From Fischerella sp. CENA71 (lineage in GTDB: Bacteria; Cyanobacteriota; Cyanobacteriia; Cyanobacteriales; Nostocaceae): a stretch of 64,000 nucleotides of DNA. The position numbers and the translations under genes were made by a program. The notes below the pieces were generated by a model, which saw nothing but the letters and a program-made list of their open reading frames with translations, was not told the DNA's origin and did no database searches. Shown here piece by piece: positions 1 to 64,000 of this stretch (position 1 is the first letter of the stretch; each line of letters starts with the position of its first letter). The stretch spans positions 62,001 to 126,000 of the forward strand of contig JANBVI010000030.1 in the NCBI GenBank assembly GCA_024239075.1, written 5' to 3'.

Positions 1-116
1 ACTAAGCCATATTGAGAAATTCCATAGAAGGCGATCGCACTAGTTAAAGCCGTAGCTGTTATAACTAATCCGATCAGTTTTTGAGTGGAAGGTTTAGAGA
101 GAAATTGTTGAGTCAT
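1..116 (-). CDS. Efflux periplasmic adaptor (HlyD/DevB-like), N-terminal fragment
   Basis: Only the first 38 codons lie in the window; the gene runs off the left edge. The ATG is at 116-114. The visible peptide has a short polar N-terminus followed by a hydrophobic segment (LIGLVITATALTSAIAFYG), as expected of the single membrane anchor of an HlyD/DevB-type membrane-fusion protein of an efflux or ABC exporter. It lies 51 nt downstream of a TetR regulator on the same strand, an arrangement common for drug or stress exporters. The family call rests on the N-terminal anchor and this context, since no adaptor domain is visible; another membrane-anchored protein is possible. Confidence 0.5.
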   Translation of the reverse strand, partial: MTQQFLSKPSTQKLIGLVITATALTSAIAFYGISQYGL

Positions 117-167
117 GTTTTTTTTAACGCAGAGGAACGCTGAGTAAACGCAGAGAAACGCTGAGTT

Positions 168-746
168 TTAATGAGTTTTTTTGGCTTTCAAATAAGTAGT
201 TACCATGTTTGCCAATAAATTACTTTGCTCGGTGTAAGAAATGGTATCGCTTTCAAACATTCGTGCTGAAATCAAGCCGTTGAGAAAACAATAGATGAAG
301 TCAGCGAGCGCTCGATCTTCAATTTCTAAATAACTGGCAAGCGCTTGTATGGCATCATCCCAAACTCTTCTAAGAGTTTGGTTATGTAAAACCTCAGTTC
401 GTTCTTGCTGCTGATAAAAATCAAGCATTAGTACATTTTGTTTAAAAAAATAGTCTTCATTTTTAGCAACAAAATTCATCAAATTTTTGATGCGTTCTGC
501 TAAATTTTGGGCATTTTCTGCTTCAGCCAGAAAATTAAGAATATCCTGCTTTGTTAATTCTTCAATCAACTGCAAAAATAAGGCTTCTTTACTAGGAAAG
601 TAATGATAAAGTGTCCCGGTAGAAACCTCTAAACCTTTAGCGATCTCGCGCATTGTGATTGACGCATAGCCTTTTTCTGCAAACAGATCAAAGGATTTCA
701 TCAACAATTCTTGGCGATATTGTTCATGATCAACAATCTTCGGCAT
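168..746 (-). CDS. TetR/AcrR family transcriptional regulator
   Basis: A 192-aa protein with a TetR N-terminal helix-turn-helix at about residues 8-55: the motif includes FAEKGYASITMREIAKG followed by STGTLYHYFPSKEALF, the classical recognition-helix signature. The remaining alpha-helical part would be the ligand-binding and dimerisation domain and gives no clue to the ligand. It is the first gene of a probable leftward unit with the membrane adaptor at 1-116, so it likely represses that exporter and itself. The 218 bp between it and the divergent glcD would hold the promoter; I saw no clear operator palindrome. Confidence 0.93.
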   Translation of the reverse strand: MPKIVDHEQYRQELLMKSFDLFAEKGYASITMREIAKGLEVSTGTLYHYFPSKEALFLQLIEELTKQDILNFLAEAENAQNLAERIKNLMNFVAKNEDYFFKQNVLMLDFYQQQERTEVLHNQTLRRVWDDAIQALASYLEIEDRALADFIYCFLNGLISARMFESDTISYTEQSNLLANMVTTYLKAKKTH

Positions 747-964
747 TGAGATTTATTTTTATATCGAACGTTAGTTATATATTAAAATCACAAGAAACAT
801 TTGGCAAGATAGTTGAATAAAGAAATTTTATTCGATTATCTATATATCTGGATTTATGCCAAGCGATCGCAGCCTCCCCACATCTTTATACCCTTAGTTT
901 TTGTAACAATATTAATTAGACCAACTCATACAAGCGATCGCATCGCATCTTTACCACAAAACCT

Positions 965-2452
965 ATGCTCACCCAAGACAAACAACAACGTAACTGGCAA
1001 CCCATTATCAAGGAATTTGAAGCAGTAGTTGGCAAAAATGGTGTTGTGCAACGCCGCGAAGAACTGATCACCTATGAATGCGATGGACTTACTAGCTATC
1101 GCCAACGTCCGGAGGTGGTGGTGCTACCTAGAACTACAGAACAGGTGGCAGCAGTGGTGAAGATATGCAATAAATATTCTGTTCCCTTTATTGCACGGGG
1201 TTCTGGTACTGGTTTATCAGGTGGGGCTTTGCCAATTGAAAATAGTGTTCTTATTGTTACTTCTTTAATGCGGCAAATTCTGAACGTAGATTTAGAGAAT
1301 CAGCTTGTTATTGTTCAACCAGGTGTGATTAATAGTTGGGTAACGCAAACTGTGAGCGGTGCTGGTTTTTACTACGCTCCCGATCCCTCTAGTCAAATTA
1401 TCTGCTCTATTGGTGGTAACGTTGCGGAAAATTCTGGCGGTGTGCATTGTCTCAAATATGGTGTAACAACAAACCATGTTTTGGGATTAAAAATAGTCAC
1501 TCCTGAAGGTGAAATCCTAGATTTGGGGGGAGAAATTCCCGAAATGCCTGGTTATGATTTAACTGGGATATTTGTTGGTTCGGAAGGGACGCTGGGTATC
1601 GCTACAGAAATTACGCTGCGAATCCTCAAAAGTGCAGAATCAATCTGTGTGTTGTTGGCAGATTTTACGAGTATTGAAGCAGCGGGAGCAAGTGTTTCTG
1701 ATATTATCAGTGCGGGGATTATTCCTGGTGGTATGGAAATTATGGATAATCTCAGCATCAATGCTGTGGAAGATGTCACAGCATTAGATGTTTATCCCCG
1801 CGATGCGGTGGCAATTCTATTAATAGAAATTGATGGTTTGGCTGTAGAAGTTGCAACAAATAAACAAAGAATTGCGGAAATTTGTCAACAAAATGGAGCG
1901 CGTAATGTTACTTCTGCTAGTGATCCAGATACACGATTAAAATTGTGGAAAGGACGTAAAGCTGCGTTTGCTGCGGCTGGACATTTGAGTCCAGATTATT
2001 ATGTACAGGATGGAGTGATTCCTCGGACTCAGTTAGCTTATGTGTTGCAAGAAATTGAAGCATTGAGCCAAAAATATGGTTATAAAATTGCCAATGTATT
2101 TCATGCTGGAGATGGAAATCTTCACCCATTAATTTTATTTGATAATTCTGTTCCAGGTGCATTAGAAATAGTAGAAAAAGTCGGGGGAGAAATTCTCAAG
2201 TTATGTGTGAAAGTCGGTGGTAGTATTTCTGGTGAACACGGTATTGGAGCAGATAAAAAATGTTATATGCCAGAAATGTTTACGGAAGCTGATTTAGAAA
2301 CTATGCATTGGGTACGCCAAGTTTTTAATCCTCAAGGTTTAGCGAATCCAGAGAAGATTTTTCCGACGCCGCGCACATGTGGAGAAGCTGCAAAGGCTAT
2401 GGGTGAGAGTAGTAAAAAGTTCGAGGCAATAGATGGGGTAGATCGTTTTTAA
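965..2452 (+). CDS. glcD: Glycolate oxidase subunit GlcD (FAD-linked oxidase)
   Basis: A 495-aa protein of the normal length for GlcD, which oxidises glycolate to glyoxylate in photorespiration. The N-terminal FAD_binding_4 half carries the flavin-phosphate loop around residue 76 (ARGSGTGLSGGA) and SSQIICSIGGNVAENSGG. The C-terminal FAD-oxidase half carries HAGDGNLHP near residue 380 and SGEHGIG near 421, typical of the D-lactate/glycolate dehydrogenase family. No glcE or glcF follows, which is usual for cyanobacteria, where the subunits are dispersed. D-lactate dehydrogenase activity is the main alternative. The gene stands alone, divergent from tetR. Confidence 0.9.
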   Translation: MLTQDKQQRNWQPIIKEFEAVVGKNGVVQRREELITYECDGLTSYRQRPEVVVLPRTTEQVAAVVKICNKYSVPFIARGSGTGLSGGALPIENSVLIVTSLMRQILNVDLENQLVIVQPGVINSWVTQTVSGAGFYYAPDPSSQIICSIGGNVAENSGGVHCLKYGVTTNHVLGLKIVTPEGEILDLGGEIPEMPGYDLTGIFVGSEGTLGIATEITLRILKSAESICVLLADFTSIEAAGASVSDIISAGIIPGGMEIMDNLSINAVEDVTALDVYPRDAVAILLIEIDGLAVEVATNKQRIAEICQQNGARNVTSASDPDTRLKLWKGRKAAFAAAGHLSPDYYVQDGVIPRTQLAYVLQEIEALSQKYGYKIANVFHAGDGNLHPLILFDNSVPGALEIVEKVGGEILKLCVKVGGSISGEHGIGADKKCYMPEMFTEADLETMHWVRQVFNPQGLANPEKIFPTPRTCGEAAKAMGESSKKFEAIDGVDRF

Positions 2453-2844
2453 TAGTTATCAGTTAGGGAAGACCAAAAAATCAATAATCTCATATTTTGT
2501 AGGGTGCGTAAGAGAGCAGTATAATACACCCTACTCATATTATTTATTTATCAGTATAGATATTAAGATTTATAAAATTTAGTTACATAGCAAGTTTTTC
2601 TTAAATGAATTTATGCAAAAATGCTAAAAAAGATACAGTAAATAACTTAAATATTTGCGATTACCCTGCAATTTATATATATTTGAAGCTCTATAACAAG
2701 TTAGAACTTAACTAAGTTGAGCAACTATAAGCTTTACTGGGTTTTTCATCAGCAGTGCATAGAATTCAGATTTTGGGAAACAAAGGCTTTTTAGTCTTGC
2801 TCTGAGGTGCTTAAAAGCATCTACTACAATTTAGATATTATCTT
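2453..2844. other. Intergenic region, AT-rich, one REP-like hairpin
   Basis: 392 bp between glcD and the histidine kinase. Near its left end two complementary arms (GTAGGGTG and CACCCTAC, about 2500-2535) can form a stem after glcD; the same GTAGGGTGCGTTA-type arms recur at 39200-39240. This may work as a weak terminator or be a dispersed repeat. The remainder is AT-rich without a recognisable gene. Confidence 0.5.
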
Positions 2845-4722
2845 ATGGAGAGAAGACCTAGTAGAGTCAGTAAACCAACCAGGGACTCTCGCATGAATAT
2901 CAGTCCATCAGAATCTACCGCAGAGTTAGCACAAGCTATCTGTCAAAAATTTCAAATCGATACAGATTTAGAAGATGGAAGCAATTCCAATCAAATACTG
3001 AGCGCGATCGCTCAACTAATTTGTCAATCAATTGATTTAAATACGATTCTAAATTTTACAGTAAAAGAATTACGAAGGCTATTACTAAGCGATCGCATCC
3101 TGATTTACCATCTAGATTCTGGTGATAGCGGGACTATAGTTGCTGAATCTACGATTGTTGCAGGTAGTCCACTCTTAGGAATGAAAATCACATATTCTTG
3201 CTTTAGCGAAAAACACGTAGAACGCTACAAGCGTGGTTGTATGCAGATTGTAGAAGATATTTACGCGGCTGGATTGCATCCGTATCAGATAGATTTTCTC
3301 TCCTCTTTACAAGTCAGAGCTAATCTTGTAGTACCGATTATATTTCAGCAGGATCTTTGGGGATTGTTAATAGCACAGCATTGTTGTCAACCAAGACAAT
3401 GGCTACAAACAGAAATTGATTTGCTCAAACAATTAGCAACCCAAATCAGTATTGCTATCCAACAGTCAGAACTACGTCAACAGGTGCAACACCTGCAAAC
3501 CGAAAGGAAGTTATCGCAGTCTGAGAAATTAGTACGAAATATCACCGAAAAAATACGTGATTATATAGAGATAGATCATATTTTAGAGACTGCTATTGCT
3601 GAATTAGCAGAGCTATTACAAGTCGAACATTGCCACATCGAATTATATGATACCAGTTATACTTTCGCTACTATCGCCCACGAATATAGTACTATCCCTC
3701 CCGTCTATCAAGGAATGCAACGACAGGTTGCAGATTTTCCCAAACTGTATCAACCACTATTACAAAAACAGCCGTTGCAATTTAGTGAAGTTTTAAGAGA
3801 TTGGAATCCTAATTTAGTTGTAGTGACGCAGCTAGCTTGTCCCATTTTTGACGCCGAAACCGTGATGGGAAATATTTGGCTAACAAAAGTTACTCAAGAG
3901 GCGTTTGCAGAATCGGAAATTAAACTAGTACAACAAATAGCAAATCAATGTGCGATCGCAATTCGCCAAGCTAAACTTTATCAACTAGCTCAGACACAGG
4001 TAAACCAACTCGAAAAACTGGACAATCTCAAACACGAATTTCTCAGATCCCTTTCCCACGAATTGCGAACACCAATTACCAGTATTAGCCTAGCCGTACA
4101 AACCTTAGAAACAATTATCAACCAAGAAACAGCATTAGACACGGACATGGTGTCACAACTATTGCAGATTTTACAAAACGAATGTCAGCGAGAAAGCAAA
4201 CTGATTAATGATCTGCTTTCACTCACATATTTAGAAGCAGAAGCCGAAGTTTTAACTGTGATCGTGATTGATCTCAACAGTTGGCTACCTCCCATTGTGG
4301 AATCTTTTCGAGAAGTTACTATTTGTCAGCAACAACAGTTATTTTTGCATTTCGTTGGGGAACTCCCACCTTTAGAAACAGATATCACTGACTTGGAACG
4401 TATTGTTACAGAATTACTCATTAACGCCTGTAAATATACTCCCGCGGGTGAATCGATTACCGTTTCTGCGTCAGCAACTGAGGCAACCATAGAGATTAGA
4501 GTTAGTAATTCTGGTGTGACAATTAATGCTGACGAACTTACGCGTATTTTCGACCCCTTTTACCGCCTTCCCCAACATCATCCTTCGCAATACGGTGGAA
4601 CTGGATTAGGATTAGCACTAGTGCAGAAACTGGCAAAACATTTAAAAGCTTCTATTAGGGTTGAAACTACAGCAGTTTCTACTACCTTTACTCTTGTTTT
4701 ACCAAGAGCGATCGCTGTTTAA
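2845..4722 (+). CDS. Sensor histidine kinase with two GAF domains, the first cyanobacteriochrome-like
   Basis: A 625-aa soluble kinase without membrane segments. GAF1 (about 60-205) has the phytochrome/CBCR core signature: VEDIYAAGL, then LQVRANLVVPI and LWGLLIAQHC. GAF2 spans about 245-375. The HisKA phosphoacceptor helix is at about 397-425 (SLSHELRTPITSI) and the HATPase domain at about 500-620 (LLINACKYTP, GTGLGLALVQK). In GAF1 the position where bilin-binding CBCRs have Cys-His is Tyr147-Gln148, so classical chromophore attachment is unlikely. ATG 2845 is used; a second in-frame ATG at 2893 (MNISPSES) is an equally plausible start. No partner response regulator is adjacent. Confidence 0.9.
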   Translation: MERRPSRVSKPTRDSRMNISPSESTAELAQAICQKFQIDTDLEDGSNSNQILSAIAQLICQSIDLNTILNFTVKELRRLLLSDRILIYHLDSGDSGTIVAESTIVAGSPLLGMKITYSCFSEKHVERYKRGCMQIVEDIYAAGLHPYQIDFLSSLQVRANLVVPIIFQQDLWGLLIAQHCCQPRQWLQTEIDLLKQLATQISIAIQQSELRQQVQHLQTERKLSQSEKLVRNITEKIRDYIEIDHILETAIAELAELLQVEHCHIELYDTSYTFATIAHEYSTIPPVYQGMQRQVADFPKLYQPLLQKQPLQFSEVLRDWNPNLVVVTQLACPIFDAETVMGNIWLTKVTQEAFAESEIKLVQQIANQCAIAIRQAKLYQLAQTQVNQLEKLDNLKHEFLRSLSHELRTPITSISLAVQTLETIINQETALDTDMVSQLLQILQNECQRESKLINDLLSLTYLEAEAEVLTVIVIDLNSWLPPIVESFREVTICQQQQLFLHFVGELPPLETDITDLERIVTELLINACKYTPAGESITVSASATEATIEIRVSNSGVTINADELTRIFDPFYRLPQHHPSQYGGTGLGLALVQKLAKHLKASIRVETTAVSTTFTLVLPRAIAV

Positions 4723-5045
4723 CAGGGGTGTAGGAATTTATGAAACGGTGATTATTCCGTTAGTTTTACAGCCATCACTCATTGCTTTATTTAAAAACCT
4801 AAACTTGTCAAGTGCAAGGGCGAAAATAAATGTATTATTTTAGACTTAACTGTTGAAATTATATTTTTATATAAAATAAACTTTGGTACTAAAAAATACA
4901 AAATTTTTATGTAATTTTTATAGATAATGCTATATTTCTCTGTAAATACAACTTTAAAATCTATCTGAGTAAATAAAAATATTTGAGTAGTAAAAAATAC
5001 GGAGTCAACCGTGAGAAAAACTCTCAATATTTGCTTTTTTATAAT
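4723..5045. other. AT-rich intergenic region
   Basis: About 320 bp, strongly AT-rich, between the kinase and the secreted peptidoglycan-binding protein. It must contain the promoter of the downstream gene, but I could not pick out a convincing -10/-35 pair. No gene is recognisable. Confidence 0.5.
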
Positions 5046-6338
5046 ATGAATAAGTGGAATTGGCAAAAATTATCTAGTGGTGCAGCAATGCGGCTTTTAT
5101 CTGTAGCATTGACTTTAGCAGTGATCAACTTCGCAGAACAAGCATTAGCACTAGGAAGAGGTAATAGCGGGCCTCAAGTTACGAGTGTCCAAAGATGTTT
5201 GCAAAAGTTAGGATACTACAATGGGCCGATTAACGGTAATTTTGGCCCCTTAACTGAAAATGCTGTCAAAAAATTCCAGCAAGCCAAGAAAATTTCGGCA
5301 ATTGGCCAGGTGGGGCCACAAACTCAGCGATCGCTACAAGCTGCATGTCAATCTAAACAATCCAGAGGCAATACTAGCACAAGTAATGTCCTCAAGGTAG
5401 GAAGTCGGGGTTCAGCAGTCACACAACTGCAAAAATATTTGCGGACATTGGGTTACTTTAATGGCCCGGTTACAGGTTATTTTGGTCAAGAAACACAACA
5501 AGCTGTGATTAGATTTCAGCAATCCAAAAAATTACAGGCTGATGGTGTTGCTGGTGGAAACACTTTGAAATTAATACGTGCTAGTTTAGCATCAAAATCA
5601 AATAATGCTGTCGTTGGTGGAGTTGATAATTATCCCAATGCTTGGAATGAAGGTGATGCTGGGTCGCAAGTATTACAATTACAAAGAAACTTAGCAAAGT
5701 TGGGTTATTTCCAAGCGACTCCTACTGGTAATTTTGGCTCTGTCACCAAAGATGCTGTCGTGCGTTTTCAGCGCGATAATGGACTGACAGCTAATGGAAT
5801 TGTTGACGGACAAACTTGGACAGCAATAGCGACAAACGCCAATTATGTAAATGTGAACAACGTAAATGTCAATAACTCCGGGTGTTCACCAACAAGTGGC
5901 TTTATCTGTTTGGGTGAAAACAGTCCACGTGTTGTCGCGGTACAACAAAGTTTACGTCAAAAAGGATTATTTAATCGGGATATTACAGGTTACTATGGCA
6001 CGGAAACCAGAGATGCTGTCGCCCAATTTCAGCAAACTGCTAGACTTAATCCCACAGGAGTTGTAGATTTTCAAACTTGGCAAGCATTAGGATTGACAAA
6101 CAGCAACCCTACTGGAGTACAAAATTCAGCAGTTGAAAATCGCTATGTGGTAATTGTACCAATTCGCGATGCCAATACTCTTGATCAAGTTCGTCAGTTT
6201 GTACCCCAAGCTTTTACGATGCGGTCAAATTTGGGAGAGTATGTGAATGCAGGTGCATTTCGCGATCGCTCTGAAGCCGAAAAACGATCTAGCCAGTTAC
6301 GCGATCGCGGTTTTGATGCACGAGTAGAATATTTTTGA
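5046..6338 (+). CDS. Secreted protein with four peptidoglycan-binding repeats and a SPOR-like C-terminus
   Basis: 430 aa from ATG 5046. A longer frame from TTG 4983 exists, but the ATG directly precedes a signal peptide (charged NKWNWQK, then a hydrophobic stretch ending EQALA). Four PG_binding_1 repeats follow, at roughly residues 40-95, 110-170, 205-260 and 290-345, each with the pattern VxxVQ..L..LGYxxGPxxGxFGxxTxxAVxxFQ. The C-terminal 70 residues (YVVIVPIRDANTLDQVRQ ... AGAFRDRSEAEKRSSQLRDRGFDARV) resemble a SPOR-type domain that binds denuded glycan strands. Probable location is the periplasm or cell wall. No catalytic domain is seen. The protein at 44984-45790 has a related C-terminal part. 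Confidence 0.88.
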   Translation: MNKWNWQKLSSGAAMRLLSVALTLAVINFAEQALALGRGNSGPQVTSVQRCLQKLGYYNGPINGNFGPLTENAVKKFQQAKKISAIGQVGPQTQRSLQAACQSKQSRGNTSTSNVLKVGSRGSAVTQLQKYLRTLGYFNGPVTGYFGQETQQAVIRFQQSKKLQADGVAGGNTLKLIRASLASKSNNAVVGGVDNYPNAWNEGDAGSQVLQLQRNLAKLGYFQATPTGNFGSVTKDAVVRFQRDNGLTANGIVDGQTWTAIATNANYVNVNNVNVNNSGCSPTSGFICLGENSPRVVAVQQSLRQKGLFNRDITGYYGTETRDAVAQFQQTARLNPTGVVDFQTWQALGLTNSNPTGVQNSAVENRYVVIVPIRDANTLDQVRQFVPQAFTMRSNLGEYVNAGAFRDRSEAEKRSSQLRDRGFDARVEYF

Positions 6339-6344
6339 GGAAAT

Positions 6345-6465
6345 AGGGGATCGGGGGACAAGGGGGACAAGGGAGACAAGAAGAACACGGGGAAACGGAG
6401 AATATTTTTGATAGATTCTCCGCGTCTTTGTACTCTCCGCATCACCGCGTCTCTTCCCAATGCCC
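6345..6465. repeat. GC-rich dispersed repeat, intergenic copy
   Basis: A G-rich run of GGGGACAAG-like units is followed by a spacer containing TTTTGATAGATTCTCCGCGT and a CACCGCGTCTCTTCCC tail. Close relatives lie at 38170-38310 and, inside coding genes, at 46025-46185, 49355-49520, 53940-54165 and 57850-57985. Here the spacer holds stop codons, unlike the copies inside genes. Confidence 0.7.
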
Positions 6466-6535
6466 ACAAAATATTAATAGACACGTTTGCCATTAAAATA
6501 GCTTGGCACTGCAAAAAGCTAAAGGCTAAAAAATC

Positions 6536-7408
6536 ATGACTGAAGCTCGGATTGGAATTATTGGTGGTAGTGGTTTATACAAGATGGATGCCCTGAAGGA
6601 TGTAGAAGAAGTGAAAATAGATACGCCCTTTGGCTCACCTTCTGATGCAGTAATTTTAGGGACTTTGGATGGAACACGAGTAGCTTTTTTAGCTCGTCAT
6701 GGTCGTAATCACACGCTTTTACCTTCAGAATTACCATTCCGTGCCAATATTTATGCAATGAAGCAGTTGGGTGTGGAGTATTTGATTTCAGCGAGTGCGG
6801 TAGGTTCTTTGAAAGCGGAAGCGAAACCATTGGATATGGTAGTTCCTGATCAATTTATTGATCGAACTAAAAATCGGGTTTCTACGTTTTTTGGCGAAGG
6901 AATAGTTGCTCACATTGCCTTTGGTGATCCAGTTTGTCATAATTTGGCTGAAGTTGTCGCCGATGCGATCGCATCTCTCAATCTCCCTGATGTCACCTTA
7001 CATCGTGGCGGTACTTATGTATGTATGGAAGGGCCAGCATTTTCTACCAAAGCAGAATCTAATCTATATCGCAGTTGGGATGCAACAATCATTGGGATGA
7101 CAAATTTACCAGAAGCAAAGTTAGCACGAGAAGCGGAAATCGCCTACGCAACTTTGGCGCTAGTCACCGATTATGATTGTTGGCATCCAGACCATGATAG
7201 TGTCACAGTAGAAATGGTGGTGAATAATTTACAACGCAATGCTGTCAATGCACAAAAAGTTATTCAAGAAACAGTGCGACGTTTGAGTGAAAACCCACCA
7301 ACCAGCGCTGCTCATTCCGCATTAAAATATGCAATCTTGACACCATTGGATAAAGTACCAACAGCAACAAAAGAAAAACTAGGTTTGTTGTTGAAAAAAT
7401 ATATTTAA
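6536..7408 (+). CDS. mtnP: S-methyl-5'-thioadenosine phosphorylase
   Basis: 290 aa, the usual length of MTA phosphorylase (PNP/UDP phosphorylase family 2), which splits methylthioadenosine from polyamine and SAM metabolism into adenine and methylthioribose-1-phosphate. Visible signatures are [10 protein letters not shown] at the N-terminus, FLARHGRNH with [26 protein letters not shown] and [16 protein letters not shown], which line the phosphate and nucleoside sites. It is monocistronic in appearance; no other methionine-salvage gene is in the window. A purine nucleoside phosphorylase of the same family is the only real alternative. Confidence 0.95.
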
Positions 7409-7553
7409 TTAGTCAATTGTCAATGGTCATTTGTCATTCGTCATTAACCAAACTATTGACTCTAGACACTTGACCATTGTACAGACGCGTAGACGCTCGT
7501 AAGAGTAGAATCGCGTCTCTACTAATAACACTGGACACTGGACAAATAGTTAA

Positions 7554-8768
7554 ATGTTACCAACAGATTTACTCCATCATCGTCAGAATGGAGAAGAAAT
7601 TATTCCCAAGAGATTAAAACTTGATTCTAAACATATAGAATTAGCCAACGAATTAATTAGTTCTTTTCAAGAATCAGTCGGAAAAACTCAAGGCGCATTA
7701 GAACGTCAATTATTAGAATTAGAAGGTGACACAACCGACTATAAAGTTAAACGGGGTTTGGCTTATCTACTTAAAAGTGGTTTTTGTACATTTGAAGTCG
7801 TGAGTCCCCTCGAACCACAAATGTTAAGAGAAAGAGTATTTGCTTTAGCCGCTAAGTCTGTTCCTAACTCAGAATTAACACAAATTACATTAAAAAATAT
7901 AGCTGATAACTTAACTCAAGAACTCGCACGGGAAGTTTTACCACAGCAAGTCCGTGATGGATTATATGCTGATTTATCAGAGAATAAAATTCTCACGACT
8001 TTTGATGCACCAAAACCAGAAAATTTATTACATAGATATAATTTATCCCAAGTGCAGGGAGTGTTTTATAAAGCCAGCCAATTAGTATTAAATGCTCATC
8101 GGAATGTTCCAGGAGAATACAAGCTTTTATTTCGCTATTTAAAATTATTTCAATTGATGGCATATATTGAAGGTGATGCCGACCATGGATTTACAATTAC
8201 GATTGATGGACCAACGAGTTTGTTTAATCCTAGTACGCGATATGGTTTAGCGATCGCAAAACTAATTCCGGCTTTATTACATGTTACGAAATGGAGTCTT
8301 TCTGCTACATTACAAGTCCGCGATTTTTATACAGAAACCTGGAAAACCGGACGTTTCACCCTCAATTCTGAGTGTGGTTTAGTGACTCATTACCCACCCG
8401 GCAAACCTTACGATAGTATGATTGAAGCATCCTTTGCTGATAAATGGGATGCACTGAAAACTTGTTGGGCGTTAGAGCGAGAAGTCGATTTAATTCCGAT
8501 TCCTGGTAGTGTGATGATTCCCGATTTTCGCTTAGTTCATCCAGATGGACGCAGTTATCTATTAGAAATAGTCGGTTATTGGCGACCAGAATATTTACAA
8601 AAAAAATTCGCCCAAGTCCGACGCGCTCAATCTGATAACTTAATTTTGGCAATTTCCGAACGTTTGAATTTGGATAAAGTCGGTGTGAAATTAAGTGATG
8701 TTCCCGCCAAAATAGTTTGGTTTAAAGATAAATTATTGCCGAAATCCATATTAGCAGTCATAGAATAA
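7554..8768 (+). CDS. DUF790 family nuclease (Bax1-like, RecB/PD-(D/E)XK type)
   Basis: 404 aa, matching the DUF790 family whose archaeal member Bax1 partners the XPB helicase. It starts with MLPTDLLHHRQNGEEIIPKR, as usual for the family. A C-terminal PD-(D/E)XK-like nuclease core is visible at about residues 320-345: the acidic residue of PDFRL, then LLEIVGYWRPEYLQKK, where the Glu of LEIVGYW would be the metal ligand. The expected role is structure-specific DNA cleavage in repair. In archaea the XPB helicase gene is next door; here the neighbours are mtnP and a repeat block, so a partner would have to be encoded elsewhere. Confidence 0.82.
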   Translation: MLPTDLLHHRQNGEEIIPKRLKLDSKHIELANELISSFQESVGKTQGALERQLLELEGDTTDYKVKRGLAYLLKSGFCTFEVVSPLEPQMLRERVFALAAKSVPNSELTQITLKNIADNLTQELAREVLPQQVRDGLYADLSENKILTTFDAPKPENLLHRYNLSQVQGVFYKASQLVLNAHRNVPGEYKLLFRYLKLFQLMAYIEGDADHGFTITIDGPTSLFNPSTRYGLAIAKLIPALLHVTKWSLSATLQVRDFYTETWKTGRFTLNSECGLVTHYPPGKPYDSMIEASFADKWDALKTCWALEREVDLIPIPGSVMIPDFRLVHPDGRSYLLEIVGYWRPEYLQKKFAQVRRAQSDNLILAISERLNLDKVGVKLSDVPAKIVWFKDKLLPKSILAVIE

Positions 8769-8888
8769 AATAGACAGTTTGTAGTCAGCACTTTAGTGCT
8801 TTAAATCATTCCTGAACAAGAATATCCCCAACTTCTTAAAATAATTTAGAGTTCTAACCTCTTTGGTACATTTTATTTTCTAATTCAC

Positions 8889-9161
8889 GAGGTTCAAACA
8901 CTCATCGACGAGTATCAAACACTCATCGACGAGTATCAAACACTCATCGACGAGTATCAAACACTCATCGACGAGTATCAAATACTCATCAACGAGGTTC
9001 AAACACTCGACAACGAGTATCAAACACTCATCGACGAGCATCAAACACTCGACAACGAGTATCAAACACTCATCGACGAGCATCAAACACTCATCGACGA
9101 GTATCAAACACTCATCGACGAGTATCAAACACTCGACGACGAGTATCAAACACTCATCAAC
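8889..9161. repeat. Tandem array of 21-bp repeats (13 units)
   Basis: Thirteen head-to-tail 21-bp units with consensus GAGTATCAAACACTCATCGA plus C. Units differ only at a few positions: TAT/CAT/GTT, ATC/GAC, and GAC/AAC. The period is seven codons, so one frame on each strand stays open (plus-strand heptad EYQTLID; minus-strand LILVDEC). The plus frame has no start codon and the minus frame encodes nothing protein-like, so I treat this as a DNA repeat. It lies in the 515-bp gap before the 9284 gene. A second array with the same period, but another sequence, is at 18499-18771. Confidence 0.92.
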
Positions 9162-9283
9162 GAGGTTTTTCTTAAAAATAAAGAATTCATAATATTAAAG
9201 CTTGTACTGAGAGAAAAAATGTCACTATAAATAAGACACTGAAACGTAGCAGTAAATTGATTTACAATCAGGGAAACTGACCT

Positions 9284-9685
9284 ATGGATTGCAAAACTGC
9301 AACTTTAGTTTACCAAACTGAAAATCATCTCGAAAAAATTCGCGAAATTTTTCCTGAAGCTTGGAATTTTTTAGAAGAAGTATCTTTTGCATACGTCCAG
9401 AAAAAGCCAGATAAATTTGATGCTGCTGTTAAAGAAATAGTTGGTGAGAAACCTTTCCAATTTAGAATGGTTCACCGAGACGATAGAGATCAACTCACAA
9501 AAGACCTTTCAGATTTATTAGGAGATATTACATCGCGATTACTTTTAGAAAAACATTTTTCTGAAGTAGTTGGTCAGCAAGTATTTTTTAGTACTATTTG
9601 TTGTAATAGCCATCTTACTTCCGATCACGAATTAACTCTAGAAGAAGTTCTACCTCTACAACGGGCTGCGGTGAAGTTACAGTAA
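9284..9685 (+). CDS. Conserved hypothetical protein, 133 aa
   Basis: I do not recognise a family. The protein is soluble, mostly alpha-helical and acidic in character, with no signal peptide, membrane segment or obvious catalytic motif; a Cys pair (TICCNS) occurs near residue 107. Codon use matches the neighbours and the ATG follows a plausible purine-rich stretch (CAGGGAAACTG), which supports a real gene. It is followed by a strong hairpin shared with the convergent murT. Confidence 0.7.
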   Translation: MDCKTATLVYQTENHLEKIREIFPEAWNFLEEVSFAYVQKKPDKFDAAVKEIVGEKPFQFRMVHRDDRDQLTKDLSDLLGDITSRLLLEKHFSEVVGQQVFFSTICCNSHLTSDHELTLEEVLPLQRAAVKLQ

Positions 9686-9699
9686 AATTTTCATTGTTG

Positions 9700-9731
9700 G
9701 TTGTTGATTGTTCCACACAACAATCAACAAC
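9700..9731. terminator. Bidirectional hairpin terminator between converging genes
   Basis: A perfect 13-bp stem (GTTGTTGATTGTT at 9700-9712 and its complement at 9719-9731) with a 6-nt loop sits between the stop of the 9284 gene and the stop of murT at 9744. Position and symmetry suggest it ends transcription from both sides. It lacks a long T-tract, so it may be a dispersed palindrome used in this way. Confidence 0.6.
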
Positions 9732-9743
9732 AAATAACAGAAT

Positions 9744-11084
9744 TTAACGAATTTTCCTACCAGTTAATACTTCTCGTACATCTAACATCGCTGTGTAGGT
9801 AGGTAAGATGTGCAAGGTTTCGTGATCTGGGGTATGTTCCAAAGCTGTGTTGATAGCTTGGCGCAAATCTTCTTCGACGATCAAATTACAATTATTTTGA
9901 GGTGCAGGATCGCTGTAGCGTAGGCGCAGAGCCATATCATAGGCGCGATCGCCACTTACTACTAAAGTTCCTCCTCTTTGGACTAGTTTTTCTGTATCTA
10001 CATCCCATATCCAGGATACATCTTCGCCATCTTGAATGCGATCGTTCAATACTAATAGTGTTGTTTGATTATTACTTTGAGTCACAACTCTAATAGTTTC
10101 ATTTGTACCTACAGGATTTTTTGATAATAAAATTCTTACTTGTTTGCCATTAATTTTTAACTCTTCCGCACGTCCAAAAGCAGGTTGAAAGCTAGGAATT
10201 GCATCACGAATAATAGCTTCATCAATTCCCAATTCCTTAGCAGCAGTAACAGCAGCTAAAGTATTGTATTTGTTGTACAAACCAATGAGAATTTGTGGCC
10301 ATTGGCTGCTATCAATACTTGGTTCGCTTCTGGTAAAACCACAACTGGGACAAGTATACTCGCCCATATGAGAAAGATAAACGCCTTTATAATCTAAAGC
10401 GTGTCCGCAACTGGGACAATAAATAGAATCAACAGCATGGGGAATCGCTTCTAAATAATGTTCTGGTTCATTTAAACCAAAGAAAGCAACTCGCTGTTGA
10501 GATAACTGTTGACCAAGATAACAAATTGTTGGATCGTCAGCATTGGCAACAATTATAGTCTCAGGTGGTAGAGTAGCGATCGCACTTCCCCAGCGTTTAC
10601 TAATTGTGTCTACTTCCCCATATCTATCCAGTTGATCACGAAATAAGTTTAAACAAAGAATCAGTTTTGGTTGAATTGGGGCTAAAACCCTGGGCAAAAT
10701 ATTTTCATCAACTTCCAAAATGGCATAATCAACGTTGAGCGAACCTACCAAATTAGTGCTTTCCATCAACGCTGTCATCAAGCCATTTTCCAGATTAGCA
10801 CCCGTAGAATTGTGAGCGACGCGATAACCTTGGCGTTCTAAAATTTCTCGCAAAAACAGCGATGTTGTGGTTTTACCATTTGTACCAGCAACCAGAATCA
10901 CGCTTTGGTTTACCTGCTGACTCAACAATTGCAATAAACGGGGTTCAATCCGACGCGCGATCGCACCGGGTAAAACAGACGCAGCACCCAAACGTAGCGA
11001 TCGCACCATCAAAGTTACGCTTTTAGCTACCGAGACAGCCAAACCCAGCCGCAGTCTATCTATAAATTGAATTTTGTTTCCCAC
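9744..11084 (-). CDS. murT: MurT-like lipid II isoglutaminyl synthase subunit (Mur ligase, DUF1727)
   Basis: 446 aa starting at GTG 11084. It has the Mur-ligase ATP loop (VAGTNGKTTTS at about 66-76), the central domain with ILEVDENILPRVL and CLNLFRDQLDRYGE, a four-cysteine zinc ribbon at about residues 224-249 (CPSCGHALDY ... YTCPSCG), and a C-terminal DUF1727 domain with the DVSWIWDVD stretch. These are hallmarks of MurT, which with the amidotransferase GatD amidates the glutamate of lipid II. No gatD lies next to it here, although the two are adjacent in many bacteria. Strict MurC-like activity is unlikely given the zinc ribbon. Confidence 0.85.
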   Translation of the reverse strand: MGNKIQFIDRLRLGLAVSVAKSVTLMVRSLRLGAASVLPGAIARRIEPRLLQLLSQQVNQSVILVAGTNGKTTTSLFLREILERQGYRVAHNSTGANLENGLMTALMESTNLVGSLNVDYAILEVDENILPRVLAPIQPKLILCLNLFRDQLDRYGEVDTISKRWGSAIATLPPETIIVANADDPTICYLGQQLSQQRVAFFGLNEPEHYLEAIPHAVDSIYCPSCGHALDYKGVYLSHMGEYTCPSCGFTRSEPSIDSSQWPQILIGLYNKYNTLAAVTAAKELGIDEAIIRDAIPSFQPAFGRAEELKINGKQVRILLSKNPVGTNETIRVVTQSNNQTTLLVLNDRIQDGEDVSWIWDVDTEKLVQRGGTLVVSGDRAYDMALRLRYSDPAPQNNCNLIVEEDLRQAINTALEHTPDHETLHILPTYTAMLDVREVLTGRKIR

Positions 11085-11248
11085 AACCGTATCCTAAGTC
11101 TGCGATTTAATATGCGTGAGTTTAGCTAATCCTTGGTAAAAAGGCTAGTCAGATCAACCACAAACTTGTAAAGCGGTGTCTATCAACCCTACGTTTCATG
11201 TATTCTTGAAAATGAAAGCGATCGCTTCATAATCTTGACTCAAAAACT

Positions 11249-11716
11249 TTAGAAATTAATATCTCTCCAGACTTTAGCCTCAGCAAAGCGACTCAAATGC
11301 TTAACATTTGTGGTAGCAATAACAATATAACGACCAGGAAATTCTTCTTTAAGTATCCGCCACTGCGTACAAATGATAATATCTACATCAAGGCTCTTGT
11401 CATCGGCAGTGGGAATACCTTGACTGCGAGCAGATGCCCATAAAGAGGCCGCTTGTCTTAATAAAGCTGAACTAATTGGTAAAAAATCAATGATTTCTCG
11501 AAGTTCATCTAAAGTCTGAATACCGTTAAGTTCAGCTTTTTTCTGTAGTACCAACATCAAGCTTCTTCTGACTTCAAAATCACATATTTCAGAAGAACAA
11601 ATATAAACCCCTTGAGATAGCAAACTATATAGCCATTGTTCGCAATCATAAGCTTCCCCAAACTTATTGGGATTGGCAAGAATTCCCAGCACCCCAGAGT
11701 CGATAAAAACTATCAT
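11249..11716 (-). CDS. PIN-domain protein (VapC-like putative toxin)
   Basis: 155 aa. The N-terminus MIVFIDSGVLGILANP supplies the first PIN acidic residue (FIDSG). Further acidic residues are in DFEVRRSL and in the DDKSLDVDIIICTQ region, and a terminal beta strand is YIVIATTNVKHL, together giving a PIN fold that could act as a metal-dependent RNase. The gene overlaps the preceding one by 4 nt (ATGA), indicating translational coupling and a toxin-antitoxin-like unit. Its target RNA is unknown. Confidence 0.75.
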   Translation of the reverse strand: MIVFIDSGVLGILANPNKFGEAYDCEQWLYSLLSQGVYICSSEICDFEVRRSLMLVLQKKAELNGIQTLDELREIIDFLPISSALLRQAASLWASARSQGIPTADDKSLDVDIIICTQWRILKEEFPGRYIVIATTNVKHLSRFAEAKVWRDINF

Positions 11717-12105
11717 GATTGTGAATATAGTTTTTGTTCGGGGAGGCGTTCTGCATCTATAATCTGTTTAAAGTAATCAAATCTTTCTTCTCGCTGTCGT
11801 GATTCTGCTTGAGACATATTTTGATGGTACTTCATGCGTTGTGCTAACAGCGCTAACGCTTGCTGATTTTGTTGTAATTGCTGCTCTTTTTTCCATTCAG
11901 ATTTTTGTGCATTAACTACATTTTTATCTAATTGGAGCAGTTTTTTTAGAGCATCACCATCTTTTGACTCTAGATTTATTGGAGCAGGATAACCTTCTAA
12001 AATCAAATCATATCCATTATTACTTGTGGTCGTAACTGGGATGAGAGCAATAAAGCGAGCAATATTTAATATTTTTCCACTCGGTAGTTCTACTGCTATA
12101 TTCAT
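11713..12105 (-). CDS. Putative antitoxin partner of the PIN protein
   Basis: 130 aa, upstream of and overlapping the PIN gene by 4 nt. The N-terminal half looks like small beta-rich sequence (AVELPSGKILNIARFIALIPV ... GYDLILEGYPAPINL is split here by TTTSNNG). The C-terminal half is a long charged helix rich in Gln and Lys, likely coiled coil. No AbrB, MetJ/Arc, Phd or HTH DNA-binding motif is apparent, so it is not a textbook VapB. Its role as antitoxin is inferred only from gene order and overlap. Confidence 0.6.
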   Translation of the reverse strand: MNIAVELPSGKILNIARFIALIPVTTTSNNGYDLILEGYPAPINLESKDGDALKKLLQLDKNVVNAQKSEWKKEQQLQQNQQALALLAQRMKYHQNMSQAESRQREERFDYFKQIIDAERLPEQKLYSQS

Positions 12106-12410
12106 TTCTATTTTCTAAATCGTAGAAATCATTATTGTTTAAAAGTCTTTTCGGCTGCACACAAAAAGCAGTTATAAACCTCCAGATTATCTTCCTCAAT
12201 ATTATGTCTGTCGCCAATTCAATCAAATCACGGATAGCCTGCGATCGCTGACAGATATATTCATGTTTTTCACAGGCATTGCAACCTCAACTCTGGGTAA
12301 ATTATGGCAGATTTTGCCATTTGATGCCATGTAAAGCCCTGAATTTTCAATCGAGCAGGTTGGTGTTAAATTTATTAGGGATAATCTCAAACCTAACATC
12401 CTGTTGGCGG
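12106..12410. other. Intergenic region, no recognised gene
   Basis: About 305 bp between the antitoxin-like gene (leftward) and the ThiF-like gene (rightward). The ThiF frame stays open back to 12279, but those 44 codons (LQPQLWVNYGRFCHL...) show no family resemblance and no better start, so I regard them as upstream region. Divergent promoters are expected here; none is clear. Confidence 0.4.
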
Positions 12411-13046
12411 ATGACTAACGCCTTTTTTCACGAACAATTGCAACGCACACCTGCACTCATGCATAAACTGCGGGACTTTCCTGTTACCATTTGTGGTGCT
12501 GGGGCGTTGGGTGCAAATATCACCGAAAATCTGGCTCGTTCTGGCTTTGGTAAGTTACGAGTCATAGACAGAGACAGGATTGAAGAACGCAACCTTTCCA
12601 CTCAACCTTATTACCGTTCCGACGTTGGTGCATACAAAGCCAAAATCCTCACCAATAATCTTTACCGCGCTTTGGGAATCACAGTCGATGGGCGTTCAAA
12701 AGAATTAACACCAGCCAATGCAAATCAATTATTAACAGATAGTGGTTTGATCATCGACACCTTTGACAATAGCAGTAGCCGACAAGCTGTGTTTGACTAC
12801 TGCAATAATTCTCAAATACCTTGCTTACACGTGGGTTTAGCTTCAGATTATGCAGAAATCATCTGGAACCAAATCTATCGTGTACCTTCACCTGCAAACG
12901 ATGATATCTGCGACTACCCCCTAGCGCGTAACTTAGTTATCCTCGCAGTCGCAGTTGCTTGTGAAGTTATTGTTACTTTTGTCGCGACAGAAAAGCAAGA
13001 GAGTTTTACTGTTACCTTAGCTGATTTTGCCATTCAGCCTTTGTAA
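12411..13046 (+). CDS. ThiF/E1-like adenylyltransferase family protein
   Basis: 211 aa from ATG 12411 (MTNAFFHEQL). The Rossmann ATP site is clear: VTICGAGALGANITENLARSG, then the acidic VIDRDRIEERNLSTQP and a Lys in YKAKI, followed by IIDTFDNSSSR. These are the core residues of E1/ThiF/MoeB enzymes that adenylate a protein C-terminus. The protein is shorter than MoeB or ThiF (about 240-380 aa), and no CXXC zinc pairs and no obvious catalytic cysteine are seen, so it may only adenylate, or act on a small molecule. The next gene (87 aa) follows after 33 nt and is probably co-transcribed. Confidence 0.8.
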   Translation: MTNAFFHEQLQRTPALMHKLRDFPVTICGAGALGANITENLARSGFGKLRVIDRDRIEERNLSTQPYYRSDVGAYKAKILTNNLYRALGITVDGRSKELTPANANQLLTDSGLIIDTFDNSSSRQAVFDYCNNSQIPCLHVGLASDYAEIIWNQIYRVPSPANDDICDYPLARNLVILAVAVACEVIVTFVATEKQESFTVTLADFAIQPL

Positions 13047-13079
13047 TGTATAAATTGAATAGAGATTGGGAATGAAATT

Positions 13080-13343
13080 ATGGAGCAAAATCAGGATCAA
13101 CAGCGCCGTGTCGCAGATCAGGAGTTTCAAAAATCCCTAGACCAGCTGCAACAAATTTTACAAGATGATTCTACACAAACAGAAAAAACACCCGAATCTC
13201 ACAGTGATGATCAAAGCGATGCTCCACAGGAACCGCTACGCGATCACCAAATAGCCGAAACTTCCTCAATCATAGATTTAGACGTCTGGGAAGACGCCGT
13301 TGCTGATATCGAACAATATTTCCAGCAAAAAGGAAAAAGTTAA
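13080..13343 (+). CDS. Small acidic hypothetical protein, 87 aa
   Basis: Glutamine- and aspartate-rich, predicted largely unstructured in the middle (QTEKTPESHSDDQSDAP), with helical ends (QEFQKSLDQLQQILQ and DVWEDAVADIEQYFQQK). No family recognised. It follows the ThiF-like gene by 33 nt on the same strand, so the two probably form an operon. It does not end in a Gly-Gly tail, so it is not an obvious ubiquitin-like substrate of that enzyme. Confidence 0.6.
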   Translation: MEQNQDQQRRVADQEFQKSLDQLQQILQDDSTQTEKTPESHSDDQSDAPQEPLRDHQIAETSSIIDLDVWEDAVADIEQYFQQKGKS

Positions 13344-13430
13344 TGGTCAATGGTCATTTGTCATTGGTCATTTGTTCTTCTCCCCTTTCCCCGATCCCCA
13401 ATCCCCGATCCCCAATCCTCAATCCCCAAT
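13344..13430. repeat. Heptanucleotide short tandem repeats (STRR), two types
   Basis: Two blocks of 7-bp units. At 13344-13378 five units of the TGGTCAT/TTGTCAT type; at 13389-13430 six units of the CCCCAAT/CCCCGAT type. Such STRRs are a known feature of filamentous cyanobacterial genomes. The second block overlaps the stop codon and last codons of the leftward trmH-like gene. Confidence 0.85.
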
Positions 13431-14201
13431 CCCCTGTCTTCGCGCTTCGTATAACATTAACGCAGCTGCGATCGCTACATTCAATGACTCTACCCCAGGA
13501 CTAAGGGGAATTTTCACTTCCACATCTGCCATTGCTGCTAATTCTGACGACAAACCAGCGCCTTCGTTACCCAATAAAATCAAACTTGGTTGACGCCAGT
13601 CTACCTCCCAGTAAGTTAAATTTGCATTTGGGAGTGTGGCGATCACTTGCATTCCCGCTTGTTTAGCTTGGATGACTGTCGCTTTTAAATCTGGACTCAC
13701 CGCCATCGGTAAGCGAAACCATTGTCCAGCCGTAGCCCGTAATACCTTGGGATTATCTAAATCTACACTATCTCCACTCAGCCACAATCCACTCGCCCCA
13801 GCAGCGGCCGCAGTGCGAATCATTGTACCCAAATTCCCTGGATCTTGGACTGTTTCTAAAGCAAGTACCACACCAGTAAATGGTATGGGAGTAGGAGAAA
13901 CATTGCGTTTCGCTAGTGCCACAACTCCATCTGGTTGAACCGTAGTTGCGATCGCCGCCATCACTTCTTCACTGACAACTTCTGTGCGATCGCTTCGTTG
14001 ACAAACCTCTTCCCATAACATCGGATGAGATATTTGCCATTCTGGAGTACAGCACACCACTGCCAGGGGATAATTGACTGCACAAGCTTCCTCCAACAAA
14101 TGTGTCCCCTCTAAGAGAAACAGTTGTTGCTTATGCCGTTCCTTGGTAGCGTGGAGCTTTCTGATTTGCTTAACTAAAGAATTTTGTAAACTTGTCAGCA
14201 C
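13419..14201 (-). CDS. TrmH/SpoU family RNA 2'-O-methyltransferase
   Basis: 260 aa from GTG 14201. The N-terminal substrate-binding domain (KERHKQQLFLLEGTHLLEEA) is followed by the SPOUT knot with the three family motifs: ETVQDPGNLGTMIRTAAAAGA, LILLGNEGAGLS and IPLSPGVESLNVAIAAALMLYE. These bind SAM and catalyse 2'-O methylation of rRNA or tRNA; the RlmB-like layout suggests 23S rRNA, though the exact base cannot be told. The last few residues (QGIGD) and the stop lie in an STRR block, so the C-terminus has been shaped by repeat invasion. Confidence 0.9.
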   Translation of the reverse strand: MLTSLQNSLVKQIRKLHATKERHKQQLFLLEGTHLLEEACAVNYPLAVVCCTPEWQISHPMLWEEVCQRSDRTEVVSEEVMAAIATTVQPDGVVALAKRNVSPTPIPFTGVVLALETVQDPGNLGTMIRTAAAAGASGLWLSGDSVDLDNPKVLRATAGQWFRLPMAVSPDLKATVIQAKQAGMQVIATLPNANLTYWEVDWRQPSLILLGNEGAGLSSELAAMADVEVKIPLSPGVESLNVAIAAALMLYEARRQGIGD

Positions 14202-14215
14202 AATTTTAGATTTTG

Positions 14216-14244
14216 GACTTCGTCGTGAGCGCTCAGTCGAACGA
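14216..14244 (-). repeat. 29-bp dispersed repeat (copy 1)
   Basis: Positions 14216-14244 are an exact reverse complement of 43631-43659. The core is TGAGCGCTCA, itself palindromic. Both copies are flanked by AATCCAAAATC/TAAAATC-type A-rich sequence, so the mobile unit may be longer than 29 bp. Confidence 0.85.
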
Positions 14245-14304
14245 CTTTAGATTTTAGATTAATCCAAAATCATAAATCTAAAATCTCATGTGTAAACTTT
14301 CAGA

Positions 14305-14387
14305 TGCGGAACCCGGGACTTGAACCCGGAAGCCTTGTGGGCACTAGAACCTGAATCTAGCGCGTCTGCCAATTCCGCCAGTTCCGC
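14305..14387 (-). tRNA. trnL: tRNA-Leu, anticodon CAG
   Basis: On the minus strand the sequence folds as a class II tRNA of 83 nt. The 7-bp acceptor stem pairs GCGGAAC with GTTCCGC, the discriminator is A, the anticodon stem is CTAGA/TCTAG around TTCAGGT, giving anticodon CAG (reads CUG). There is a long variable arm (TGCCCACAAGGCTT region) and the T loop GTTCAAGTC. CCA is not encoded. It lies between the trmH-like gene and murA. Confidence 0.97.
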
Positions 14388-14593
14388 TCGCGAATTGGTT
14401 GAATGACCGTTTTCTATTATTACTACATTTTTCATAGGTGTCAACTAAGAATTTTTCTTGCCTGTCCCCCTTCCCTTGTCCCCAATCCCCAATGCCCTAA
14501 ATCATCCACAAGATGTGATGCAAGAATATGGACAAATTAAATCTTTCATGTAGAATCGAAACCAACTTAAAATTTGTAAGATTTAAGATTTTT

Positions 14594-14600
14594 GGAGGGT
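14594..14600 (+). promoter_or_regulatory. Strong Shine-Dalgarno placed before an ATT codon
   Basis: GGAGGGT ends about 7 nt before ATT 14607 in the murA frame; no ATG or GTG lies in the usual window. This site decides the start and suggests use of the rare ATT initiator, known from infC and a few others. Confidence 0.5.
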
Positions 14601-14606
14601 AGGCTT

Positions 14607-15986
14607 ATTAATCCTTCTAGCAGCTTACAAGATGCTAAATTGTCATCTGTTGCAGACTCCTCAGTTTTGCAAATCTGTGGTGGGCATCCGTTGCAAGGTC
14701 ATGTAAAAATTAGTGGGGCGAAAAATTCAGCACTAGTCATTATGGCTGGGGCTTTGCTTTGTTCAGGGGACTGTCACATCCGTAACGTACCTTTGCTCGC
14801 AGATGTAGAGCGTATGGGTCAGGTATTGTCGGCTTTGGGTGTTAGTTTGCGGCGCAATGGTGACAATTTAGACATCAATGCTAGCGAAATTACCTCATCC
14901 AAAGCTCCTTATGAACTGGTTACTCAGTTACGAGCCAGTTTTTTTGCGATCGGTCCCATCCTGGCACGTTTGGGAATAGCACAGATGCCTTTACCAGGGG
15001 GATGTGCGATCGGCGCTAGACCAGTTGATCTCCATGTCCGGGGACTACAAGCAATGGGAGCCGAAGTACAAATTGAGCATGGTATTTGTAATGCTTACGT
15101 TCCTGGCAAAAACCGTCGTTTGAAGGGAGCAAAAATTTACCTAGATATTCCCAGTGTGGGAGCCACAGAAACGCTGATGATGGCAGCGACTCTGGCAGAA
15201 GGTGAAACAATCATTGAAAACGCTGCCCGTGAGCCAGAAGTTGTTGATTTAGCAAATTTCTGTATAGCGATGGGAGCAAAAATTCAAGGTGCAGGCACAA
15301 GTACAATTACTATCGACGGTGTTCCCGAACTTCATTCTGTTGAGTACAATATTATACCTGATCGCATTGAAACCGGAACTTTTCTGTTGGCGGGGGCAAT
15401 AACCCGTTCAGAATTGCTCCTCTCGCCAGTGGCCCCAGATCATCTAGTACCAGTGATTTCCAAATTGCGCGAGATTGGCGTGAATGTGGTTGAAGAAACA
15501 CCAACTAGCTTACGTCTCCTCAGAGCCGACAGATTAATCGCGGCAGATATTGAAACCATGCCCCATCCTGGTTTTCCTACGGACATGCAAGCGCCGTTCA
15601 TGGCTTTACTGGCGATCGCAGAAGGCGATAGCCTGATTAATGAAACCGTATTTGAAAATCGCTTGCGTCACGCCTCCGAGTTAAATCGCTTAGGGGCAGA
15701 CATTCGTGTTAAAGGTAACACTGCTTTTGTCCGGGGAGTACCGTTGTTATCTGGCGCACCTGTAATTGGCACAGACTTACGAGCCGCCGCAGCTTTAGTT
15801 GTCGCCGGCTTGGCAGCAGACGGCAAAACTACCATCCAAGGACTGCACTACCTTGATCGCGGCTATGATCGTCTTGATCTCAAATTACAGCAATTAGGAG
15901 CAAAAATCCAACGTTTACCTGCTTCAGAGGTAAAAACAGAAATCGCTCCTGGCGCAATTAATCCTGAAGCATCGATTTCTTCATAA
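14607..15986 (+). CDS. murA: UDP-N-acetylglucosamine 1-carboxyvinyltransferase (MurA)
   Basis: First committed step of peptidoglycan synthesis (PEP transfer to UDP-GlcNAc). Signatures: [17 protein letters not shown] with the active-site Lys-Asn, [13 protein letters not shown] with the catalytic Cys loop, [17 protein letters not shown], and a C-terminal [18 protein letters not shown]. The frame is open from TTG 14592 (464 codons), but that TTG overlaps a strong Shine-Dalgarno (GGAGGGT at 14594-14600). The codon correctly spaced 8 nt after GGAGG is ATT 14607, giving the peptide [11 protein letters not shown] therefore place the start there (459 codons), with TTG 14592 or TTG 14641 as alternatives. 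Confidence 0.93.
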
Positions 15987-15997
15987 TTTAGTAATGG

Positions 15998-16056
15998 TTA
16001 ATGGTTAGTGGTTAGTTATTAGTTGTTTTGAACAACCAGCAACCACCAACCATCAA
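15998..16056. terminator. Imperfect hairpin after murA
   Basis: Arms built from GGTTAGTGGTTAG ... GTTGTT and AACAAC ... CCACCAACCAT pair imperfectly around a TTG loop. It lies directly after murA and may stop its transcription, though it resembles the dispersed GGTTAGT-type repeats of these genomes. Confidence 0.4.
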
Positions 16057-16141
16057 CAATTAATATCGCTATACTAGGCTTTGTAGGGCTGGTATCAAAC
16101 TAGCTCAATTACAAACCTCACTACTTTCCACTTGCTTTGCT

Positions 16142-17017
16142 ATGTTATCCTCCAAAACTCAGCTCATTGGTCTAAAAGCAGACTCATTTCGTCACCCGTT
16201 AGACCTAGAAGCAACCAAAGCGCTGAAGCAGATTCCCGGTATAGATTTGATGGTGCGGAATGTCCTGGGACCAGTGGCGGAGCAATTATTTTATGTGGAA
16301 AACATTGCATCTAGTATTTTGGTGGGCGAAAACCAACTACCCCATTTACATAAACTTTTATTAGAAGCTTGTCATATTTTAGACATGGAGCCACCGCAGT
16401 TGTATATCAGACAACATCCGGCTCCGAATGCTTATACTTTTGCGATGCGGGGTAAGCAGCCTTTTGTAGTGCTGCACACTTCCTTAATTGATATGCTCAC
16501 GCCAGAGGAGACTCAAGCAGTCATTGCTCATGAACTGGGACACCTCAAATGTGATCATAGTGTTTATTTGACACCAGTAAATATATTAATTTTGGCAGCA
16601 GCAACTTTGCCTAATATCGGTGCATTTATTGCTCAAGCAATCCAAGCACAACTTTTGGAATGGGTTCGTTGTGCAGAATTCACATGCGATCGCGCCGCCT
16701 TATTAGCAACTCAAAACCCCAAAGCTGTCATGTCTGTGTTGATGAAATTAAGCGGTGGTTCACCGACTCTTGCACCACAACTGAACCTTGATGCTTTTAT
16801 TGACCAAGCCCGCGCCTACGATGATATTAGTAAAACCGAACTCGGCGAAATGGTCAAAGTTACTCGGACAGCCCAACTAACCCACCCAGTACCAGTATTG
16901 CGGGCGCGAGAAATTGACCGTTGGGCAAGTAGCAAAGAATATGAAAGGTTGTTGCAAAATCCAAAGTTAGAAAGTAGTAGTGAGTCTAATACAGGCGGTA
17001 AGTGGCGCAATTGGTAG
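16142..17017 (+). CDS. M48 family zinc metallopeptidase (HtpX/Ste24-like)
   Basis: 291 aa. The catalytic HEXXH is in VIAHELGHLKCDHS at about residues 127-140, and the third ligand Glu is likely in the CAEFTCDRAALL segment near 180 (ExxxDRAA), as in M48B peptidases. A hydrophobic stretch (PVNILILAAATLPNIGAFIAQAI, given here as two parts PVNILILAAATLP and NIGAFIAQAI) follows the motif and may contact the membrane. Expected role is proteolytic quality control, substrate unknown. Length is near that of the short cyanobacterial M48 proteins. It appears monocistronic. Confidence 0.88.
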   Translation: MLSSKTQLIGLKADSFRHPLDLEATKALKQIPGIDLMVRNVLGPVAEQLFYVENIASSILVGENQLPHLHKLLLEACHILDMEPPQLYIRQHPAPNAYTFAMRGKQPFVVLHTSLIDMLTPEETQAVIAHELGHLKCDHSVYLTPVNILILAAATLPNIGAFIAQAIQAQLLEWVRCAEFTCDRAALLATQNPKAVMSVLMKLSGGSPTLAPQLNLDAFIDQARAYDDISKTELGEMVKVTRTAQLTHPVPVLRAREIDRWASSKEYERLLQNPKLESSSESNTGGKWRNW

Positions 17018-17308
17018 ATATTAGACTTAGTACAGGTTTGCATTAATTCGTAGCGGTTTGAAACGCAGAGGGACGCAAAGGTAAACGCAGAGGAGCGCTG
17101 AATTTTGGTGTCAAAATTTTGATATGAATTTATGCAATTCCGTACTTAGCTTTATTACTCCAATTGCAAGACGCGATCGCTTATGGTAAAGTCAGCTAAC
17201 CACATCTAATTAGGGATTTGGACAATTTGAGCGATCGCTCCATTTTTAAATTAATAATCACGAATCATATAGCAATCCGTGTAGAAATTGTGAAAAGTAA
17301 GAGGTCAG

Positions 17309-17482
17309 ATCCCCGACTTTTTTAAAGATACAGCTGGTGAATAGTGGGTTTGATCCCTCGTTCGCCTACAAATTGGTTGTAGAGACGCGCCATGGCGCGT
17401 CTCTACATCTGGTGGAATGACGAAAAATCTTAATGAGGGATGTCACCCCTGATTCGCCAACTGTATCCTAAGTCGGGGATCT
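17309..17482. repeat. Nested inverted-repeat element, MITE-like
   Basis: Outer arms AGATCCCCGACTT (17309-17321) and AAGTCGGGGATCT (about 17470-17482) are complementary; a middle pair GGGTTTGATCCCTC and GAGGGATGTCACCC matches imperfectly; the centre is a perfect 30-bp palindrome at 17378-17407. No coding sequence lies within. The size (about 174 bp) and nested symmetry resemble a miniature inverted-repeat element or compound REP. Another AGATCCCCGACTTTT hairpin occurs at 25604-25637. The whole gap 17018-17488 contains nothing else I recognise. Confidence 0.6.
17378..17407. repeat. Perfect 30-bp palindrome (TGTAGAGA family)
   Basis: The half-site TGTAGAGACGCGCCA is followed immediately by its exact reverse complement. 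Related hairpins with the same TGTAGAGA/TCTCTACA ends but other cores occur at 33130-33159 and 47647-47671. Confidence 0.9.
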
Positions 17483-17488
17483 TGTTGT

Positions 17489-18409
17489 TCACGACCTACG
17501 AATTATTTTCTTAACCAATCGCCACAGCAAATAAAACAGTAAAATTATTATTAACAACAAGAATTTCAAAAATAAATTAAACAGCCATTTCCAAATAGCA
17601 CGGGGAGACAACTGGCGTTGCAGAATCGTCAGATTTTCTCGAATTTTTATTGTGTTGGGATGATTGACCCCTAACACCGGTTCACACATCGCCAAAGCAT
17701 CAACCAACAGAGGTTCGGCTTCACTATACCGCCTTTGGCTACGGTAGAGCAAAGCTAAATTGTTCAAGCTACCAGCCACATCCGGATGGTCGCCAACAAA
17801 CAGGCGCTTTCTCATCGCCAAAGCTTCAACATATAGAGGTTCGGCTTCAATATACCGCCCTTGGCTATCGTAGAGTCCAGCTAAATTGTTCAAGCTACTA
17901 GCCACATGGGGATGGTCGCCAACAAACAGGCGCTTGCTCATCGCCAAAGCATGAAATCTCTTGAATAAAATTTCGGTCTATATCTCGCGATCGCGTAGTC
18001 ACCAAAACTCGAAAGTGGTTATTGCTGGGTACAACTTCGCGCAGGTTATCTAAGCTAGTGACATCATCAAAGACAATTAATATAGGCAAGTCAGCTTGGG
18101 GATATTGCGACCAACACCAAGCGACTTGTTCCTTTCTGCTGCTGCTGCTAATTCCTCTGCTGCTTGCGCCACCTCCGGATCAGCTTTTGCCGCAGCTTCT
18201 ACTTCCAATACTGCCTTACCATAGTCAAGTGGTTGTTCTGGTGCTTTCTCAATTGCAGCTACAATTTGAGGAGACTGTTTTCTCAACTTCACAATAAACT
18301 GACCAGTCTTATCCCATAAAGCTTCGCCTACCTTTTCCCCCGTCTTTTCTAACGCCTTGGTGGCGACTACAGAGCCAATTGCGATCGCAGCAGTAGTTAA
18401 AGGTTCCAT
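17489..18409 (-). pseudogene. Decayed NB-ARC/TPR STAND NTPase gene
   Basis: Three fragments of one typical cyanobacterial NB-ARC-TPR protein lie in order on the minus strand in shifting frames. First, an N-terminal domain at 18409-18077 (EPLTTAAIAIGSVVATKALE ... LDYGKAVLEVEAAAKADPEV). Second, the middle of an NB-ARC domain at about 18120-17960 (WCWSQYPQADLPILIVFDDV, with Walker B; then RVLVTTRSRDIDRNFIQEI). Third, TPRs at 17947-17489 (HPHVASSLNNLAGLYDSQGR and a second copy) ending in a hydrophobic tail (FLKFLLLIIILLFYLLW). The P-loop region and most of the ARC part are missing, so at least two internal deletions with frame changes have occurred. Such STAND proteins act as signalling or antiviral sensors when intact. 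Confidence 0.85.
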
Positions 18410-18498
18410 ACGCTACTTTGCTTCTGTGCATTTTACTTAATTTATAAATACACGAGTTTGATTGTACATTAAGCAATTTCAATCAAAAATTTTGATTT

Positions 18499-18771
18499 CG
18501 TTAGGACACAAGTTGTTGTCGTTAGGACACAAGTTGTTGTCGTTAGGACACAAGTTGTTGTCGTTAGGACACTAAGTTCTGTCGTTAGGACACTAAGTTG
18601 TGTTGTTAGGACACTAAGTTGTGTTGTTAGGACACTAAGTTGTGTCGTTAGGACACAAGTTGCTGTCGTTAGGACACTAAGTTGTGTTGTTAGGACACTA
18701 AGTTGTGTCGTTAGGACACTAAGGTGTGTCGTTAGGACACTAAGTTCTGTCATTAGGACATTAAAAACACA
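18499..18771. repeat. Second tandem array of 21-bp repeats (13 units)
   Basis: Twelve good units plus a degenerate thirteenth, consensus CGTTAGGACACTAAGTTGTG plus T, with a variant CACAAGTTGTTGT in place of CACTAAGTTGTGT. The minus strand is open as heptads TQLSVLT or TTCVLTT; the plus strand has a TAG in each unit in one frame. It lies between the decayed NB-ARC gene and the 19001 gene. Period and unit number equal those of the array at 8889-9161, but the sequence differs. Confidence 0.92.
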
Positions 18772-19000
18772 CAAATCGGAAAAACCTGATGCACATTGAC
18801 TCAAAAAGTCTGAAATAACAACTCTCTCCTTACTAAGGAGAGGGGCTGGGGGTAAAGTTTTTCAGGACACTTAAGCAAAAACACTAATACTAATCCCAAA
18901 AAATTTGAGCAAAAATTCAATTTTATGCGAAATTTGCTGATGCAGAATGAAATTTGATTAAGACAAACTAGCTCTAAAAGCATTTATCAGGAGCATAGCT

Positions 19001-19384
19001 ATGTCTCGTAAAAAACGCACATCCCGTGTTCTAGAAAAATCCGAATTAAGAATTTCTGGACTCAAAGCAATTGATCCAAATATGGATTTTGGTGATGCTC
19101 GCAATTTGCAAAATATGACACAACTAATCGAGCAATACCGTACCAAGATTGATGCTTATAATACTGCTTTAGCTGTGATTGACTCTTCCAAAACAGAGAT
19201 GAAAGAATTGGAAAAAAAATTGGGTGATCTTTTAGAGAAAATGCTAATTGGTGTTGCCTTTAAGTATGGCAAAGACAGCGTAGAATATGAAATGGCTGGT
19301 GGTGTTCGTAAAAGCGATCGCATCCGCAGAAGCTCTGTCAGCCGTATAAAAGCCAGTACAGAGGAAATGTCTGTTAGTCAATAG
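19001..19384 (+). CDS. Conserved hypothetical protein, 127 aa, helical
   Basis: A soluble protein with basic ends (MSRKKRTSRVLEKSE; VRKSDRIRRSSVSRI) and a central helical, probably coiled-coil section (LIEQYRTKIDAYNTAL ... EMKELEKKLGDLLEKML). Starting ATG 19001 is preceded by the purine-rich CAGGAGCATAGCT (RBS AGGAG), supporting translation. I recognise the type as a recurrent cyanobacterial hypothetical protein but know no function. The basic tail could bind nucleic acid; that is inference only. It is preceded by the 21-bp repeat array. Confidence 0.75.
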   Translation: MSRKKRTSRVLEKSELRISGLKAIDPNMDFGDARNLQNMTQLIEQYRTKIDAYNTALAVIDSSKTEMKELEKKLGDLLEKMLIGVAFKYGKDSVEYEMAGGVRKSDRIRRSSVSRIKASTEEMSVSQ

Positions 19385-19620
19385 TCATTTGTCATTAGTC
19401 AATAGGGAACAGGCAATAGGCAATAATCGTTAGGTATTCTCCGCGTCCCCGTGTTTCCTTGTCCCCTCACACTCCCTACACTTCCCACACTCTCTTGTCC
19501 TCCTTCCCTTCCCTCATTCTCGTTCTCTATTTTCAAAAATATTTAGAAATAAGCTGATAATCTGATGTAGTTAAAACTATTTGTAATCAGTATTTTCTAT
19601 TTATAAAACTTAATCTAAAA

Positions 19621-21339
19621 GTGAAAAAAATATTAATCATATCAGCAAACCCCAAGAATACATCTAAGCTGCGCTTGGATGAAGAGGTGCGGGAAATTGA
19701 GGCGGGACTGCAACGCTCTAAAGGACGTGATCAGTTTGAAATTATCTGCAAATGGGCGGTGCGTACTGATGATTTGCGTCGTGCTTTATTAGATTATGAA
19801 CCACAAATAGTTCATTTTTCTGGACATGGGGCTGGCGCTCAAGGCTTGGCTTTGGAAAATAATGCTGGGGAAATGCAATTAGTAAGTACAGAATCTCTCG
19901 CCAGACTATTCAAATTTTTTCAAGATCAAGTCGAGTGCGTATTCTTTAACGCCTGCTACTCTGAAGCCCAAGCCCAAGCAATTCACCAACATATTAATTA
20001 TGTGATTGGTATGAACCAGAAAATAGGGGATAGGGCTGCGATTGAATTTGCGGTTGGGTTTTATGATGCTTTGGGCGCAGGTAGAACTTATGAGGAAGCA
20101 TACGAACTAGGTTGTGCTTCTATTGATCTAGAAGGAATTCCAGAGTCTTCAACCCCAATTTTAAAAAGCCCCGGTAATATTCAAGCTGAAAATTCCAGTG
20201 CGTCTAATATTTCACCAGCACAAGGACGAGGTGAATTAGAAAATGAGGGCGATCGCAATACAATTCATCTATCAAAAAACCCAGAACAGGTAACATCTAC
20301 CTCGACAACTTTAGTTTTTCCTCTTGAAGAACCAGAGGGACAAGTACCTTTAGATTCTGTTTTCTATGTCGAACGTCCGCCAATTGAAACCGACTGTTAC
20401 GAAGCAATTGTGAGAACTGGTGCTTTGATTCGTGTGAAAGCACCCAGACAAATGGGTAAAAGTTCACTGATGAGGCGAATTTTGTACCACGCTCAACAGC
20501 AAGGTTATCAGACTGTGTGCATTAATTTTCAGGATGCAGATGCTGAATTTCTGAATAGTTCGGAGAAATTTTTACAGTGGTTTTCCGCTAGCATCACCTA
20601 TGGATTGAATTTGCCAGATCAGTTATCTGATTATTGGAAAGGCATTTTAGGAAGTAAAAATAAATGTACTAATTATTTCCAACGCTACTTATTAAAAGAG
20701 ATTGACACCCCCATAGCTTTGGGTTTAGATGAAGTTGATGAAGTTTTCAAACATCCCGAAATAGCTCAAGAGTTTTTTGGGTTGCTGCGTTCTTGGCATG
20801 AAAAGGCAAAAAATGAGCCTCTCTGGCAAAAGCTGCGGCTGGTAATTGTACATTCTAAGGAAGTTTATATTCCTCTTAACATCAACCAATCACCTTTTAA
20901 TGTTGGTTTACCGATAGAACTACCAGAATTTACGCAAGCTCAAGTACAAGATTTAATCCAAAAACATGGTCTGAGTTGGAGTCATTCGGAAGTAGAACAG
21001 CTAATGTGCTTGTTTGGTGGTCATCCTTACTTAGTGCGGGTAGCATTGTATCAAATTGCGCGTCGGCGTATGACCTTAGAGAAATTACAACAAATCGCGC
21101 CCACAGAAGAAGGCCCCTACAGCGATCATCTGCGTCGCCACTTGCTGAATATACAAAATGATGCCAAATTGTTGGCAGCAATTACACAAGTGATAGCAGC
21201 AAATTCACCAGTAGACGTAGGAACAACCGAAGCATTTCAACTCCGTAGCATGGGGTTAGTCAAACTCCAAGGAAATGATGTTATGCCATTGTGTGATTTG
21301 TATCGTAAATATTTTTGCGATCGCTTAAATATTCAGTAA
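19621..21339 (+). CDS. CHAT protease domain fused to AAA-like NTPase
   Basis: 572 aa from GTG 19621. Residues 1-180 form a CHAT (caspase HetF associated with TPR) domain: His69 in IVHFSGHG and Cys112 in VFFNACYSE are the expected protease dyad. After a low-complexity linker (about 180-240), an AAA-like (AAA_35-type) domain follows with Walker [11 protein letters not shown] (Lys280) and Walker B ALGLDEVDEVF (Asp370-Glu371). The end (PYSDHLRRHLLNI ... VMPLCDLYRKYF) is the usual winged-helix-like tail of this family. The next gene, 171 nt downstream on the same strand, has a related NTPase domain. Likely a regulated protease of a conflict or signalling system; substrate unknown. Confidence 0.88.
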   Translation: MKKILIISANPKNTSKLRLDEEVREIEAGLQRSKGRDQFEIICKWAVRTDDLRRALLDYEPQIVHFSGHGAGAQGLALENNAGEMQLVSTESLARLFKFFQDQVECVFFNACYSEAQAQAIHQHINYVIGMNQKIGDRAAIEFAVGFYDALGAGRTYEEAYELGCASIDLEGIPESSTPILKSPGNIQAENSSASNISPAQGRGELENEGDRNTIHLSKNPEQVTSTSTTLVFPLEEPEGQVPLDSVFYVERPPIETDCYEAIVRTGALIRVKAPRQMGKSSLMRRILYHAQQQGYQTVCINFQDADAEFLNSSEKFLQWFSASITYGLNLPDQLSDYWKGILGSKNKCTNYFQRYLLKEIDTPIALGLDEVDEVFKHPEIAQEFFGLLRSWHEKAKNEPLWQKLRLVIVHSKEVYIPLNINQSPFNVGLPIELPEFTQAQVQDLIQKHGLSWSHSEVEQLMCLFGGHPYLVRVALYQIARRRMTLEKLQQIAPTEEGPYSDHLRRHLLNIQNDAKLLAAITQVIAANSPVDVGTTEAFQLRSMGLVKLQGNDVMPLCDLYRKYFCDRLNIQ

Positions 21340-21510
21340 CTTGTAGTCAGCACTTTCATGCTTATAGGATTTGCTAGCCTAACCCACCATTCATTTACGA
21401 GGTCAATAGTACAGGCTCCTCAATTCATTTGTGGGAGCAATCCAAAATCTAAAATCCATAGACGCAGGAAGTGCGGCTTCTCGATAGAGTAATCCAAAAT
21501 CCAAAATCGA

Positions 21511-24500
21511 ATGACCCAATATCACTATCAAGTCGGGGGTAGTCTTCCCCACGATGCCCCAACCTACGTTACCCGTCAAGCTGACAAAGACTTGTATGAA
21601 AGCTTAAAAACTGGTGATTTTTGTTACGTTCTCAACTCGCGGCAAATGGGTAAATCTAGCTTGCGGGTACAGGTGATGCAGCGTTTGCAGTCAGAAGGGG
21701 TAGCCTGTGCTGTGATTGATATTACCTCGATTGGCACAGCAGATATTACACCAGAACAGTGGTACGCTGGAGTCATTGATACTTTAATTGGTAGTTTCAA
21801 TCTTTACACCACTTTTGATTTAGACACTTGGTGGACAGAAAACAATTTAATCTCACCAGTCCAGAAGTTAAGCAAGTTTTTTGAGACGATATTACTAGAA
21901 GCAATTACTACAGATATAGTTATTTTTATCGATGAAATTGACAGTGTTCTGAGTCTGCCATTTCATACCGATGATTTTTTTGCCGTTATTCGGGATTGTT
22001 ATAATCGCCGAGCAGACAAACAAATTTATAATCGCCTGACGTTTGCAATTTTGGGCGTATCTACTCCTTCAGACTTGATTCAAGACAGACGACGCACACC
22101 GTTTAATATTGGTAAAGCAATTGATTTAACTGGATTTGAACCACAGGAAACAGAACCATTAGCGCGGGGATTCAAGGATTTTTGTGACCCGCAAGCGATG
22201 ATGTCAGCAGTGCTGTATTGGACTGGGGGACAACCGTTTTTAACTCAGAAGGTTTGTAAACTGGTATTGCAAGCAGCTAAAAATTTATCAGAACACAAAG
22301 ATCAAGAAATCGAGAAATGTAAAGAACCGCGTCCTCATGCGGCGATGTCTTCTTTATCAGCAGTACCAAATCCCTCTAATTTTGTCAGTTGCGTAGTGCG
22401 TCAGCGCATCATCGAAAACTGGGAAGCACAGGACGAACCCGAACACCTGAGAACTATCCGCGACAGAATCATGCGGAGTGGTGAACAGCGTACTGGGAGA
22501 TTGTTGGGGTTGTGTCAGCAAATTGTCCAGTCTCCCGACGGAATTTCCGCCGATGATAGTCCGGAACAAACAGAACTGCGTTTGACAGGTTTAGTAGTTA
22601 AGCGTGACGGGAAGTTACGAATTTACAATCGCATTTATGCAGAGGTGTTTCAACAGGAATGGTGTAATAAGCTACTAGCAAAATTGCGTCCCTATGCAAA
22701 TACACTGGATGCGTGGGTAGAGTCTAACCGTGAGGATGAATCGCGTTTGTTGCGGGGACAAGCTTTAACAGATGCCCAAACCTGGGCAGCAGGTAAAAGC
22801 TTGAGTGATATAGATTACCAGTTTTTAGCAGCCAGTCAGGAATTAGAACAGCGAGATGTACAGAAGCGACTGGAAGCGGAAGCAGAAGCAAAAAAGATTT
22901 TAGAAGTAGCGAATCGGAAAGCAAAGCGACAAATTCAAATTGGTTCTGTGGTGTTAGGGGTAACTTTGGTGGGGGCGGTGATCTCAGGGGTACTTGCTGG
23001 ATTAAATACTCAGAAATTGCAGCTAGCCCAAGAAGGAACACGCTTGGAAAGGTCAGGAAACACCGATATAGCCCGATTTGAATTTGACCGAGTAGGGGCT
23101 TTATCAGCAGCACTCAAAGATGGACAGGATCTAAAACTACTAGTTGAAAAAAATAACCTGCAAAAACTACAACAATATCCGGCTGCCAGTCCAGTCCTTG
23201 CTTTACAGACAATCTTAAATAAAATGTGGCAACAAAAGTTGTTACTTCAGCATCAGGGTAGTTTCTATAGTGTCAGTCTTAGTCCAAATGGGCAATATAT
23301 TGTCACAACTTCATCAGATAATACTGCCCAAGTGTGGAATTTGTCGGGTCAACTAATCACTAGCTTGCAAGGACATCAAGGCGTTGTTTGGAGAGCCAAT
23401 TTTAGCCCAGATGGAAAACGTATAGTCACAGCTTCATTTGACAAAACTGCTAAAGTGTGGGATTTATCAGGGAAACTTCTTACTACCCTTAAGGGTCATA
23501 CAGGTACTGTCTGGAGTGCTAAGTTTAGTGCGGATGGTCAACGCATCCTCACCACTGCATCAGACAAAACTGCTCGGATATGGGATTTGAAAGGAAAGCA
23601 ACTCACTATATTAAAGGGTCATACAGGTATTGTTTGTAACGCTACTTTTAGTTCAGATGGTCAAAGTATTATTACTGCTGGATCTGATCAAACTATCCGA
23701 AAATGGGACTTGCAAGGGAAACAGCAAAGCTCAGTCAGTGGTGATCAAGGACTTGTCTGTAGTGCTAATTTTAGTCCTGATGGGCAAAAAATGCTTACTA
23801 TCTTATCTCCACAAACTGTTTTAGTATCAGAATTTTCAGATATCCTCTCAGAATTGTCAGTAAAGCAAATAGCGATTCTCAGAGGACATGAAGGCACGAT
23901 CTACAATGCTAATTTTAGCCCGGATGGGCAGCACATTGTTACAACTGCATCAGATAATACTGCTAGAGTATGGGACTTAACAGGACGGGAAATTGCCATT
24001 TTACAAGGACATCAAGATAGTGTTTATAGCGGCAGTTTTAGTCCTGATGGACAAAGTATTCTTACTGCTTCGTCTGATGGGACTCTTCGGATGTGGTCGC
24101 AGCAACAATTTGTCAAAGAAAAGACTCAAGATCCCAAACCCGAACAGCAGAAAATTTCTTCTGATAGAAAACTCACTGTCAAGCTTAACAATGACAAAAC
24201 CATTTCGGTATCAGAGTTGTCAGGAAAAAAAATTGCTACTCTCAAAGGACATCTAGGCAAGGTCAATAGTGCAATTTTAAGTCCTGATGGTCAAAAGATA
24301 GTTACCGCTTCTGATGACAACACTGCTCGAATATGGGATTTGTCCGGCCAGGAAATTGCTACACTGTGGCATCAAGACAAAGTAAATAGTGCTAGTTTTA
24401 GCCCAGACGGTCAGAAGGTAGTTACTGCTTCTGATGACAACACTACCCGAATATGGGATTTGCTAGGACGGGAAATTGCTACGTTCTGGCATCAAGGCCA

Positions 24501-25362
24501 AGGTAGAGTGAACAGTGCTAGTTTTAGCTCAGATGGTCAGAAGGTAGTTACTGCTTCTGATGATGATACAAAGAAGATTTGGGAAGTCAAAAATTTAAAG
24601 CAGCTATTAGTGCAGGGCTGTGATTGGTTACACAATTATTTAGCTTATACAGCAAACTTGGGAGACAGTTATAGTATTGATGCCCCTAAAGTGGTTTCTC
24701 GTGGAGTAGTTATTCCACAAGAGGCTAGTCAAATCTGTGGTATTGCCTCAGTAACAGCACCTTCTGTATCACCAACTACTACTCCATCCTATTCAACTCC
24801 TGGGAAACCAGTAATAGTGATTGATCCCGGACACGGTGTTCCTCCAGACACAGGAACCGTTGGTTTTTTGCAAGAAGATGATTTAGTTTTAGCGATTAGC
24901 AAAAAGATAGCAGGAATTTTAGAGCGAAATGATATAGAAGTTATATTGACGCGAGATGCCGACAACATCAGTATCTCAGATGTAAATAGCGTATCGTCAA
25001 GTTTGAGGTACAGAGTGAATGTGGCAAAACAAGTTGGTGCAAGTTTGTTTATCAGTGTTCATGCTACTGCATTTAATGGACAAACACAGGGTTTAGAAAC
25101 TTATTATTCCAGCGATCGCACTAAGCATTTGGCTCAACTGGTTCACACGAACATTCTTCAAAGTATTAATGACTTGAGAAATCGAGGAGTAAAGCGAGCC
25201 AGTTTTTACGTCCTAGTGAACAATTCTAGTCCAGCAATTCTAATAGAAACAGGTTTTATTGATAATCCAGAAGATGCTGCTCAATTGAGAACCCCAGAGT
25301 ATCAAGATAAAATGGCTGAAGCGATCGCTCAAGGTATCCTCAAGTATCTAGAAAAAAAGTAA
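21511..25362 (+). CDS. AAA-like NTPase - membrane segment - WD40 repeats - N-acetylmuramoyl-L-alanine amidase fusion
   Basis: 1283 aa. Residues 1-395: AAA-like domain with Walker [10 protein letters not shown] (44-51) and Walker [13 protein letters not shown] (about 136-147), then its tail ([11 protein letters not shown]). A helix rich in Glu/Ala/Lys precedes one membrane segment at about 474-495 ([19 protein letters not shown]). Residues about 580-1030 contain ten or so WD40 repeats (SPDGQ ... TARVWDL pattern; one lacks the W-D end). Residues 1098-1283 are an Amidase_3 domain: VIDPGHG, a Glu in [19 protein letters not shown] and [14 protein letters not shown] supply the zinc ligands and catalytic Glu. 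AAA-WD40 proteins are common in filamentous cyanobacteria; the amidase end is not. With one membrane pass the NTPase would face the cytoplasm and the amidase the periplasm. Confidence 0.9.
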
Positions 25363-25603
25363 CCATTTCTCAACAGCTTTGCAAAAATGCGATCACCTAT
25401 CTTTTAGCTGATGGTAAGACTACATTCCAAAAAAAAGGCTAATTTTTTTAAGCCGATGCATTAATAATGTAAGCCAATACATTGGCATTGTAGGGAGTTG
25501 CGTTTAGATTGCACGGCGATGCAAACACTAAACAGCACAAAAGTAGGTGAAGCGTATTATTGGTTGCGATCGCATAACTAGGTATCACAAAGCCTAGATC
25601 CCC

Positions 25604-25638
25604 GACTTTTTAGAAAAGTCGGGATCTTGTCTCTCACG
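25604..25638. repeat. Hairpin of the AGATCCCCGACTTTT family
   Basis: AGATCCCCGACTTTT and AAAAGTCGGGATCT face each other around a short loop, with one unpaired C. It lies 3' of the amidase gene and may act as its terminator; the same arms bound the element at 17309-17482. The rest of the 348-bp gap (25363-25710) shows no gene. Confidence 0.6.
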
Positions 25639-25710
25639 AATGATTTATTGCCCTTTTACACCTTTACTCACCTAAAGTAGAGATAGGAAAACTATTCATC
25701 GCAATAACTT

Positions 25711-25911
25711 ATGAAAGCAGAAGAATATCCTTTTGTTCAAGAATTAATCACAGATGCAAAAGGTCAAGTTATGAAAGTTGTCTTAGACCTTGAAAAATAT
25801 CAGCAATTGTTAGAAGCTCTTGAAGACGAAGGACTTTACCGAGCTATGCAACTAGCCCAAGGTGAAACATCTCTCAGTCTCCAAGATGCACTGAAAGAAC
25901 TTGAGCAATAA
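25711..25911 (+). CDS. RelB/Phd-like antitoxin, 66 aa
   Basis: Small acidic protein ([20 protein letters not shown] ... [17 protein letters not shown]) with the usual antitoxin pattern: a short N-terminal strand-containing segment and a C-terminal helix that would wrap the toxin. Its TAA stop overlaps the ATG of the toxin gene by one base (TAATG), indicating coupled translation. The family is typical of cyanobacterial RelBE pairs in which the DNA-binding part is short. Confidence 0.78.
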
Positions 25912-26312
25912 TGAATACCGAGTACAAACCAAGTTTTATTAAAGACCTAAAAGCGCTTAAAAGTACTCCTGTGTACGACTCTATAAAATCTCTGGTCTTT
26001 GAGGAAATTCCCAGCTATTCCAATTTGGACGAAATTAGCAATTTGAAAAAGCTCAAGGATGCTGATAATACCTATCGTGTTCGAGTAGGGGACTACCGTA
26101 TTGGTTTTACCTTTGAAGAAGAGACAATAACTTTTGTTCGTGTTCTCCATCGTAAGGATATTTACCGCTACTTTACCATAATTGAAAAAGCGATCGCTCC
26201 ACTTGCGTCAGTTTTTGAAATCGCTATCAATCAAAACCAGGCGAAGATGTCAACAAACTCTTCAACGCCAACAAACCAGCACCATAAGCAGGTTCAAATC
26301 TTGGCCAAATAA
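25911..26312 (+). CDS. RelE/ParE-family toxin with C-terminal read-through extension
   Basis: The first about 88 residues form a RelE-type mRNA interferase: [11 protein letters not shown] at the N-terminus, [17 protein letters not shown], then [16 protein letters not shown] and [14 protein letters not shown] with the conserved basic residues near the C-terminus. RelE proteins of this type normally end just after RYF(P). Here translation continues for about 45 more residues of uncharacteristic sequence, running 86 bp into the convergent BadF-type gene. The stop codon appears to have been lost by mutation or deletion; whether the longer product is still toxic is unknown. Confidence 0.8.
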
Positions 26313-27195
26313 CTTTGGCAGCAGGAAATTTCTTGAAAATAGATGCTGAAAATCTTTCATGCATCTTGCATTGACCTTGCCATACACTTCCAGTTGTGAC
26401 TATTTCCAAAACTTCACCAGAATTAAAAATAGCATTAATAACTGTAGAAGTTGCTTTGACTAACTCTTGCACAGCACCATCAATAATTTGATTTGCAACT
26501 TCATCACCTGCGGCAGCTGCACGATCAATAATTGGTGCTAAAGCTGCTGTTTCTTTAACACCCCAACCGCGCCGATATATAACTTCAATTAAATCTTCAA
26601 TATTTGCTAAACTGAGATGCTGCTTTAAATCTTCTACAATTCTGGTTTGCATCTCACGTCCATCATAAGATTTTAAAGCCGCTTGCATACCAGCAACAGC
26701 AATTTTATAGGCACTACCTTCATCTCCTAAAAGATAACCCCAACCCCCGACTCTTTTAATATCTCCTTGTTGATTTTGACCCAAAACAATAGAACCAGTA
26801 CCAGCAGCAACAACAATTCCTACATCTTTCCCAATTCCACCAACCAAAGCAATCAAAGCATCATTGGTAATGATGATATTAGATGATTTTAATGACCAGA
26901 CAATAGGGATATAATTACTACTTTGCAAATAGTCTACAACATTTTTGATAATTTCAATATCTGTGGAACGACCGACACCAGCTAATCCCAAACAAATAGC
27001 TTCTACTGTGATCTTCTCAGTTTTATTTAAAGCTGCAATAATTGCAGTTTGAATAGATGTGATTGCTGCTTCAACTCCAATAACCTGATAATTTGATGCA
27101 CCTGCTTCACCACGACCGATTATTTCTTGTTGATGATTCATCAAGATACAAACTGTCTTACTGCCACCACCATCTATCCCTAAAACATAGCTCAT
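26227..27195 (-). CDS. BadF/BadG-family ATPase, N-acetylglucosamine kinase-like
   Basis: 322 aa of the ASKHA fold. The phosphate-1 loop is at the very N-terminus ([15 protein letters not shown]); [27 protein letters not shown] carries the central phosphate-2 region (shown here as [12 protein letters not shown] and [10 protein letters not shown]), and [13 protein letters not shown] and [12 protein letters not shown] are the other family markers, as in GlcNAc kinases. The reaction is likely ATP-dependent phosphorylation of GlcNAc or MurNAc. An AmpG-like permease lies 89 nt upstream on the same strand, which points to peptidoglycan sugar recycling. Its 3' end overlaps the RelE-like gene from the other strand. 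Confidence 0.82.
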
Positions 27196-27284
27196 ATGAT
27201 TTTAGATATAAAATTAGAATTGTGCATAACACTAGGTAAATCCTAATAAAATGAGGAATGCGATCGCATTATCCATCTAAAATA

Positions 27285-28544
27285 CTATATATGCTTTTCT
27301 GACAAAGGAATAAATAGCATAGAAATCATACCAGGAATAGTTAATACACAAACCAAAATAAAAAATAATGGATATCCAAAATACTGCTGAATATAACCAC
27401 TAATTACTCCTGGTAACATCATACCCAAAGCCATGATGCCAGTTGAGATCGCAAAATGAGAAGTCTTGTATTCACCTTGAGAAATATACATTAAATAAAC
27501 GCTAAAAGCCGTGAACCCAAAACCATATCCAAACTGCTCTAAAGAAACCAAAAGATATACTAAATTAATTGCAGGTTGATGATAAGCCATATACACATAA
27601 AATAAATCTGGTAAATTCATCGCCAAAGCCATAGGCCAAAGACATTTCTTGAGTCCATACTTAGAAATGACTACACCACCTAAAATGCCACCAGAAATTA
27701 AGGAAATTACTCCAAAAGTGCCATATAGCAGACCTAAATCTGATGTTGATAAACCCAAGCCACCAACCTCTGGCTTATCTAATAAAAATAACGAGGCGAT
27801 TTTGAGCAACATTGCCTCACCAAATCTATATAGTAAGATAAAAGCCAAGATTGCTAAAATTTTCTGCTGTTGAAAATAGGAAGTAATAATCTGTACAAAA
27901 CTAGCTTCTTCTGTTTCTCCTGTTTGACGTCTAATATCTGATGCAGGAAAAGGTAAAACAAAGCGATTAATAATAAAAATAATTGCTATAATTAAAGCCG
28001 ATATACCAAGAGAAATAGACCAACTTAAAGGGATGTTTTGGAGTTTTACTTCTAATTGACCAGCTATGAAAACTAAAATTCCAGAGCAAAAAATTATAGA
28101 TAACCTATAAAAAAGTGAACGAATACCAACAAAAAAAGCTTGTTGTTCTGGACTTAAAGCCAATAAATAAAAGCCATCTGTTGCAATATCATAAGTAGCA
28201 GAGATCAAAGCACCTATAGTTAATATCCCTAGAGATATAAAAAAGAAATTTGGTAGTTGTAAAGAAAAAGCTAATAAACCTAAACAAGAGAACATAGTCA
28301 ATTGCGTAGCTAAAATCCATGTTCTTTTCGTAGAGTAAATATCAACGAATGGCCCCCAAAACATTTTAATCACCCAGGGTAAGTAAAGAAAACTTGTCCA
28401 CAGGGCAATTTGAGCATTACTAATGCCGAGTTTTTTATAAAAAATTACAGAAACCGTGTTGATAATAACGTAGGGTACACCAGAGGCAAAATAAAGAGTT
28501 GGGATAAAAGCCCAGGGGGAAGTAAATTTAGCTTGACGTTTCAT
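27285..28544 (-). CDS. MFS transporter, AmpG-like muropeptide permease
   Basis: 419 aa, very hydrophobic, with about 12 membrane helices. The start WAFIPTLYFASGVPYVIINT and IALWTSFLYLPWVIKMFWGPF (given split as IALWTSFLYLPW and VIKMFWGPFVD) are typical of AmpG and related MFS permeases (the FxxGxPY and WxIK-xxWxPxVD signatures). AmpG imports GlcNAc-anhydroMurNAc peptides into the cytoplasm. The kinase-like gene downstream would act on the released sugar. A siderophore or general sugar exporter of the same fold cannot be excluded. Confidence 0.78.
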   Translation of the reverse strand: MKRQAKFTSPWAFIPTLYFASGVPYVIINTVSVIFYKKLGISNAQIALWTSFLYLPWVIKMFWGPFVDIYSTKRTWILATQLTMFSCLGLLAFSLQLPNFFFISLGILTIGALISATYDIATDGFYLLALSPEQQAFFVGIRSLFYRLSIIFCSGILVFIAGQLEVKLQNIPLSWSISLGISALIIAIIFIINRFVLPFPASDIRRQTGETEEASFVQIITSYFQQQKILAILAFILLYRFGEAMLLKIASLFLLDKPEVGGLGLSTSDLGLLYGTFGVISLISGGILGGVVISKYGLKKCLWPMALAMNLPDLFYVYMAYHQPAINLVYLLVSLEQFGYGFGFTAFSVYLMYISQGEYKTSHFAISTGIMALGMMLPGVISGYIQQYFGYPLFFILVCVLTIPGMISMLFIPLSEKHI

Positions 28545-28872
28545 AAATAAATTTGACTAAAGCAGACATTGAGAATGCAGAGAAAACTTAAAAGCGATCG
28601 CGTTGTGAACAATCAAAAAGATTCAATGCACTACTTACTTTATCCGCTTACTCGACAAAGTCATCAGCTTGGTGTGCATATTGTTGCAGATTATTGCAGT
28701 ATGACTGATTTGCATTGGGGCTTGTGTTACTGAAAATCAGTAGTGATAGTGTCATAACAACAATGAATGCAGATGGTAAATCAACGATTTCCCAAAAGAT
28801 TTATCAACGAACCACATAGACGCGTAAGCGGCTTCTCGTAGAGTAGGACACAAAGATCACAAAGAAAAGTTA
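28545..28872. other. Intergenic region with a short orphan frame and repeat debris
   Basis: A 35-codon frame with an ATG at 28626 (MHYLLYPLTRQSHQLGVHIV...) ends at 28733; I cannot assign it and it may be a gene remnant. Near 28815-28850 there is a CGCGTAAGCGGCTTCTCGTA piece, a common cyanobacterial dispersed repeat. No promoter was picked out. Confidence 0.35.
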
Positions 28873-29256
28873 TTAGAGGATAATGCGTTTGATGCCATCT
28901 TTGAGGAGGTTAACGTTGAAGTTGATTAAAAGGGCGAGAGGATACTTGGTCATTTTCAGATAGGAAAGGACTTGGGCTTCGTGAATTGGAGTGAAGTTTT
29001 GGACGGCTTTCAATTCCACAATCAGAGAATTTCCAACCAAAAAATCTAATTTACCTCCACCCACTGGACGCCCTTTATAAGTAACTACTACTGGATACTC
29101 AAACATATGAGGTATACTCCGCATCACAAATTCTTCTTTTAACGCCTTATGATAAACCTCCTCCAAAAATCCAGGTCCCAACACCCGATGTACCTCAATC
29201 GCTGCACCAATCACAGCATAAGCTAGTTGCTCTACCTCATCTTTTGATAATCTCAT
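28873..29256 (-). CDS. GxxExxY family protein
   Basis: 127 aa. It has the name-giving motif in GPGFLEEVYHKALKEEF and the PD-(D/E)XK-like core GKLDFLVGNSLIVELKAV with conserved Asp, Glu and Lys, followed by EAQVLSYLKMT and LLINFNVNLLKDGIKR, which match this widespread small family well. The fold is nuclease-like, but no activity is established. These genes often travel inside accessory regions. The start ATG 29256 agrees with the family N-terminus. Confidence 0.9.
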   Translation of the reverse strand: MRLSKDEVEQLAYAVIGAAIEVHRVLGPGFLEEVYHKALKEEFVMRSIPHMFEYPVVVTYKGRPVGGGKLDFLVGNSLIVELKAVQNFTPIHEAQVLSYLKMTKYPLALLINFNVNLLKDGIKRIIL

Positions 29257-29447
29257 CTCTTTTTCCTCTTCTTTCTTTGTGTCCTACCCTTACGGGAAGC
29301 CCTTCGGGTTCGCCAGGTGCTTTATCCGGGGAACCCGTCCACCGCACTGGCTCACCGCTTACGCGTCTATGTGTCCTTTGTGGTTCGTTTATATCAAAAC
29401 CCTGTGGCAAAATTTATTAAAGTCCTTCCGCACTTAGTTTTCCCAGC

Positions 29448-32400
29448 ATGACCGCAACAATGACTAATCTCCCTGACCGATACGATCCCTTTACCACTGA
29501 AGCTAAGTGGCAAAAGTTTTGGGAAGAAAATCAAACCTATAAAGCTGACCCCCAAGCAGGTGGTGAACCTTACTGCATCGTCATCCCACCACCCAATGTC
29601 ACTGGTAGCTTGCACATGGGTCACGCTTTTGATAACAGTTTAATTGATACTCTCGTGCGCTATCACCGCATGAAGGGAGATAATGCTCTTTATTTGCCTG
29701 GAACTGACCACGCCAGCATCGCTGTCCATACAACGCTGGAAAAGCAACTCAAATCAGAGGGTAAAACTCGCGATGAATTAGGACGCGAGCAGTTTCTCGA
29801 ACGGGCTTGGCAGTGGAAGGCAGAATCTGGGGGAACAATTGTTAATCAACTGCGACGTTTGGGTGTGTCGGTGGATTGGTCGCGGGAACGTTTTACCCTA
29901 GATGCAGGTTTAACCAAAGCTGTTTTAGAAGCTTTTAATCGTCTTTACGAAGAAGGGCTGATTTATCGTGGTAAGTATTTAGTTAACTGGTGTCCAGAGT
30001 CACAATCAGCGGTTTCTGATTTGGAAGTGGATGCCAAAGAAGTTGATGGTCATCTATGGCACTTTCGTTATCCGTTGACTGATGGTTCTGGTTATGTAGA
30101 AGTGGCGACGACTCGACCAGAAACCATGTTGGGTGATACGGCGGTGGCGGTCAATCCCAATGATGAACGTTATCAGCATTTGATTGGGAAAACTCTCACG
30201 TTGCCAATTATGAATCGGGAAATTCCGATTATTGGCGATGAGTTGGTTGACCCCAGTTTTGGAACTGGTTGTGTGAAGGTGACTCCAGCCCATGATCTGA
30301 ATGATTTTGAAATGGGTAAACGTCACAATCTGCCGTTTATCAATATTATGAATAAAGACGGCTCTCTAAATGAGAATGCCGGCGAGTTTCAAGGACAAGA
30401 CCGCTTTGTCGCTAGAAAGAATGTAGTTGCTCGTTTAGAAGCAGACAGTGTTCTGGTGAAAGTGGAAGATTATAAGCATACGGTTCCTTATAGTGAGCGT
30501 GGTAAAGTTCCGGTAGAACCGTTGCTGTCAACGCAGTGGTTTGTCACAATCCGCCCAATGGCAGACAGGGCGCTGGAATTCCTTGATGAGAAAAATTCGC
30601 CTCGGTTTGTGCCTCAACGCTGGCATAAGGTCTATCGTGATTGGTTAGTGAAACTGAAAGATTGGTGTATTTCCCGGCAATTGTGGTGGGGACATCAAAT
30701 CCCGGCTTGGTACGCTGTCAGTGAGACGGGTGATGAGATTACCGATAACACACCATTTGCTGTGGCGCGGAGTGAAGCAGAAGCACGGGAGAAATTAGTT
30801 TCACGATTTGGCGAAAATGTCAAGATAGAACGTGACCCCGATGTGCTGGATACTTGGTTTTCTTCTGGGTTGTGGCCGTTTTCCACTTTGGGCTGGCCAG
30901 AACAAACACCGGATTTATCAACTTATTACCCTACTAGTACTTTGGTTACAGGTTTTGACATCATCTTTTTTTGGGTTGCGAGAATGACGATGATGGCAGG
31001 ACATTTTACGGGACAAATGCCGTTTAAAGATGTTTATATCCACGGGTTGGTCTTGGATGAAAATGGCAAGAAAATGTCCAAAACCGCAGGTAATGGTATT
31101 GATCCGTTGATTTTGATTGAAAAGTACGGTACGGATGCCCTGCGCTACACGATGATTAAGGAAGTAGCAGGCGCGGGTCAAGATATCCGCTTGGACTACA
31201 ACCGTAAGACCGATGAGTCGCCTTCTGTGGAAGGGTCGCGCAACTTTGCCAATAAGCTGTGGAATGCGGCACGGTTCGTGATGATGAATTTGGATGGACA
31301 GACGCCGCAGCAGTTGGGAGAACCAATCGCTACAGAGTTGAGCGATCGCTGGATTCTTTCACGTTATTACGGTGTTGTCCAGCAAACTCGCAATTATATG
31401 GATAATTACGGTTTGGGTGAAGCTGCTAAGGGTTTGTATGATTTTATCTGGGGTGATTTTTGTGACTGGTACATTGAACTAGTCAAATCTCGCTTGCAAA
31501 AGAATGCTGATCCTGCATCGCGACGGGTTGCACAACAAACTTTGGCTTATGTGCTGGAAGGGATTTTGAAGCTACTTAATCCTTTTATGCCTCACATTAC
31601 TGAGGAAATCTGGCACACTCTCACCCAACAAGGTGAAAATACTCCACAAAGTTTATCTTTACAACGGTATCCAGAAGCACAGGCAAATTTAATAGATGCT
31701 GGGCTAGAAGAACAGTTTGAACTCTTGATTGGTACAATCCGCACTATTCGCAACTTACGTGCCGAAGCGGATGTCAAACCAGGGGTAAAAGTCAATGTCA
31801 ATTTACAAAGCGATAACCCCCAAGAAAGGGAAATTCTGACTACCGGACAATCTTATATTAAAGATTTGGCGAAGGTAGAGAATTTAACGATCGCTGTTAG
31901 CGAGAATAAACAACAGGGAGAAAAACACCGGATTGGTTGGAAGACGATCGCCCTAGCGATCGCAGCAATTTACTTTTTCAGAGTTGGTTTAGCGATCGCT
32001 GATGCGGTTGATGATGTTCCTTTACTGGGAAATTTCTTTGAACTTGTTGGTTTTGGTTACGTTGCTTGGTTTGTCACGCGGTATTTACTATCTGCTGAGG
32101 CTAGACAAACATTTTGGCAACAGTTCCAATCATCTGATCAAAAGAGCCTAACACAATCAGAACAACCACAACTGCCACAAGCAAAAGAACAAGCGATCGC
32201 AGGTGTAGTTGGTACAGTGCAAGTCTTACTCCCTCTTGCAGGTGTCGTAGACATTCAAGCTTATACCGCCAAACTGCAAAAACGCCTTAGCAAACTAGAA
32301 GCGGATATTAAAGCTCTGACTGGTAGGTTAAGTAATCCTAAATTTGTTGAACAAGCTCCAGCAAATGTGGTAAAGGAAACACGAGACACTTTAGCAGAAG

Positions 32401-32450
32401 CTCAAAAACAAGCTGAAATCTTGCGCGATCGCTTGCGTCAGCTAGCATAA
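29448..32450 (+). CDS. valS: Valyl-tRNA synthetase with CAAD membrane domain
   Basis: 1000 aa. The class I signatures are [12 protein letters not shown] (HIGH) near residue 50 and [14 protein letters not shown] (KMSKS) near 540, with the CP1 editing domain between ([15 protein letters not shown]). Near residues 818-930, between the anticodon-binding domain and the terminal coiled coil, there is an insertion with two hydrophobic segments ([17 protein letters not shown] and [16 protein letters not shown]). This is the CAAD domain known to anchor several cyanobacterial synthetases, including ValRS, to thylakoids. The C-terminal coiled coil ([19 protein letters not shown]) is normal for ValRS. 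Confidence 0.97.
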
Positions 32451-32462
32451 CTATAAAGAACT

Positions 32463-32525
32463 ATGAATGATGAATTAGAAATTATGAAATCTCTGATCAT
32501 TCATAATTCATAATTCATCATTCAT
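32463..32525. terminator. Long AT-rich hairpin after valS
   Basis: Arms ATGAATGATGAATTA... and ...TAATTCATCATTCAT pair over about 27 bp with a few mismatches and a short loop. It lies 12 nt after the valS stop and before the next gene, so it may separate their transcripts; it may also be a dispersed repeat. Confidence 0.5.
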
Positions 32526-32555
32526 AATTTCGTAATTTATATTTTTTCTAAATTT

Positions 32556-32999
32556 ATGCTTTATCTAGCCCAAGTACACAGAAACGAATTTTTAGACCAA
32601 CTCCAGTTACATTTATTAGCCCGTCAAGAAGCCAATAATATATGGGTAAAAATCCCAGAAGAAGCTTTTATTCTCTTAGGAAAAGGCAAGATTATGACAG
32701 AAAAATTGCTTGTTTTAGTCGAGCTTTCCCCGACAGGTGATATAGAAAGAATAGAAGAAGCTACTAACTGGGTAATGGATTTGATAGGTACTTACCTGAC
32801 TACAGGTATTACTCCAGATTTTTTGCGTCAAGAAGCAGAAAGAGCGGAACAGTGGCGACAAAACTTGACTTTGCAAAACCAAGACTTAGCACGTCGTACC
32901 CTGGAATTAGAAGCACGTCGAGAACAAATTCAAGCCCTTGAAGAAAGTCTCAAACGAGAGAAAAACTTGGTTAATAAAGCTGAGACTTCTGGGGAGTAA
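32556..32999 (+). CDS. Conserved hypothetical protein with C-terminal coiled coil, 147 aa
   Basis: The N-terminal half (LYLAQVHRNEFLDQLQLHLL ... IMTEKLLVLVELSP) looks like a compact alpha/beta domain; the C-terminal half (about 88-140) is a highly charged helix (LTLQNQDLARRTLELEARRE ... ESLKREKN), almost surely coiled coil. No membrane segment or catalytic motif is visible. It follows valS on the same strand but a hairpin separates them. Function unknown. Confidence 0.72.
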   Translation: MLYLAQVHRNEFLDQLQLHLLARQEANNIWVKIPEEAFILLGKGKIMTEKLLVLVELSPTGDIERIEEATNWVMDLIGTYLTTGITPDFLRQEAERAEQWRQNLTLQNQDLARRTLELEARREQIQALEESLKREKNLVNKAETSGE

Positions 33000-33352
33000 A
33001 CAATTAAAAATTAAAAATTAAAAACTAAAAATTAAAAATTGAGACAGAGAGTGTGAGGACATAGGGATAAGAACTAATAGTATTACATTCTATTAAATTA
33101 GTATTAAATTAGTATTAAATTACACTTTTTGTAGAGATGTTGACTCAAACATCTCTACATTTTTGTTGAATGTTGATGATAGTGCTAGCTAGGAATATCA
33201 AGCGTTTAAGCGGTTTTATCTCCAAAAATTCCTCCAGTCTCAATAGCTACTTGCTTTTTCTATCCATTTATGGAATTGTATAAAACAAATCTACTTAAAA
33301 TCTACTGATTTAAAGTATTTAGTGAGATTCACTGCTAAAGGAGTAAATAATC
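33000..33352. other. Intergenic region upstream of sbpA
   Basis: Begins with AAATTAAAAATT-type short repeats, contains the TGTAGAGA hairpin at 33130-33159 and ends with the sbpA leader, in which AAAGGAG (about 33338-33344) is a good ribosome-binding site before ATG 33353. A CysR/sulfur-responsive promoter would be expected; I could not identify it. Confidence 0.5.
33130..33159. terminator. Hairpin of the TGTAGAGA family followed by T-tract
   Basis: A perfect 12-bp stem (TGTAGAGATGTT and complement) with a 6-nt loop, followed by TTTTTG. It has the form of a rho-independent terminator, in the gap after the 32556 gene. Confidence 0.65.
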
Positions 33353-34429
33353 ATGCGTAATTCCCGATGGAGTGCAGGGAAGAATTTGCTATTGGCAACT
33401 GGCTTTAGTTTGGGTATGGTCTTTCCCGTTTATGCAGGGATAACTTGGAATAACTCACCTGCTAGTACACAACCTCAGATTGTCAGTCAGAAACCAAAAA
33501 CTGTGGAGTTAACCTTGGTTTCTTACGCGGTAACCAAAGAGGCTTATTCCAAAATTATTCCTAAATTTGTCCAGAAGTGGAAAAAAGAACACAATCAGGA
33601 TGTTGTGTTTCAGCAAAGTTACGGCGGTTCTGGTTCCCAAGCAAGAGCAGTAATTGATGGTTTAGAAGCTGATGTAGTCGCTTTGGCACTAGGACTAGAT
33701 GTAGAGAAAATTCAGAAAGCAGGATTAATTCAACCTGGTTGGGAAAAAGAAGCTCCCAATGAGGCAGTAGTTAGTCGCTCTGTTGTAGCATTAGTAACTC
33801 GTCCAGGAAATCCCAAGAATATTCGTAGTTGGAATGATTTAGTTAAGCCAGGGGTTCAAGTGATTACAGCTAATCCCAAAACTTCCGGTGGCGCCCGTTG
33901 GAATTTCTTGGCACTTTGGGGTTCTGTCGTCAAGAATGGTGGAAGTGAAGCTAAAGCTCGTGATTACGTTGGCAAAGTTTACAAGAATGTCTCTGTACTT
34001 CCAAAAGATGCCCGTGATGCAAGTGACACTTTCTACAAACGTGGTCAGGGAGATGTTCTCCTCAACTATGAAAATGAAGAAATCTTAGCTAAGTTGAAAG
34101 GTGAATCTAAAAATCCTTCCATAGTACCTCAAGTCAATATTTCCATTGATAGCCCTGTTGCTATTGTTGATAAAGTTGTAGACAAAAGAGGTACACGTCA
34201 AGTCGCCGAAGCTTTTGTCAAATATCTTTTTACACCAGAAGCACAACAGGAATTTGCCAAAGTCGGTTTTCGCCCTGTCAATTCCGCAGTTAGCAAGCAA
34301 ACTCAGAATAAATTTGCAAAAGTAAGCAAAGTTTATAAAGCCAAAGATTTTGGTAGTTGGGACGCCATCCAAAAGAAATTTTTTGATGATGGAGCTATTT
34401 TTGACCAAATTCAAGGAGGAGGACGTTAG
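33353..34429 (+). CDS. sbpA: Sulfate-binding protein of an ABC transporter
   Basis: 358 aa. An N-terminal signal peptide (NSRWSAGKNLLLATGFSLGM, ending near YAG) is followed by the sulfate/thiosulfate-binding protein fold: VELTLVSYAVTKEAYSKI, FQQSYGGSGSQARAVIDGL (oxyanion-binding Ser/Gly loop), ADVVALALGLDVEKI and ITANPKTSGGARWNFLALWG, all strong SbpA/CysP signatures. It would capture periplasmic sulfate for the CysTWA permease, whose genes are not in this window, so this is an isolated binding-protein gene or an extra copy. It ends at a hairpin shared with the convergent GTPase gene. Confidence 0.95.
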   Translation: MRNSRWSAGKNLLLATGFSLGMVFPVYAGITWNNSPASTQPQIVSQKPKTVELTLVSYAVTKEAYSKIIPKFVQKWKKEHNQDVVFQQSYGGSGSQARAVIDGLEADVVALALGLDVEKIQKAGLIQPGWEKEAPNEAVVSRSVVALVTRPGNPKNIRSWNDLVKPGVQVITANPKTSGGARWNFLALWGSVVKNGGSEAKARDYVGKVYKNVSVLPKDARDASDTFYKRGQGDVLLNYENEEILAKLKGESKNPSIVPQVNISIDSPVAIVDKVVDKRGTRQVAEAFVKYLFTPEAQQEFAKVGFRPVNSAVSKQTQNKFAKVSKVYKAKDFGSWDAIQKKFFDDGAIFDQIQGGGR

Positions 34430-34541
34430 TCTGTTCAACAGATGCGATCGCTATGAAAGTGGATAGAAAAGCATTTTTTGGTCAAAATTCACAAGCGATC
34501 GCCCATAAATGGAAAATTTATACAAAAATTTGAATTTGTCG

Positions 34542-34565
34542 AGGCGTATAGTTAGCTGTACGCCT
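34542..34565. terminator. Hairpin between convergent sbpA and GTPase genes
   Basis: Seven-base arms AGGCGTA and TACGCCT with a 10-nt loop, followed by TTTACT, directly before the stop of the leftward GTPase gene. A modest two-way terminator. Confidence 0.5.
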
Positions 34566-34568
34566 TTA

Positions 34569-36143
34569 CTAATCTCCGCTTTCTAGTCTCTTTTCTTCCT
34601 CTTCTTCCACAAGTTCAGCATTTCCTTGTAAGGGCCTGACTACTCGTGCGATCGCTTCTTGGATAAACGCCTTCATAAATTCATCACGGCGATTCAGCTG
34701 AAACTGGCGTTGTACAACCTCCGTCATCCCACCATCGCCCCAATCTTGATCATTGCGGAAATATTCAATGAAGCTTTTACCAGCGATACGTGTCAGATAC
34801 GCAGCTGTCACACCTTGAATAGCTCTACCAATAATAAAAGTACCAACATTGAGCTGCAAAGCTGTAGAAAGTAACTCCAACGCACCTTTGACAATCCCTA
34901 AACCAGCAATTGTCTTCGCCAGAGATAAAGCCAATTCCCGTCCCCGTTCCATATTTAATTCGCAGCCATAAACTCTGCCAATTTCTACTACCATTTGGGC
35001 GTTGACAGCAGCCGTTGCTAGTAAATCTACCATTGGTAATGGTGTAACTGATACCACACCCGCACCAATCCATTGAAACCGTTCTACAATTTTGTCAGCT
35101 TGGCGACGACGTTGCCCATCAATAAGTTTTCGTGCTTCTTCTCCTAGCCGCAGCGATTGCAGCAGAATATTATCTGCAACTAAATCTTCACCTTCTGCCC
35201 GTAAAATTGCTGCCATCCGTCTTAGCAATGGTATAATTTCTGGCTCTGGTTGGAACATTTCGCCAGTTTCTAGCCGGGCGGATTGGGGATTGGCAGAAAT
35301 TGCCACGACGTCGCCAGCAGCAATAAATCCTCGTACTCTTTGGCGCAATCTGGCGAGAATGGCTTCTTTATCGTCTTCTGTATACAAATCTGTTTTATTC
35401 AATACCAATAAAGAGCGTTTACCAATTTCTGCTAATGCTCGCAAAGGCTCGTATTCAGAACGTCTGAGGTCGTTATCAACTACAAATAACAGTAAATCTG
35501 CTGAAGTTGCTAGTTCTCTGGCTAGTTGTTCTCTTTCCGTACCCGCTATCCCTGCTTCTAAAATTCCCGGCGTGTCGGTAATTAAAATCTTGCGCTCTAG
35601 ACCTCTTAAGCGCATACAATATGTTTCTCCGACTGTGGTAGTTCCCATAGGTGCATCTACTCTGCCCACCATTCGTCCCAAAATCGCATTTACTAAAGAA
35701 GTTTTGCCAGCGCTACCAGTACCAAATACCACGACTTGAATTTCACCCCGTTTGAGGTTCGCTTCAATTTCTCGCGATTTACTTAGTAAAGCTTGGCGTG
35801 CAACTTCATCTTGAATTTGGGCTACTTGTTGCTTGACAGCTTGCAGAGTCGAAGAAGCTGCTTCTGATTTAGCGGCGGGAATTTGCACTTGTTGGCGTTG
35901 TCTTTTGGCACGGCGCGATCGCTCTTCGCCAGCCTGAAGCACCAGTACATAATAGACAAAGGCAGCAATTAAAGCACCGATTAAGACAATAATCAAAAAC
36001 AGCAGCAAATTGCCCAAAAAGGGAGAATAGGACAATTGCCAATAAAGCCGTGACAAAGAGTCAATGAGCCACAGACAAAGTCCCAAAATGACGATTAGAC
36101 CGACAATAAGCGTAACGATACGCGACAGAGGCATGGATGGCAC
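34569..36143 (-). CDS. Membrane-anchored GTPase with DUF697 domain
   Basis: 524 aa. Two N-terminal membrane helices lie at about 10-30 and 40-65 (IVTLIVGLIVILGLCLWLI; LLLFLIIVLIGALIAAFVYY), followed by an Era/Der-like G domain: G1 GTGSAGKTSLV near 142, G2 Thr in MGTTTVGETY, G3 ILITDTPGILEA, G4 LVLNKTDLY and G5-like VVAISANPQ. The C-terminal part (about 350-500) is a DUF697 helical domain with hydrophobic stretches. Such proteins are thought to act at membranes; the precise role in cyanobacteria is unknown. No operon partner. Confidence 0.87.
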   Translation of the reverse strand: MPSMPLSRIVTLIVGLIVILGLCLWLIDSLSRLYWQLSYSPFLGNLLLFLIIVLIGALIAAFVYYVLVLQAGEERSRRAKRQRQQVQIPAAKSEAASSTLQAVKQQVAQIQDEVARQALLSKSREIEANLKRGEIQVVVFGTGSAGKTSLVNAILGRMVGRVDAPMGTTTVGETYCMRLRGLERKILITDTPGILEAGIAGTEREQLARELATSADLLLFVVDNDLRRSEYEPLRALAEIGKRSLLVLNKTDLYTEDDKEAILARLRQRVRGFIAAGDVVAISANPQSARLETGEMFQPEPEIIPLLRRMAAILRAEGEDLVADNILLQSLRLGEEARKLIDGQRRRQADKIVERFQWIGAGVVSVTPLPMVDLLATAAVNAQMVVEIGRVYGCELNMERGRELALSLAKTIAGLGIVKGALELLSTALQLNVGTFIIGRAIQGVTAAYLTRIAGKSFIEYFRNDQDWGDGGMTEVVQRQFQLNRRDEFMKAFIQEAIARVVRPLQGNAELVEEEEEKRLESGD

Positions 36144-36457
36144 AGGCTAACACAAAAAAGCAGAAGGCAAATTCAGTTGTCAGTGATCAGTTACCAGTTA
36201 ACAGCTACCTATTGATCACTGATCACTGATAACTGTTTACTGTAGACTGTAGCAAGCGGCTACGCGGCTATACTGATTTCATCCTTCATTCTGCTTCTAA
36301 TATTAATTGTTTCAGTATTTTTCACCAGGGTAGAAAGAGGTATGTTTTGATAAACTGAAAAAATTGTCATATTAAGATTATACTTTGCTGCTAATAACAG
36401 GATCGTTTGTACTCGAAACCCGACACATGGAAAACTGCAACATAATTTGATTAACTC
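36144..36457. other. Divergent intergenic region
   Basis: 314 bp between the leftward GTPase and rightward HAMP kinase genes. Its left part contains interleaved CAGTGATCAGTTA/TGATCACTGATAACTG repeats that can fold on themselves, a usual cyanobacterial dispersed sequence. Promoters for both genes should lie here. Confidence 0.45.
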
Positions 36458-38167
36458 ATGACCCCATCATCTGAATCAAAACAGTCGCCAGAACCTTTCT
36501 ATAACCTGGTTAAACGAGTGTTCCATCGGCTGAGTATTCAACAAAAAATCATTCTTGGATATGGTCTGACCCTGGGAGTCGCAGTTTTAGGAACAATGGC
36601 AGGGTTGTTAATTGGCACAAATTACTTCCAGCAAGCTAGAGAGCAAATGATAATAGCAGATGATGAAGGTCATATATTTAGTAACTTACAAGGAGAACTA
36701 TCAGAAATAAAGTCCTATCAACAAGAGATTATACCCTTGTTGAATAAAACACCAATGCTGCGGCAAAAAACTTCTGAGTTCAAAGCAAATGTGGCAGAAG
36801 CTGAAAAGTTGTTTTCTCAGTTAGAAGAAGTCAGTCAAAGTACCTCACAAAAAGAATTAGAGGCGTTTCTCAAACAAAATCACGGTACGATTAAGCTATA
36901 TTTTCAGGCATTCCAGACGCTTCTAGGTGAGATATTGCCACTTGCTTCTCAGCCACAGTCAGCAGCCAAAGCACAGCAATTAATTCAACAATTTGCTCAA
37001 AGTCAAACTGCACTTGATTATTATGAATTTACCTATGAATTAAACAAGTTTGCAAAAACAGTTCGCGAATTCCAAGAAGAAGCTGATCAAGCCCAAAATC
37101 AAGCAACTTTTTTGCAAGCTCAGATTATTATTAGTAGTATTCTACTGTCAACTGCGATCGCAGTAATTTTGGCGATCTACACAAGTGCTATTATTGTGCG
37201 TCCCTTAGCAACCCTAACTAAAGTTGCCCAGAAAGTAACCCAAGAAAACAATTTTGACTTGCAAGCATCCGTTACAAGCAAAGATGAAGTCGGGATTCTT
37301 GCTGATTCTCTCAACCAGTTAATCCAACAAGTCAAATATCTTTTAAAAGCACAAAATGCTGAGGCTGAAGAACGACTAATTCAAAGCGAAAAATTGTCTA
37401 GCTTAGGCAGAATGATTGCTGGGATTGCTCATGAAATTAATAATCCCGTAAATTTTATCTATGGCAATTTAGGCAGTGCCAAAACTTATATAAATGACTT
37501 ATTTGATTTATTGCAAACATATAAAACTCAATTCCCTCAGCCTAACGAAGTAATCCAAGCTAAAGAAGAAGAGATTGATTTTGAGTTTATCGCAGAAGAT
37601 TTACCAAAACTACTGAAATCAATGGAATTTGGGGCAGAAAGAACACGAGATATCATTAGGAGTTTAAAAGATTTCTCTCGTTTAGATACTAGTGAACCTC
37701 AGTCTGTTAATTTACATGCTTGCATCGACAGTACACTATTAATTTTGCAAAATCGCTTGAAAAAAGGTATTAAAGTTGTTTGTAATTACGGAGAGATTCA
37801 ACCTGTTACAGGTTACACAGGTTTACTCTACCAAGTATTTATGAACCTGTTAATCAATGCCATTGATGCTTTAGAAGACAAAATGGCTCAAAATAGACAA
37901 TTTGTACCTGGAATTACTATTAGTACAGAATATATGAATAGTAATTGGGTAGTAGTGCGAATAGCCGATAACGGGCCTGGTATTCCCAAAGAAAATCAAG
38001 ATAAAATATTTGAAACTTTCTTCACAACAAAACCACGAGGTGTTGGTACTGGTTTGGGATTAGCGATTACTCATCAGATTATTGTCGAAAAACATCACGG
38101 GAAGCTGACTTGTAATTCGGAACTCAATTTAGGTACAGAATTTGCGATCGCTCTCCCGGTTGGTTAG
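36458..38167 (+). CDS. Membrane sensor histidine kinase (HAMP)
   Basis: 569 aa. TM1 (about 29-50, ILGYGLTLGVAVLGTMAGLL) and TM2 (about 226-247, IIISSILLSTAIAVILAIY) enclose a helical periplasmic sensor of about 175 residues without a named fold, possibly a four-helix bundle. HAMP follows (RPLATLTKVAQKVTQ), then the HisKA-type dimerisation helix with AGIAHEINNPVNFIYGNL, where His is the phosphoacceptor of the NtrB/HisKA family, and HATPase motifs NLLINAIDAL, IADNGPGIP and GVGTGLGLAITHQI. Partner regulator not adjacent. Confidence 0.93.
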   Translation: MTPSSESKQSPEPFYNLVKRVFHRLSIQQKIILGYGLTLGVAVLGTMAGLLIGTNYFQQAREQMIIADDEGHIFSNLQGELSEIKSYQQEIIPLLNKTPMLRQKTSEFKANVAEAEKLFSQLEEVSQSTSQKELEAFLKQNHGTIKLYFQAFQTLLGEILPLASQPQSAAKAQQLIQQFAQSQTALDYYEFTYELNKFAKTVREFQEEADQAQNQATFLQAQIIISSILLSTAIAVILAIYTSAIIVRPLATLTKVAQKVTQENNFDLQASVTSKDEVGILADSLNQLIQQVKYLLKAQNAEAEERLIQSEKLSSLGRMIAGIAHEINNPVNFIYGNLGSAKTYINDLFDLLQTYKTQFPQPNEVIQAKEEEIDFEFIAEDLPKLLKSMEFGAERTRDIIRSLKDFSRLDTSEPQSVNLHACIDSTLLILQNRLKKGIKVVCNYGEIQPVTGYTGLLYQVFMNLLINAIDALEDKMAQNRQFVPGITISTEYMNSNWVVVRIADNGPGIPKENQDKIFETFFTTKPRGVGTGLGLAITHQIIVEKHHGKLTCNSELNLGTEFAIALPVG

Positions 38168-38169
38168 AA

Positions 38170-38310
38170 GTAAAGAGGACGCGGGGACACGGGGAACTCG
38201 GGGCCCCCACGACCGCCAGGGAGTGGGGATTAGGGGCGGTGAGGACACAATAAGTAATTTTGATAGATTCTCCGCTTCACTGCGTCTCTCCTTCTGCGCA
38301 TCTTCTCCCA
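38170..38310. repeat. Compound GC-rich dispersed repeat
   Basis: Contains GACGCGGGGACACGGGGAACT, then the GGGGCCCCCAC ... AGGGAGTGGGGATTAGGGGCG piece also present at 42162-42210, and finally TTTTGATAGATTCTCCGCTTC ending in a CGTCTCTCC tail, the same right half as at 6400-6465. This shows two repeat families nested in one site. Confidence 0.75.
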
Positions 38311-38385
38311 ATGACTATTGACTATTGACCATTGACCCTTGACAATCTGGTTTTGTTGTCGTGAGTATAAAGGGAAAAAAAACTT

Positions 38386-38901
38386 ATGGGACTTTTTGAT
38401 CAAGTTATCAATGCGATCGCTAATCCTAACCAGCAAGGTAGTACAGGGCAATTGGATGATATTATTAATACTGTACAGCAGCTAAGTAATGCTACTGGTG
38501 CAGACCCTTCTACTATGCAATCAATTGTTGGTATTGTGGGTAATTATGTGCGTTCTGCTTTGCAAGAAAAGCAAGCTAGTGGTGGTACAGAAGAAGCGCA
38601 AGCTATTGTTAATGAATACAGTGGTACTTCTCCTAATCCCCAAGCTGTAGACTCTCTATTTTCACCAGGAATGCAACAGCAGGTGGCTGAAGTTGTTTCG
38701 CAGCGCACAGGTTTAGATGCTGGTATGATTCAACAACTACTACCAATGTTAGTTCCTGTTGTTCTGAATTTCTTGAAAACAGGTGCAAGTTCCCAAGCTG
38801 GTGGGAACTCTGTCTTGAATTCTTTCCTAGATGCTGACAATGATGGTGATGTTGATATTGCTGATGCTATGCAGATGGCAACTAGGTATTTAGGAAGATA
38901 G
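38386..38901 (+). CDS. DUF937 domain protein with terminal calcium-binding-like loop
   Basis: 171 aa. MGLFDQVINAIANP and the repeated hydrophobic helices ending MIQQLLPMLVPVVLNFL match the DUF937/YidB-like group. The C-terminus ends with SFLDADNDGDVDIADAMQMA, where DADNDGDVDIAD is an EF-hand/dockerin-type calcium loop. This suggests calcium-dependent binding or localisation. Function is not established. Start at ATG 38386 follows a run of AGGGAAAAAAAAC. Confidence 0.82.
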   Translation: MGLFDQVINAIANPNQQGSTGQLDDIINTVQQLSNATGADPSTMQSIVGIVGNYVRSALQEKQASGGTEEAQAIVNEYSGTSPNPQAVDSLFSPGMQQQVAEVVSQRTGLDAGMIQQLLPMLVPVVLNFLKTGASSQAGGNSVLNSFLDADNDGDVDIADAMQMATRYLGR

Positions 38902-39250
38902 ATATTTTACTTATCCATTACTCAATACAGTTCAGTTAAGGCTAGCACTCTTTGTCAAAGTCATTTTTTCTAACCAACCGCAGAGGTGCAGAGAAGCCAG
39001 TGCGTTGCGGGGGTTCCCCCCGTTGAAGCATCTGGCGCGACACAGAGAGAAGACGAGAAGAAAGAGAAAGAAAAAATTGTTTAACTGAACTGTATTGATC
39101 CATAACTCACAAATAAGTTTATGTAGGATGTGTTAAGGGCATATTTCAATATGATTTGTCATGAGAAAATTTTGGTATAGCGCTTAACACACTAATTTAT
39201 ATAAAGGTGCGTTAGGCTAAAGCCGTAACACACCCTACTGAAAACTGACT
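38902..39250. other. Intergenic region made of dispersed repeats
   Basis: Includes ACGCAGAGGTGCAGAGA-type and GCGGGGGTTCCCCCCGTTG palindromic pieces (39008-39026) and, near 39200-39240, GTGCGTTA ... ACACCCTAC arms like those after glcD. No gene recognised. Confidence 0.55.
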
Positions 39251-39568
39251 TTAGAAAGAAACTCTTAACTTTAAGGCAGCGCTTTGTCTGCTTCTATTAA
39301 TTACATCATTATAATATCCATTACTAAATAAGGGTTGCAACGAAAATATACCGTACTCACGACATAAAATATCGTGAATTAACTGGAACATCTTTTCAGT
39401 TTTCTGATGATTACTAAATTTGCCAATAGCGTCTTTGATAATCAGACCAATTTGTACACGAAGCTGAGTAGGAATTTCGTCATACTGATAAACATCAGGT
39501 ACTTCTCCCCTAAGCATTTTTTGACGTTTTGAGAATAAATCGAATACCGCCATTTGTAAAACACTCAT
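39251..39568 (-). pseudogene. Truncated AbiJ N-terminal domain (AbiJ-NTD4-like) protein
   Basis: 105 aa. The start (VFDLFSKRQKMLRGEVPDVY, then YDEIPTQLRVQIGLIIKDAI) and LIHDILCREYGIFSL closely resemble the AbiJ-NTD4 domain that heads a family of abortive-infection proteins with C-terminal HEPN-like domains, normally near 300 aa. After about residue 80 the sequence loses family character (GYYNDVINRSRQSAALKLRV) and stops, so the effector part is missing. I treat it as a gene remnant. The frame itself is intact, so a short protein could be made. Confidence 0.65.
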
Positions 39569-39756
39569 CTATTTATTACATTTATACTACAAAATAAATA
39601 ACTAGATTGTGTGTATGAAATTTATCATTATAAAAACCGACTTTTGCAAGATTATTACAACTAAATTATATAAATCTTCTTACTTGTCCTACTGACAGAT
39701 CCCTGTCACTTCGCTTAATCTATTGGGCAACAAGGTCAAAATTTAAGTAACAAAAT

Positions 39757-40689
39757 ATGCTTATCACCACTAGCCTATCTACAGAAGATTTGGCAGGTCA
39801 GTTATATCTTCAGCCTCATTACTTGCAGACGCAACGCCGGATTAAATCCCTTATAGATAGATATGTGAGTCACGAACAACTGTGCGATCGCCTGCAAGAT
39901 TTACCTCTACAATTTCAACATCCCCAGCCGCGTCCTTGGAAACAAATTGATTGGCAAGCAATTAATTATAATCAAATCATCAGTATAAACCCAGAGGTAT
40001 TTTTATCTGTGCTTGTGGGTGCGTTAGATACAGAAGCACCTATCCGGGGCTATACGCAAACAAGCCGACAGTATTTGGAAAATTTACACCCACAAATGGC
40101 GCGGTTTGTAGGTGGAACAGTGGATGAAAATGGAAATTTAACAGAACTGGGTTTGTGGGAAAAAGAAGAACGTCAGCATACTCCGACTTTACTCAAAATC
40201 TACCAGCAATTAACAGGTGAAAAAATCACGCCCACCCTCCGCACCGTTCGAGGTTATCTCCCCACTGATAATCCTCATGAAGACTTATATCGTCACGGAT
40301 TACATCGTGTAGCTACAGAATACGGTGCGACTTGTCTTTATCTCTGGTTAATGGCGCATACCACAGGTACACTCCAAGATGTTTTAGAAGAATTGGTACT
40401 AGACGAAATTAACCACATGACAAAATTCTGGGGATTTGGCGTCTGGCTATATCCTGATACTGGGTTGCTGCGGATTGGAAAGACATTGATGAAAACGCGC
40501 CATCAAAACTATGCACGTAATAATCTTTTGCGTACCCTCAAGCGAATGATGGGGACACTAAAATGGGATGCTTGGTCTTTGAGTAACAAGACAACTCTTA
40601 TGTTTACCTTCATCTATGCAATGCGGTGTCTGTGGGTTTGGAATGATAAGTTGACACCAGAATATTTGCAAAGTTTGTTTGGGGAGTAA
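39757..40689 (+). CDS. Ferritin-like (diiron) domain protein
   Basis: 310 aa, soluble. Two ExxH motifs, EERQH near residues 138-142 and DEINHM near 216-221, are spaced with further Glu residues (SRQYLEN; EYGATCLYLWLM), the ligand pattern of four-helix diiron proteins such as acyl-ACP desaturase or ferritin-like enzymes. The basic C-terminal part (KTLMKTRHQNYARNNLLRTL) is not typical of ferritins. The substrate is unknown; a fatty-acyl, bilin or amine oxidase role would be speculation. It is divergent from the AbiJ remnant and convergent with the glutamine synthetase paralogue. Confidence 0.65.
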   Translation: MLITTSLSTEDLAGQLYLQPHYLQTQRRIKSLIDRYVSHEQLCDRLQDLPLQFQHPQPRPWKQIDWQAINYNQIISINPEVFLSVLVGALDTEAPIRGYTQTSRQYLENLHPQMARFVGGTVDENGNLTELGLWEKEERQHTPTLLKIYQQLTGEKITPTLRTVRGYLPTDNPHEDLYRHGLHRVATEYGATCLYLWLMAHTTGTLQDVLEELVLDEINHMTKFWGFGVWLYPDTGLLRIGKTLMKTRHQNYARNNLLRTLKRMMGTLKWDAWSLSNKTTLMFTFIYAMRCLWVWNDKLTPEYLQSLFGE

Positions 40690-40735
40690 AGGAAGTGTGG
40701 GGACACAAACAATCACCAACAATCAACAACTTTAC

Positions 40736-42085
40736 TTAATATCTTTCTAATAACACTTTCACCTCTTCCTCTAAATCCCAATCTTTCATTGCTTCCCATT
40801 CGGCTTGACGTACAGCCAGGATAGCTGTTGATAACTGGGGATTTAACGCATCTAAAAGTACCTGATCTTGTTTGAGGTGAGCGATCGCTTCGCCTAAATT
40901 TGCGGGTAAAGAGTCTATTTTTTGCAGTTTGCGATCGTCTGGTGACAAGTGTCCAGGATCTACATCTACTGGTTGTCTGAGTTCCAAATTTTGTCGCACA
41001 CCGTCTAATCCTGCTGCGATCACCGCACCTAAAGCTAAGTAAGGATTTGCTGATGCATCTACTGTTTTTAACTCAAAGTGGGTGGGAATACCAAATGCAG
41101 TTGCACTGGGTACTCTCACCGCTGCTTCCCGGTTATCTAATCCCCAACAACGAAAAGCACCACTCCAAGAATGAGGACTAATTCGTCGGTAAGAATTAAC
41201 ACAAGGTGTTGTCAATGCCATCAGTGCAGGTAAATGCTCAAGAATACCAGCAATAAATGCTCTTGCTACATCAGACAGACCACATACTCCTTGCTCATCG
41301 GGTAACAAATTTTGCCCATGCCACCATAGACTCAGATGAATGTGACAACCACTACCTGCTGACTCCGGAAAGATTTTTGGTAAAAAAGAAGCTTTGAAAT
41401 TATGGCGTCTAGCTATGGCTCGTACTGTCTCTCTATAGGCAATTTGCCAGTCAGCAGCACGCAATGCTTCAGTATATCGTATGGATATTTCTTGCTGACC
41501 AGGGCCAGATTCTGGATAATATTGTTCGACGGGAATACCTTGGGAAATCAAAGCTTCAGCAATATTATCAATGACTTCGTGATGAATATCCATGGCTTGG
41601 GTAGAGGCGAAAACTGTAGAGTCTGCGGGTATAATGCGATCGCCAAATTGTTGCAGTAAGTAAAATTCGTTTTCAAATGCAGCCTGTACTTCTAATCCTT
41701 GAGTTTTTGCTGCTTCTATCATCCGTAATAAAAAATAGCGCGGACATAAACCCCAAGCTTCATTATGCAATCTCATGTTTCCCATGACACGAAAATGACC
41801 TGGAGAATACGGTAAAGCAGTTAAGCTAGACCAATCGGGAACAAGGGAAACTTCACCGACTGGCCCCAAACCAGTTTTAGGAACAACAGCATCATACATT
41901 ACCGGAACACCCTGTTGTCCTGCGGATATACCTACGCCATGTTCAAAGTAATGGGGTAACATCTCTACATGTACAGCTTTACCACGAATGATATTGGCGT
42001 TATCACACCAAAGGATGCGGACAAAGCTAGCATCAGCTTCTTTGAGAGTTTTTTTTACTTTTTTGAATAAAATGTTTTCAGCCAT
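40736..42085 (-). CDS. Glutamine synthetase family protein (paralogue)
   Basis: 449 aa with a full GS fold. Metal and substrate residues are seen in AAFENEFYLL, YYPESGPGQQEI, GSGCHIHLSLW, VNSYRRISPHSW and NREAAVRVPS, so it should be catalytically competent. It is shorter than the main cyanobacterial GlnA (about 470 aa) and begins like the amino acid or polyamine gamma-glutamyl ligase group (SFVRILWCDNANIIRGKAVH), so the substrate may not be ammonia. No adenylylation-site motif is recognised. Divergent from the ARMT1-like gene. Confidence 0.85.
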   Translation of the reverse strand: MAENILFKKVKKTLKEADASFVRILWCDNANIIRGKAVHVEMLPHYFEHGVGISAGQQGVPVMYDAVVPKTGLGPVGEVSLVPDWSSLTALPYSPGHFRVMGNMRLHNEAWGLCPRYFLLRMIEAAKTQGLEVQAAFENEFYLLQQFGDRIIPADSTVFASTQAMDIHHEVIDNIAEALISQGIPVEQYYPESGPGQQEISIRYTEALRAADWQIAYRETVRAIARRHNFKASFLPKIFPESAGSGCHIHLSLWWHGQNLLPDEQGVCGLSDVARAFIAGILEHLPALMALTTPCVNSYRRISPHSWSGAFRCWGLDNREAAVRVPSATAFGIPTHFELKTVDASANPYLALGAVIAAGLDGVRQNLELRQPVDVDPGHLSPDDRKLQKIDSLPANLGEAIAHLKQDQVLLDALNPQLSTAILAVRQAEWEAMKDWDLEEEVKVLLERY

Positions 42086-42096
42086 CTTGGGGAATC

Positions 42097-42276
42097 AGGG
42101 ATCAGGGATTGGGGAAGGTAGGGGTCCCCTTTGGGGATAAGGGGCAGGTGGGGTCCCCTCTGGGGAACTCGGGGCCCCCACTCCCCCAAGGGAGTGGGGA
42201 TTAGGGGCGAAGGGGCAATGGGGATCGGGAAAATAAGTAAAGACAAATGACCAATGACTAATGACCAATGACAAAA
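42097..42276. repeat. Block of GC-rich dispersed repeats and heptamers
   Basis: 42097-42163 is present again, inverted and nearly identical, at 48230-48296 (one mismatch over the 42-bp core 42122-42163). 42162-42210 matches 38192-38240. 42242-42276 holds five heptamers of the GACCAAT type. Together these fill the gap between the glutamine synthetase paralogue and the ARMT1-like gene. Confidence 0.85.
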
Positions 42277-42318
42277 GATAAAATACTAAAAACACGAGGG
42301 AAAGAGAAATTTTTAGTG

Positions 42319-43545
42319 ATGAAATCGCAAATTCCCAAGTTACCACTGCCAGAATCACTTGTAGGCTCAGAAGTCGGCACCTTTACTGAGTTTACAGTCA
42401 CTCAAAGGATGCCTGGTATTGCTCGTCGAGTCATTGCGGAAAACAATTTTTCACCTAGTATTAATCAAAGTTTAGAAAACTTGGCTAATCAGTTACCATC
42501 AGGATACTTATTAGCTTTTAAAGATGATACTGGAATTGATGTAGGAGATTGGCAAAAATATTTAGAACCATACAAAGAACAACGTTGGATAGATATTCCT
42601 TGGTTTTTTGCAGAAACTTATTTTTACAGACTAATTCTTAATCTTACCAATTATTTTCGACCTGGTGAATTGCAAGCTGTAGATCCATTCCATTTACAAA
42701 AATCTCAAGGATTAAATACATCCCTAGAGGCGATCATTACTTTGTGTGAGCAAGTAACGCAATGGTTGAAAGACAGCCAAAAAAACGGAAAAATAAATCA
42801 AAATGTTCTGATTACACTCTTACATTTTGCACTGTGGGGTAATCGTGTAGACTTGAGTTTGTGGTCAGCATTTGAGAGCGATCGCAGTGATTTTGATGTT
42901 GAAAATCAAAAAGCTCATATCTTGGTCGATGATGCTTCCCATGTTACAGAATTATTAATCGGTAGTGCATGTCAACGTGTTGATTTTGTCGTTGATAATG
43001 CTGGGTTTGAGCTAATTTGTGATTTGTGTTTGGTAGATTTCCTGTTGGGTAGTGGTGTGATTAATCAAATTAAGCTACACCTCAAACCTCACCCCACTTT
43101 TGTATCTGATGCCATGATTAAAGATGTGCATGATACAGTTGAGTTTCTCGCAGGATCTAAATCTCAGCAAGTTGTCGCTGTTGCAGAAAGGTTAAAAAGT
43201 TATATTGGATCAGAAAAGTTGATTTTGTCTGATAATTACTTTTGGACATCGCCTTTAGCTTTTTGGGAAATACCCGCCTCACTCAAACAAGAGTTAGCTG
43301 CTGCTGATTTATTGCTCATTAAAGGTGATGCCAATTATCGCAGATTATTAGGAGATAGACATTGGGATTTTACAACTAATATTGCAGATATTGTGTGTTA
43401 TTTACCAGTGCCAATCGTGGCTTTACGTACGTTGAAATCAGAAGTCGCAGCCGGTTTACCACCAGAAGTGATTGAAAAAGTATCAAAATCTGATGCTGAT
43501 TGGTTGACAAATGGACAGTGGGGTGTGGTGCAGTTTGTAGATTAA
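42319..43545 (+). CDS. Damage-control phosphatase ARMT1 family protein (DUF89)
   Basis: 408 aa from ATG 42319 (MKSQIPKLPLPESLVG). The frame is open from an ATG at 42268, but that lies in STRR heptamers, so the later start is preferred. Family features: FAETYFYRLIL, FALWGNRVDLSLWS with the conserved Asn-Asp-type metal residues, ILVDDASHVTELL, VDFVVDNAGFELICDL and LLIKGDANYRRLLGD, which form the DUF89 metal-dependent phosphatase centre. Members hydrolyse phosphorylated, damaged metabolites; the substrate here is unknown. Confidence 0.87.
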   Translation: MKSQIPKLPLPESLVGSEVGTFTEFTVTQRMPGIARRVIAENNFSPSINQSLENLANQLPSGYLLAFKDDTGIDVGDWQKYLEPYKEQRWIDIPWFFAETYFYRLILNLTNYFRPGELQAVDPFHLQKSQGLNTSLEAIITLCEQVTQWLKDSQKNGKINQNVLITLLHFALWGNRVDLSLWSAFESDRSDFDVENQKAHILVDDASHVTELLIGSACQRVDFVVDNAGFELICDLCLVDFLLGSGVINQIKLHLKPHPTFVSDAMIKDVHDTVEFLAGSKSQQVVAVAERLKSYIGSEKLILSDNYFWTSPLAFWEIPASLKQELAAADLLLIKGDANYRRLLGDRHWDFTTNIADIVCYLPVPIVALRTLKSEVAAGLPPEVIEKVSKSDADWLTNGQWGVVQFVD

Positions 43546-43630
43546 ATTGATACCAATTTAAAAAAAGAATGCGACAGATAGATTCATAGAACTCTTATGC
43601 ACAAAGAGTTTCTCAATCCAAAATCCAAAA

Positions 43631-43659
43631 TCGTTCGACTGAGCGCTCACGACGAAGTC
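43631..43659 (+). repeat. 29-bp dispersed repeat (copy 2)
   Basis: Exact reverse complement of 14216-14244, flanked on both sides by AATCCAAAATC-like sequence. It lies between the ARMT1-like gene and mnmA. Confidence 0.85.
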
Positions 43660-43701
43660 TAAAATCCAAAATGGTATGAGTTATGCAAAAATTGTTTGTA
43701 A

Positions 43702-43724
43702 GCTGTTTTCTGCCAAAAAACAGC
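43702..43724. terminator. Hairpin between convergent ARMT1-like and mnmA genes
   Basis: Eight-base arms GCTGTTTT and AAAACAGC with a 7-nt loop, 23 nt before the mnmA stop. A plausible two-way terminator; no long T-run. Confidence 0.5.
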
Positions 43725-43746
43725 CTTTCAAACATCCTTGGAGCCT

Positions 43747-44838
43747 TTAGCGATCGCTAAACTGCTCAATTATTCCCCCACCTAAAACTTTTTCTCCTTC
43801 GTACCAAACTGCTGCTTGTCCAGGTGTGATGCTGAACTGGGGTTCATCGAATACTATGCGTACACGGGAGTTTTCCAGAGGAATTACTGTTACTGGTACA
43901 GGGTGAGAACGATAGCGGACTTGGACTTCCGCACGAATAGGACTTGCTGGTTCAGCAATCGAAACCCAATTCACCCGATTGACAGTGCATTCTGGCTGAG
44001 TTGCAAGAGTGCGATCGCCTACTATAACTTTATTGTTAACTGCATCCAGTGCAATGACATACAACGGTTCCGCAGCCGCAATTCCCAAGCCCTTACGTTG
44101 TCCAATCGTGTAATGATGAACACCATCATGCTGTCCTAGCACCTTACCGTTCATATCAACGATTTCGCCTTGTTTGGGCGCAAGATACTTATCGAGGAAT
44201 GACCGCATTGAGCCATTTGCTTCTACCAGACATAGATCCTGGCTTTCCGGCTTGTCGGCTGTTTTAAGGTTGTATTCAGCAGCAATGCGGCGAGTTTCGC
44301 TTTTTTGCATTTCTCCTAAAGGAAATACTGAACCACTGAGTAAATCTTGCGACAAGTCATAGAGAAAATAAGTCTGGTCTTTATTGCGATCAATTGCCCG
44401 CACGAGTTCGTGACGTCCACTAGCTTCGTTATAATTAATCCGCGCATAATGACCTGTAGCAATGCGATCGCACCCCAAGTTTTCGCGAGCATACTGTAAC
44501 ATCGGGCCAAATTTCACCGTTTTATTGCACTGCGAACAAGGCAGAGGTGTAATACCGTTACTGTATCCAGCTACCAGGTAATCCACAATATTGGTCTGAA
44601 AAACATCCCGAATATCAACAACGTGATGAGGAACGCCTAGCTGATCACAGATAGAAGCCGCGTCTACCATACCTTCAGAGCAACATTGACCCTTTCCTTT
44701 CATCAGCCAAAGGGTCAAACCAATTACTTCATAGCCCTGATTATGTAAAATGGCGGCGACGGTAGAACTATCAACACCGCCCGAAAGTCCTACTACGACT
44801 TTTTTCATACCCGTGATCATAATGATTGCTACTCTCAA
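43747..44838 (-). CDS. mnmA: tRNA-specific 2-thiouridylase MnmA
   Basis: Thiolates U34 of tRNA Lys, Glu and Gln. The PP-loop [15 protein letters not shown] is near the N-terminus, the first catalytic Cys is in [14 protein letters not shown] and the second in [22 protein letters not shown] and [11 protein letters not shown] are further family markers. The frame opens at ATG 44838 (363 aa), but internal ATG codons give [15 protein letters not shown]; starting at [11 protein letters not shown] (ATG 44808) would give 353 aa and better match known family N-termini. Confidence 0.96.
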
Positions 44839-44983
44839 GAATTATAGCTATTTTCTACAGTTACTAGCTTTGCCTGTTCACTGATAACTGATAACTAAAT
44901 AACTGTAAAAATTTGGTTTCCGTAGAAAATTGTCTTTCAATATTCTTTTGTTACCATAGTCGATTGCATGGTCAATTTTACCT

Positions 44984-45790
44984 ATGGTATTCCAGCACTT
45001 TATCCAACCATCTCTGATTTTACGTGCTCTACTGGCAGGATGCTCAATTTTGATTTGCTATTCCACTCCAACCTCAGCGCAAATCAATACAAGCAACAAC
45101 AAACTTTTAGCACAAACACCCCTACCAATTATTCCACCAAGTAACAACAATTTATTACCACCTGTACCAACCAATACCCAGGAATTTACAATTCCTCAGC
45201 TAAATACAACCCGTCAGCAGTATCTTAACAACCGGGGTGTGGTTCAGAATCAAAATAACCAAACTTTTGAACGCTACCTAGTTTACGTTGAGAATAATAA
45301 TTCTCAAACCCTGCAACGAGTCCGTTTGATTGAACCAACAGCTTATATTAGACAGGTGCAAGGACGTTCTGTAATTCAAGCCGGAATTTTTAGTAAACCA
45401 GCTAATGCCCAACAGCGCATCCAACAACTAGCAGCCAATGGTATTTACGGGGCGCAAATCATCAGTTTTACTAACGCACAACAAATCCCGAATTACTCTC
45501 AAAATACCAATAATAATATTTACTATCCTTACTATTCTCAATCCAATATTCAACCAGAACCCTCTAAACATTACTATGTGGCTGTTCCTGCCAATTCCCA
45601 AAACATTGCCGTCATTGCCAATCAAATTAGAAGCAACATCGAACAGCAAATAGGCGTCACCACCAAAAATCAACCGCGAGGATCGCACGTAGCAGTTGGG
45701 CCGTTTGCTCAAAGGTCACAAGCAGAACAATGGAATAATTATCTGCGCTCCATAGGATTTGGAAATTCCAGAGTTTATTATGCAAGATAA
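44984..45790 (+). CDS. Secreted SPOR-domain-like protein
   Basis: 268 aa. A signal peptide (PSLILRALLAGCSILICYS, cleavage likely after TSA) precedes an Asn/Gln/Pro-rich low-complexity region. Two SPOR-like segments follow: YLVYVENNNSQTLQRVRL ... AGIFSKPANAQQRIQQLAANG, and YYVAVPANSQNIAVIANQIR ... VAVGPFAQRSQAEQWNNYL. Such domains bind peptidoglycan. The C-terminal layout resembles that of the 5046-6338 protein. Probably periplasmic or wall-bound; no enzyme domain. Confidence 0.8.
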   Translation: MVFQHFIQPSLILRALLAGCSILICYSTPTSAQINTSNNKLLAQTPLPIIPPSNNNLLPPVPTNTQEFTIPQLNTTRQQYLNNRGVVQNQNNQTFERYLVYVENNNSQTLQRVRLIEPTAYIRQVQGRSVIQAGIFSKPANAQQRIQQLAANGIYGAQIISFTNAQQIPNYSQNTNNNIYYPYYSQSNIQPEPSKHYYVAVPANSQNIAVIANQIRSNIEQQIGVTTKNQPRGSHVAVGPFAQRSQAEQWNNYLRSIGFGNSRVYYAR

Positions 45791-45857
45791 TTCGTAGGGA
45801 TGAACGGTTGTTCGCCCCGAAAGGGGTTAATGATTAATAAAAGACCGACAATCAACC

Positions 45858-47588
45858 ATGAACAACCAACAAAGAACCCAAATTTCGCAAGTTGTAGTGA
45901 CAGCACAACAGATGCGCGATATCGAAGCGCGTATCTTTGCAGCAGGAATGCCTGTAGCCGCTTTAATGGAAAAGGTTGCAGGACTGATTGTGCATCGGAT
46001 TGAGGTACTTTATTTTTCTGAAGATGCGAAGGAAGAGGACAGGTGGACATGCGGACGCGGGGACAAGGGGACAAGGGGACGCGGGGACACGGGGAATAAA
46101 GATGAAATACTCTCCGCGTCACCGCGTCTTCCAGTCACCGCGTCTTCAGAAACCGCGTCACCCCGTCTCCCTTGCTCTGTGTCTCCACACAAAGTCGGAA
46201 TTCTCGTCGGCCCTGGTCATAATGGTGGGGATGCTTTGGTTGTTGCCCGTGAACTGCATTTTCGCGGTTATGCTGTCTGTATCTACAGTCCTTTTGGCAA
46301 ACTTAAGGAATTAACTGCACAGCATTTACAGTATGCTCAGAGTTTAGGTATTCCCTGTTATCAATCAATTGAGGAGTTGCCAGAGTGCGATTTGTTGGTT
46401 GATGGATTGTTTGGATTTGGGTTAGAAAGAGAACTCAAAGACCCTGTTGCTAGTGCTATTAATCAGTTAAATCAAAAGTCTGTAAATCAAAAGTCTGTGC
46501 CAATTATTAGTATCGATATACCTTCTGGGTTACATACAGATACTGGTGAAGTATTAGGAACTGCTGTCCGTGCTACCCATACTTTATGTTTAGGTTTGTG
46601 GAAATTGGGTTTATTGCAAGACCAAGCTTTAGAATATGTCGGTCAGGCTGAATTAATTGATTTTGATATACCTTTAGCAGATGTGGAAGCTGTACTGGCA
46701 GATGCACCCCGAATTACACGCATTACCGAAGCTACTGCGTTATCTACTTTACCTCTACCGCGTCCTGCTGTCACCCATAAGTACAAAGAAGGACATTTAT
46801 TGTTAATTTGCGGTTCACGTCGCTATGCTGGAGGCGCGATTTTAACTGGCTTAGGGGCAAGAGCTAGTGGGGTTGGTATGTTATCAATTGCTGTACCTGA
46901 ATCTCTCAAGCCGATTATGGTCAGTCATTTGCCAGAAGCACTAATTGTCGGTTGTCCAGAGACAGAAACAGGCGCGATCGCTCAATTACAATTACCAGAA
47001 AACACAGACTTGAATTCTTTTCATGCGATCGCTTGTGGTCCCGGTCTAACCAAAGATGCTAGCCCAATTTTACAGCAAGTATTAGAAAGCACAAATCCTT
47101 TGGTTCTTGATGCCGATGGTTTAAACATTTTGGCAGAAATGAAAGCCATCCCTACGTTACAAAAACGACAATCACTCACAGTACTTACACCCCATGCAGG
47201 TGAATTTCAACGCTTATTTCCCGACTTACCAGATGCCAAGCAAGACAGAATCAAAGCAGTACGGGAGGCAGCAGCCCAAAGTGGGGCAGTAGTATTATTA
47301 AAAGGAGCTAGAACAGCGATCGCAAACCGCCAAGGTGCAGTGTGGATTGTTCCCGAAAGTACTCCAGCTTTAGCGCGGGGTGGTAGTGGTGACGTGTTAA
47401 CTGGGTTAATGGGTGGATTAATTGCCCAAGCCGTTACACATCAAATACCTGCTGAAGATATGGTATCTACTGCTGCTTGGTGGCACGCTCAAGCCGGAAT
47501 TTTGACAGCCCAAGAACGAACAGAATTAGGAGTCGATGCGTTTACATTGACGCATTATTTACTGAAATTTTTAAGTATTTATAGCTAA
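45858..47588 (+). CDS. nnr: Bifunctional NAD(P)HX epimerase/dehydratase (NnrE-NnrD)
   Basis: 576 aa fusion that repairs hydrated NAD(P)H. The N-terminal YjeF_N epimerase has MRDIEARIFAAGMPVAALME, VGILVGPGHNGGDALVVAREL and LVDGLFGFGL. The C-terminal ADP-dependent dehydratase has HKYKEGHLLLICGSRRYAGG, ACGPGLTKD, VLTPHAGEFQRL and the catalytic RGGSGDVLTGLMGG. Residues about 55-110 are an abnormal low-complexity insert (GRGDKGTRGRGDTGNKDEI ... ASPRLPVTASSE) produced by a GC-rich dispersed repeat; it lies between the first helix region and the NAD-binding strand, so the enzyme may tolerate it. Confidence 0.94.
   Translation: MNNQQRTQISQVVVTAQQMRDIEARIFAAGMPVAALMEKVAGLIVHRIEVLYFSEDAKEEDRWTCGRGDKGTRGRGDTGNKDEILSASPRLPVTASSETASPRLPCSVSPHKVGILVGPGHNGGDALVVARELHFRGYAVCIYSPFGKLKELTAQHLQYAQSLGIPCYQSIEELPECDLLVDGLFGFGLERELKDPVASAINQLNQKSVNQKSVPIISIDIPSGLHTDTGEVLGTAVRATHTLCLGLWKLGLLQDQALEYVGQAELIDFDIPLADVEAVLADAPRITRITEATALSTLPLPRPAVTHKYKEGHLLLICGSRRYAGGAILTGLGARASGVGMLSIAVPESLKPIMVSHLPEALIVGCPETETGAIAQLQLPENTDLNSFHAIACGPGLTKDASPILQQVLESTNPLVLDADGLNILAEMKAIPTLQKRQSLTVLTPHAGEFQRLFPDLPDAKQDRIKAVREAAAQSGAVVLLKGARTAIANRQGAVWIVPESTPALARGGSGDVLTGLMGGLIAQAVTHQIPAEDMVSTAAWWHAQAGILTAQERTELGVDAFTLTHYLLKFLSIYS
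46025..46185 (+). repeat. GC-rich dispersed repeat inserted in frame in nnr
   Basis: G-rich units (GCGGGGACA, AGGGGACA) followed by TGAAATACTCTCCGCGTCAC and C-rich tail. It encodes DEILSASPRLPVTASSE and leaves the frame open. Same element, same frame, in three kinase genes at 49355-49520, 53940-54165 and 57850-57985. Confidence 0.85.
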
Positions 47589-47646
47589 ATACGGTTCAGT
47601 TTCAATATGGTTCGGTTAAGAATTTTTGTGATCATTTTGCGTATGT

Positions 47647-47671
47647 AGAGACGTTGCACTGCAACGTCTCT
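47647..47671. terminator. Perfect hairpin of the TGTAGAGA family after nnr
   Basis: A 12-bp perfect stem (AGAGACGTTGCA and complement) with a single central base, between the convergent nnr and 47699 genes. Likely doubles as a two-way terminator; one of three family members in the window. Confidence 0.6.
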
Positions 47672-47698
47672 GGTGGGTTTAAATATCAATGCTGTGGA

Positions 47699-48028
47699 CT
47701 ATCTTTGAAAAATGGGGGCGTTAGTGTTGCGTCTGTGAAACAAAATTGACCCTACATTACAAACCAAACAAGTAAAAGCTAGCCACAATAAAACGTAAGT
47801 AGGAATCATGACTATGCCTATCATAAACCAAGTATAAACATGCAATATCATCACAACACCAAACATGCAGGCTAATATTGCTGATTGCCAAACTTGATAA
47901 GATGGACGACGGAGTGCAGCAAAAATCATCGTCAACAGCGTGGTAAGTAAGTTTGCTGGCACGAGAAATGCACAAATACTAACGCAGTTGGTGCGGGAAA
48001 ACTCCGCTAGGCTGTTGAAATCGAGCAT
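47699..48028 (-). CDS. Small membrane protein, unknown function
   Basis: 109 aa with three hydrophobic segments (ICAFLVPANLLTTLLTMIFA; AILACMFGVVMILHVYTWF; IVMIPTYVLLWLAFTCLV) and a short basic tail. No family recognised. The start ATG 48028 gives MLDFNSLAEFS. Leftward, separate from the chemosensory cluster by a repeat-filled gap. Confidence 0.65.
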   Translation of the reverse strand: MLDFNSLAEFSRTNCVSICAFLVPANLLTTLLTMIFAALRRPSYQVWQSAILACMFGVVMILHVYTWFMIGIVMIPTYVLLWLAFTCLVCNVGSILFHRRNTNAPIFQR

Positions 48029-48145
48029 TAATCTTTAACGGTAATGTCAATTTAGTATAAGACACTTAATCAGGCAATTAAATAACGAAATATAAATATG
48101 AGCATTACTCAATTTAATATTATGAAAAATTTACATATTTCTCAG

Positions 48146-48296
48146 TAGTCATTAGGCATTAGTCATTAGGCATTAGGCATTAGTGTTTATTCTCTCCCTT
48201 GTCTGCCTTTTCCCCATTACCCCTTATTTCCAGAGGGGGCCCCACCTGCCCCTTATCCCCAAAGGGGACCCTTACCTTCCCCAATCCCTGATCCCC
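48146..48296. repeat. STRR heptamers plus inverted copy of the 42097 repeat
   Basis: 48146-48180 has five heptamers of the TAGGCAT/TAGTCAT type. 48230-48296 is a near-perfect reverse complement of 42097-42163. The repeats lie immediately downstream of the last gene of the signalling cluster. Confidence 0.85.
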
Positions 48297-48305
48297 GATG
48301 CCCAA

Positions 48306-50720
48306 TCAACTTCGCGTCCTTAATCTTTGCATTAATTTTACTACTGAGTTAATTAATTGATTTGGTTCAACTGGCTTGGTGACATACATGTGAAAACCTG
48401 CATCTAGGGCTTGCTGGCAATCTTGTGATCTAGCGTAAGCCGTTAATGCGATCGCGGGTAAATTTCCTCCTTGTTCTGGTTGCATCTTTCGGACTTTACG
48501 GATTAAAGTGTAGCCATCTTCTTCTGGCATACTGATATCACTAATCAATACATCCGGTAGGGATTTTGCGATCGCTAAAAGTGCCAATTGTACCGAAACG
48601 ACTGCCGTGACTTCAGCTCCAGCATCTTGCAATACAGTGGTTACATATTCTCTTGTATCAGTATCGTCATCTACTACTAGCACCTGCAAACCACTTAAGG
48701 ATGATTCTGCAATCAAATTAGAAGGCGCTCTTTTGGTTCTTTGTTCAGTTTGTTTTAATTTCCATTTTGGAGGAACAACAGAAACTTTCTTGAAATTTTC
48801 TTCGGCTTTGGAAGTAGTAGCAAATTCTTGATTTACACATTCCTCAATCTGGGTATGATCATTGGCTTGTTCCTGTGTTTTCAATAGTGGCAACTTGACA
48901 GTAAATGTTGCTCCCTGTCCCACTCCTGGACTATCAGCCTGAACACTACCACCATGCATTTCTACTAAATAACGCACGATCGCCAGTCCCAATCCTAACC
49001 CACCATGGTTTCTAGTTATACTTCCATCTGCTTGACGGAAGCGATCAAAAACGTGAGGGAGAAATTCTGGACTAATACCAACACCTGTATCAGCGATCGT
49101 GATTTGGGCGTAATTAGCGGAAGAACTAGACAAGGACAAACTGTCTTCTTCTCCCCCCTGTCCCCCTTGTCCCCCTTGTCCCCCTTGTCCCCCCTGTCTT
49201 CCCTGTCCTCCTTGCGCTATTTCCAATGATCCATTTTCCTTGACAACTTCCAGGCGTAGTTCTACCCTGCCATCAGAAGAGGTAAATTTAATAGCATTGT
49301 TAAGCAAATTCCAGAGAATTTGTTGGAGGCGGTTAGGATCAGCTGAGACGAACACGGAAGACCCGGTTTCAGAAGATGCGGTGACTGGAATACGTGGTGA
49401 CGCGGAGAGTATTTCATCTGTATTCCCGGCGTCCTCGCGTCCTCGCGTCCCCGCGTCCTCTGTATTCCCCGCGTCCCGGCGTCTTCGCGTCCCGGCGTCT
49501 TCTGTTTGTGCGTCCTCTATTTCACCTAGTTCAACTACGTATTCAATTTGAATTTGTTTTGCTTCTGCCTCTAGACGTATGCTGTTTATAACTGTTGAAG
49601 TTAAGCTAACTAAGTTGACTGGACAGATATTCAGACTAAGCTTACCTCGCATAATCCGCGAGACATCTAGGATATCTTCTATAAGTTGAGCTTGCAAACT
49701 AGCATTGCGTTCAATGGTTTCTATTGCACGGACGATCGCTTCTTCATTTAATTTTCGCTGACGCAATAGTCTAGCCCAACCCAATATAGATGTTAAAGGT
49801 GTGCGGAGTTCATGAGAAAGAGTTGCTAAAAATTCATCTTTGAGGCGATTTGCTGTTTCAGCTTCTTGGCGTGCTGTTTGTTCGCGGATGAGTTTGATGT
49901 GTTCTTCTTCGGCTTTTTTGCGCTCTGTGATATCTTCGGATGTCCCTGTAAAACCAATCACTTTGGATTCTTCCGACAGCATTGGGGATGAGGACACATG
50001 AACCCAACGCTCAATTCCGTTTGGAGTGATGATGCGAAATTCATCTTTGTATTCTCTACCTTCAGCAGCAGCAGCATACCAATTTGCAACTACTGATTGT
50101 TGATCTTCGTGATGAATTGTGCTGATCCAGCCTTCATCTAAACTTTGCTGTGATGTCAAACCAAAGATAGCATGATAGCGGGGATTAGCATACGTGCATT
50201 TACCATGTTTATCAGTTACGAAAATACCTACGGGAGAACAAGCACTGAGAGAGCGAAACATTTCTTCGCGTTTTTTGAGTTCAGCATTCATTGCTGCTAG
50301 CTGTGTGGCTTGGCGCTTGACTTCGGCGGTTTTTTGGAACAAATCAATAAAGGCTGCTACCTTAGATTTCAATATTTCCGGTTCTATCGGCTTAAAAAGG
50401 TAATCTACTGCACCCAGAGAATATCCTTTAAAAACCATGTTGTCACTAGTGTTGAATGCCGTAACAAAGATGATCGGCGTGTGGCGCGATCGCTCTCGTT
50501 GTCGAATCAGGGCTGCTGTCTCGAACCCGTCCATATCTGGCATTTGCACATCCAACAAAATCACAGCAAAATCTTGGTTTAAAAGATTTCGCAGGGCTTC
50601 TGCGCCTGATGTAGCCCTTACCAAATTTTGGCCAAGGCTGTCCAAAATTGCCTCTAGGGCTAGCAAATTTTCTGGATGGTCATCTACCAACAGAACATTA
50701 ACTTTAGGCTCAAATGACAT
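48306..50720 (-). CDS. Hybrid histidine kinase: REC-PAS-HisKA-HATPase-REC
   Basis: 804 aa. REC1 (1-125) has DDHPENLLALEAIL, phospho-Asp in VILLDVQMPDMDG and Lys in YLFKP. A PAS domain (about 150-275; YANPRYHAIFGLTSQQ ... GFTGTSEDITER) precedes HisKA ([20 protein letters not shown], near 300) and HATPase (NLLNNAIKFT, DTGVGISPEF, GLGLAIVRYLVEMHGG). REC2 is near 675-797 (VLISDISMPEEDGY). Two low-complexity inserts interrupt the kinase core: one at about 400-455 from the GC-rich repeat, another GGQGGQGG tract at about 500-525. Last gene of the leftward cluster. Confidence 0.93.
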   Translation of the reverse strand: MSFEPKVNVLLVDDHPENLLALEAILDSLGQNLVRATSGAEALRNLLNQDFAVILLDVQMPDMDGFETAALIRQRERSRHTPIIFVTAFNTSDNMVFKGYSLGAVDYLFKPIEPEILKSKVAAFIDLFQKTAEVKRQATQLAAMNAELKKREEMFRSLSACSPVGIFVTDKHGKCTYANPRYHAIFGLTSQQSLDEGWISTIHHEDQQSVVANWYAAAAEGREYKDEFRIITPNGIERWVHVSSSPMLSEESKVIGFTGTSEDITERKKAEEEHIKLIREQTARQEAETANRLKDEFLATLSHELRTPLTSILGWARLLRQRKLNEEAIVRAIETIERNASLQAQLIEDILDVSRIMRGKLSLNICPVNLVSLTSTVINSIRLEAEAKQIQIEYVVELGEIEDAQTEDAGTRRRRDAGNTEDAGTRGREDAGNTDEILSASPRIPVTASSETGSSVFVSADPNRLQQILWNLLNNAIKFTSSDGRVELRLEVVKENGSLEIAQGGQGRQGGQGGQGGQGGQGGEEDSLSLSSSSANYAQITIADTGVGISPEFLPHVFDRFRQADGSITRNHGGLGLGLAIVRYLVEMHGGSVQADSPGVGQGATFTVKLPLLKTQEQANDHTQIEECVNQEFATTSKAEENFKKVSVVPPKWKLKQTEQRTKRAPSNLIAESSLSGLQVLVVDDDTDTREYVTTVLQDAGAEVTAVVSVQLALLAIAKSLPDVLISDISMPEEDGYTLIRKVRKMQPEQGGNLPAIALTAYARSQDCQQALDAGFHMYVTKPVEPNQLINSVVKLMQRLRTRS
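49137..49215 (-). repeat. GGQ-coding minisatellite inside kinase HATPase domain
   Basis: Tandem 9-bp-type CCCCCTTGT units (plus strand) give GGQ repeats in the protein. It lies before NYAQITIADTGVGIS, between conserved strands. Length in frame. Confidence 0.85.
49355..49520 (-). repeat. GC-rich dispersed repeat inserted in frame in hybrid kinase
   Basis: Encodes EDAGTRGREDAGNTDEILSA and SPRIPVTASSETG. Same core peptide and frame as the insert in nnr. It interrupts the HATPase N-terminal part, just before the conserved N-box. Confidence 0.85.
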
Positions 50721-50917
50721 TTCAAATATACACTTTTAGAAATAGAACAAGCCGTTTTGACGTTTTCCTTTTGACTGTGACGCTAAAGCTAGCTGAAATC
50801 ACACTATCTTAAGTTATAATTTTCGCTAACTCAAAAACAGAAATGGGTGATTTACGATTAAAACTACGAAATTTTAAGATTATTAGTATAGTATTTATAT
50901 TTTCTCTAAAAAATAAT

Positions 50918-51502
50918 TTACATATTGCAAATTTTTACTAAGAAAGTAGGAATCTCTAGTAATGATAAAACTTTATCTGCGACTCCGAGTGCGATCGCCG
51001 CAGCAGGCATAACTGAGCAATAAGCACTCTCAGGTTCTTCAACTATAGTAATTCCGCCCCGTGCTTGAATTTTCGCCAGTCCTTGAACACCATCTTGATT
51101 GGCTCCTGTTAACAGCACACCAATAAGTTTTTGATTATAAGCATCTGCCGCAGTTTCAAATAGTACATCAATTGATGGTCGTGCGTAAGTTACAGGAGCA
51201 TCGGTAGATAAAGAAAAATAAGGTCGAGAAACTGTTGTATATTTACCTTCGATCAGCAAATGATAATCTGCTGGAGCTAAATATACCCACCCAGATAGAA
51301 TATCTTCTTTATCTTCTGCCTCCTTGATAACTAAGTTAGTGTAACTTTGTAATAATGATCTTAATGTATCATCAGAAGACTTATGACGATGTTGAACAAC
51401 AGCTATTGGTATAGGGAAACTTCTTGGTAAACCAGACAAAATTACTTGTAAAGCTTCTAATCCACCCAAAGATGTACCAATCACTATGAGTTCGTATGTC
51501 AT
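50918..51502 (-). CDS. cheB: CheB-type methylesterase domain protein (no receiver)
   Basis: 194 aa consisting only of the CheB C-terminal esterase. Catalytic Ser in VIGTSLGGLEAL, His in VVQHRHKSSDD, and Asp in LTGANQDGVQGL form the triad; PADYHLLIEG and RPSIDVLFETAADAY are family markers. Without a receiver it is not controlled by CheA phosphorylation in the classical way. It follows cheR (about 155 nt) in the leftward cluster with three hybrid kinases, as in non-motility CheR/CheB-kinase systems. No MCP gene is nearby, so the substrate glutamates are unknown. Confidence 0.9.
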   Translation of the reverse strand: MTYELIVIGTSLGGLEALQVILSGLPRSFPIPIAVVQHRHKSSDDTLRSLLQSYTNLVIKEAEDKEDILSGWVYLAPADYHLLIEGKYTTVSRPYFSLSTDAPVTYARPSIDVLFETAADAYNQKLIGVLLTGANQDGVQGLAKIQARGGITIVEEPESAYCSVMPAAAIALGVADKVLSLLEIPTFLVKICNM

Positions 51503-51579
51503 AATTTTTCATTCGTTTTGTGTTTTAGTAATTAGTAGGGGCTAACAGTCGTTAGCCAGCAAAGTAGTTTATACCAAAA

Positions 51580-51649
51580 AACAAATAACAAATAACAAAT
51601 AACAAATAATAAATGACAAATGACAAATGACAAATGACAAATGACAAAT
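51580..51649. repeat. Heptanucleotide STRR array
   Basis: Ten head-to-tail 7-mers: four AACAAAT, one AATAAAT, five GACAAAT, in the gap between cheR and cheB. Typical STRR of filamentous cyanobacteria. Confidence 0.95.
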
Positions 51650-51657
51650 AATAAAAC

Positions 51658-52482
51658 CTAGCTTATTCTGCGGTAGATTTTTTCACTACTAACTAATTGC
51701 TCATATTCTTGTTCATGAGGTGTAAATTTAATAGATTCTTGACGTCCTAATCCTAAAACTCCAAATCTAATTAAACTTTCATAAAAAAGTTTATGAACTC
51801 GGTGCTGAAGATTTTTATTAAAGTAAATTAAGACATTGCGGCAAAAAATTATATGAAATTCATTAAAAGAATTATCAGTAGCTAAATTATGTAATGAAAA
51901 AACTATATTTTCTTTCAGTTCTGATGAAAAAATAGCATTTCCATAGGCGGCTGTATAGTACTCAGAAAAAGAGTTTTTGCCACCTGATTGTATATAATTA
52001 TGAGTATATTCTTTCATCATCGCTAAGGGGAAAATACCCGCTTTAGCTTTACGCAAAACTGTTTCATTAATGTCAGTGGCATATAAACGTGAACGGTGAT
52101 AAAGTCCTTCTTCTTTCAGCAAAATTGCCATAGAATATACTTCTTCACCAGTGGAACAACCAGCGTGCCAAATACGGATAAAAGGATAAGTTCTTAAGAG
52201 CGGAATTATTTTTTTTCTGATAGCCAAAAAAAAGCTAGGATCTCGGAACATTGCCGTAACATTGATTGAGAGATTTAATAATAATCTTTCGAGACATTCT
52301 GGCTTGTGAAGGACTTGCTCTTGTAGTCCAGAGATAGTAGTTAAACCTTCAAGTTTTACGGTATTCCAAATTCGCCGTTTCAGCGAAGCTAAGGCATAAT
52401 TTCTAAAGTCAAATCCATAATAACGATATATACCTTCTAATAATAATTGAAGTTCTACATCTTCTAGTTCTTCCCTCTCCAT
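51658..52482 (-). CDS. cheR: CheR-type protein-glutamate methyltransferase
   Basis: 274 aa. The N-terminal helical domain (LQLLLEGIYRYYGFDFRNYA, SLKRRI) and the SAM-binding domain with RIWHAGCSTGEEVYSMAILL and YATDINETVLRKAKAG, then FHIIFCRNVLIYFNKNLQ, are complete. It methylates acidic residues on sensor proteins using SAM. No TPR extension. Located between the 1252-aa hybrid kinase and cheB, it likely modifies these kinases or an unlinked receptor. Confidence 0.95.
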   Translation of the reverse strand: MEREELEDVELQLLLEGIYRYYGFDFRNYALASLKRRIWNTVKLEGLTTISGLQEQVLHKPECLERLLLNLSINVTAMFRDPSFFLAIRKKIIPLLRTYPFIRIWHAGCSTGEEVYSMAILLKEEGLYHRSRLYATDINETVLRKAKAGIFPLAMMKEYTHNYIQSGGKNSFSEYYTAAYGNAIFSSELKENIVFSLHNLATDNSFNEFHIIFCRNVLIYFNKNLQHRVHKLFYESLIRFGVLGLGRQESIKFTPHEQEYEQLVSSEKIYRRIS

Positions 52483-52726
52483 ATTGTTTTAGTTAATTAA
52501 ATAAAACCAATAAATATAATTAAGCCACTACAAATCAAGTTAAATAGTTGAACTCGTCATTTGTCATTTGTTATTTGTTTGTTGGTGGTTGATTTTTAGT
52601 TAGTGATTTGACCATTGACTATTGACTATAAATTTCACTTTATTATTTATAAACTGCAAGTATGAATTCCTGCATCTACCTACACATTTAAAATTAGAAC
52701 TCACACCTCTGTCTGAGGAAAGAATA

Positions 52727-55700
52727 CTATCGGTATAACCAAACACGCAACAGGGACAGCAACTGTTCAGTGTCAACAGGCTTGGTAATATAGTCGGATG
52801 CACCAGCTTCAATACATTTTTCGCGATCGCCTTGCATGGCTTTGGCAGTCAGGGCAATAATTGGTAGAGATTTGAATTTAGGATGAACGCGGATGCGTCG
52901 GGTAGTTTCGTAACCATCCATTTCAGGCATCATTATATCCATTAAGATAGCATTAATATCGGGGTTATTTTCTAAAACGGCAATACCATCACTACCATTT
53001 TCTGCATATAAAACTTGCATTTGATAACGCTCAAGCAGACTAGTTAAAGCAAAAATATTGCGAACATCGTCATCTATAATTAAAACTTTTTTGCCTGCTA
53101 GTAGAGTATCGGAAGTTTTTAATTGTTCGATGATTTGGCGTTTAGGTGCGGGTAAATTAGCTTGAATACGGTGCAAGAATAAAGCAGTTTCATCTAGAAG
53201 ACGTTCTGGCGATCGCACATCTTTGATAATTACTGTCTGTGCTATGCGTCGCAGTTGTGTATCTTCGCTTCTCGTTAATTCCCTCGCTGTATACACAATA
53301 ATCGGTAGTGCTTCACCCTTTGGTTGTTGTTTGATTTGTTCAATTAATTCAAAACCACTCATATCTGGTAGTCCTAAATCTAAGACTACGCAATCAAATT
53401 CTGTGTGTGCGATCGCAGATAATGCTTCACTACCAGTACTGACAGCAGTAGTTGCAACGTCACCGTTACCAATCAATGCTACAAGACTTTGACGTTGACT
53501 TTCATTATCTTCTACAATCAGCAAGTTTTTGACTGGCCGTTCCACAAAATTTTTAATTTTACTTAGTGCTTGATCTAGCGCTTGGCTGCTGATGGGTTTT
53601 TGCAAATAGGCGATCGCACCTTGTTGTAAACTGCGCTGTTTTCCTTCTTCGATAGTCATCACATGTACGGGAATGTGGCGAGTATTTGCATCATGTTTGA
53701 GTCGATCTAGTACCGTCCAACCATCGATTCCTGGTAAATGGATATCTAACAAAATTGCTGTCGGTTGATATTCCTGTGCTAAGGCTAAACCAGTATTGCC
53801 ACTGTAAGCAAGGATACCTTTAAAATCACATTGCCGTGCCATATCTAACAGAATACGGGCAAACTTGGTGTCATCTTCCACAATTAACAGTATGCGATCG
53901 CCTGGTTGAATGTTGTCTCTGTCGTCGATCACTAGAGAAGGGGGAGTGTGGGAAGTGGGGGAAGCAGACGCGGTGAGTGGAAGACGCGGGGACGCGGAGA
54001 GTATTTTATCTAAATTCCCCGTGTCCCCATGTCCCTGTGTCCCCGTGTCCCCATGTCCCCGTGTCCCCGTCTCCCCGTGTCCCCGTCTCCCCGTGTCCCC
54101 ATGTCCCCGTGTCCCCGTGTCACCGTGTCCCCGTCTCCCCGTCTCCCCATGTCCCTCTCTACTCATTTGAGGTAAATACAACGTAAACGTGCTACCTACA
54201 CCCGGTTGACTAACTAATTTAATTTCTCCACCAAACAGACGAGTAATTTCTCGACTGATGGACAAACCTAAGCCGGTACCACCAAATTTGCGACTAGTAG
54301 TACCATCTGCTTGTTGAAATGCTTCAAAAATGATTTTTTGTTTTTCGGGAGCAATACCAATACCTGTATCTTTGACTACAAAACCGATAACTGTTTCGGC
54401 TTGATTTAATATTTGGTGATCAATACTCCAACCCTGTTTGGCGACAAATATTTTTAAGCTAACTTCACCTTTTTCTGTAAATTTAAAAGCGTTAGCAAGT
54501 AGATTTGTGAGGATTTGTTGCAGCCGTTTGCCATCTGTATAAATTGTCGATGGTAATTCTGGATCTAATTCAATTGTAAAATTCAGTCCTTTGTCAATTG
54601 CCAATTGTCTAAAAGTGCGTTCTAATATTTCGCATAAGTCAATGAATGCGAACTGAAGCATATCAATAGACATTGTTCCTGATTCAATTTTAGCTAAGTC
54701 CAGAATGTCATTGATTAAAGACAACAAATCGTTGCCTGAAGAGTAAATTGTTTCGCTATATTCTATTTGCTTATGACTGAGATTGCCTTCTATGTTGTCT
54801 GCTAGAATTCTTGCTAGTATTAACAAGCTGTTAAGTGGTGTCCGCAATTCATGGGACATATTCGCCAGAAACTCAGACTTGTATTTAGAAGATAGTTCTA
54901 GTTGTTCGGCTTTTTCTTCTAATGAAATTCTGGCGTGTTCAATTTCGTTGTTTTTACGTTCTACTTCTTGATTTTTCTTAAATAATAATTCGGCTTTTTC
55001 TTCTAGTTCAGCATTAAGTTGTTGTAATTCTTCGTTCGATTCTTCTAATTCTTGTTGTTGCTTTACCAAGAGTTCTTCTGATGTTTTTAACTCTTGGGTT
55101 TGTTGTTCTAAACGTTGATTTTTATGTGTAAGTTCTTGTTGCTGAAGTTGTAATTTTTGTGTTAATTGTTGAGACTCTTCTAGAAGTTCTTGAGTACGAA
55201 TATCTGCATTAATAGCATTCAAGACGATACCAATAGTTTCACTGACTTGATCTAAAAAAGTCAGATGAATATCACTAAATGTTTGAAAAGAGGCTAATTC
55301 CATGACTGCAATTACCTGATTTTCAAACAATAGAGGCAATACAATAATATTTAATGGTTTAGCATCTCCTAATCCAGAACTAATACGGATATAGTCACTT
55401 GGTACATCTGTAAGTAAAATTTTTTGCTTTTCTAGGGCGCATTGTCCCACCAATCCTTCACCTAAGTGGAATCTATTTGATAGGCTTTTACGTTCTTGGT
55501 ATGCATAGCTACTTAGTAGCTTTAGCACAGGCTGATCATTTTCCCAGTCCATCAAGTAAAAAACACCCTGTTGTGCGCCTACCAGTGGTGCAAGTTCTGC
55601 AAGAATCATTCTCGCGACATTTTGTAAATTTCTTTGTCCTTGCAGCATCTGGCTAAATCTGGCAAGGTTAGACTTGAGCCAGTTTTGTTCATTATTTCTG

Positions 55701-56485
55701 AGATTTGTTTCGCGTAGATTAGCGATCATCTCATTAAATGCTTGTGCGAGTATTCCTATTTCGTCTCTGCGCTGACTAATTGGTACACTTACAGACAAAT
55801 CTCCATCGGCTAATCTTTCTGTAGCTTGAGAGATTTCTCCAAGTGGTTGAGAAATATTTCGGGTGAGATAAATACCAATTAAAGTTAATAATAAAAAGGC
55901 CAGAGGAATACCATAGATAATAGTATCAGTTGCTTCCCTAGCAGAAATTTGAGTCTGATCAGTACGCTTTTTTAACAGTCGAACTTCTTCGTCTTCCATC
56001 TCTGTAGCTATGCGACGGATTCTATCTAGCAAAACCCTACCATTGTCTTGCAGTATCTGTTGTCTTGCAGCATCAAATCCTTGTGTTTCTCGTAAGTTAA
56101 TTCTTTTTTTGACAACAGCTTGACGTTCATCAATTGTTGCCTCTAAATTATCTAATCTATTTTGTTGAATAGGATTATCAGATGTAAGACTACGCAAACT
56201 TTTAAGTTTTGTTCCAATCTTTGGTAATGCATTATTATAGGATTGCAAAGAGGTTTTATCTCCAGTAATTATGTAACCTCTTTGGCCTATTTCTATATCT
56301 TGAATATTAGAAAGTAAATCATCTAATTCGCCGATCACTTTATACGTGTGAGCTTGCCAGCGAGAGTTTTCAATTAAGTTGTTAGTAGTGCGGTATGAAA
56401 TAAATCCGATAGTAGCAAGAATTGATAATCCTAAAGCAAATCCTGCACCAATTTTTGTTCCTATTTTTAAATTATTATTTACCAT
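52727..56485 (-). CDS. Hybrid histidine kinase: CHASE3-HAMP-GAF-HisKA-HATPase-REC-REC-REC
   Basis: 1252 aa. TM1 (about 8-28), a periplasmic CHASE3 domain (about 35-175; NIQDIEIGQRGYIITGDKTS), TM2 (about 186-206), HAMP (205-258), GAF (about 285-430), a long coiled coil (430-540), HisKA ([20 protein letters not shown], near 545), HATPase ([18 protein letters not shown]) and three receivers with phospho-Asp in [26 protein letters not shown] and AILMDIMMPEMDG. Residues about 778-848 are a repeat insert (GHGDTG units). From GAF to the end it is highly similar to the upstream 1942-aa protein: an old duplication with swapped N-termini. Confidence 0.95.
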   Translation of the reverse strand: MVNNNLKIGTKIGAGFALGLSILATIGFISYRTTNNLIENSRWQAHTYKVIGELDDLLSNIQDIEIGQRGYIITGDKTSLQSYNNALPKIGTKLKSLRSLTSDNPIQQNRLDNLEATIDERQAVVKKRINLRETQGFDAARQQILQDNGRVLLDRIRRIATEMEDEEVRLLKKRTDQTQISAREATDTIIYGIPLAFLLLTLIGIYLTRNISQPLGEISQATERLADGDLSVSVPISQRRDEIGILAQAFNEMIANLRETNLRNNEQNWLKSNLARFSQMLQGQRNLQNVARMILAELAPLVGAQQGVFYLMDWENDQPVLKLLSSYAYQERKSLSNRFHLGEGLVGQCALEKQKILLTDVPSDYIRISSGLGDAKPLNIIVLPLLFENQVIAVMELASFQTFSDIHLTFLDQVSETIGIVLNAINADIRTQELLEESQQLTQKLQLQQQELTHKNQRLEQQTQELKTSEELLVKQQQELEESNEELQQLNAELEEKAELLFKKNQEVERKNNEIEHARISLEEKAEQLELSSKYKSEFLANMSHELRTPLNSLLILARILADNIEGNLSHKQIEYSETIYSSGNDLLSLINDILDLAKIESGTMSIDMLQFAFIDLCEILERTFRQLAIDKGLNFTIELDPELPSTIYTDGKRLQQILTNLLANAFKFTEKGEVSLKIFVAKQGWSIDHQILNQAETVIGFVVKDTGIGIAPEKQKIIFEAFQQADGTTSRKFGGTGLGLSISREITRLFGGEIKLVSQPGVGSTFTLYLPQMSREGHGETGRRGHGDTGTRGHGDTGRRGHGETGTRGHGDTGTQGHGDTGNLDKILSASPRLPLTASASPTSHTPPSLVIDDRDNIQPGDRILLIVEDDTKFARILLDMARQCDFKGILAYSGNTGLALAQEYQPTAILLDIHLPGIDGWTVLDRLKHDANTRHIPVHVMTIEEGKQRSLQQGAIAYLQKPISSQALDQALSKIKNFVERPVKNLLIVEDNESQRQSLVALIGNGDVATTAVSTGSEALSAIAHTEFDCVVLDLGLPDMSGFELIEQIKQQPKGEALPIIVYTARELTRSEDTQLRRIAQTVIIKDVRSPERLLDETALFLHRIQANLPAPKRQIIEQLKTSDTLLAGKKVLIIDDDVRNIFALTSLLERYQMQVLYAENGSDGIAVLENNPDINAILMDIMMPEMDGYETTRRIRVHPKFKSLPIIALTAKAMQGDREKCIEAGASDYITKPVDTEQLLSLLRVWLYR
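53940..54165 (-). repeat. GC-rich dispersed repeat inserted in frame, expanded copy
   Basis: About fifteen copies of the 9-12 bp CCCCGTGTC-type unit (plus strand) give alternating GHGDTG/RRGHGET peptide, then [19 protein letters not shown]. The insert lies exactly between the HATPase domain and the first receiver. Confidence 0.9.
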
Positions 56486-56632
56486 CTGTTATTGATTGGA
56501 ACAATCAAGTTCTTTTATCCCTTAAATACTTATATTATTCGTTGAAGTTGGTAATCGGTAATCGGTAATTGGTATGGGTAATTGAGATACTGATGAATTT
56601 TTCAATACCCAATGCCCAATACCCATTACTGT

Positions 56633-59600
56633 TTATTGATACAACCAGACACGCAATAGTGAAAGCAACTGTTCAATATCAACAGGTTTGGTAATATAAT
56701 CAGATGCGCCAGATTCGATACATTTTTCACGATCGCCTTGCATGGCTTTAGCAGTCAGCGCAATAATTGGCAGAGATTTAAAATTAGGATTGGCGCGGAT
56801 ATGGCGAGTGGTTTCATAGCCATCCATTTCTGGCATCATCACATCCATCAAGACAACATTAATATCGGGATGTTGTTGCAAAACTTCTATGCCATCACTA
56901 CCATTTTCTGCATACAAAATTTGCATGTGATAACGTTCTAACATACTAGTCAGAGCAAAAATATTGCGAACATCATCATCAATAATGAGGACTTTTTTAC
57001 CTGCAAGTTGAAAGTCAGAGTTTTGTAATTGTTCCAGCATTTGACGCTTGGGTGCAGGTAAATCGGCTTGGACACGATGCAAGAATAAAGCAGTTTCATC
57101 TAAAAGACGTTCTGGCGATCGCACGTCTTTGACAATAATTGTTTCGGCGATGCGTCGTAGTTGCACGTCTTCACTTCTAGTTAATTCTCTGGCAGTATAG
57201 ACAATTATCGGCAATGCTTCACCATTTGGGGATTGCTTGATTTGTTCGATTAATTCAAAACCATTCATATCTGGTAATCCTAAATCCAGGACTACGCAAT
57301 CAAACTCACCATTTTGTATGGCTTCTAATGCTTCACTACCGTTACTGACAGCAGTAGTCGCAACATCACTATTACCAATTAATTCCACAATACTCAGGCG
57401 TTGATTTTCATCATCTTCGACAACTAGTAAATTTTTGACTCGCCTTTCTACAAAACCTTTGATTTTAGTGATTGCTTGGTGTAAACCTTCGCTGCTGATG
57501 GGTTTTTGCAAATAAGCGATCGCACCTTGTTGTAAACTGCGCTGTTTTCCTTCTTCGACTGTCATCACATGTACGGGAATATGGCGAGTATTTCCATCAT
57601 GTTTAAGACGATCTAGCACCGCCCAACCATCCATTCCTGGTAGTCGAATATCCAGGATAATCGCCGAAGGTTGGTATTCTTGAGCTAATGCTAAACCTAT
57701 GTTGCCACCATGAGCAACAATACCCTTAAATTCCTGTTTTCGCACCATATCTAACAGAATTCGGGCAAATTTAATATCATCTTCCACAATTAACAGTGTG
57801 CGATCGCCCGGTTGGATATTGTCTCTGTCATCAATAATTGGCGAGGAGGAGAGGAGAGAAGAAGGGGTGGGGGAAGAAGACGCGGGAAGTGGGAGACGCG
57901 GTGATGCGGAGACTAATTGATCTAAATTCCCCACGTCACCGTGTCCCCAATTCCCCGTGTCTCCGTGTCCCCCTTCTCCCTCTCTACTTGGTTGGGGTAA
58001 ATACAACGTAAACGTACTACCTGCACCAGGTTGACTGACTAGTTTAATTTCCCCACCAAACAAACGGGTAATTTCTCGACTGATGGATAAACCTAAGCCT
58101 GTACCGCCAAATTTGCGACTGGTAGTACCGTCTGCTTGTTGGAATGCTTCAAAAATGATTTTTTGTTTTTCGGGGGCGATACCAACACCTGTATCCCTAA
58201 CTGCAAAAGCGATTACTTTTTTAGCATGATTCAATGTTTCTTGGTCAGAACTCCATCCCTGTTTGGCTACAAACATTCGCAAATTAACTTCGCCTTGTTC
58301 TGTAAACTTAAAGGCGTTTGCTAGCAGATTTTTCAGAATTTGTTGCAGCCGTTTGACATCAGTGTAAATTGTCGATGGTAGTTCTGGGCCTAATTCAATT
58401 GTAAAATTTAGTCCTTTATCTACTGCGACTTGCCTAAATATGCGTTCTATCTGTTCGCGGAAATCCGATACTCGAATCTGATCCATATTTATCGACATGG
58501 TTCCCGATTCGATTTTGGCTAAGTCGAGAATGTCATTGATTAAGGACAACAAATCGTTACCGGCGGAGTAGATTGTGCGGCTGTATTCGATTTGCTTGTT
58601 GTTGAGATTTCCTTCAACATTGTCTGCTAACAGCCTAGCCAAGATCAGCAAGCTGTTGAGTGGTGTCCGCAATTCGTGGGACATGTTCGCCAGAAACTCA
58701 GATTTATATTTAGAAGATAGGGCAAGTTGTTCGGCTTTTTCTTCCAAAGATAGTCTAGCTTGTTCAATTTCGTTATTTTTGCGTTCGACTTCTTTGTTTT
58801 GGACAGCTAGTAATTCTGCCTTTTCTTCAAGTTCGGCGTTGGTTTTTTGTAATTCTTCTTGCTGTTTCTTGAGTAAATCTTCGGATGCTTTTAGGGTTTG
58901 AGCTTGTTGTTCAAGGCGTTTGTTGGTTTCTCGCAGTTCATTTTGCTGACTTTGCAATTCTTCAGCTAAAGACTGAGATTGTTTGAGTAACTCTTCCGTA
59001 CGCATACTAGCAGCGATGGTGTTCAACACGATCGCAATACTTTCGGTGAGTTGATCAAAAAATGTCAGATGAATTTCGCTAAAGCGTTGGAAGGAAGCCA
59101 GTTCAATCACCGCCGTCACCTGACCTTCAAATAGTACAGGTAGCACTACATCATTGACTGGGGTTGCTTCACCCAAGCCGGAACGAATTTTGATATAGTC
59201 GTGCGGGACTTCTGTGATCAAAATCCGTTCTTTTTCTAAAGCGCATTGTCCGACTAAACCTTCACCCAAGTGGAAGCGGTTGGCTAGATGTTTGCGTTCC
59301 CGATAGGCGTAACTACTCAGTAATTTCAAATACGGATTATTCTCTATATTTTCCATGATGTAGAAGACGCCATGAGCAGCCCCTACTAAAGGTGCTAACT
59401 CCCTGAGAATCAATTTTGATACCGTTTCGAGGTCGCGCTGACCTTGCAACATTCGGGTAAATTTGGCAAGGTTGGTCTTCAACCAGTCTTGTTCAGTGTT
59501 TTTCTGCGTTGTTTCGCGCAGATTAGCAATCATCTGGTTAATGTTGTCTTTGAGGATGGCAACTTCACCTAATGCTTCCACAGAAATAGACCGAGTCAAA

Positions 59601-62461
59601 TCGCCTTTAGTCACCGCAGTTGCAACTTCTGCGATCGCTCGTAGCTGGGTAGTCAGTGTCGCAGCTAGTTCATTGACGTTATCAGTCAAATCTTTCCACG
59701 TACCAGCCGCCCCCGGTACTTTGGCTTGTCCGCCTAATTTCCCTTCAATCCCCACTTCCCGCGCCACGGTCGTTACTTGGTTGGCAAAGGTCGCCAGGGT
59801 ATCAATCATCTCATTAATTGTTTCTGCCAAAGCTTCAATTTCACCTTTGGCATCTAACATCAGTTTTCGCTTTAAGTCACCATTAGCAACAGCCGTCACA
59901 ACTCTGGCAATACCCCGCACCTGTGCCGTTAAGTTACTCGCCATCGAGTTTACATTATCGGTTAAATCTTTCCAAGTGCCAGCGACGCCTTTGACTTGCG
60001 CTTGACCACCGAGTTTACCTTCGGTTCCGACTTCTCTCGCCACCCGTGTAACTTCTGATGCAAAGGAACTCAGTTGATCCACCATCACGTTAATGGTGTT
60101 TTTCAAATCCAAAATTTCGCCCCTAACATCAACGGTGATTTTCTTGGAAAGATCACCATTTGCCACCGCCTTTGTCACTTCGGCAATGTTTCGCACCTGT
60201 GCTGTGAGGTTGCCTGCCATTGAGTTTACATTGTCGGTTAAATCTTTCCAAGTGCCACCCACACCTTTTACATAGGCTTGGACACCGAGTTTACCTTCGG
60301 TTCCCACTTCTCTTGCAACTCGCGTCACCTCACTTGCAAAGGAATTAAGTTGATCTACCATCACGTTAATGGTGTTTTTCAACTCTAAAATTTCGCCTTT
60401 GACATCAACGGTGATTTTCTTGGAGAGATCACCATTTGCCACCGCCGTTGTGACTTCGGCAATATTTCGCACCTGGGAAGTTAAGGAACCCGCCATTGAG
60501 TTGACGCTATCTGTTAAATCTTTCCAAGTACCCGCCACACCCCGCACTTCTGCTTGCACGCCGAGTTTCCCTTCGGTTCCCACTTCTCTGGCAACTCGCG
60601 TCACCTCACTTGCAAAAGAGTTGAGTTGATCCACCATTGTATTAATGGTGTCCTTCAACTCTAAAATTTCGCCTTTGACATCAACGGTGATTTTCTTGGA
60701 AAGATCACCGTTTGCTACTGCTGTTGTCACAGCAGCAATGTTCCGCACCTGTGCTGTTAAGGAACCCGCCATAAAATTAACGCTGTCTGTTAAATCTTTC
60801 CAAGTGCCAGCAACACCTTTAACATCAGCTTGCACACCGAGTTTTCCTTCCGAACCAACTTCCCTCGCAACCCGCGTCACCTCAGATGCAAAAGAATTGA
60901 GTTGATCGACCATTATATTGATGGTGTTTTTCAACTCCAGAATTTCGCCTTTCACCTGGACAGTAATTTTTTTGGAAAGATCACCGTTGGCGATCGCTGT
61001 TGCAACCTCTGCAATATTCCGTACTTGGTCGGTGAGATTACCCGCCATCATATTTACTGCACCGGTTAAGTCTTGCCAAGTACCCGCAACACCTTTAACT
61101 TCTGCTTGCACACCGAGTTTACCTTCGGTTCCTACTTCTCTCGCAACTCGCGTCACTTCCGATGCAAAAGAACTCAGTTGATCGACCATTGTATTAATGG
61201 TGTTTTTCAACTCTAAAATTTCACCTTTAACATCAACGGTAATTTTCTTAGAAAGATCACCATTCGCAACAGCAGTAGTGACATCGGCAATATTCCGCAC
61301 CTGTGCTGTTAAAGAACCCGCCATAAAGTTGACGCTATCTGTTAAATCTTTCCAAGTACCAGCAACACCTCTAACCTCTGCTTGCACACCAAGTTTACCC
61401 TCTGCACCCACTTCTCGCGCCACCCGTGTCACTTCCCCAGCAAAGGAATTGAGTTGATCGACCATTGTGTTGATGGTGTTTTTCAACTCCCGAATTTCGC
61501 CTTTGACATCAACGGTAATTTTCTTGGAAAGATCACCATTCGCAACAGCTGTGGTGACTTCGGCAATATTTCGCACCTGTGCTGTTAACGAACCCGCCAT
61601 GAAGTTGACGCTATCTGTTAAATCTTTCCAAGTCCCAGCAACACCTTTTACCTCTGCTTGCACACCGAGTTTACCTTCAGTTCCCACTTCTCTGGCAACC
61701 CGCGTCACTTCAGAGGCAAAGGAGTTAAGTTGATCTACCATGATGTTTACGGTGTTTTTCAACTCCAGAATTTCACCTTTAACATCAACGGTGATTTTCT
61801 TGGAAAGATCACCGTTAGCAACAGCTGTGGTCACTTCAGCAATATTACGGACTTGGGCTGTTAAATTCCCCGCCATTGAGTTGACGTTATCAGTTAAATC
61901 TTTCCAAGTACCAGCCACCCCTGGTACTTCTGCTTGCACACCGAGTTTACCTTCGGTTCCCACTTCCCTCGCCACACGCGTCACTTCACTGGCGAACCCA
62001 TTCAACTGACCCACCATAGTGTTGACCATTTGGGCAGTTTGAAGAAATTCTCCCTTGAGGGGTCTACCGTCCATCTCTGGTGCTATGGTTTGGGAAAGAT
62101 CACCATTTGCCACTGCTCGGATTACACGCGCTGTTTCAGCAGTAGGTTGAACTAAGTCAGTAATTAGTGTATTAACAGAATCAACACAGCTAGACCATCC
62201 ACCCTGCACCTTGCCCAGGGTTGCCCGTTCGCTAATTTTGCCGTCTTTACCAACAACATTACCAATTCGCTGTAGCTCTGCTGTTAGGCGCTCATTTTGC
62301 TCAATAATATCGTTGAGTGTATCAGCAATCTTTCCTGCCATCCCAGTTTGGTCGATAGGCATCCGTGCCGAAAAGTCGCCTTTTTTGACTGCTGACAGTG
62401 TTCTGAGCAGTTGTTTTAAATCTAAATTGTCGCTGTCTTTGGTTAACTGTTCAGTAGTCAT
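56633..62461 (-). CDS. Poly-HAMP hybrid histidine kinase (Nik1-like layout)
   Basis: 1942 aa, soluble. An initial HAMP (about 15-65) leads to a chain of about twenty HAMP domains to residue 955, made of nine near-identical 92-aa (276-bp) units ([50 protein letters not shown]). Then come GAF (about 1000-1145), coiled coil, HisKA ([12 protein letters not shown], near 1258), HATPase, and three receivers (about 1544-1660, 1677-1793, 1817-1940; [27 protein letters not shown]). A repeat insert lies at about 1490-1520. The 92-aa HAMP repeat layout recalls fungal group III (Nik1/Os1) kinases for osmotic stress. First gene of the leftward cluster. Confidence 0.95.
57850..57985 (-). repeat. GC-rich dispersed repeat inserted in frame, short copy
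   Basis: Encodes [20 protein letters not shown] and [13 protein letters not shown] between the HATPase and the first receiver, the same site and frame as the larger insert in the neighbouring paralogue. Confidence 0.82.
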
Positions 62462-62803
62462 ACGGATGTGTTTATAATAGATTATACTGTTTATCTGTGA
62501 TTGCTTGCTACTAGTTTCAATTACACTTTGCTCACATCAAAGATATACCAACCAAATAGTCAAGGCCAGAGGAAAGTTGGCTCTTTGTCCGCTGGCTAGG
62601 CAGACTTGGATGTATAGACTATAACGAAATTTCTAAAAATCGCGATCAAGTAATAGATAGAAATCTATCTAAGGTATGATTAATTTTTATAAAGTGAAAA
62701 ATTTGTGATTTGTCAATCACTCAAACAATTTTTGTGATGAACGTGAATTTGGTAAGTGCGTAACGGTTGCTTGGAAGGCGATCGTTTAACTGAGATATTG
62801 CAC
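62462..62803. other. Intergenic region upstream of the signalling cluster
   Basis: About 340 bp between the poly-HAMP kinase start and the cas6 remnant. It should contain the cluster promoter; no motif stands out and no gene is seen. Confidence 0.4.
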
Positions 62804-63360
62804 CTAACCCTGGAGATTAAAAATCGCGGTTATACAAACTAAGTCCACCACGCGGATTAATAGAAAGTGATGACCTTTGCGACGGAAACTTGTCGGACTT
62901 AAGAATTTGAGAGCGATTGTGTCTTCGTGTTCAGAGTTAAGTAAGTCAGCATAAGTTACAGGATGGTGAAAAATTTGACAAGACTGTAACCGTAGAGATA
63001 CGTTGCGTAAATTCACTTCTATTGGTAAAGTCTTTAGCCATTCCCCCCAGCCATGTTATTACTCGCTTTGACAAAGCTGTCACATACCAACGGTGAGTAT
63101 TACTAGCAAATAGGTGCAATAACTTACCACTGCTGACCAATTCTCCATCTAATGCAGAGATCGTAAAAGGTTTTTCTGACTCGCCATCATGGAGGTAAGC
63201 AGAAAGTTCTGGATCAACAGCACGCACTTGATTGAGAAACCAAGCGTGTAGTCCGGTTGTATACTGTGGGTAGATCGAAACATCTGCTTTGGGTACTAAT
63301 TCAAATACTAATCCCAATAGTTCAGTGTTAGCTGACCAGTTCAGATAAGATTCATGCTGA
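62804..63360 (-). pseudogene. cas6: Broken cas6 (CRISPR RNA endoribonuclease)
   Basis: The cyanobacterial Cas6 N-terminal half is clear: NTELLGLVFELVPKADVSIY, YTTGLHAWFLNQVRAVDPEL, SAYLHDGESEKPFTISAL, HRWYVTALSKRVITWLGG. Near 63020 the frame shifts, and the protein continues as NLRNVSLRLQSCQIFHHPVTYA, DLLNSEHEDTIALKF and SPTSFRRKGHHF (62946-62860), then becomes unrelated and ends near 62804, so the C-terminal part is lost. The upstream frame has no ATG; an ATG at 63356 is out of frame, hinting at another shift at the start. No CRISPR array or other cas gene is in the window. Confidence 0.82.
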
Positions 63361-63739
63361 GTAATTTTATTTTGCTTGCTTCGAGGGATTATTAAAGATT
63401 CAAGCTCATTTTTATAAACTTTATTCCCCCTATAGGGAATAAAAGATAATTTTATCAGAGCGATCGCACTCCGAATCGATTGTATATTTGCAAAAGCCTT
63501 ATGAGTGCTTATAGTATGTTAAAACACTTATATATACGTACTTATTAATTGGCGATTACCTTCACAGCTAGCAACAGATAAAAGAAACACCTCCTTCTTT
63601 CATTTCCTATTCCCCGTTCCCCGTTTCCTATTCGATGATGAAAATTAAATATTTTTCTCATCGTTTGTCTTAACTCCTAACTCTTAAAATAGGAGTAGAC
63701 ACTGTTGAGATTTGTATAGTTATTTAGGGATTACCTGTC
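63361..63739. other. Intergenic region before the ABC transporter gene
   Basis: About 380 bp. It includes a short palindrome TATTCCCCCTATAGGGAATA (63422-63441), a HIP1 site and C-rich CCCCGTTCCCCGTTTCCTA repeats near 63611-63630. ATG 63740 has no strong Shine-Dalgarno (TTACCTGTC). No gene recognised. Confidence 0.5.
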
Positions 63740-64000
63740 ATGGCTCCCGCCGTTTTAATTGAAAACCTCAAAAAGCGCTACGGTTCGGTTGAAGCCGTCA
63801 AGGATGTTTCCTTTCAGGTAGAACCAGGAGAAATTTTTGGTTTACTTGGCCCCAACGGAGCAGGAAAAACCACTACCCTACGTGCTTTGTGTACTCTCAC
63901 CACACCAGATGCTGGAAAAATCGAAGTATCTGGTATTTCCGTGATCGACAATCCCAGAGCAGCCAGAAAACGCCTTGGTTATGTAGCTCAGGAAGTAGCT
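63740..64000 (+). CDS. ABC transporter ATP-binding protein, N-terminal part
   Basis: The first 87 codons of a gene that runs off the right edge. Start MAPAVLIENLKKRYGSVEAV, then an A-loop Tyr (KRYGS) and a perfect Walker A (GPNGAGKTT) followed by LRALCTLTTPDAG and a Q-loop (YVAQE). The spacing and PRAARKRLGYVAQE are typical of ABC-2 exporters of the DrrA/CcmA type. Its permease would be expected further right, out of view. Confidence 0.93.
   Translation, partial: MAPAVLIENLKKRYGSVEAVKDVSFQVEPGEIFGLLGPNGAGKTTTLRALCTLTTPDAGKIEVSGISVIDNPRAARKRLGYVAQEVA

Follow-up and report, generated by a model that had tools for sequence, protein, structure and literature searches.

A paired AAA_35 membrane protein of Fischerella with a putative wall amidase in a probable outer half that differs between relatives

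What might a cyanobacterium do with a protein that joins an NTPase, a membrane segment, a WD40 region and a peptidoglycan amidase in one chain? Such a protein is encoded by a gene, here termed gene B (Table 1), within a 64,000-nucleotide stretch of Fischerella sp. CENA71 (contig JANBVI010000030.1, positions 62,001 to 126,000; hereafter the window). An initial annotation made from the sequence had described an AAA-like NTPase, one membrane segment, about ten WD40 repeats and a full Amidase_3 domain in a single protein, and Pfam and motif searches agree with this description. The reading frame runs through 1283 codons without interruption. Its AAA_35 domain (Pfam PF14516) scores 108.1 bits against a cut-off of 27 and contains both Walker motifs; Walker B was found near residue 140 as predicted, and Walker A is present, at residues 42-49 rather than 44-51. 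The lone membrane segment was likewise recovered with different limits (480-498, earlier given as 474-495). The WD40 match covers nine stretches (Pfam, E 1e-85), and the ten motif matches start at residues 590 to 1005. The C-terminal domain displays the Amidase_3 fold, two His and one Glu as zinc ligands and the catalytic Glu. All four residues (H1108, E1122, H1184 and E1246) are kept in the alignment, so the loss of zinc ligands that had been raised as an objection did not materialize, and the window amidase is probably catalytically active. In the model of the amidase domain two loops have a pLDDT below 50, one of them (model residues 17-25) near the active site; a single-sequence model of residues 532-1283 reached a pLDDT of 52 and was not relied on.

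Table 1. Features of the gene A and gene B locus, in window positions
Feature	Position	Strand	Basis
Small ORF, 127 aa, upstream of gene A; also upstream of the L063 pair	19001..19384	+	sub-threshold HBM match only
Gene A, CHAT - AAA_35, 572 aa, 171 bp upstream of gene B	19621..21339	+	Pfam, PADLOC
Gene B, AAA_35 - TM - WD40 - Amidase_3, 1283 aa	21511..25362	+	single unbroken frame and Pfam
AAA_35 domain of gene B, residues 10-259	21538..22287	+	Pfam, E 5e-31
Walker A of gene B, residues 42-49	21634-21657	+	motif
Walker B of gene B, residues 137-144	21919-21942	+	motif
Sole TM segment of gene B, residues 480-498	22948..23004	+	hydropathy scan
WD40 region of gene B, residues ~580-1047, 10 motif matches	23248..24651	+	Pfam and motif
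Amidase_3 domain of gene B, residues 1102-1277	24814..25341	+	Pfam, E 1e-46
Zinc ligand H1108 (DPGHG)	24832..24834	+	alignment/motif
Zinc ligand E1122	24874..24876	+	alignment/motif
Zinc ligand H1184 (SVHAT)	25060..25062	+	alignment/motif
Catalytic E1246 (IETGF)	25246..25248	+	alignment/motif
Exchanged cassette, 2450 bp	22999..25448	+	flanks match G002/G003 in blocks, inside does not
Stretch common with G074 in blocks, 87-91% DNA identity (L063 4354-11364)	18317..25394	+	DNA comparison

A sequencing or assembly error joining two genes, another objection raised at the outset, was excluded by an ortholog in a genome of another genus (G074), which has the same domain order and an equal length of 1283 aa. 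A third genome holds a relative of 1442 aa on plasmid pNsp_e of Nostoc sp. ATCC 53789 (G123; WP_114085518.1), recorded just as 'N-acetylmuramoyl-L-alanine amidase'. Gene B has the P-loop NTPase and C-terminal repeats expected of a STAND/NLR-like switch, but the effector is located on a partner gene. In PADLOC-DB 2.0.0 gene B matches HEAT-ARM_XIII only, via its repeats.

The annotated architecture is thus real, but the annotation had overlooked this partner gene, as well as a cassette swap described below. Gene A encodes a CHAT domain at the N-terminus joined to a canonical AAA_35 domain (Pfam, E 4e-147), and the PADLOC 'chat' model matches it with an E-value of 2e-23. The pairing of A and B is kept in G074 (locus L063) and in two congeneric genomes, G002 (L103) and G003 (L104). 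Of these two genes, B encodes the membrane subunit. A survey covered 91 AAA_35 'B' ORFs at 89 loci, masked and cut ORFs being retained; selection was purposive, highest identity first and then unusual lengths, and hence its fractions are not population frequencies. For 36 of the 91 ORFs a second AAA_35 protein is encoded at most 1.5 kb upstream on the same strand, with a CHAT domain on 18 of these 36; other partners carry N-terminal trypsin-TIR, HTH-TIR, patatin or Ser/Thr kinase domains. At least three WD40 motif matches follow the AAA_35 domain in 62 of the 91. Tails seen in individual cases are CHASE2 (L075, L141 and L181), periplasmic binding protein (L166 and L169), CHAT, GUN4 and TPR, and one B protein without a TM segment ends in a histidine kinase with receiver. 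An amidase match was absent from 87 of the 91 ORFs, a few of which are incomplete at a contig or locus end or contain masked stretches; the four B proteins bearing an amidase all have an upstream AAA_35 partner. Neither a MoxR ATPase nor a vWA domain was found in the 13 Pfam-scanned ORFs of the 22 around the pair, gene B being judged by the best 25 of 42 families. At L105, L106, L107, L113, L115 and L118 a third gene of 208-210 aa stands between the CHAT-AAA_35 and AAA_35-TM genes, and the only copy scanned (L107) gave a sub-threshold match to an HsdR N-terminal nuclease domain. Downstream of the window pair lie a ParE-type toxin ORF (25911-26312, +), which overlaps the next gene on the opposite strand, and an ORF of the PDDEXK_3 nuclease family (28873-29256, -).

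A single pass with the NTPase inside and the WD40 region and amidase outside had been proposed from the start, and several lines of inference point the same way. Exactly one hydrophobic segment, starting at residues 400-560, is present in 74 of the 83 B proteins that reach 500 aa and contain few masked letters. In these 74, Lys and Arg are more numerous in the 20 residues before the segment than in the 20 after it in 54 cases, tied in 16 and fewer in 4. One TM segment precedes the amidase in all eight amidase fusions, and the same charge rule gives an N-inside orientation for seven of them, L064 opposing it (4 before, 5 after). CHASE2 and periplasmic-binding-protein domains are extracytoplasmic in their namesake families, and the B relatives with such tails therefore argue for the same topology. 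The WD40-amidase half is probably on the periplasmic side.

It is this outer half that differs between close relatives. The first 470 residues of gene B share 95% identity with the two congeneric orthologs, and nucleotides 1-1488 of the gene (codons 1-496, ending within the TM segment) are 93-94% identical to G002 and G003. Beyond codon 496 no DNA of these two genomes matches until position 25449, which lies 87 bp downstream of the stop codon. There the 3' flank begins to match again, in blocks of 90.6-95.7% and one 340-bp block of 72-74%, and the match reaches the valyl-tRNA synthetase gene; apart from this block, the blocks flanking the cassette overall share 88-96%. With matching flanks and an unmatched inside, 2450 bp differ at the same place within one genus, and there G002 and G003 carry an unrelated WD40 half without amidase. 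Rapid drift in place of a swap was ruled out by a control comparison: G002 and G003 remain 92-93% identical to each other in their matching stretches, before as well as after the breakpoint (part of the G003 copy is masked), and the WD40-only half consequently does not simply drift fast. Against the other four genomes of the genus the cassette DNA gave short weak matches only, the best being 222 bp at 69%. In G004, gene A is found at 91% with similar upstream DNA; the downstream DNA is different and gene B does not adjoin.

G074 has the amidase form within unrelated surroundings, which match Fischerella thermalis PCC 7521 (L035) at 88-93%; at the corresponding site the latter strain retains short module remnants only, including the last 54 codons. 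Between the window and G074, dS is 0.19 for the cassette, 0.37 for codons 1-496 and 0.36 for gene A, and the two AmiC amidase domains of the window genome give 0.64 and 0.31. The lower value of the cassette suggests its more recent transfer. The outer halves of the switch thus seem to be exchanged between relatives, a behaviour to be expected if the device serves self-destruction or defence. A dispersed repeat occupies about 70 bp of the intergenic region as far as the start of gene B (21446-21515), with dozens of copies among the matches listed in five genus genomes at about 76-97% identity; folded as RNA it showed no special fold (z 0.62). Tandem repeats with a 21-bp unit occur upstream of the operon (18498-18764), and visual inspection showed others at the 3' border of the alternative cassettes (L103 ~3500-3600, L104 ~10150-10250). 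These short tandem repeats may mark recombination sites.

Gene B is not a uniquely odd protein; that view was ruled out by a search in 218 genomes of the family, in which the clade of fused amidases was found in at least eight (G000, which is the window genome, G074, G123, G023, G142, G121, G108 and G078). Best matches were taken by E-value, and clade members weaker than the AmiC matches would escape. Among these eight, the domain order of the window protein, AAA_35-TM-WD40-amidase, recurs in L063 and L064, and L065 has an EAD8-AAA_35-TM-amidase variant. The fusions at L066-L069 have the architecture caspase-TM-amidase. In a tree of 57 amidase domains, from which a span filter left out 4 of 13 distant amidase loci, the eight fused amidases form one clade beside AmiC, not inside it (support 99/96). 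The tree of 90 B-type AAA_35 domains was built by a quick method with SH-aLRT support only, has L065 on a long branch and leaves out one of the 91 survey ORFs (a 248-aa piece in L123); on it the amidase label requires three changes, each forced by supported branches. One amidase clade and three label changes indicate a single amidase lineage on several switches, namely three AAA_35 lineages and the caspases. The zinc ligands are kept in all eight members and the catalytic Glu in six. It is lost in L065 (E to N) and L066 (E to D), both among the five members without WD40, and catalysis is hence not always required.

Beyond the family, a single-sequence query of an order sample of 388 genomes gave five matches at E<=1e-46, all within the same family, and in a phylum sample of 386 genomes searched with the clade HMM the window protein alone scored above the AmiC level (345 versus at most 198 bits); both samples overlap the family search, so rare cases outside the family may be missed. 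A phage origin of the amidase was considered and rejected: 45 phage records match, and the 15 of the 45 that were listed do so at about 36-38% identity. A stand-alone Amidase_3 protein of 246 aa, a distant relative, is encoded about 2 kb from the G074 fusion gene (L063:13441-14181, -). The caspase-TM-amidase genes of L066-L068 adjoin a chemotaxis-type operon, as judged by eye. L068 has a Pepco-domain gene nearby, and L067 and L068 contain a further divergent caspase-type gene, the L067 one with an FGE-sulfatase domain.

The halves of the protein also evolve at different rates. Between the window and G074, dN/dS is 0.09 for codons 1-496, 0.12 for gene A, 0.37 for the WD40 region and 0.53 for the fused amidase (bootstrap 0.34-0.88), compared with 0.02 (0.01-0.05) and 0.15 (0.08-0.28) for the amidase domains of the two housekeeping AmiC proteins in this genome pair. 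The caspase fusions show the same contrast: 0.10 for the caspase, and for the amidase 0.38 between L067 and L066 and 0.83 with a wide interval (0.40-2.21) between L067 and L068. Fast outer and slow inner evolution would agree with recognition or conflict acting on the outer half. Relaxed constraint is a possible reading as well, given the upper limit of 0.88 and the 3 of 300 replicates that reach 1. Residues 1201-1240 (25111-25230) are only 69% identical to G074 in DNA (dS 0.94, dN 0.30), and the next 40 codons 97%; gene conversion or a diversified surface are possible reasons.

The sequences show the anatomy, an intact active site, operon pairing, a swap whose breakpoint falls at the TM boundary, an amidase lineage spread over several switch types, and its fast evolution. 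As close to an even prospect, we tentatively favour a membrane-spanning switch, gated by NTP, that would act in conflict or cell death. Its outer module would be exchangeable, and in this strain a putative wall amidase would act there as executioner beside the CHAT protease. Subunit A, the CHAT protease domain with its AAA_35, would be cytosolic. Subunit B would hold its own diverged AAA_35 inside, cross the membrane once and expose an exchangeable cassette, in this Fischerella strain one or more WD40 propellers and an AmiC-like zinc amidase facing the periplasm. An envelope or infection signal would cause the two AAA_35 proteins to assemble with NTP; assembly would release the CHAT protease inside and unmask the amidase for, or bring it near, the peptidoglycan outside. 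The wall would then be cut locally, and one cell of the filament would die or become isolated, as in a device of the conflict or abortive-infection type. A broader picture is quite possible, if held with more reserve: a transmembrane system resembling paired immune receptors, in which a conserved cytosolic NTPase pair with CHAT is combined with outer halves recombined at the TM boundary, one circulating cassette bearing the amidase lineage that is also found on caspases, so that a single death programme would act on both sides of the membrane.

Were the executioner reading correct, filamentous cyanobacteria could destroy themselves by enzymatic, NTPase-driven opening of the wall from outside the membrane, in addition to cytosolic proteolysis, NAD loss or membrane damage. 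Extracytoplasmic sensor or effector halves might also be diversified by recombination at the TM boundary. The same locus and chassis with and without amidase form a natural allele pair, so that swapping cassettes would directly test what the outer module does, and the caspase-TM-amidase relatives offer an independent test.

Several observations count against an executioner. The slot of the amidase holds sensor-type domains (WD40, CHASE2, periplasmic binding protein) in several relatives, which would suit an inward-signalling receptor; two clade members have lost the catalytic Glu, the positive-inside rule fails in L064, and PADLOC matches B by repeats only. Because many relatives place such domains in the C-terminal slot, the amidase could serve as a sensor and not as the cutting output, and this is the strongest rival, though on balance we consider it less likely: the amidase fold would bind, and perhaps trim, outer peptidoglycan or muropeptides and signal inward through the AAA_35 of B to the CHAT domain of A, by analogy with animal PGRP receptors, which use a different amidase fold. 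The contrast between fast outer and slow inner parts agrees with a receptor, as does the fact that CHAT, TIR, patatin and caspase, all known as death-type effectors, are at the cytosolic end; the complete active site in the window protein and six of the eight members speaks against it, and so does the WD40 region that remains beside the amidase.

Alternatively, the amidase might be a passenger, captured by recombination and decaying under weak constraint while doing little. Its high dN/dS, the divergent stretch at 1201-1240 and the remnants in F. thermalis PCC 7521 would be expected of such a domain, but the frame is open with ligands and catalytic Glu retained in two genera, dN/dS is below 1 in 297 of 300 bootstraps, and the clade persists in at least eight genomes, always with its zinc ligands; we regard this as improbable. 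Still less probable is septal or developmental wall remodelling, in which the protein would be a third, regulated AmiC with a part in nanopores, heterocysts or the breakage of filaments. Its amidase has the fold of the nearest characterized relatives, AmiC1 and AmiC2, which make septal nanopores according to the relevant part of PMC5591844. However, two AmiC-type amidases are already encoded in tandem in this genome, and the fused clade stands apart from AmiC, is sparse and fast-evolving, has an allele without amidase within the same genus and is plasmid-borne in one case, which is not the pattern of developmental housekeeping. Of the three roles offered by the initial annotation (cell death, septal remodelling and antiphage defence), remodelling is thus the least supported.

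How does the locus compare with known systems? The amidase shares the Amidase_3 fold, zinc ligands and catalytic Glu with AmiC1/AmiC2 of Nostoc/Anabaena (PDB 5emi) and is 45-47% identical to the two AmiC copies of its own genome. Unlike AmiC, it belongs to another clade, is tethered to an NTPase-TM-WD40 chassis and has a several-fold higher dN/dS. Cyanobacterial AAA_35-TM-WD40 proteins resemble gene B in the N-terminal half, TM segment and WD40 region, yet end without an amidase. A description of an AAA_35-Amidase_3 or caspase-Amidase_3 fusion was not found in the open-licence papers searched, and the concern that this architecture might already be widely described was not borne out there. The term 'amidase' is absent from the portions of PMC8195603, PMC2853523 and PMC10907252 covered by a term check, and a survey of orthocaspases in 132 cyanobacterial strains names 35 accessory domains, amidase not among them in the portion of the article at hand (PMC8283722). 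A 2012 metacaspase survey that also discusses cell death (PMC3501461, in part) reports four sequences, from Proteobacteria and Bacteroidetes, in which a metacaspase is fused to Amidase_2. These likewise combine a death-type protease with a peptidoglycan amidase; theirs is another amidase family, and paired AAA_35 genes are not mentioned in that part of the article.

Also comparable are the NTP-dependent conflict systems of multicellular bacteria (MoxR-vWA ternary systems, iSTAND), in which, according to PMC7159879 (2020), an NTPase switch is combined with variable modules and effectors include trypsin, TIR and caspase domains. In some of these systems a TM segment is combined with peptidoglycan-associating domains, and EAD1 is linked there to wall hydrolases of lysozyme-like and papain-like type (PMC7159879). 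The terms 'AAA_35' and 'amidase' are absent from the main text of that article. Unlike the MoxR-vWA ternary systems, the present locus has two AAA_35 proteins, MoxR and vWA being absent from the 13 scanned ORFs. Like them and the iSTAND systems, the gene A and gene B pair has the build of an NTPase switch with variable modules and effector types of the same kind.
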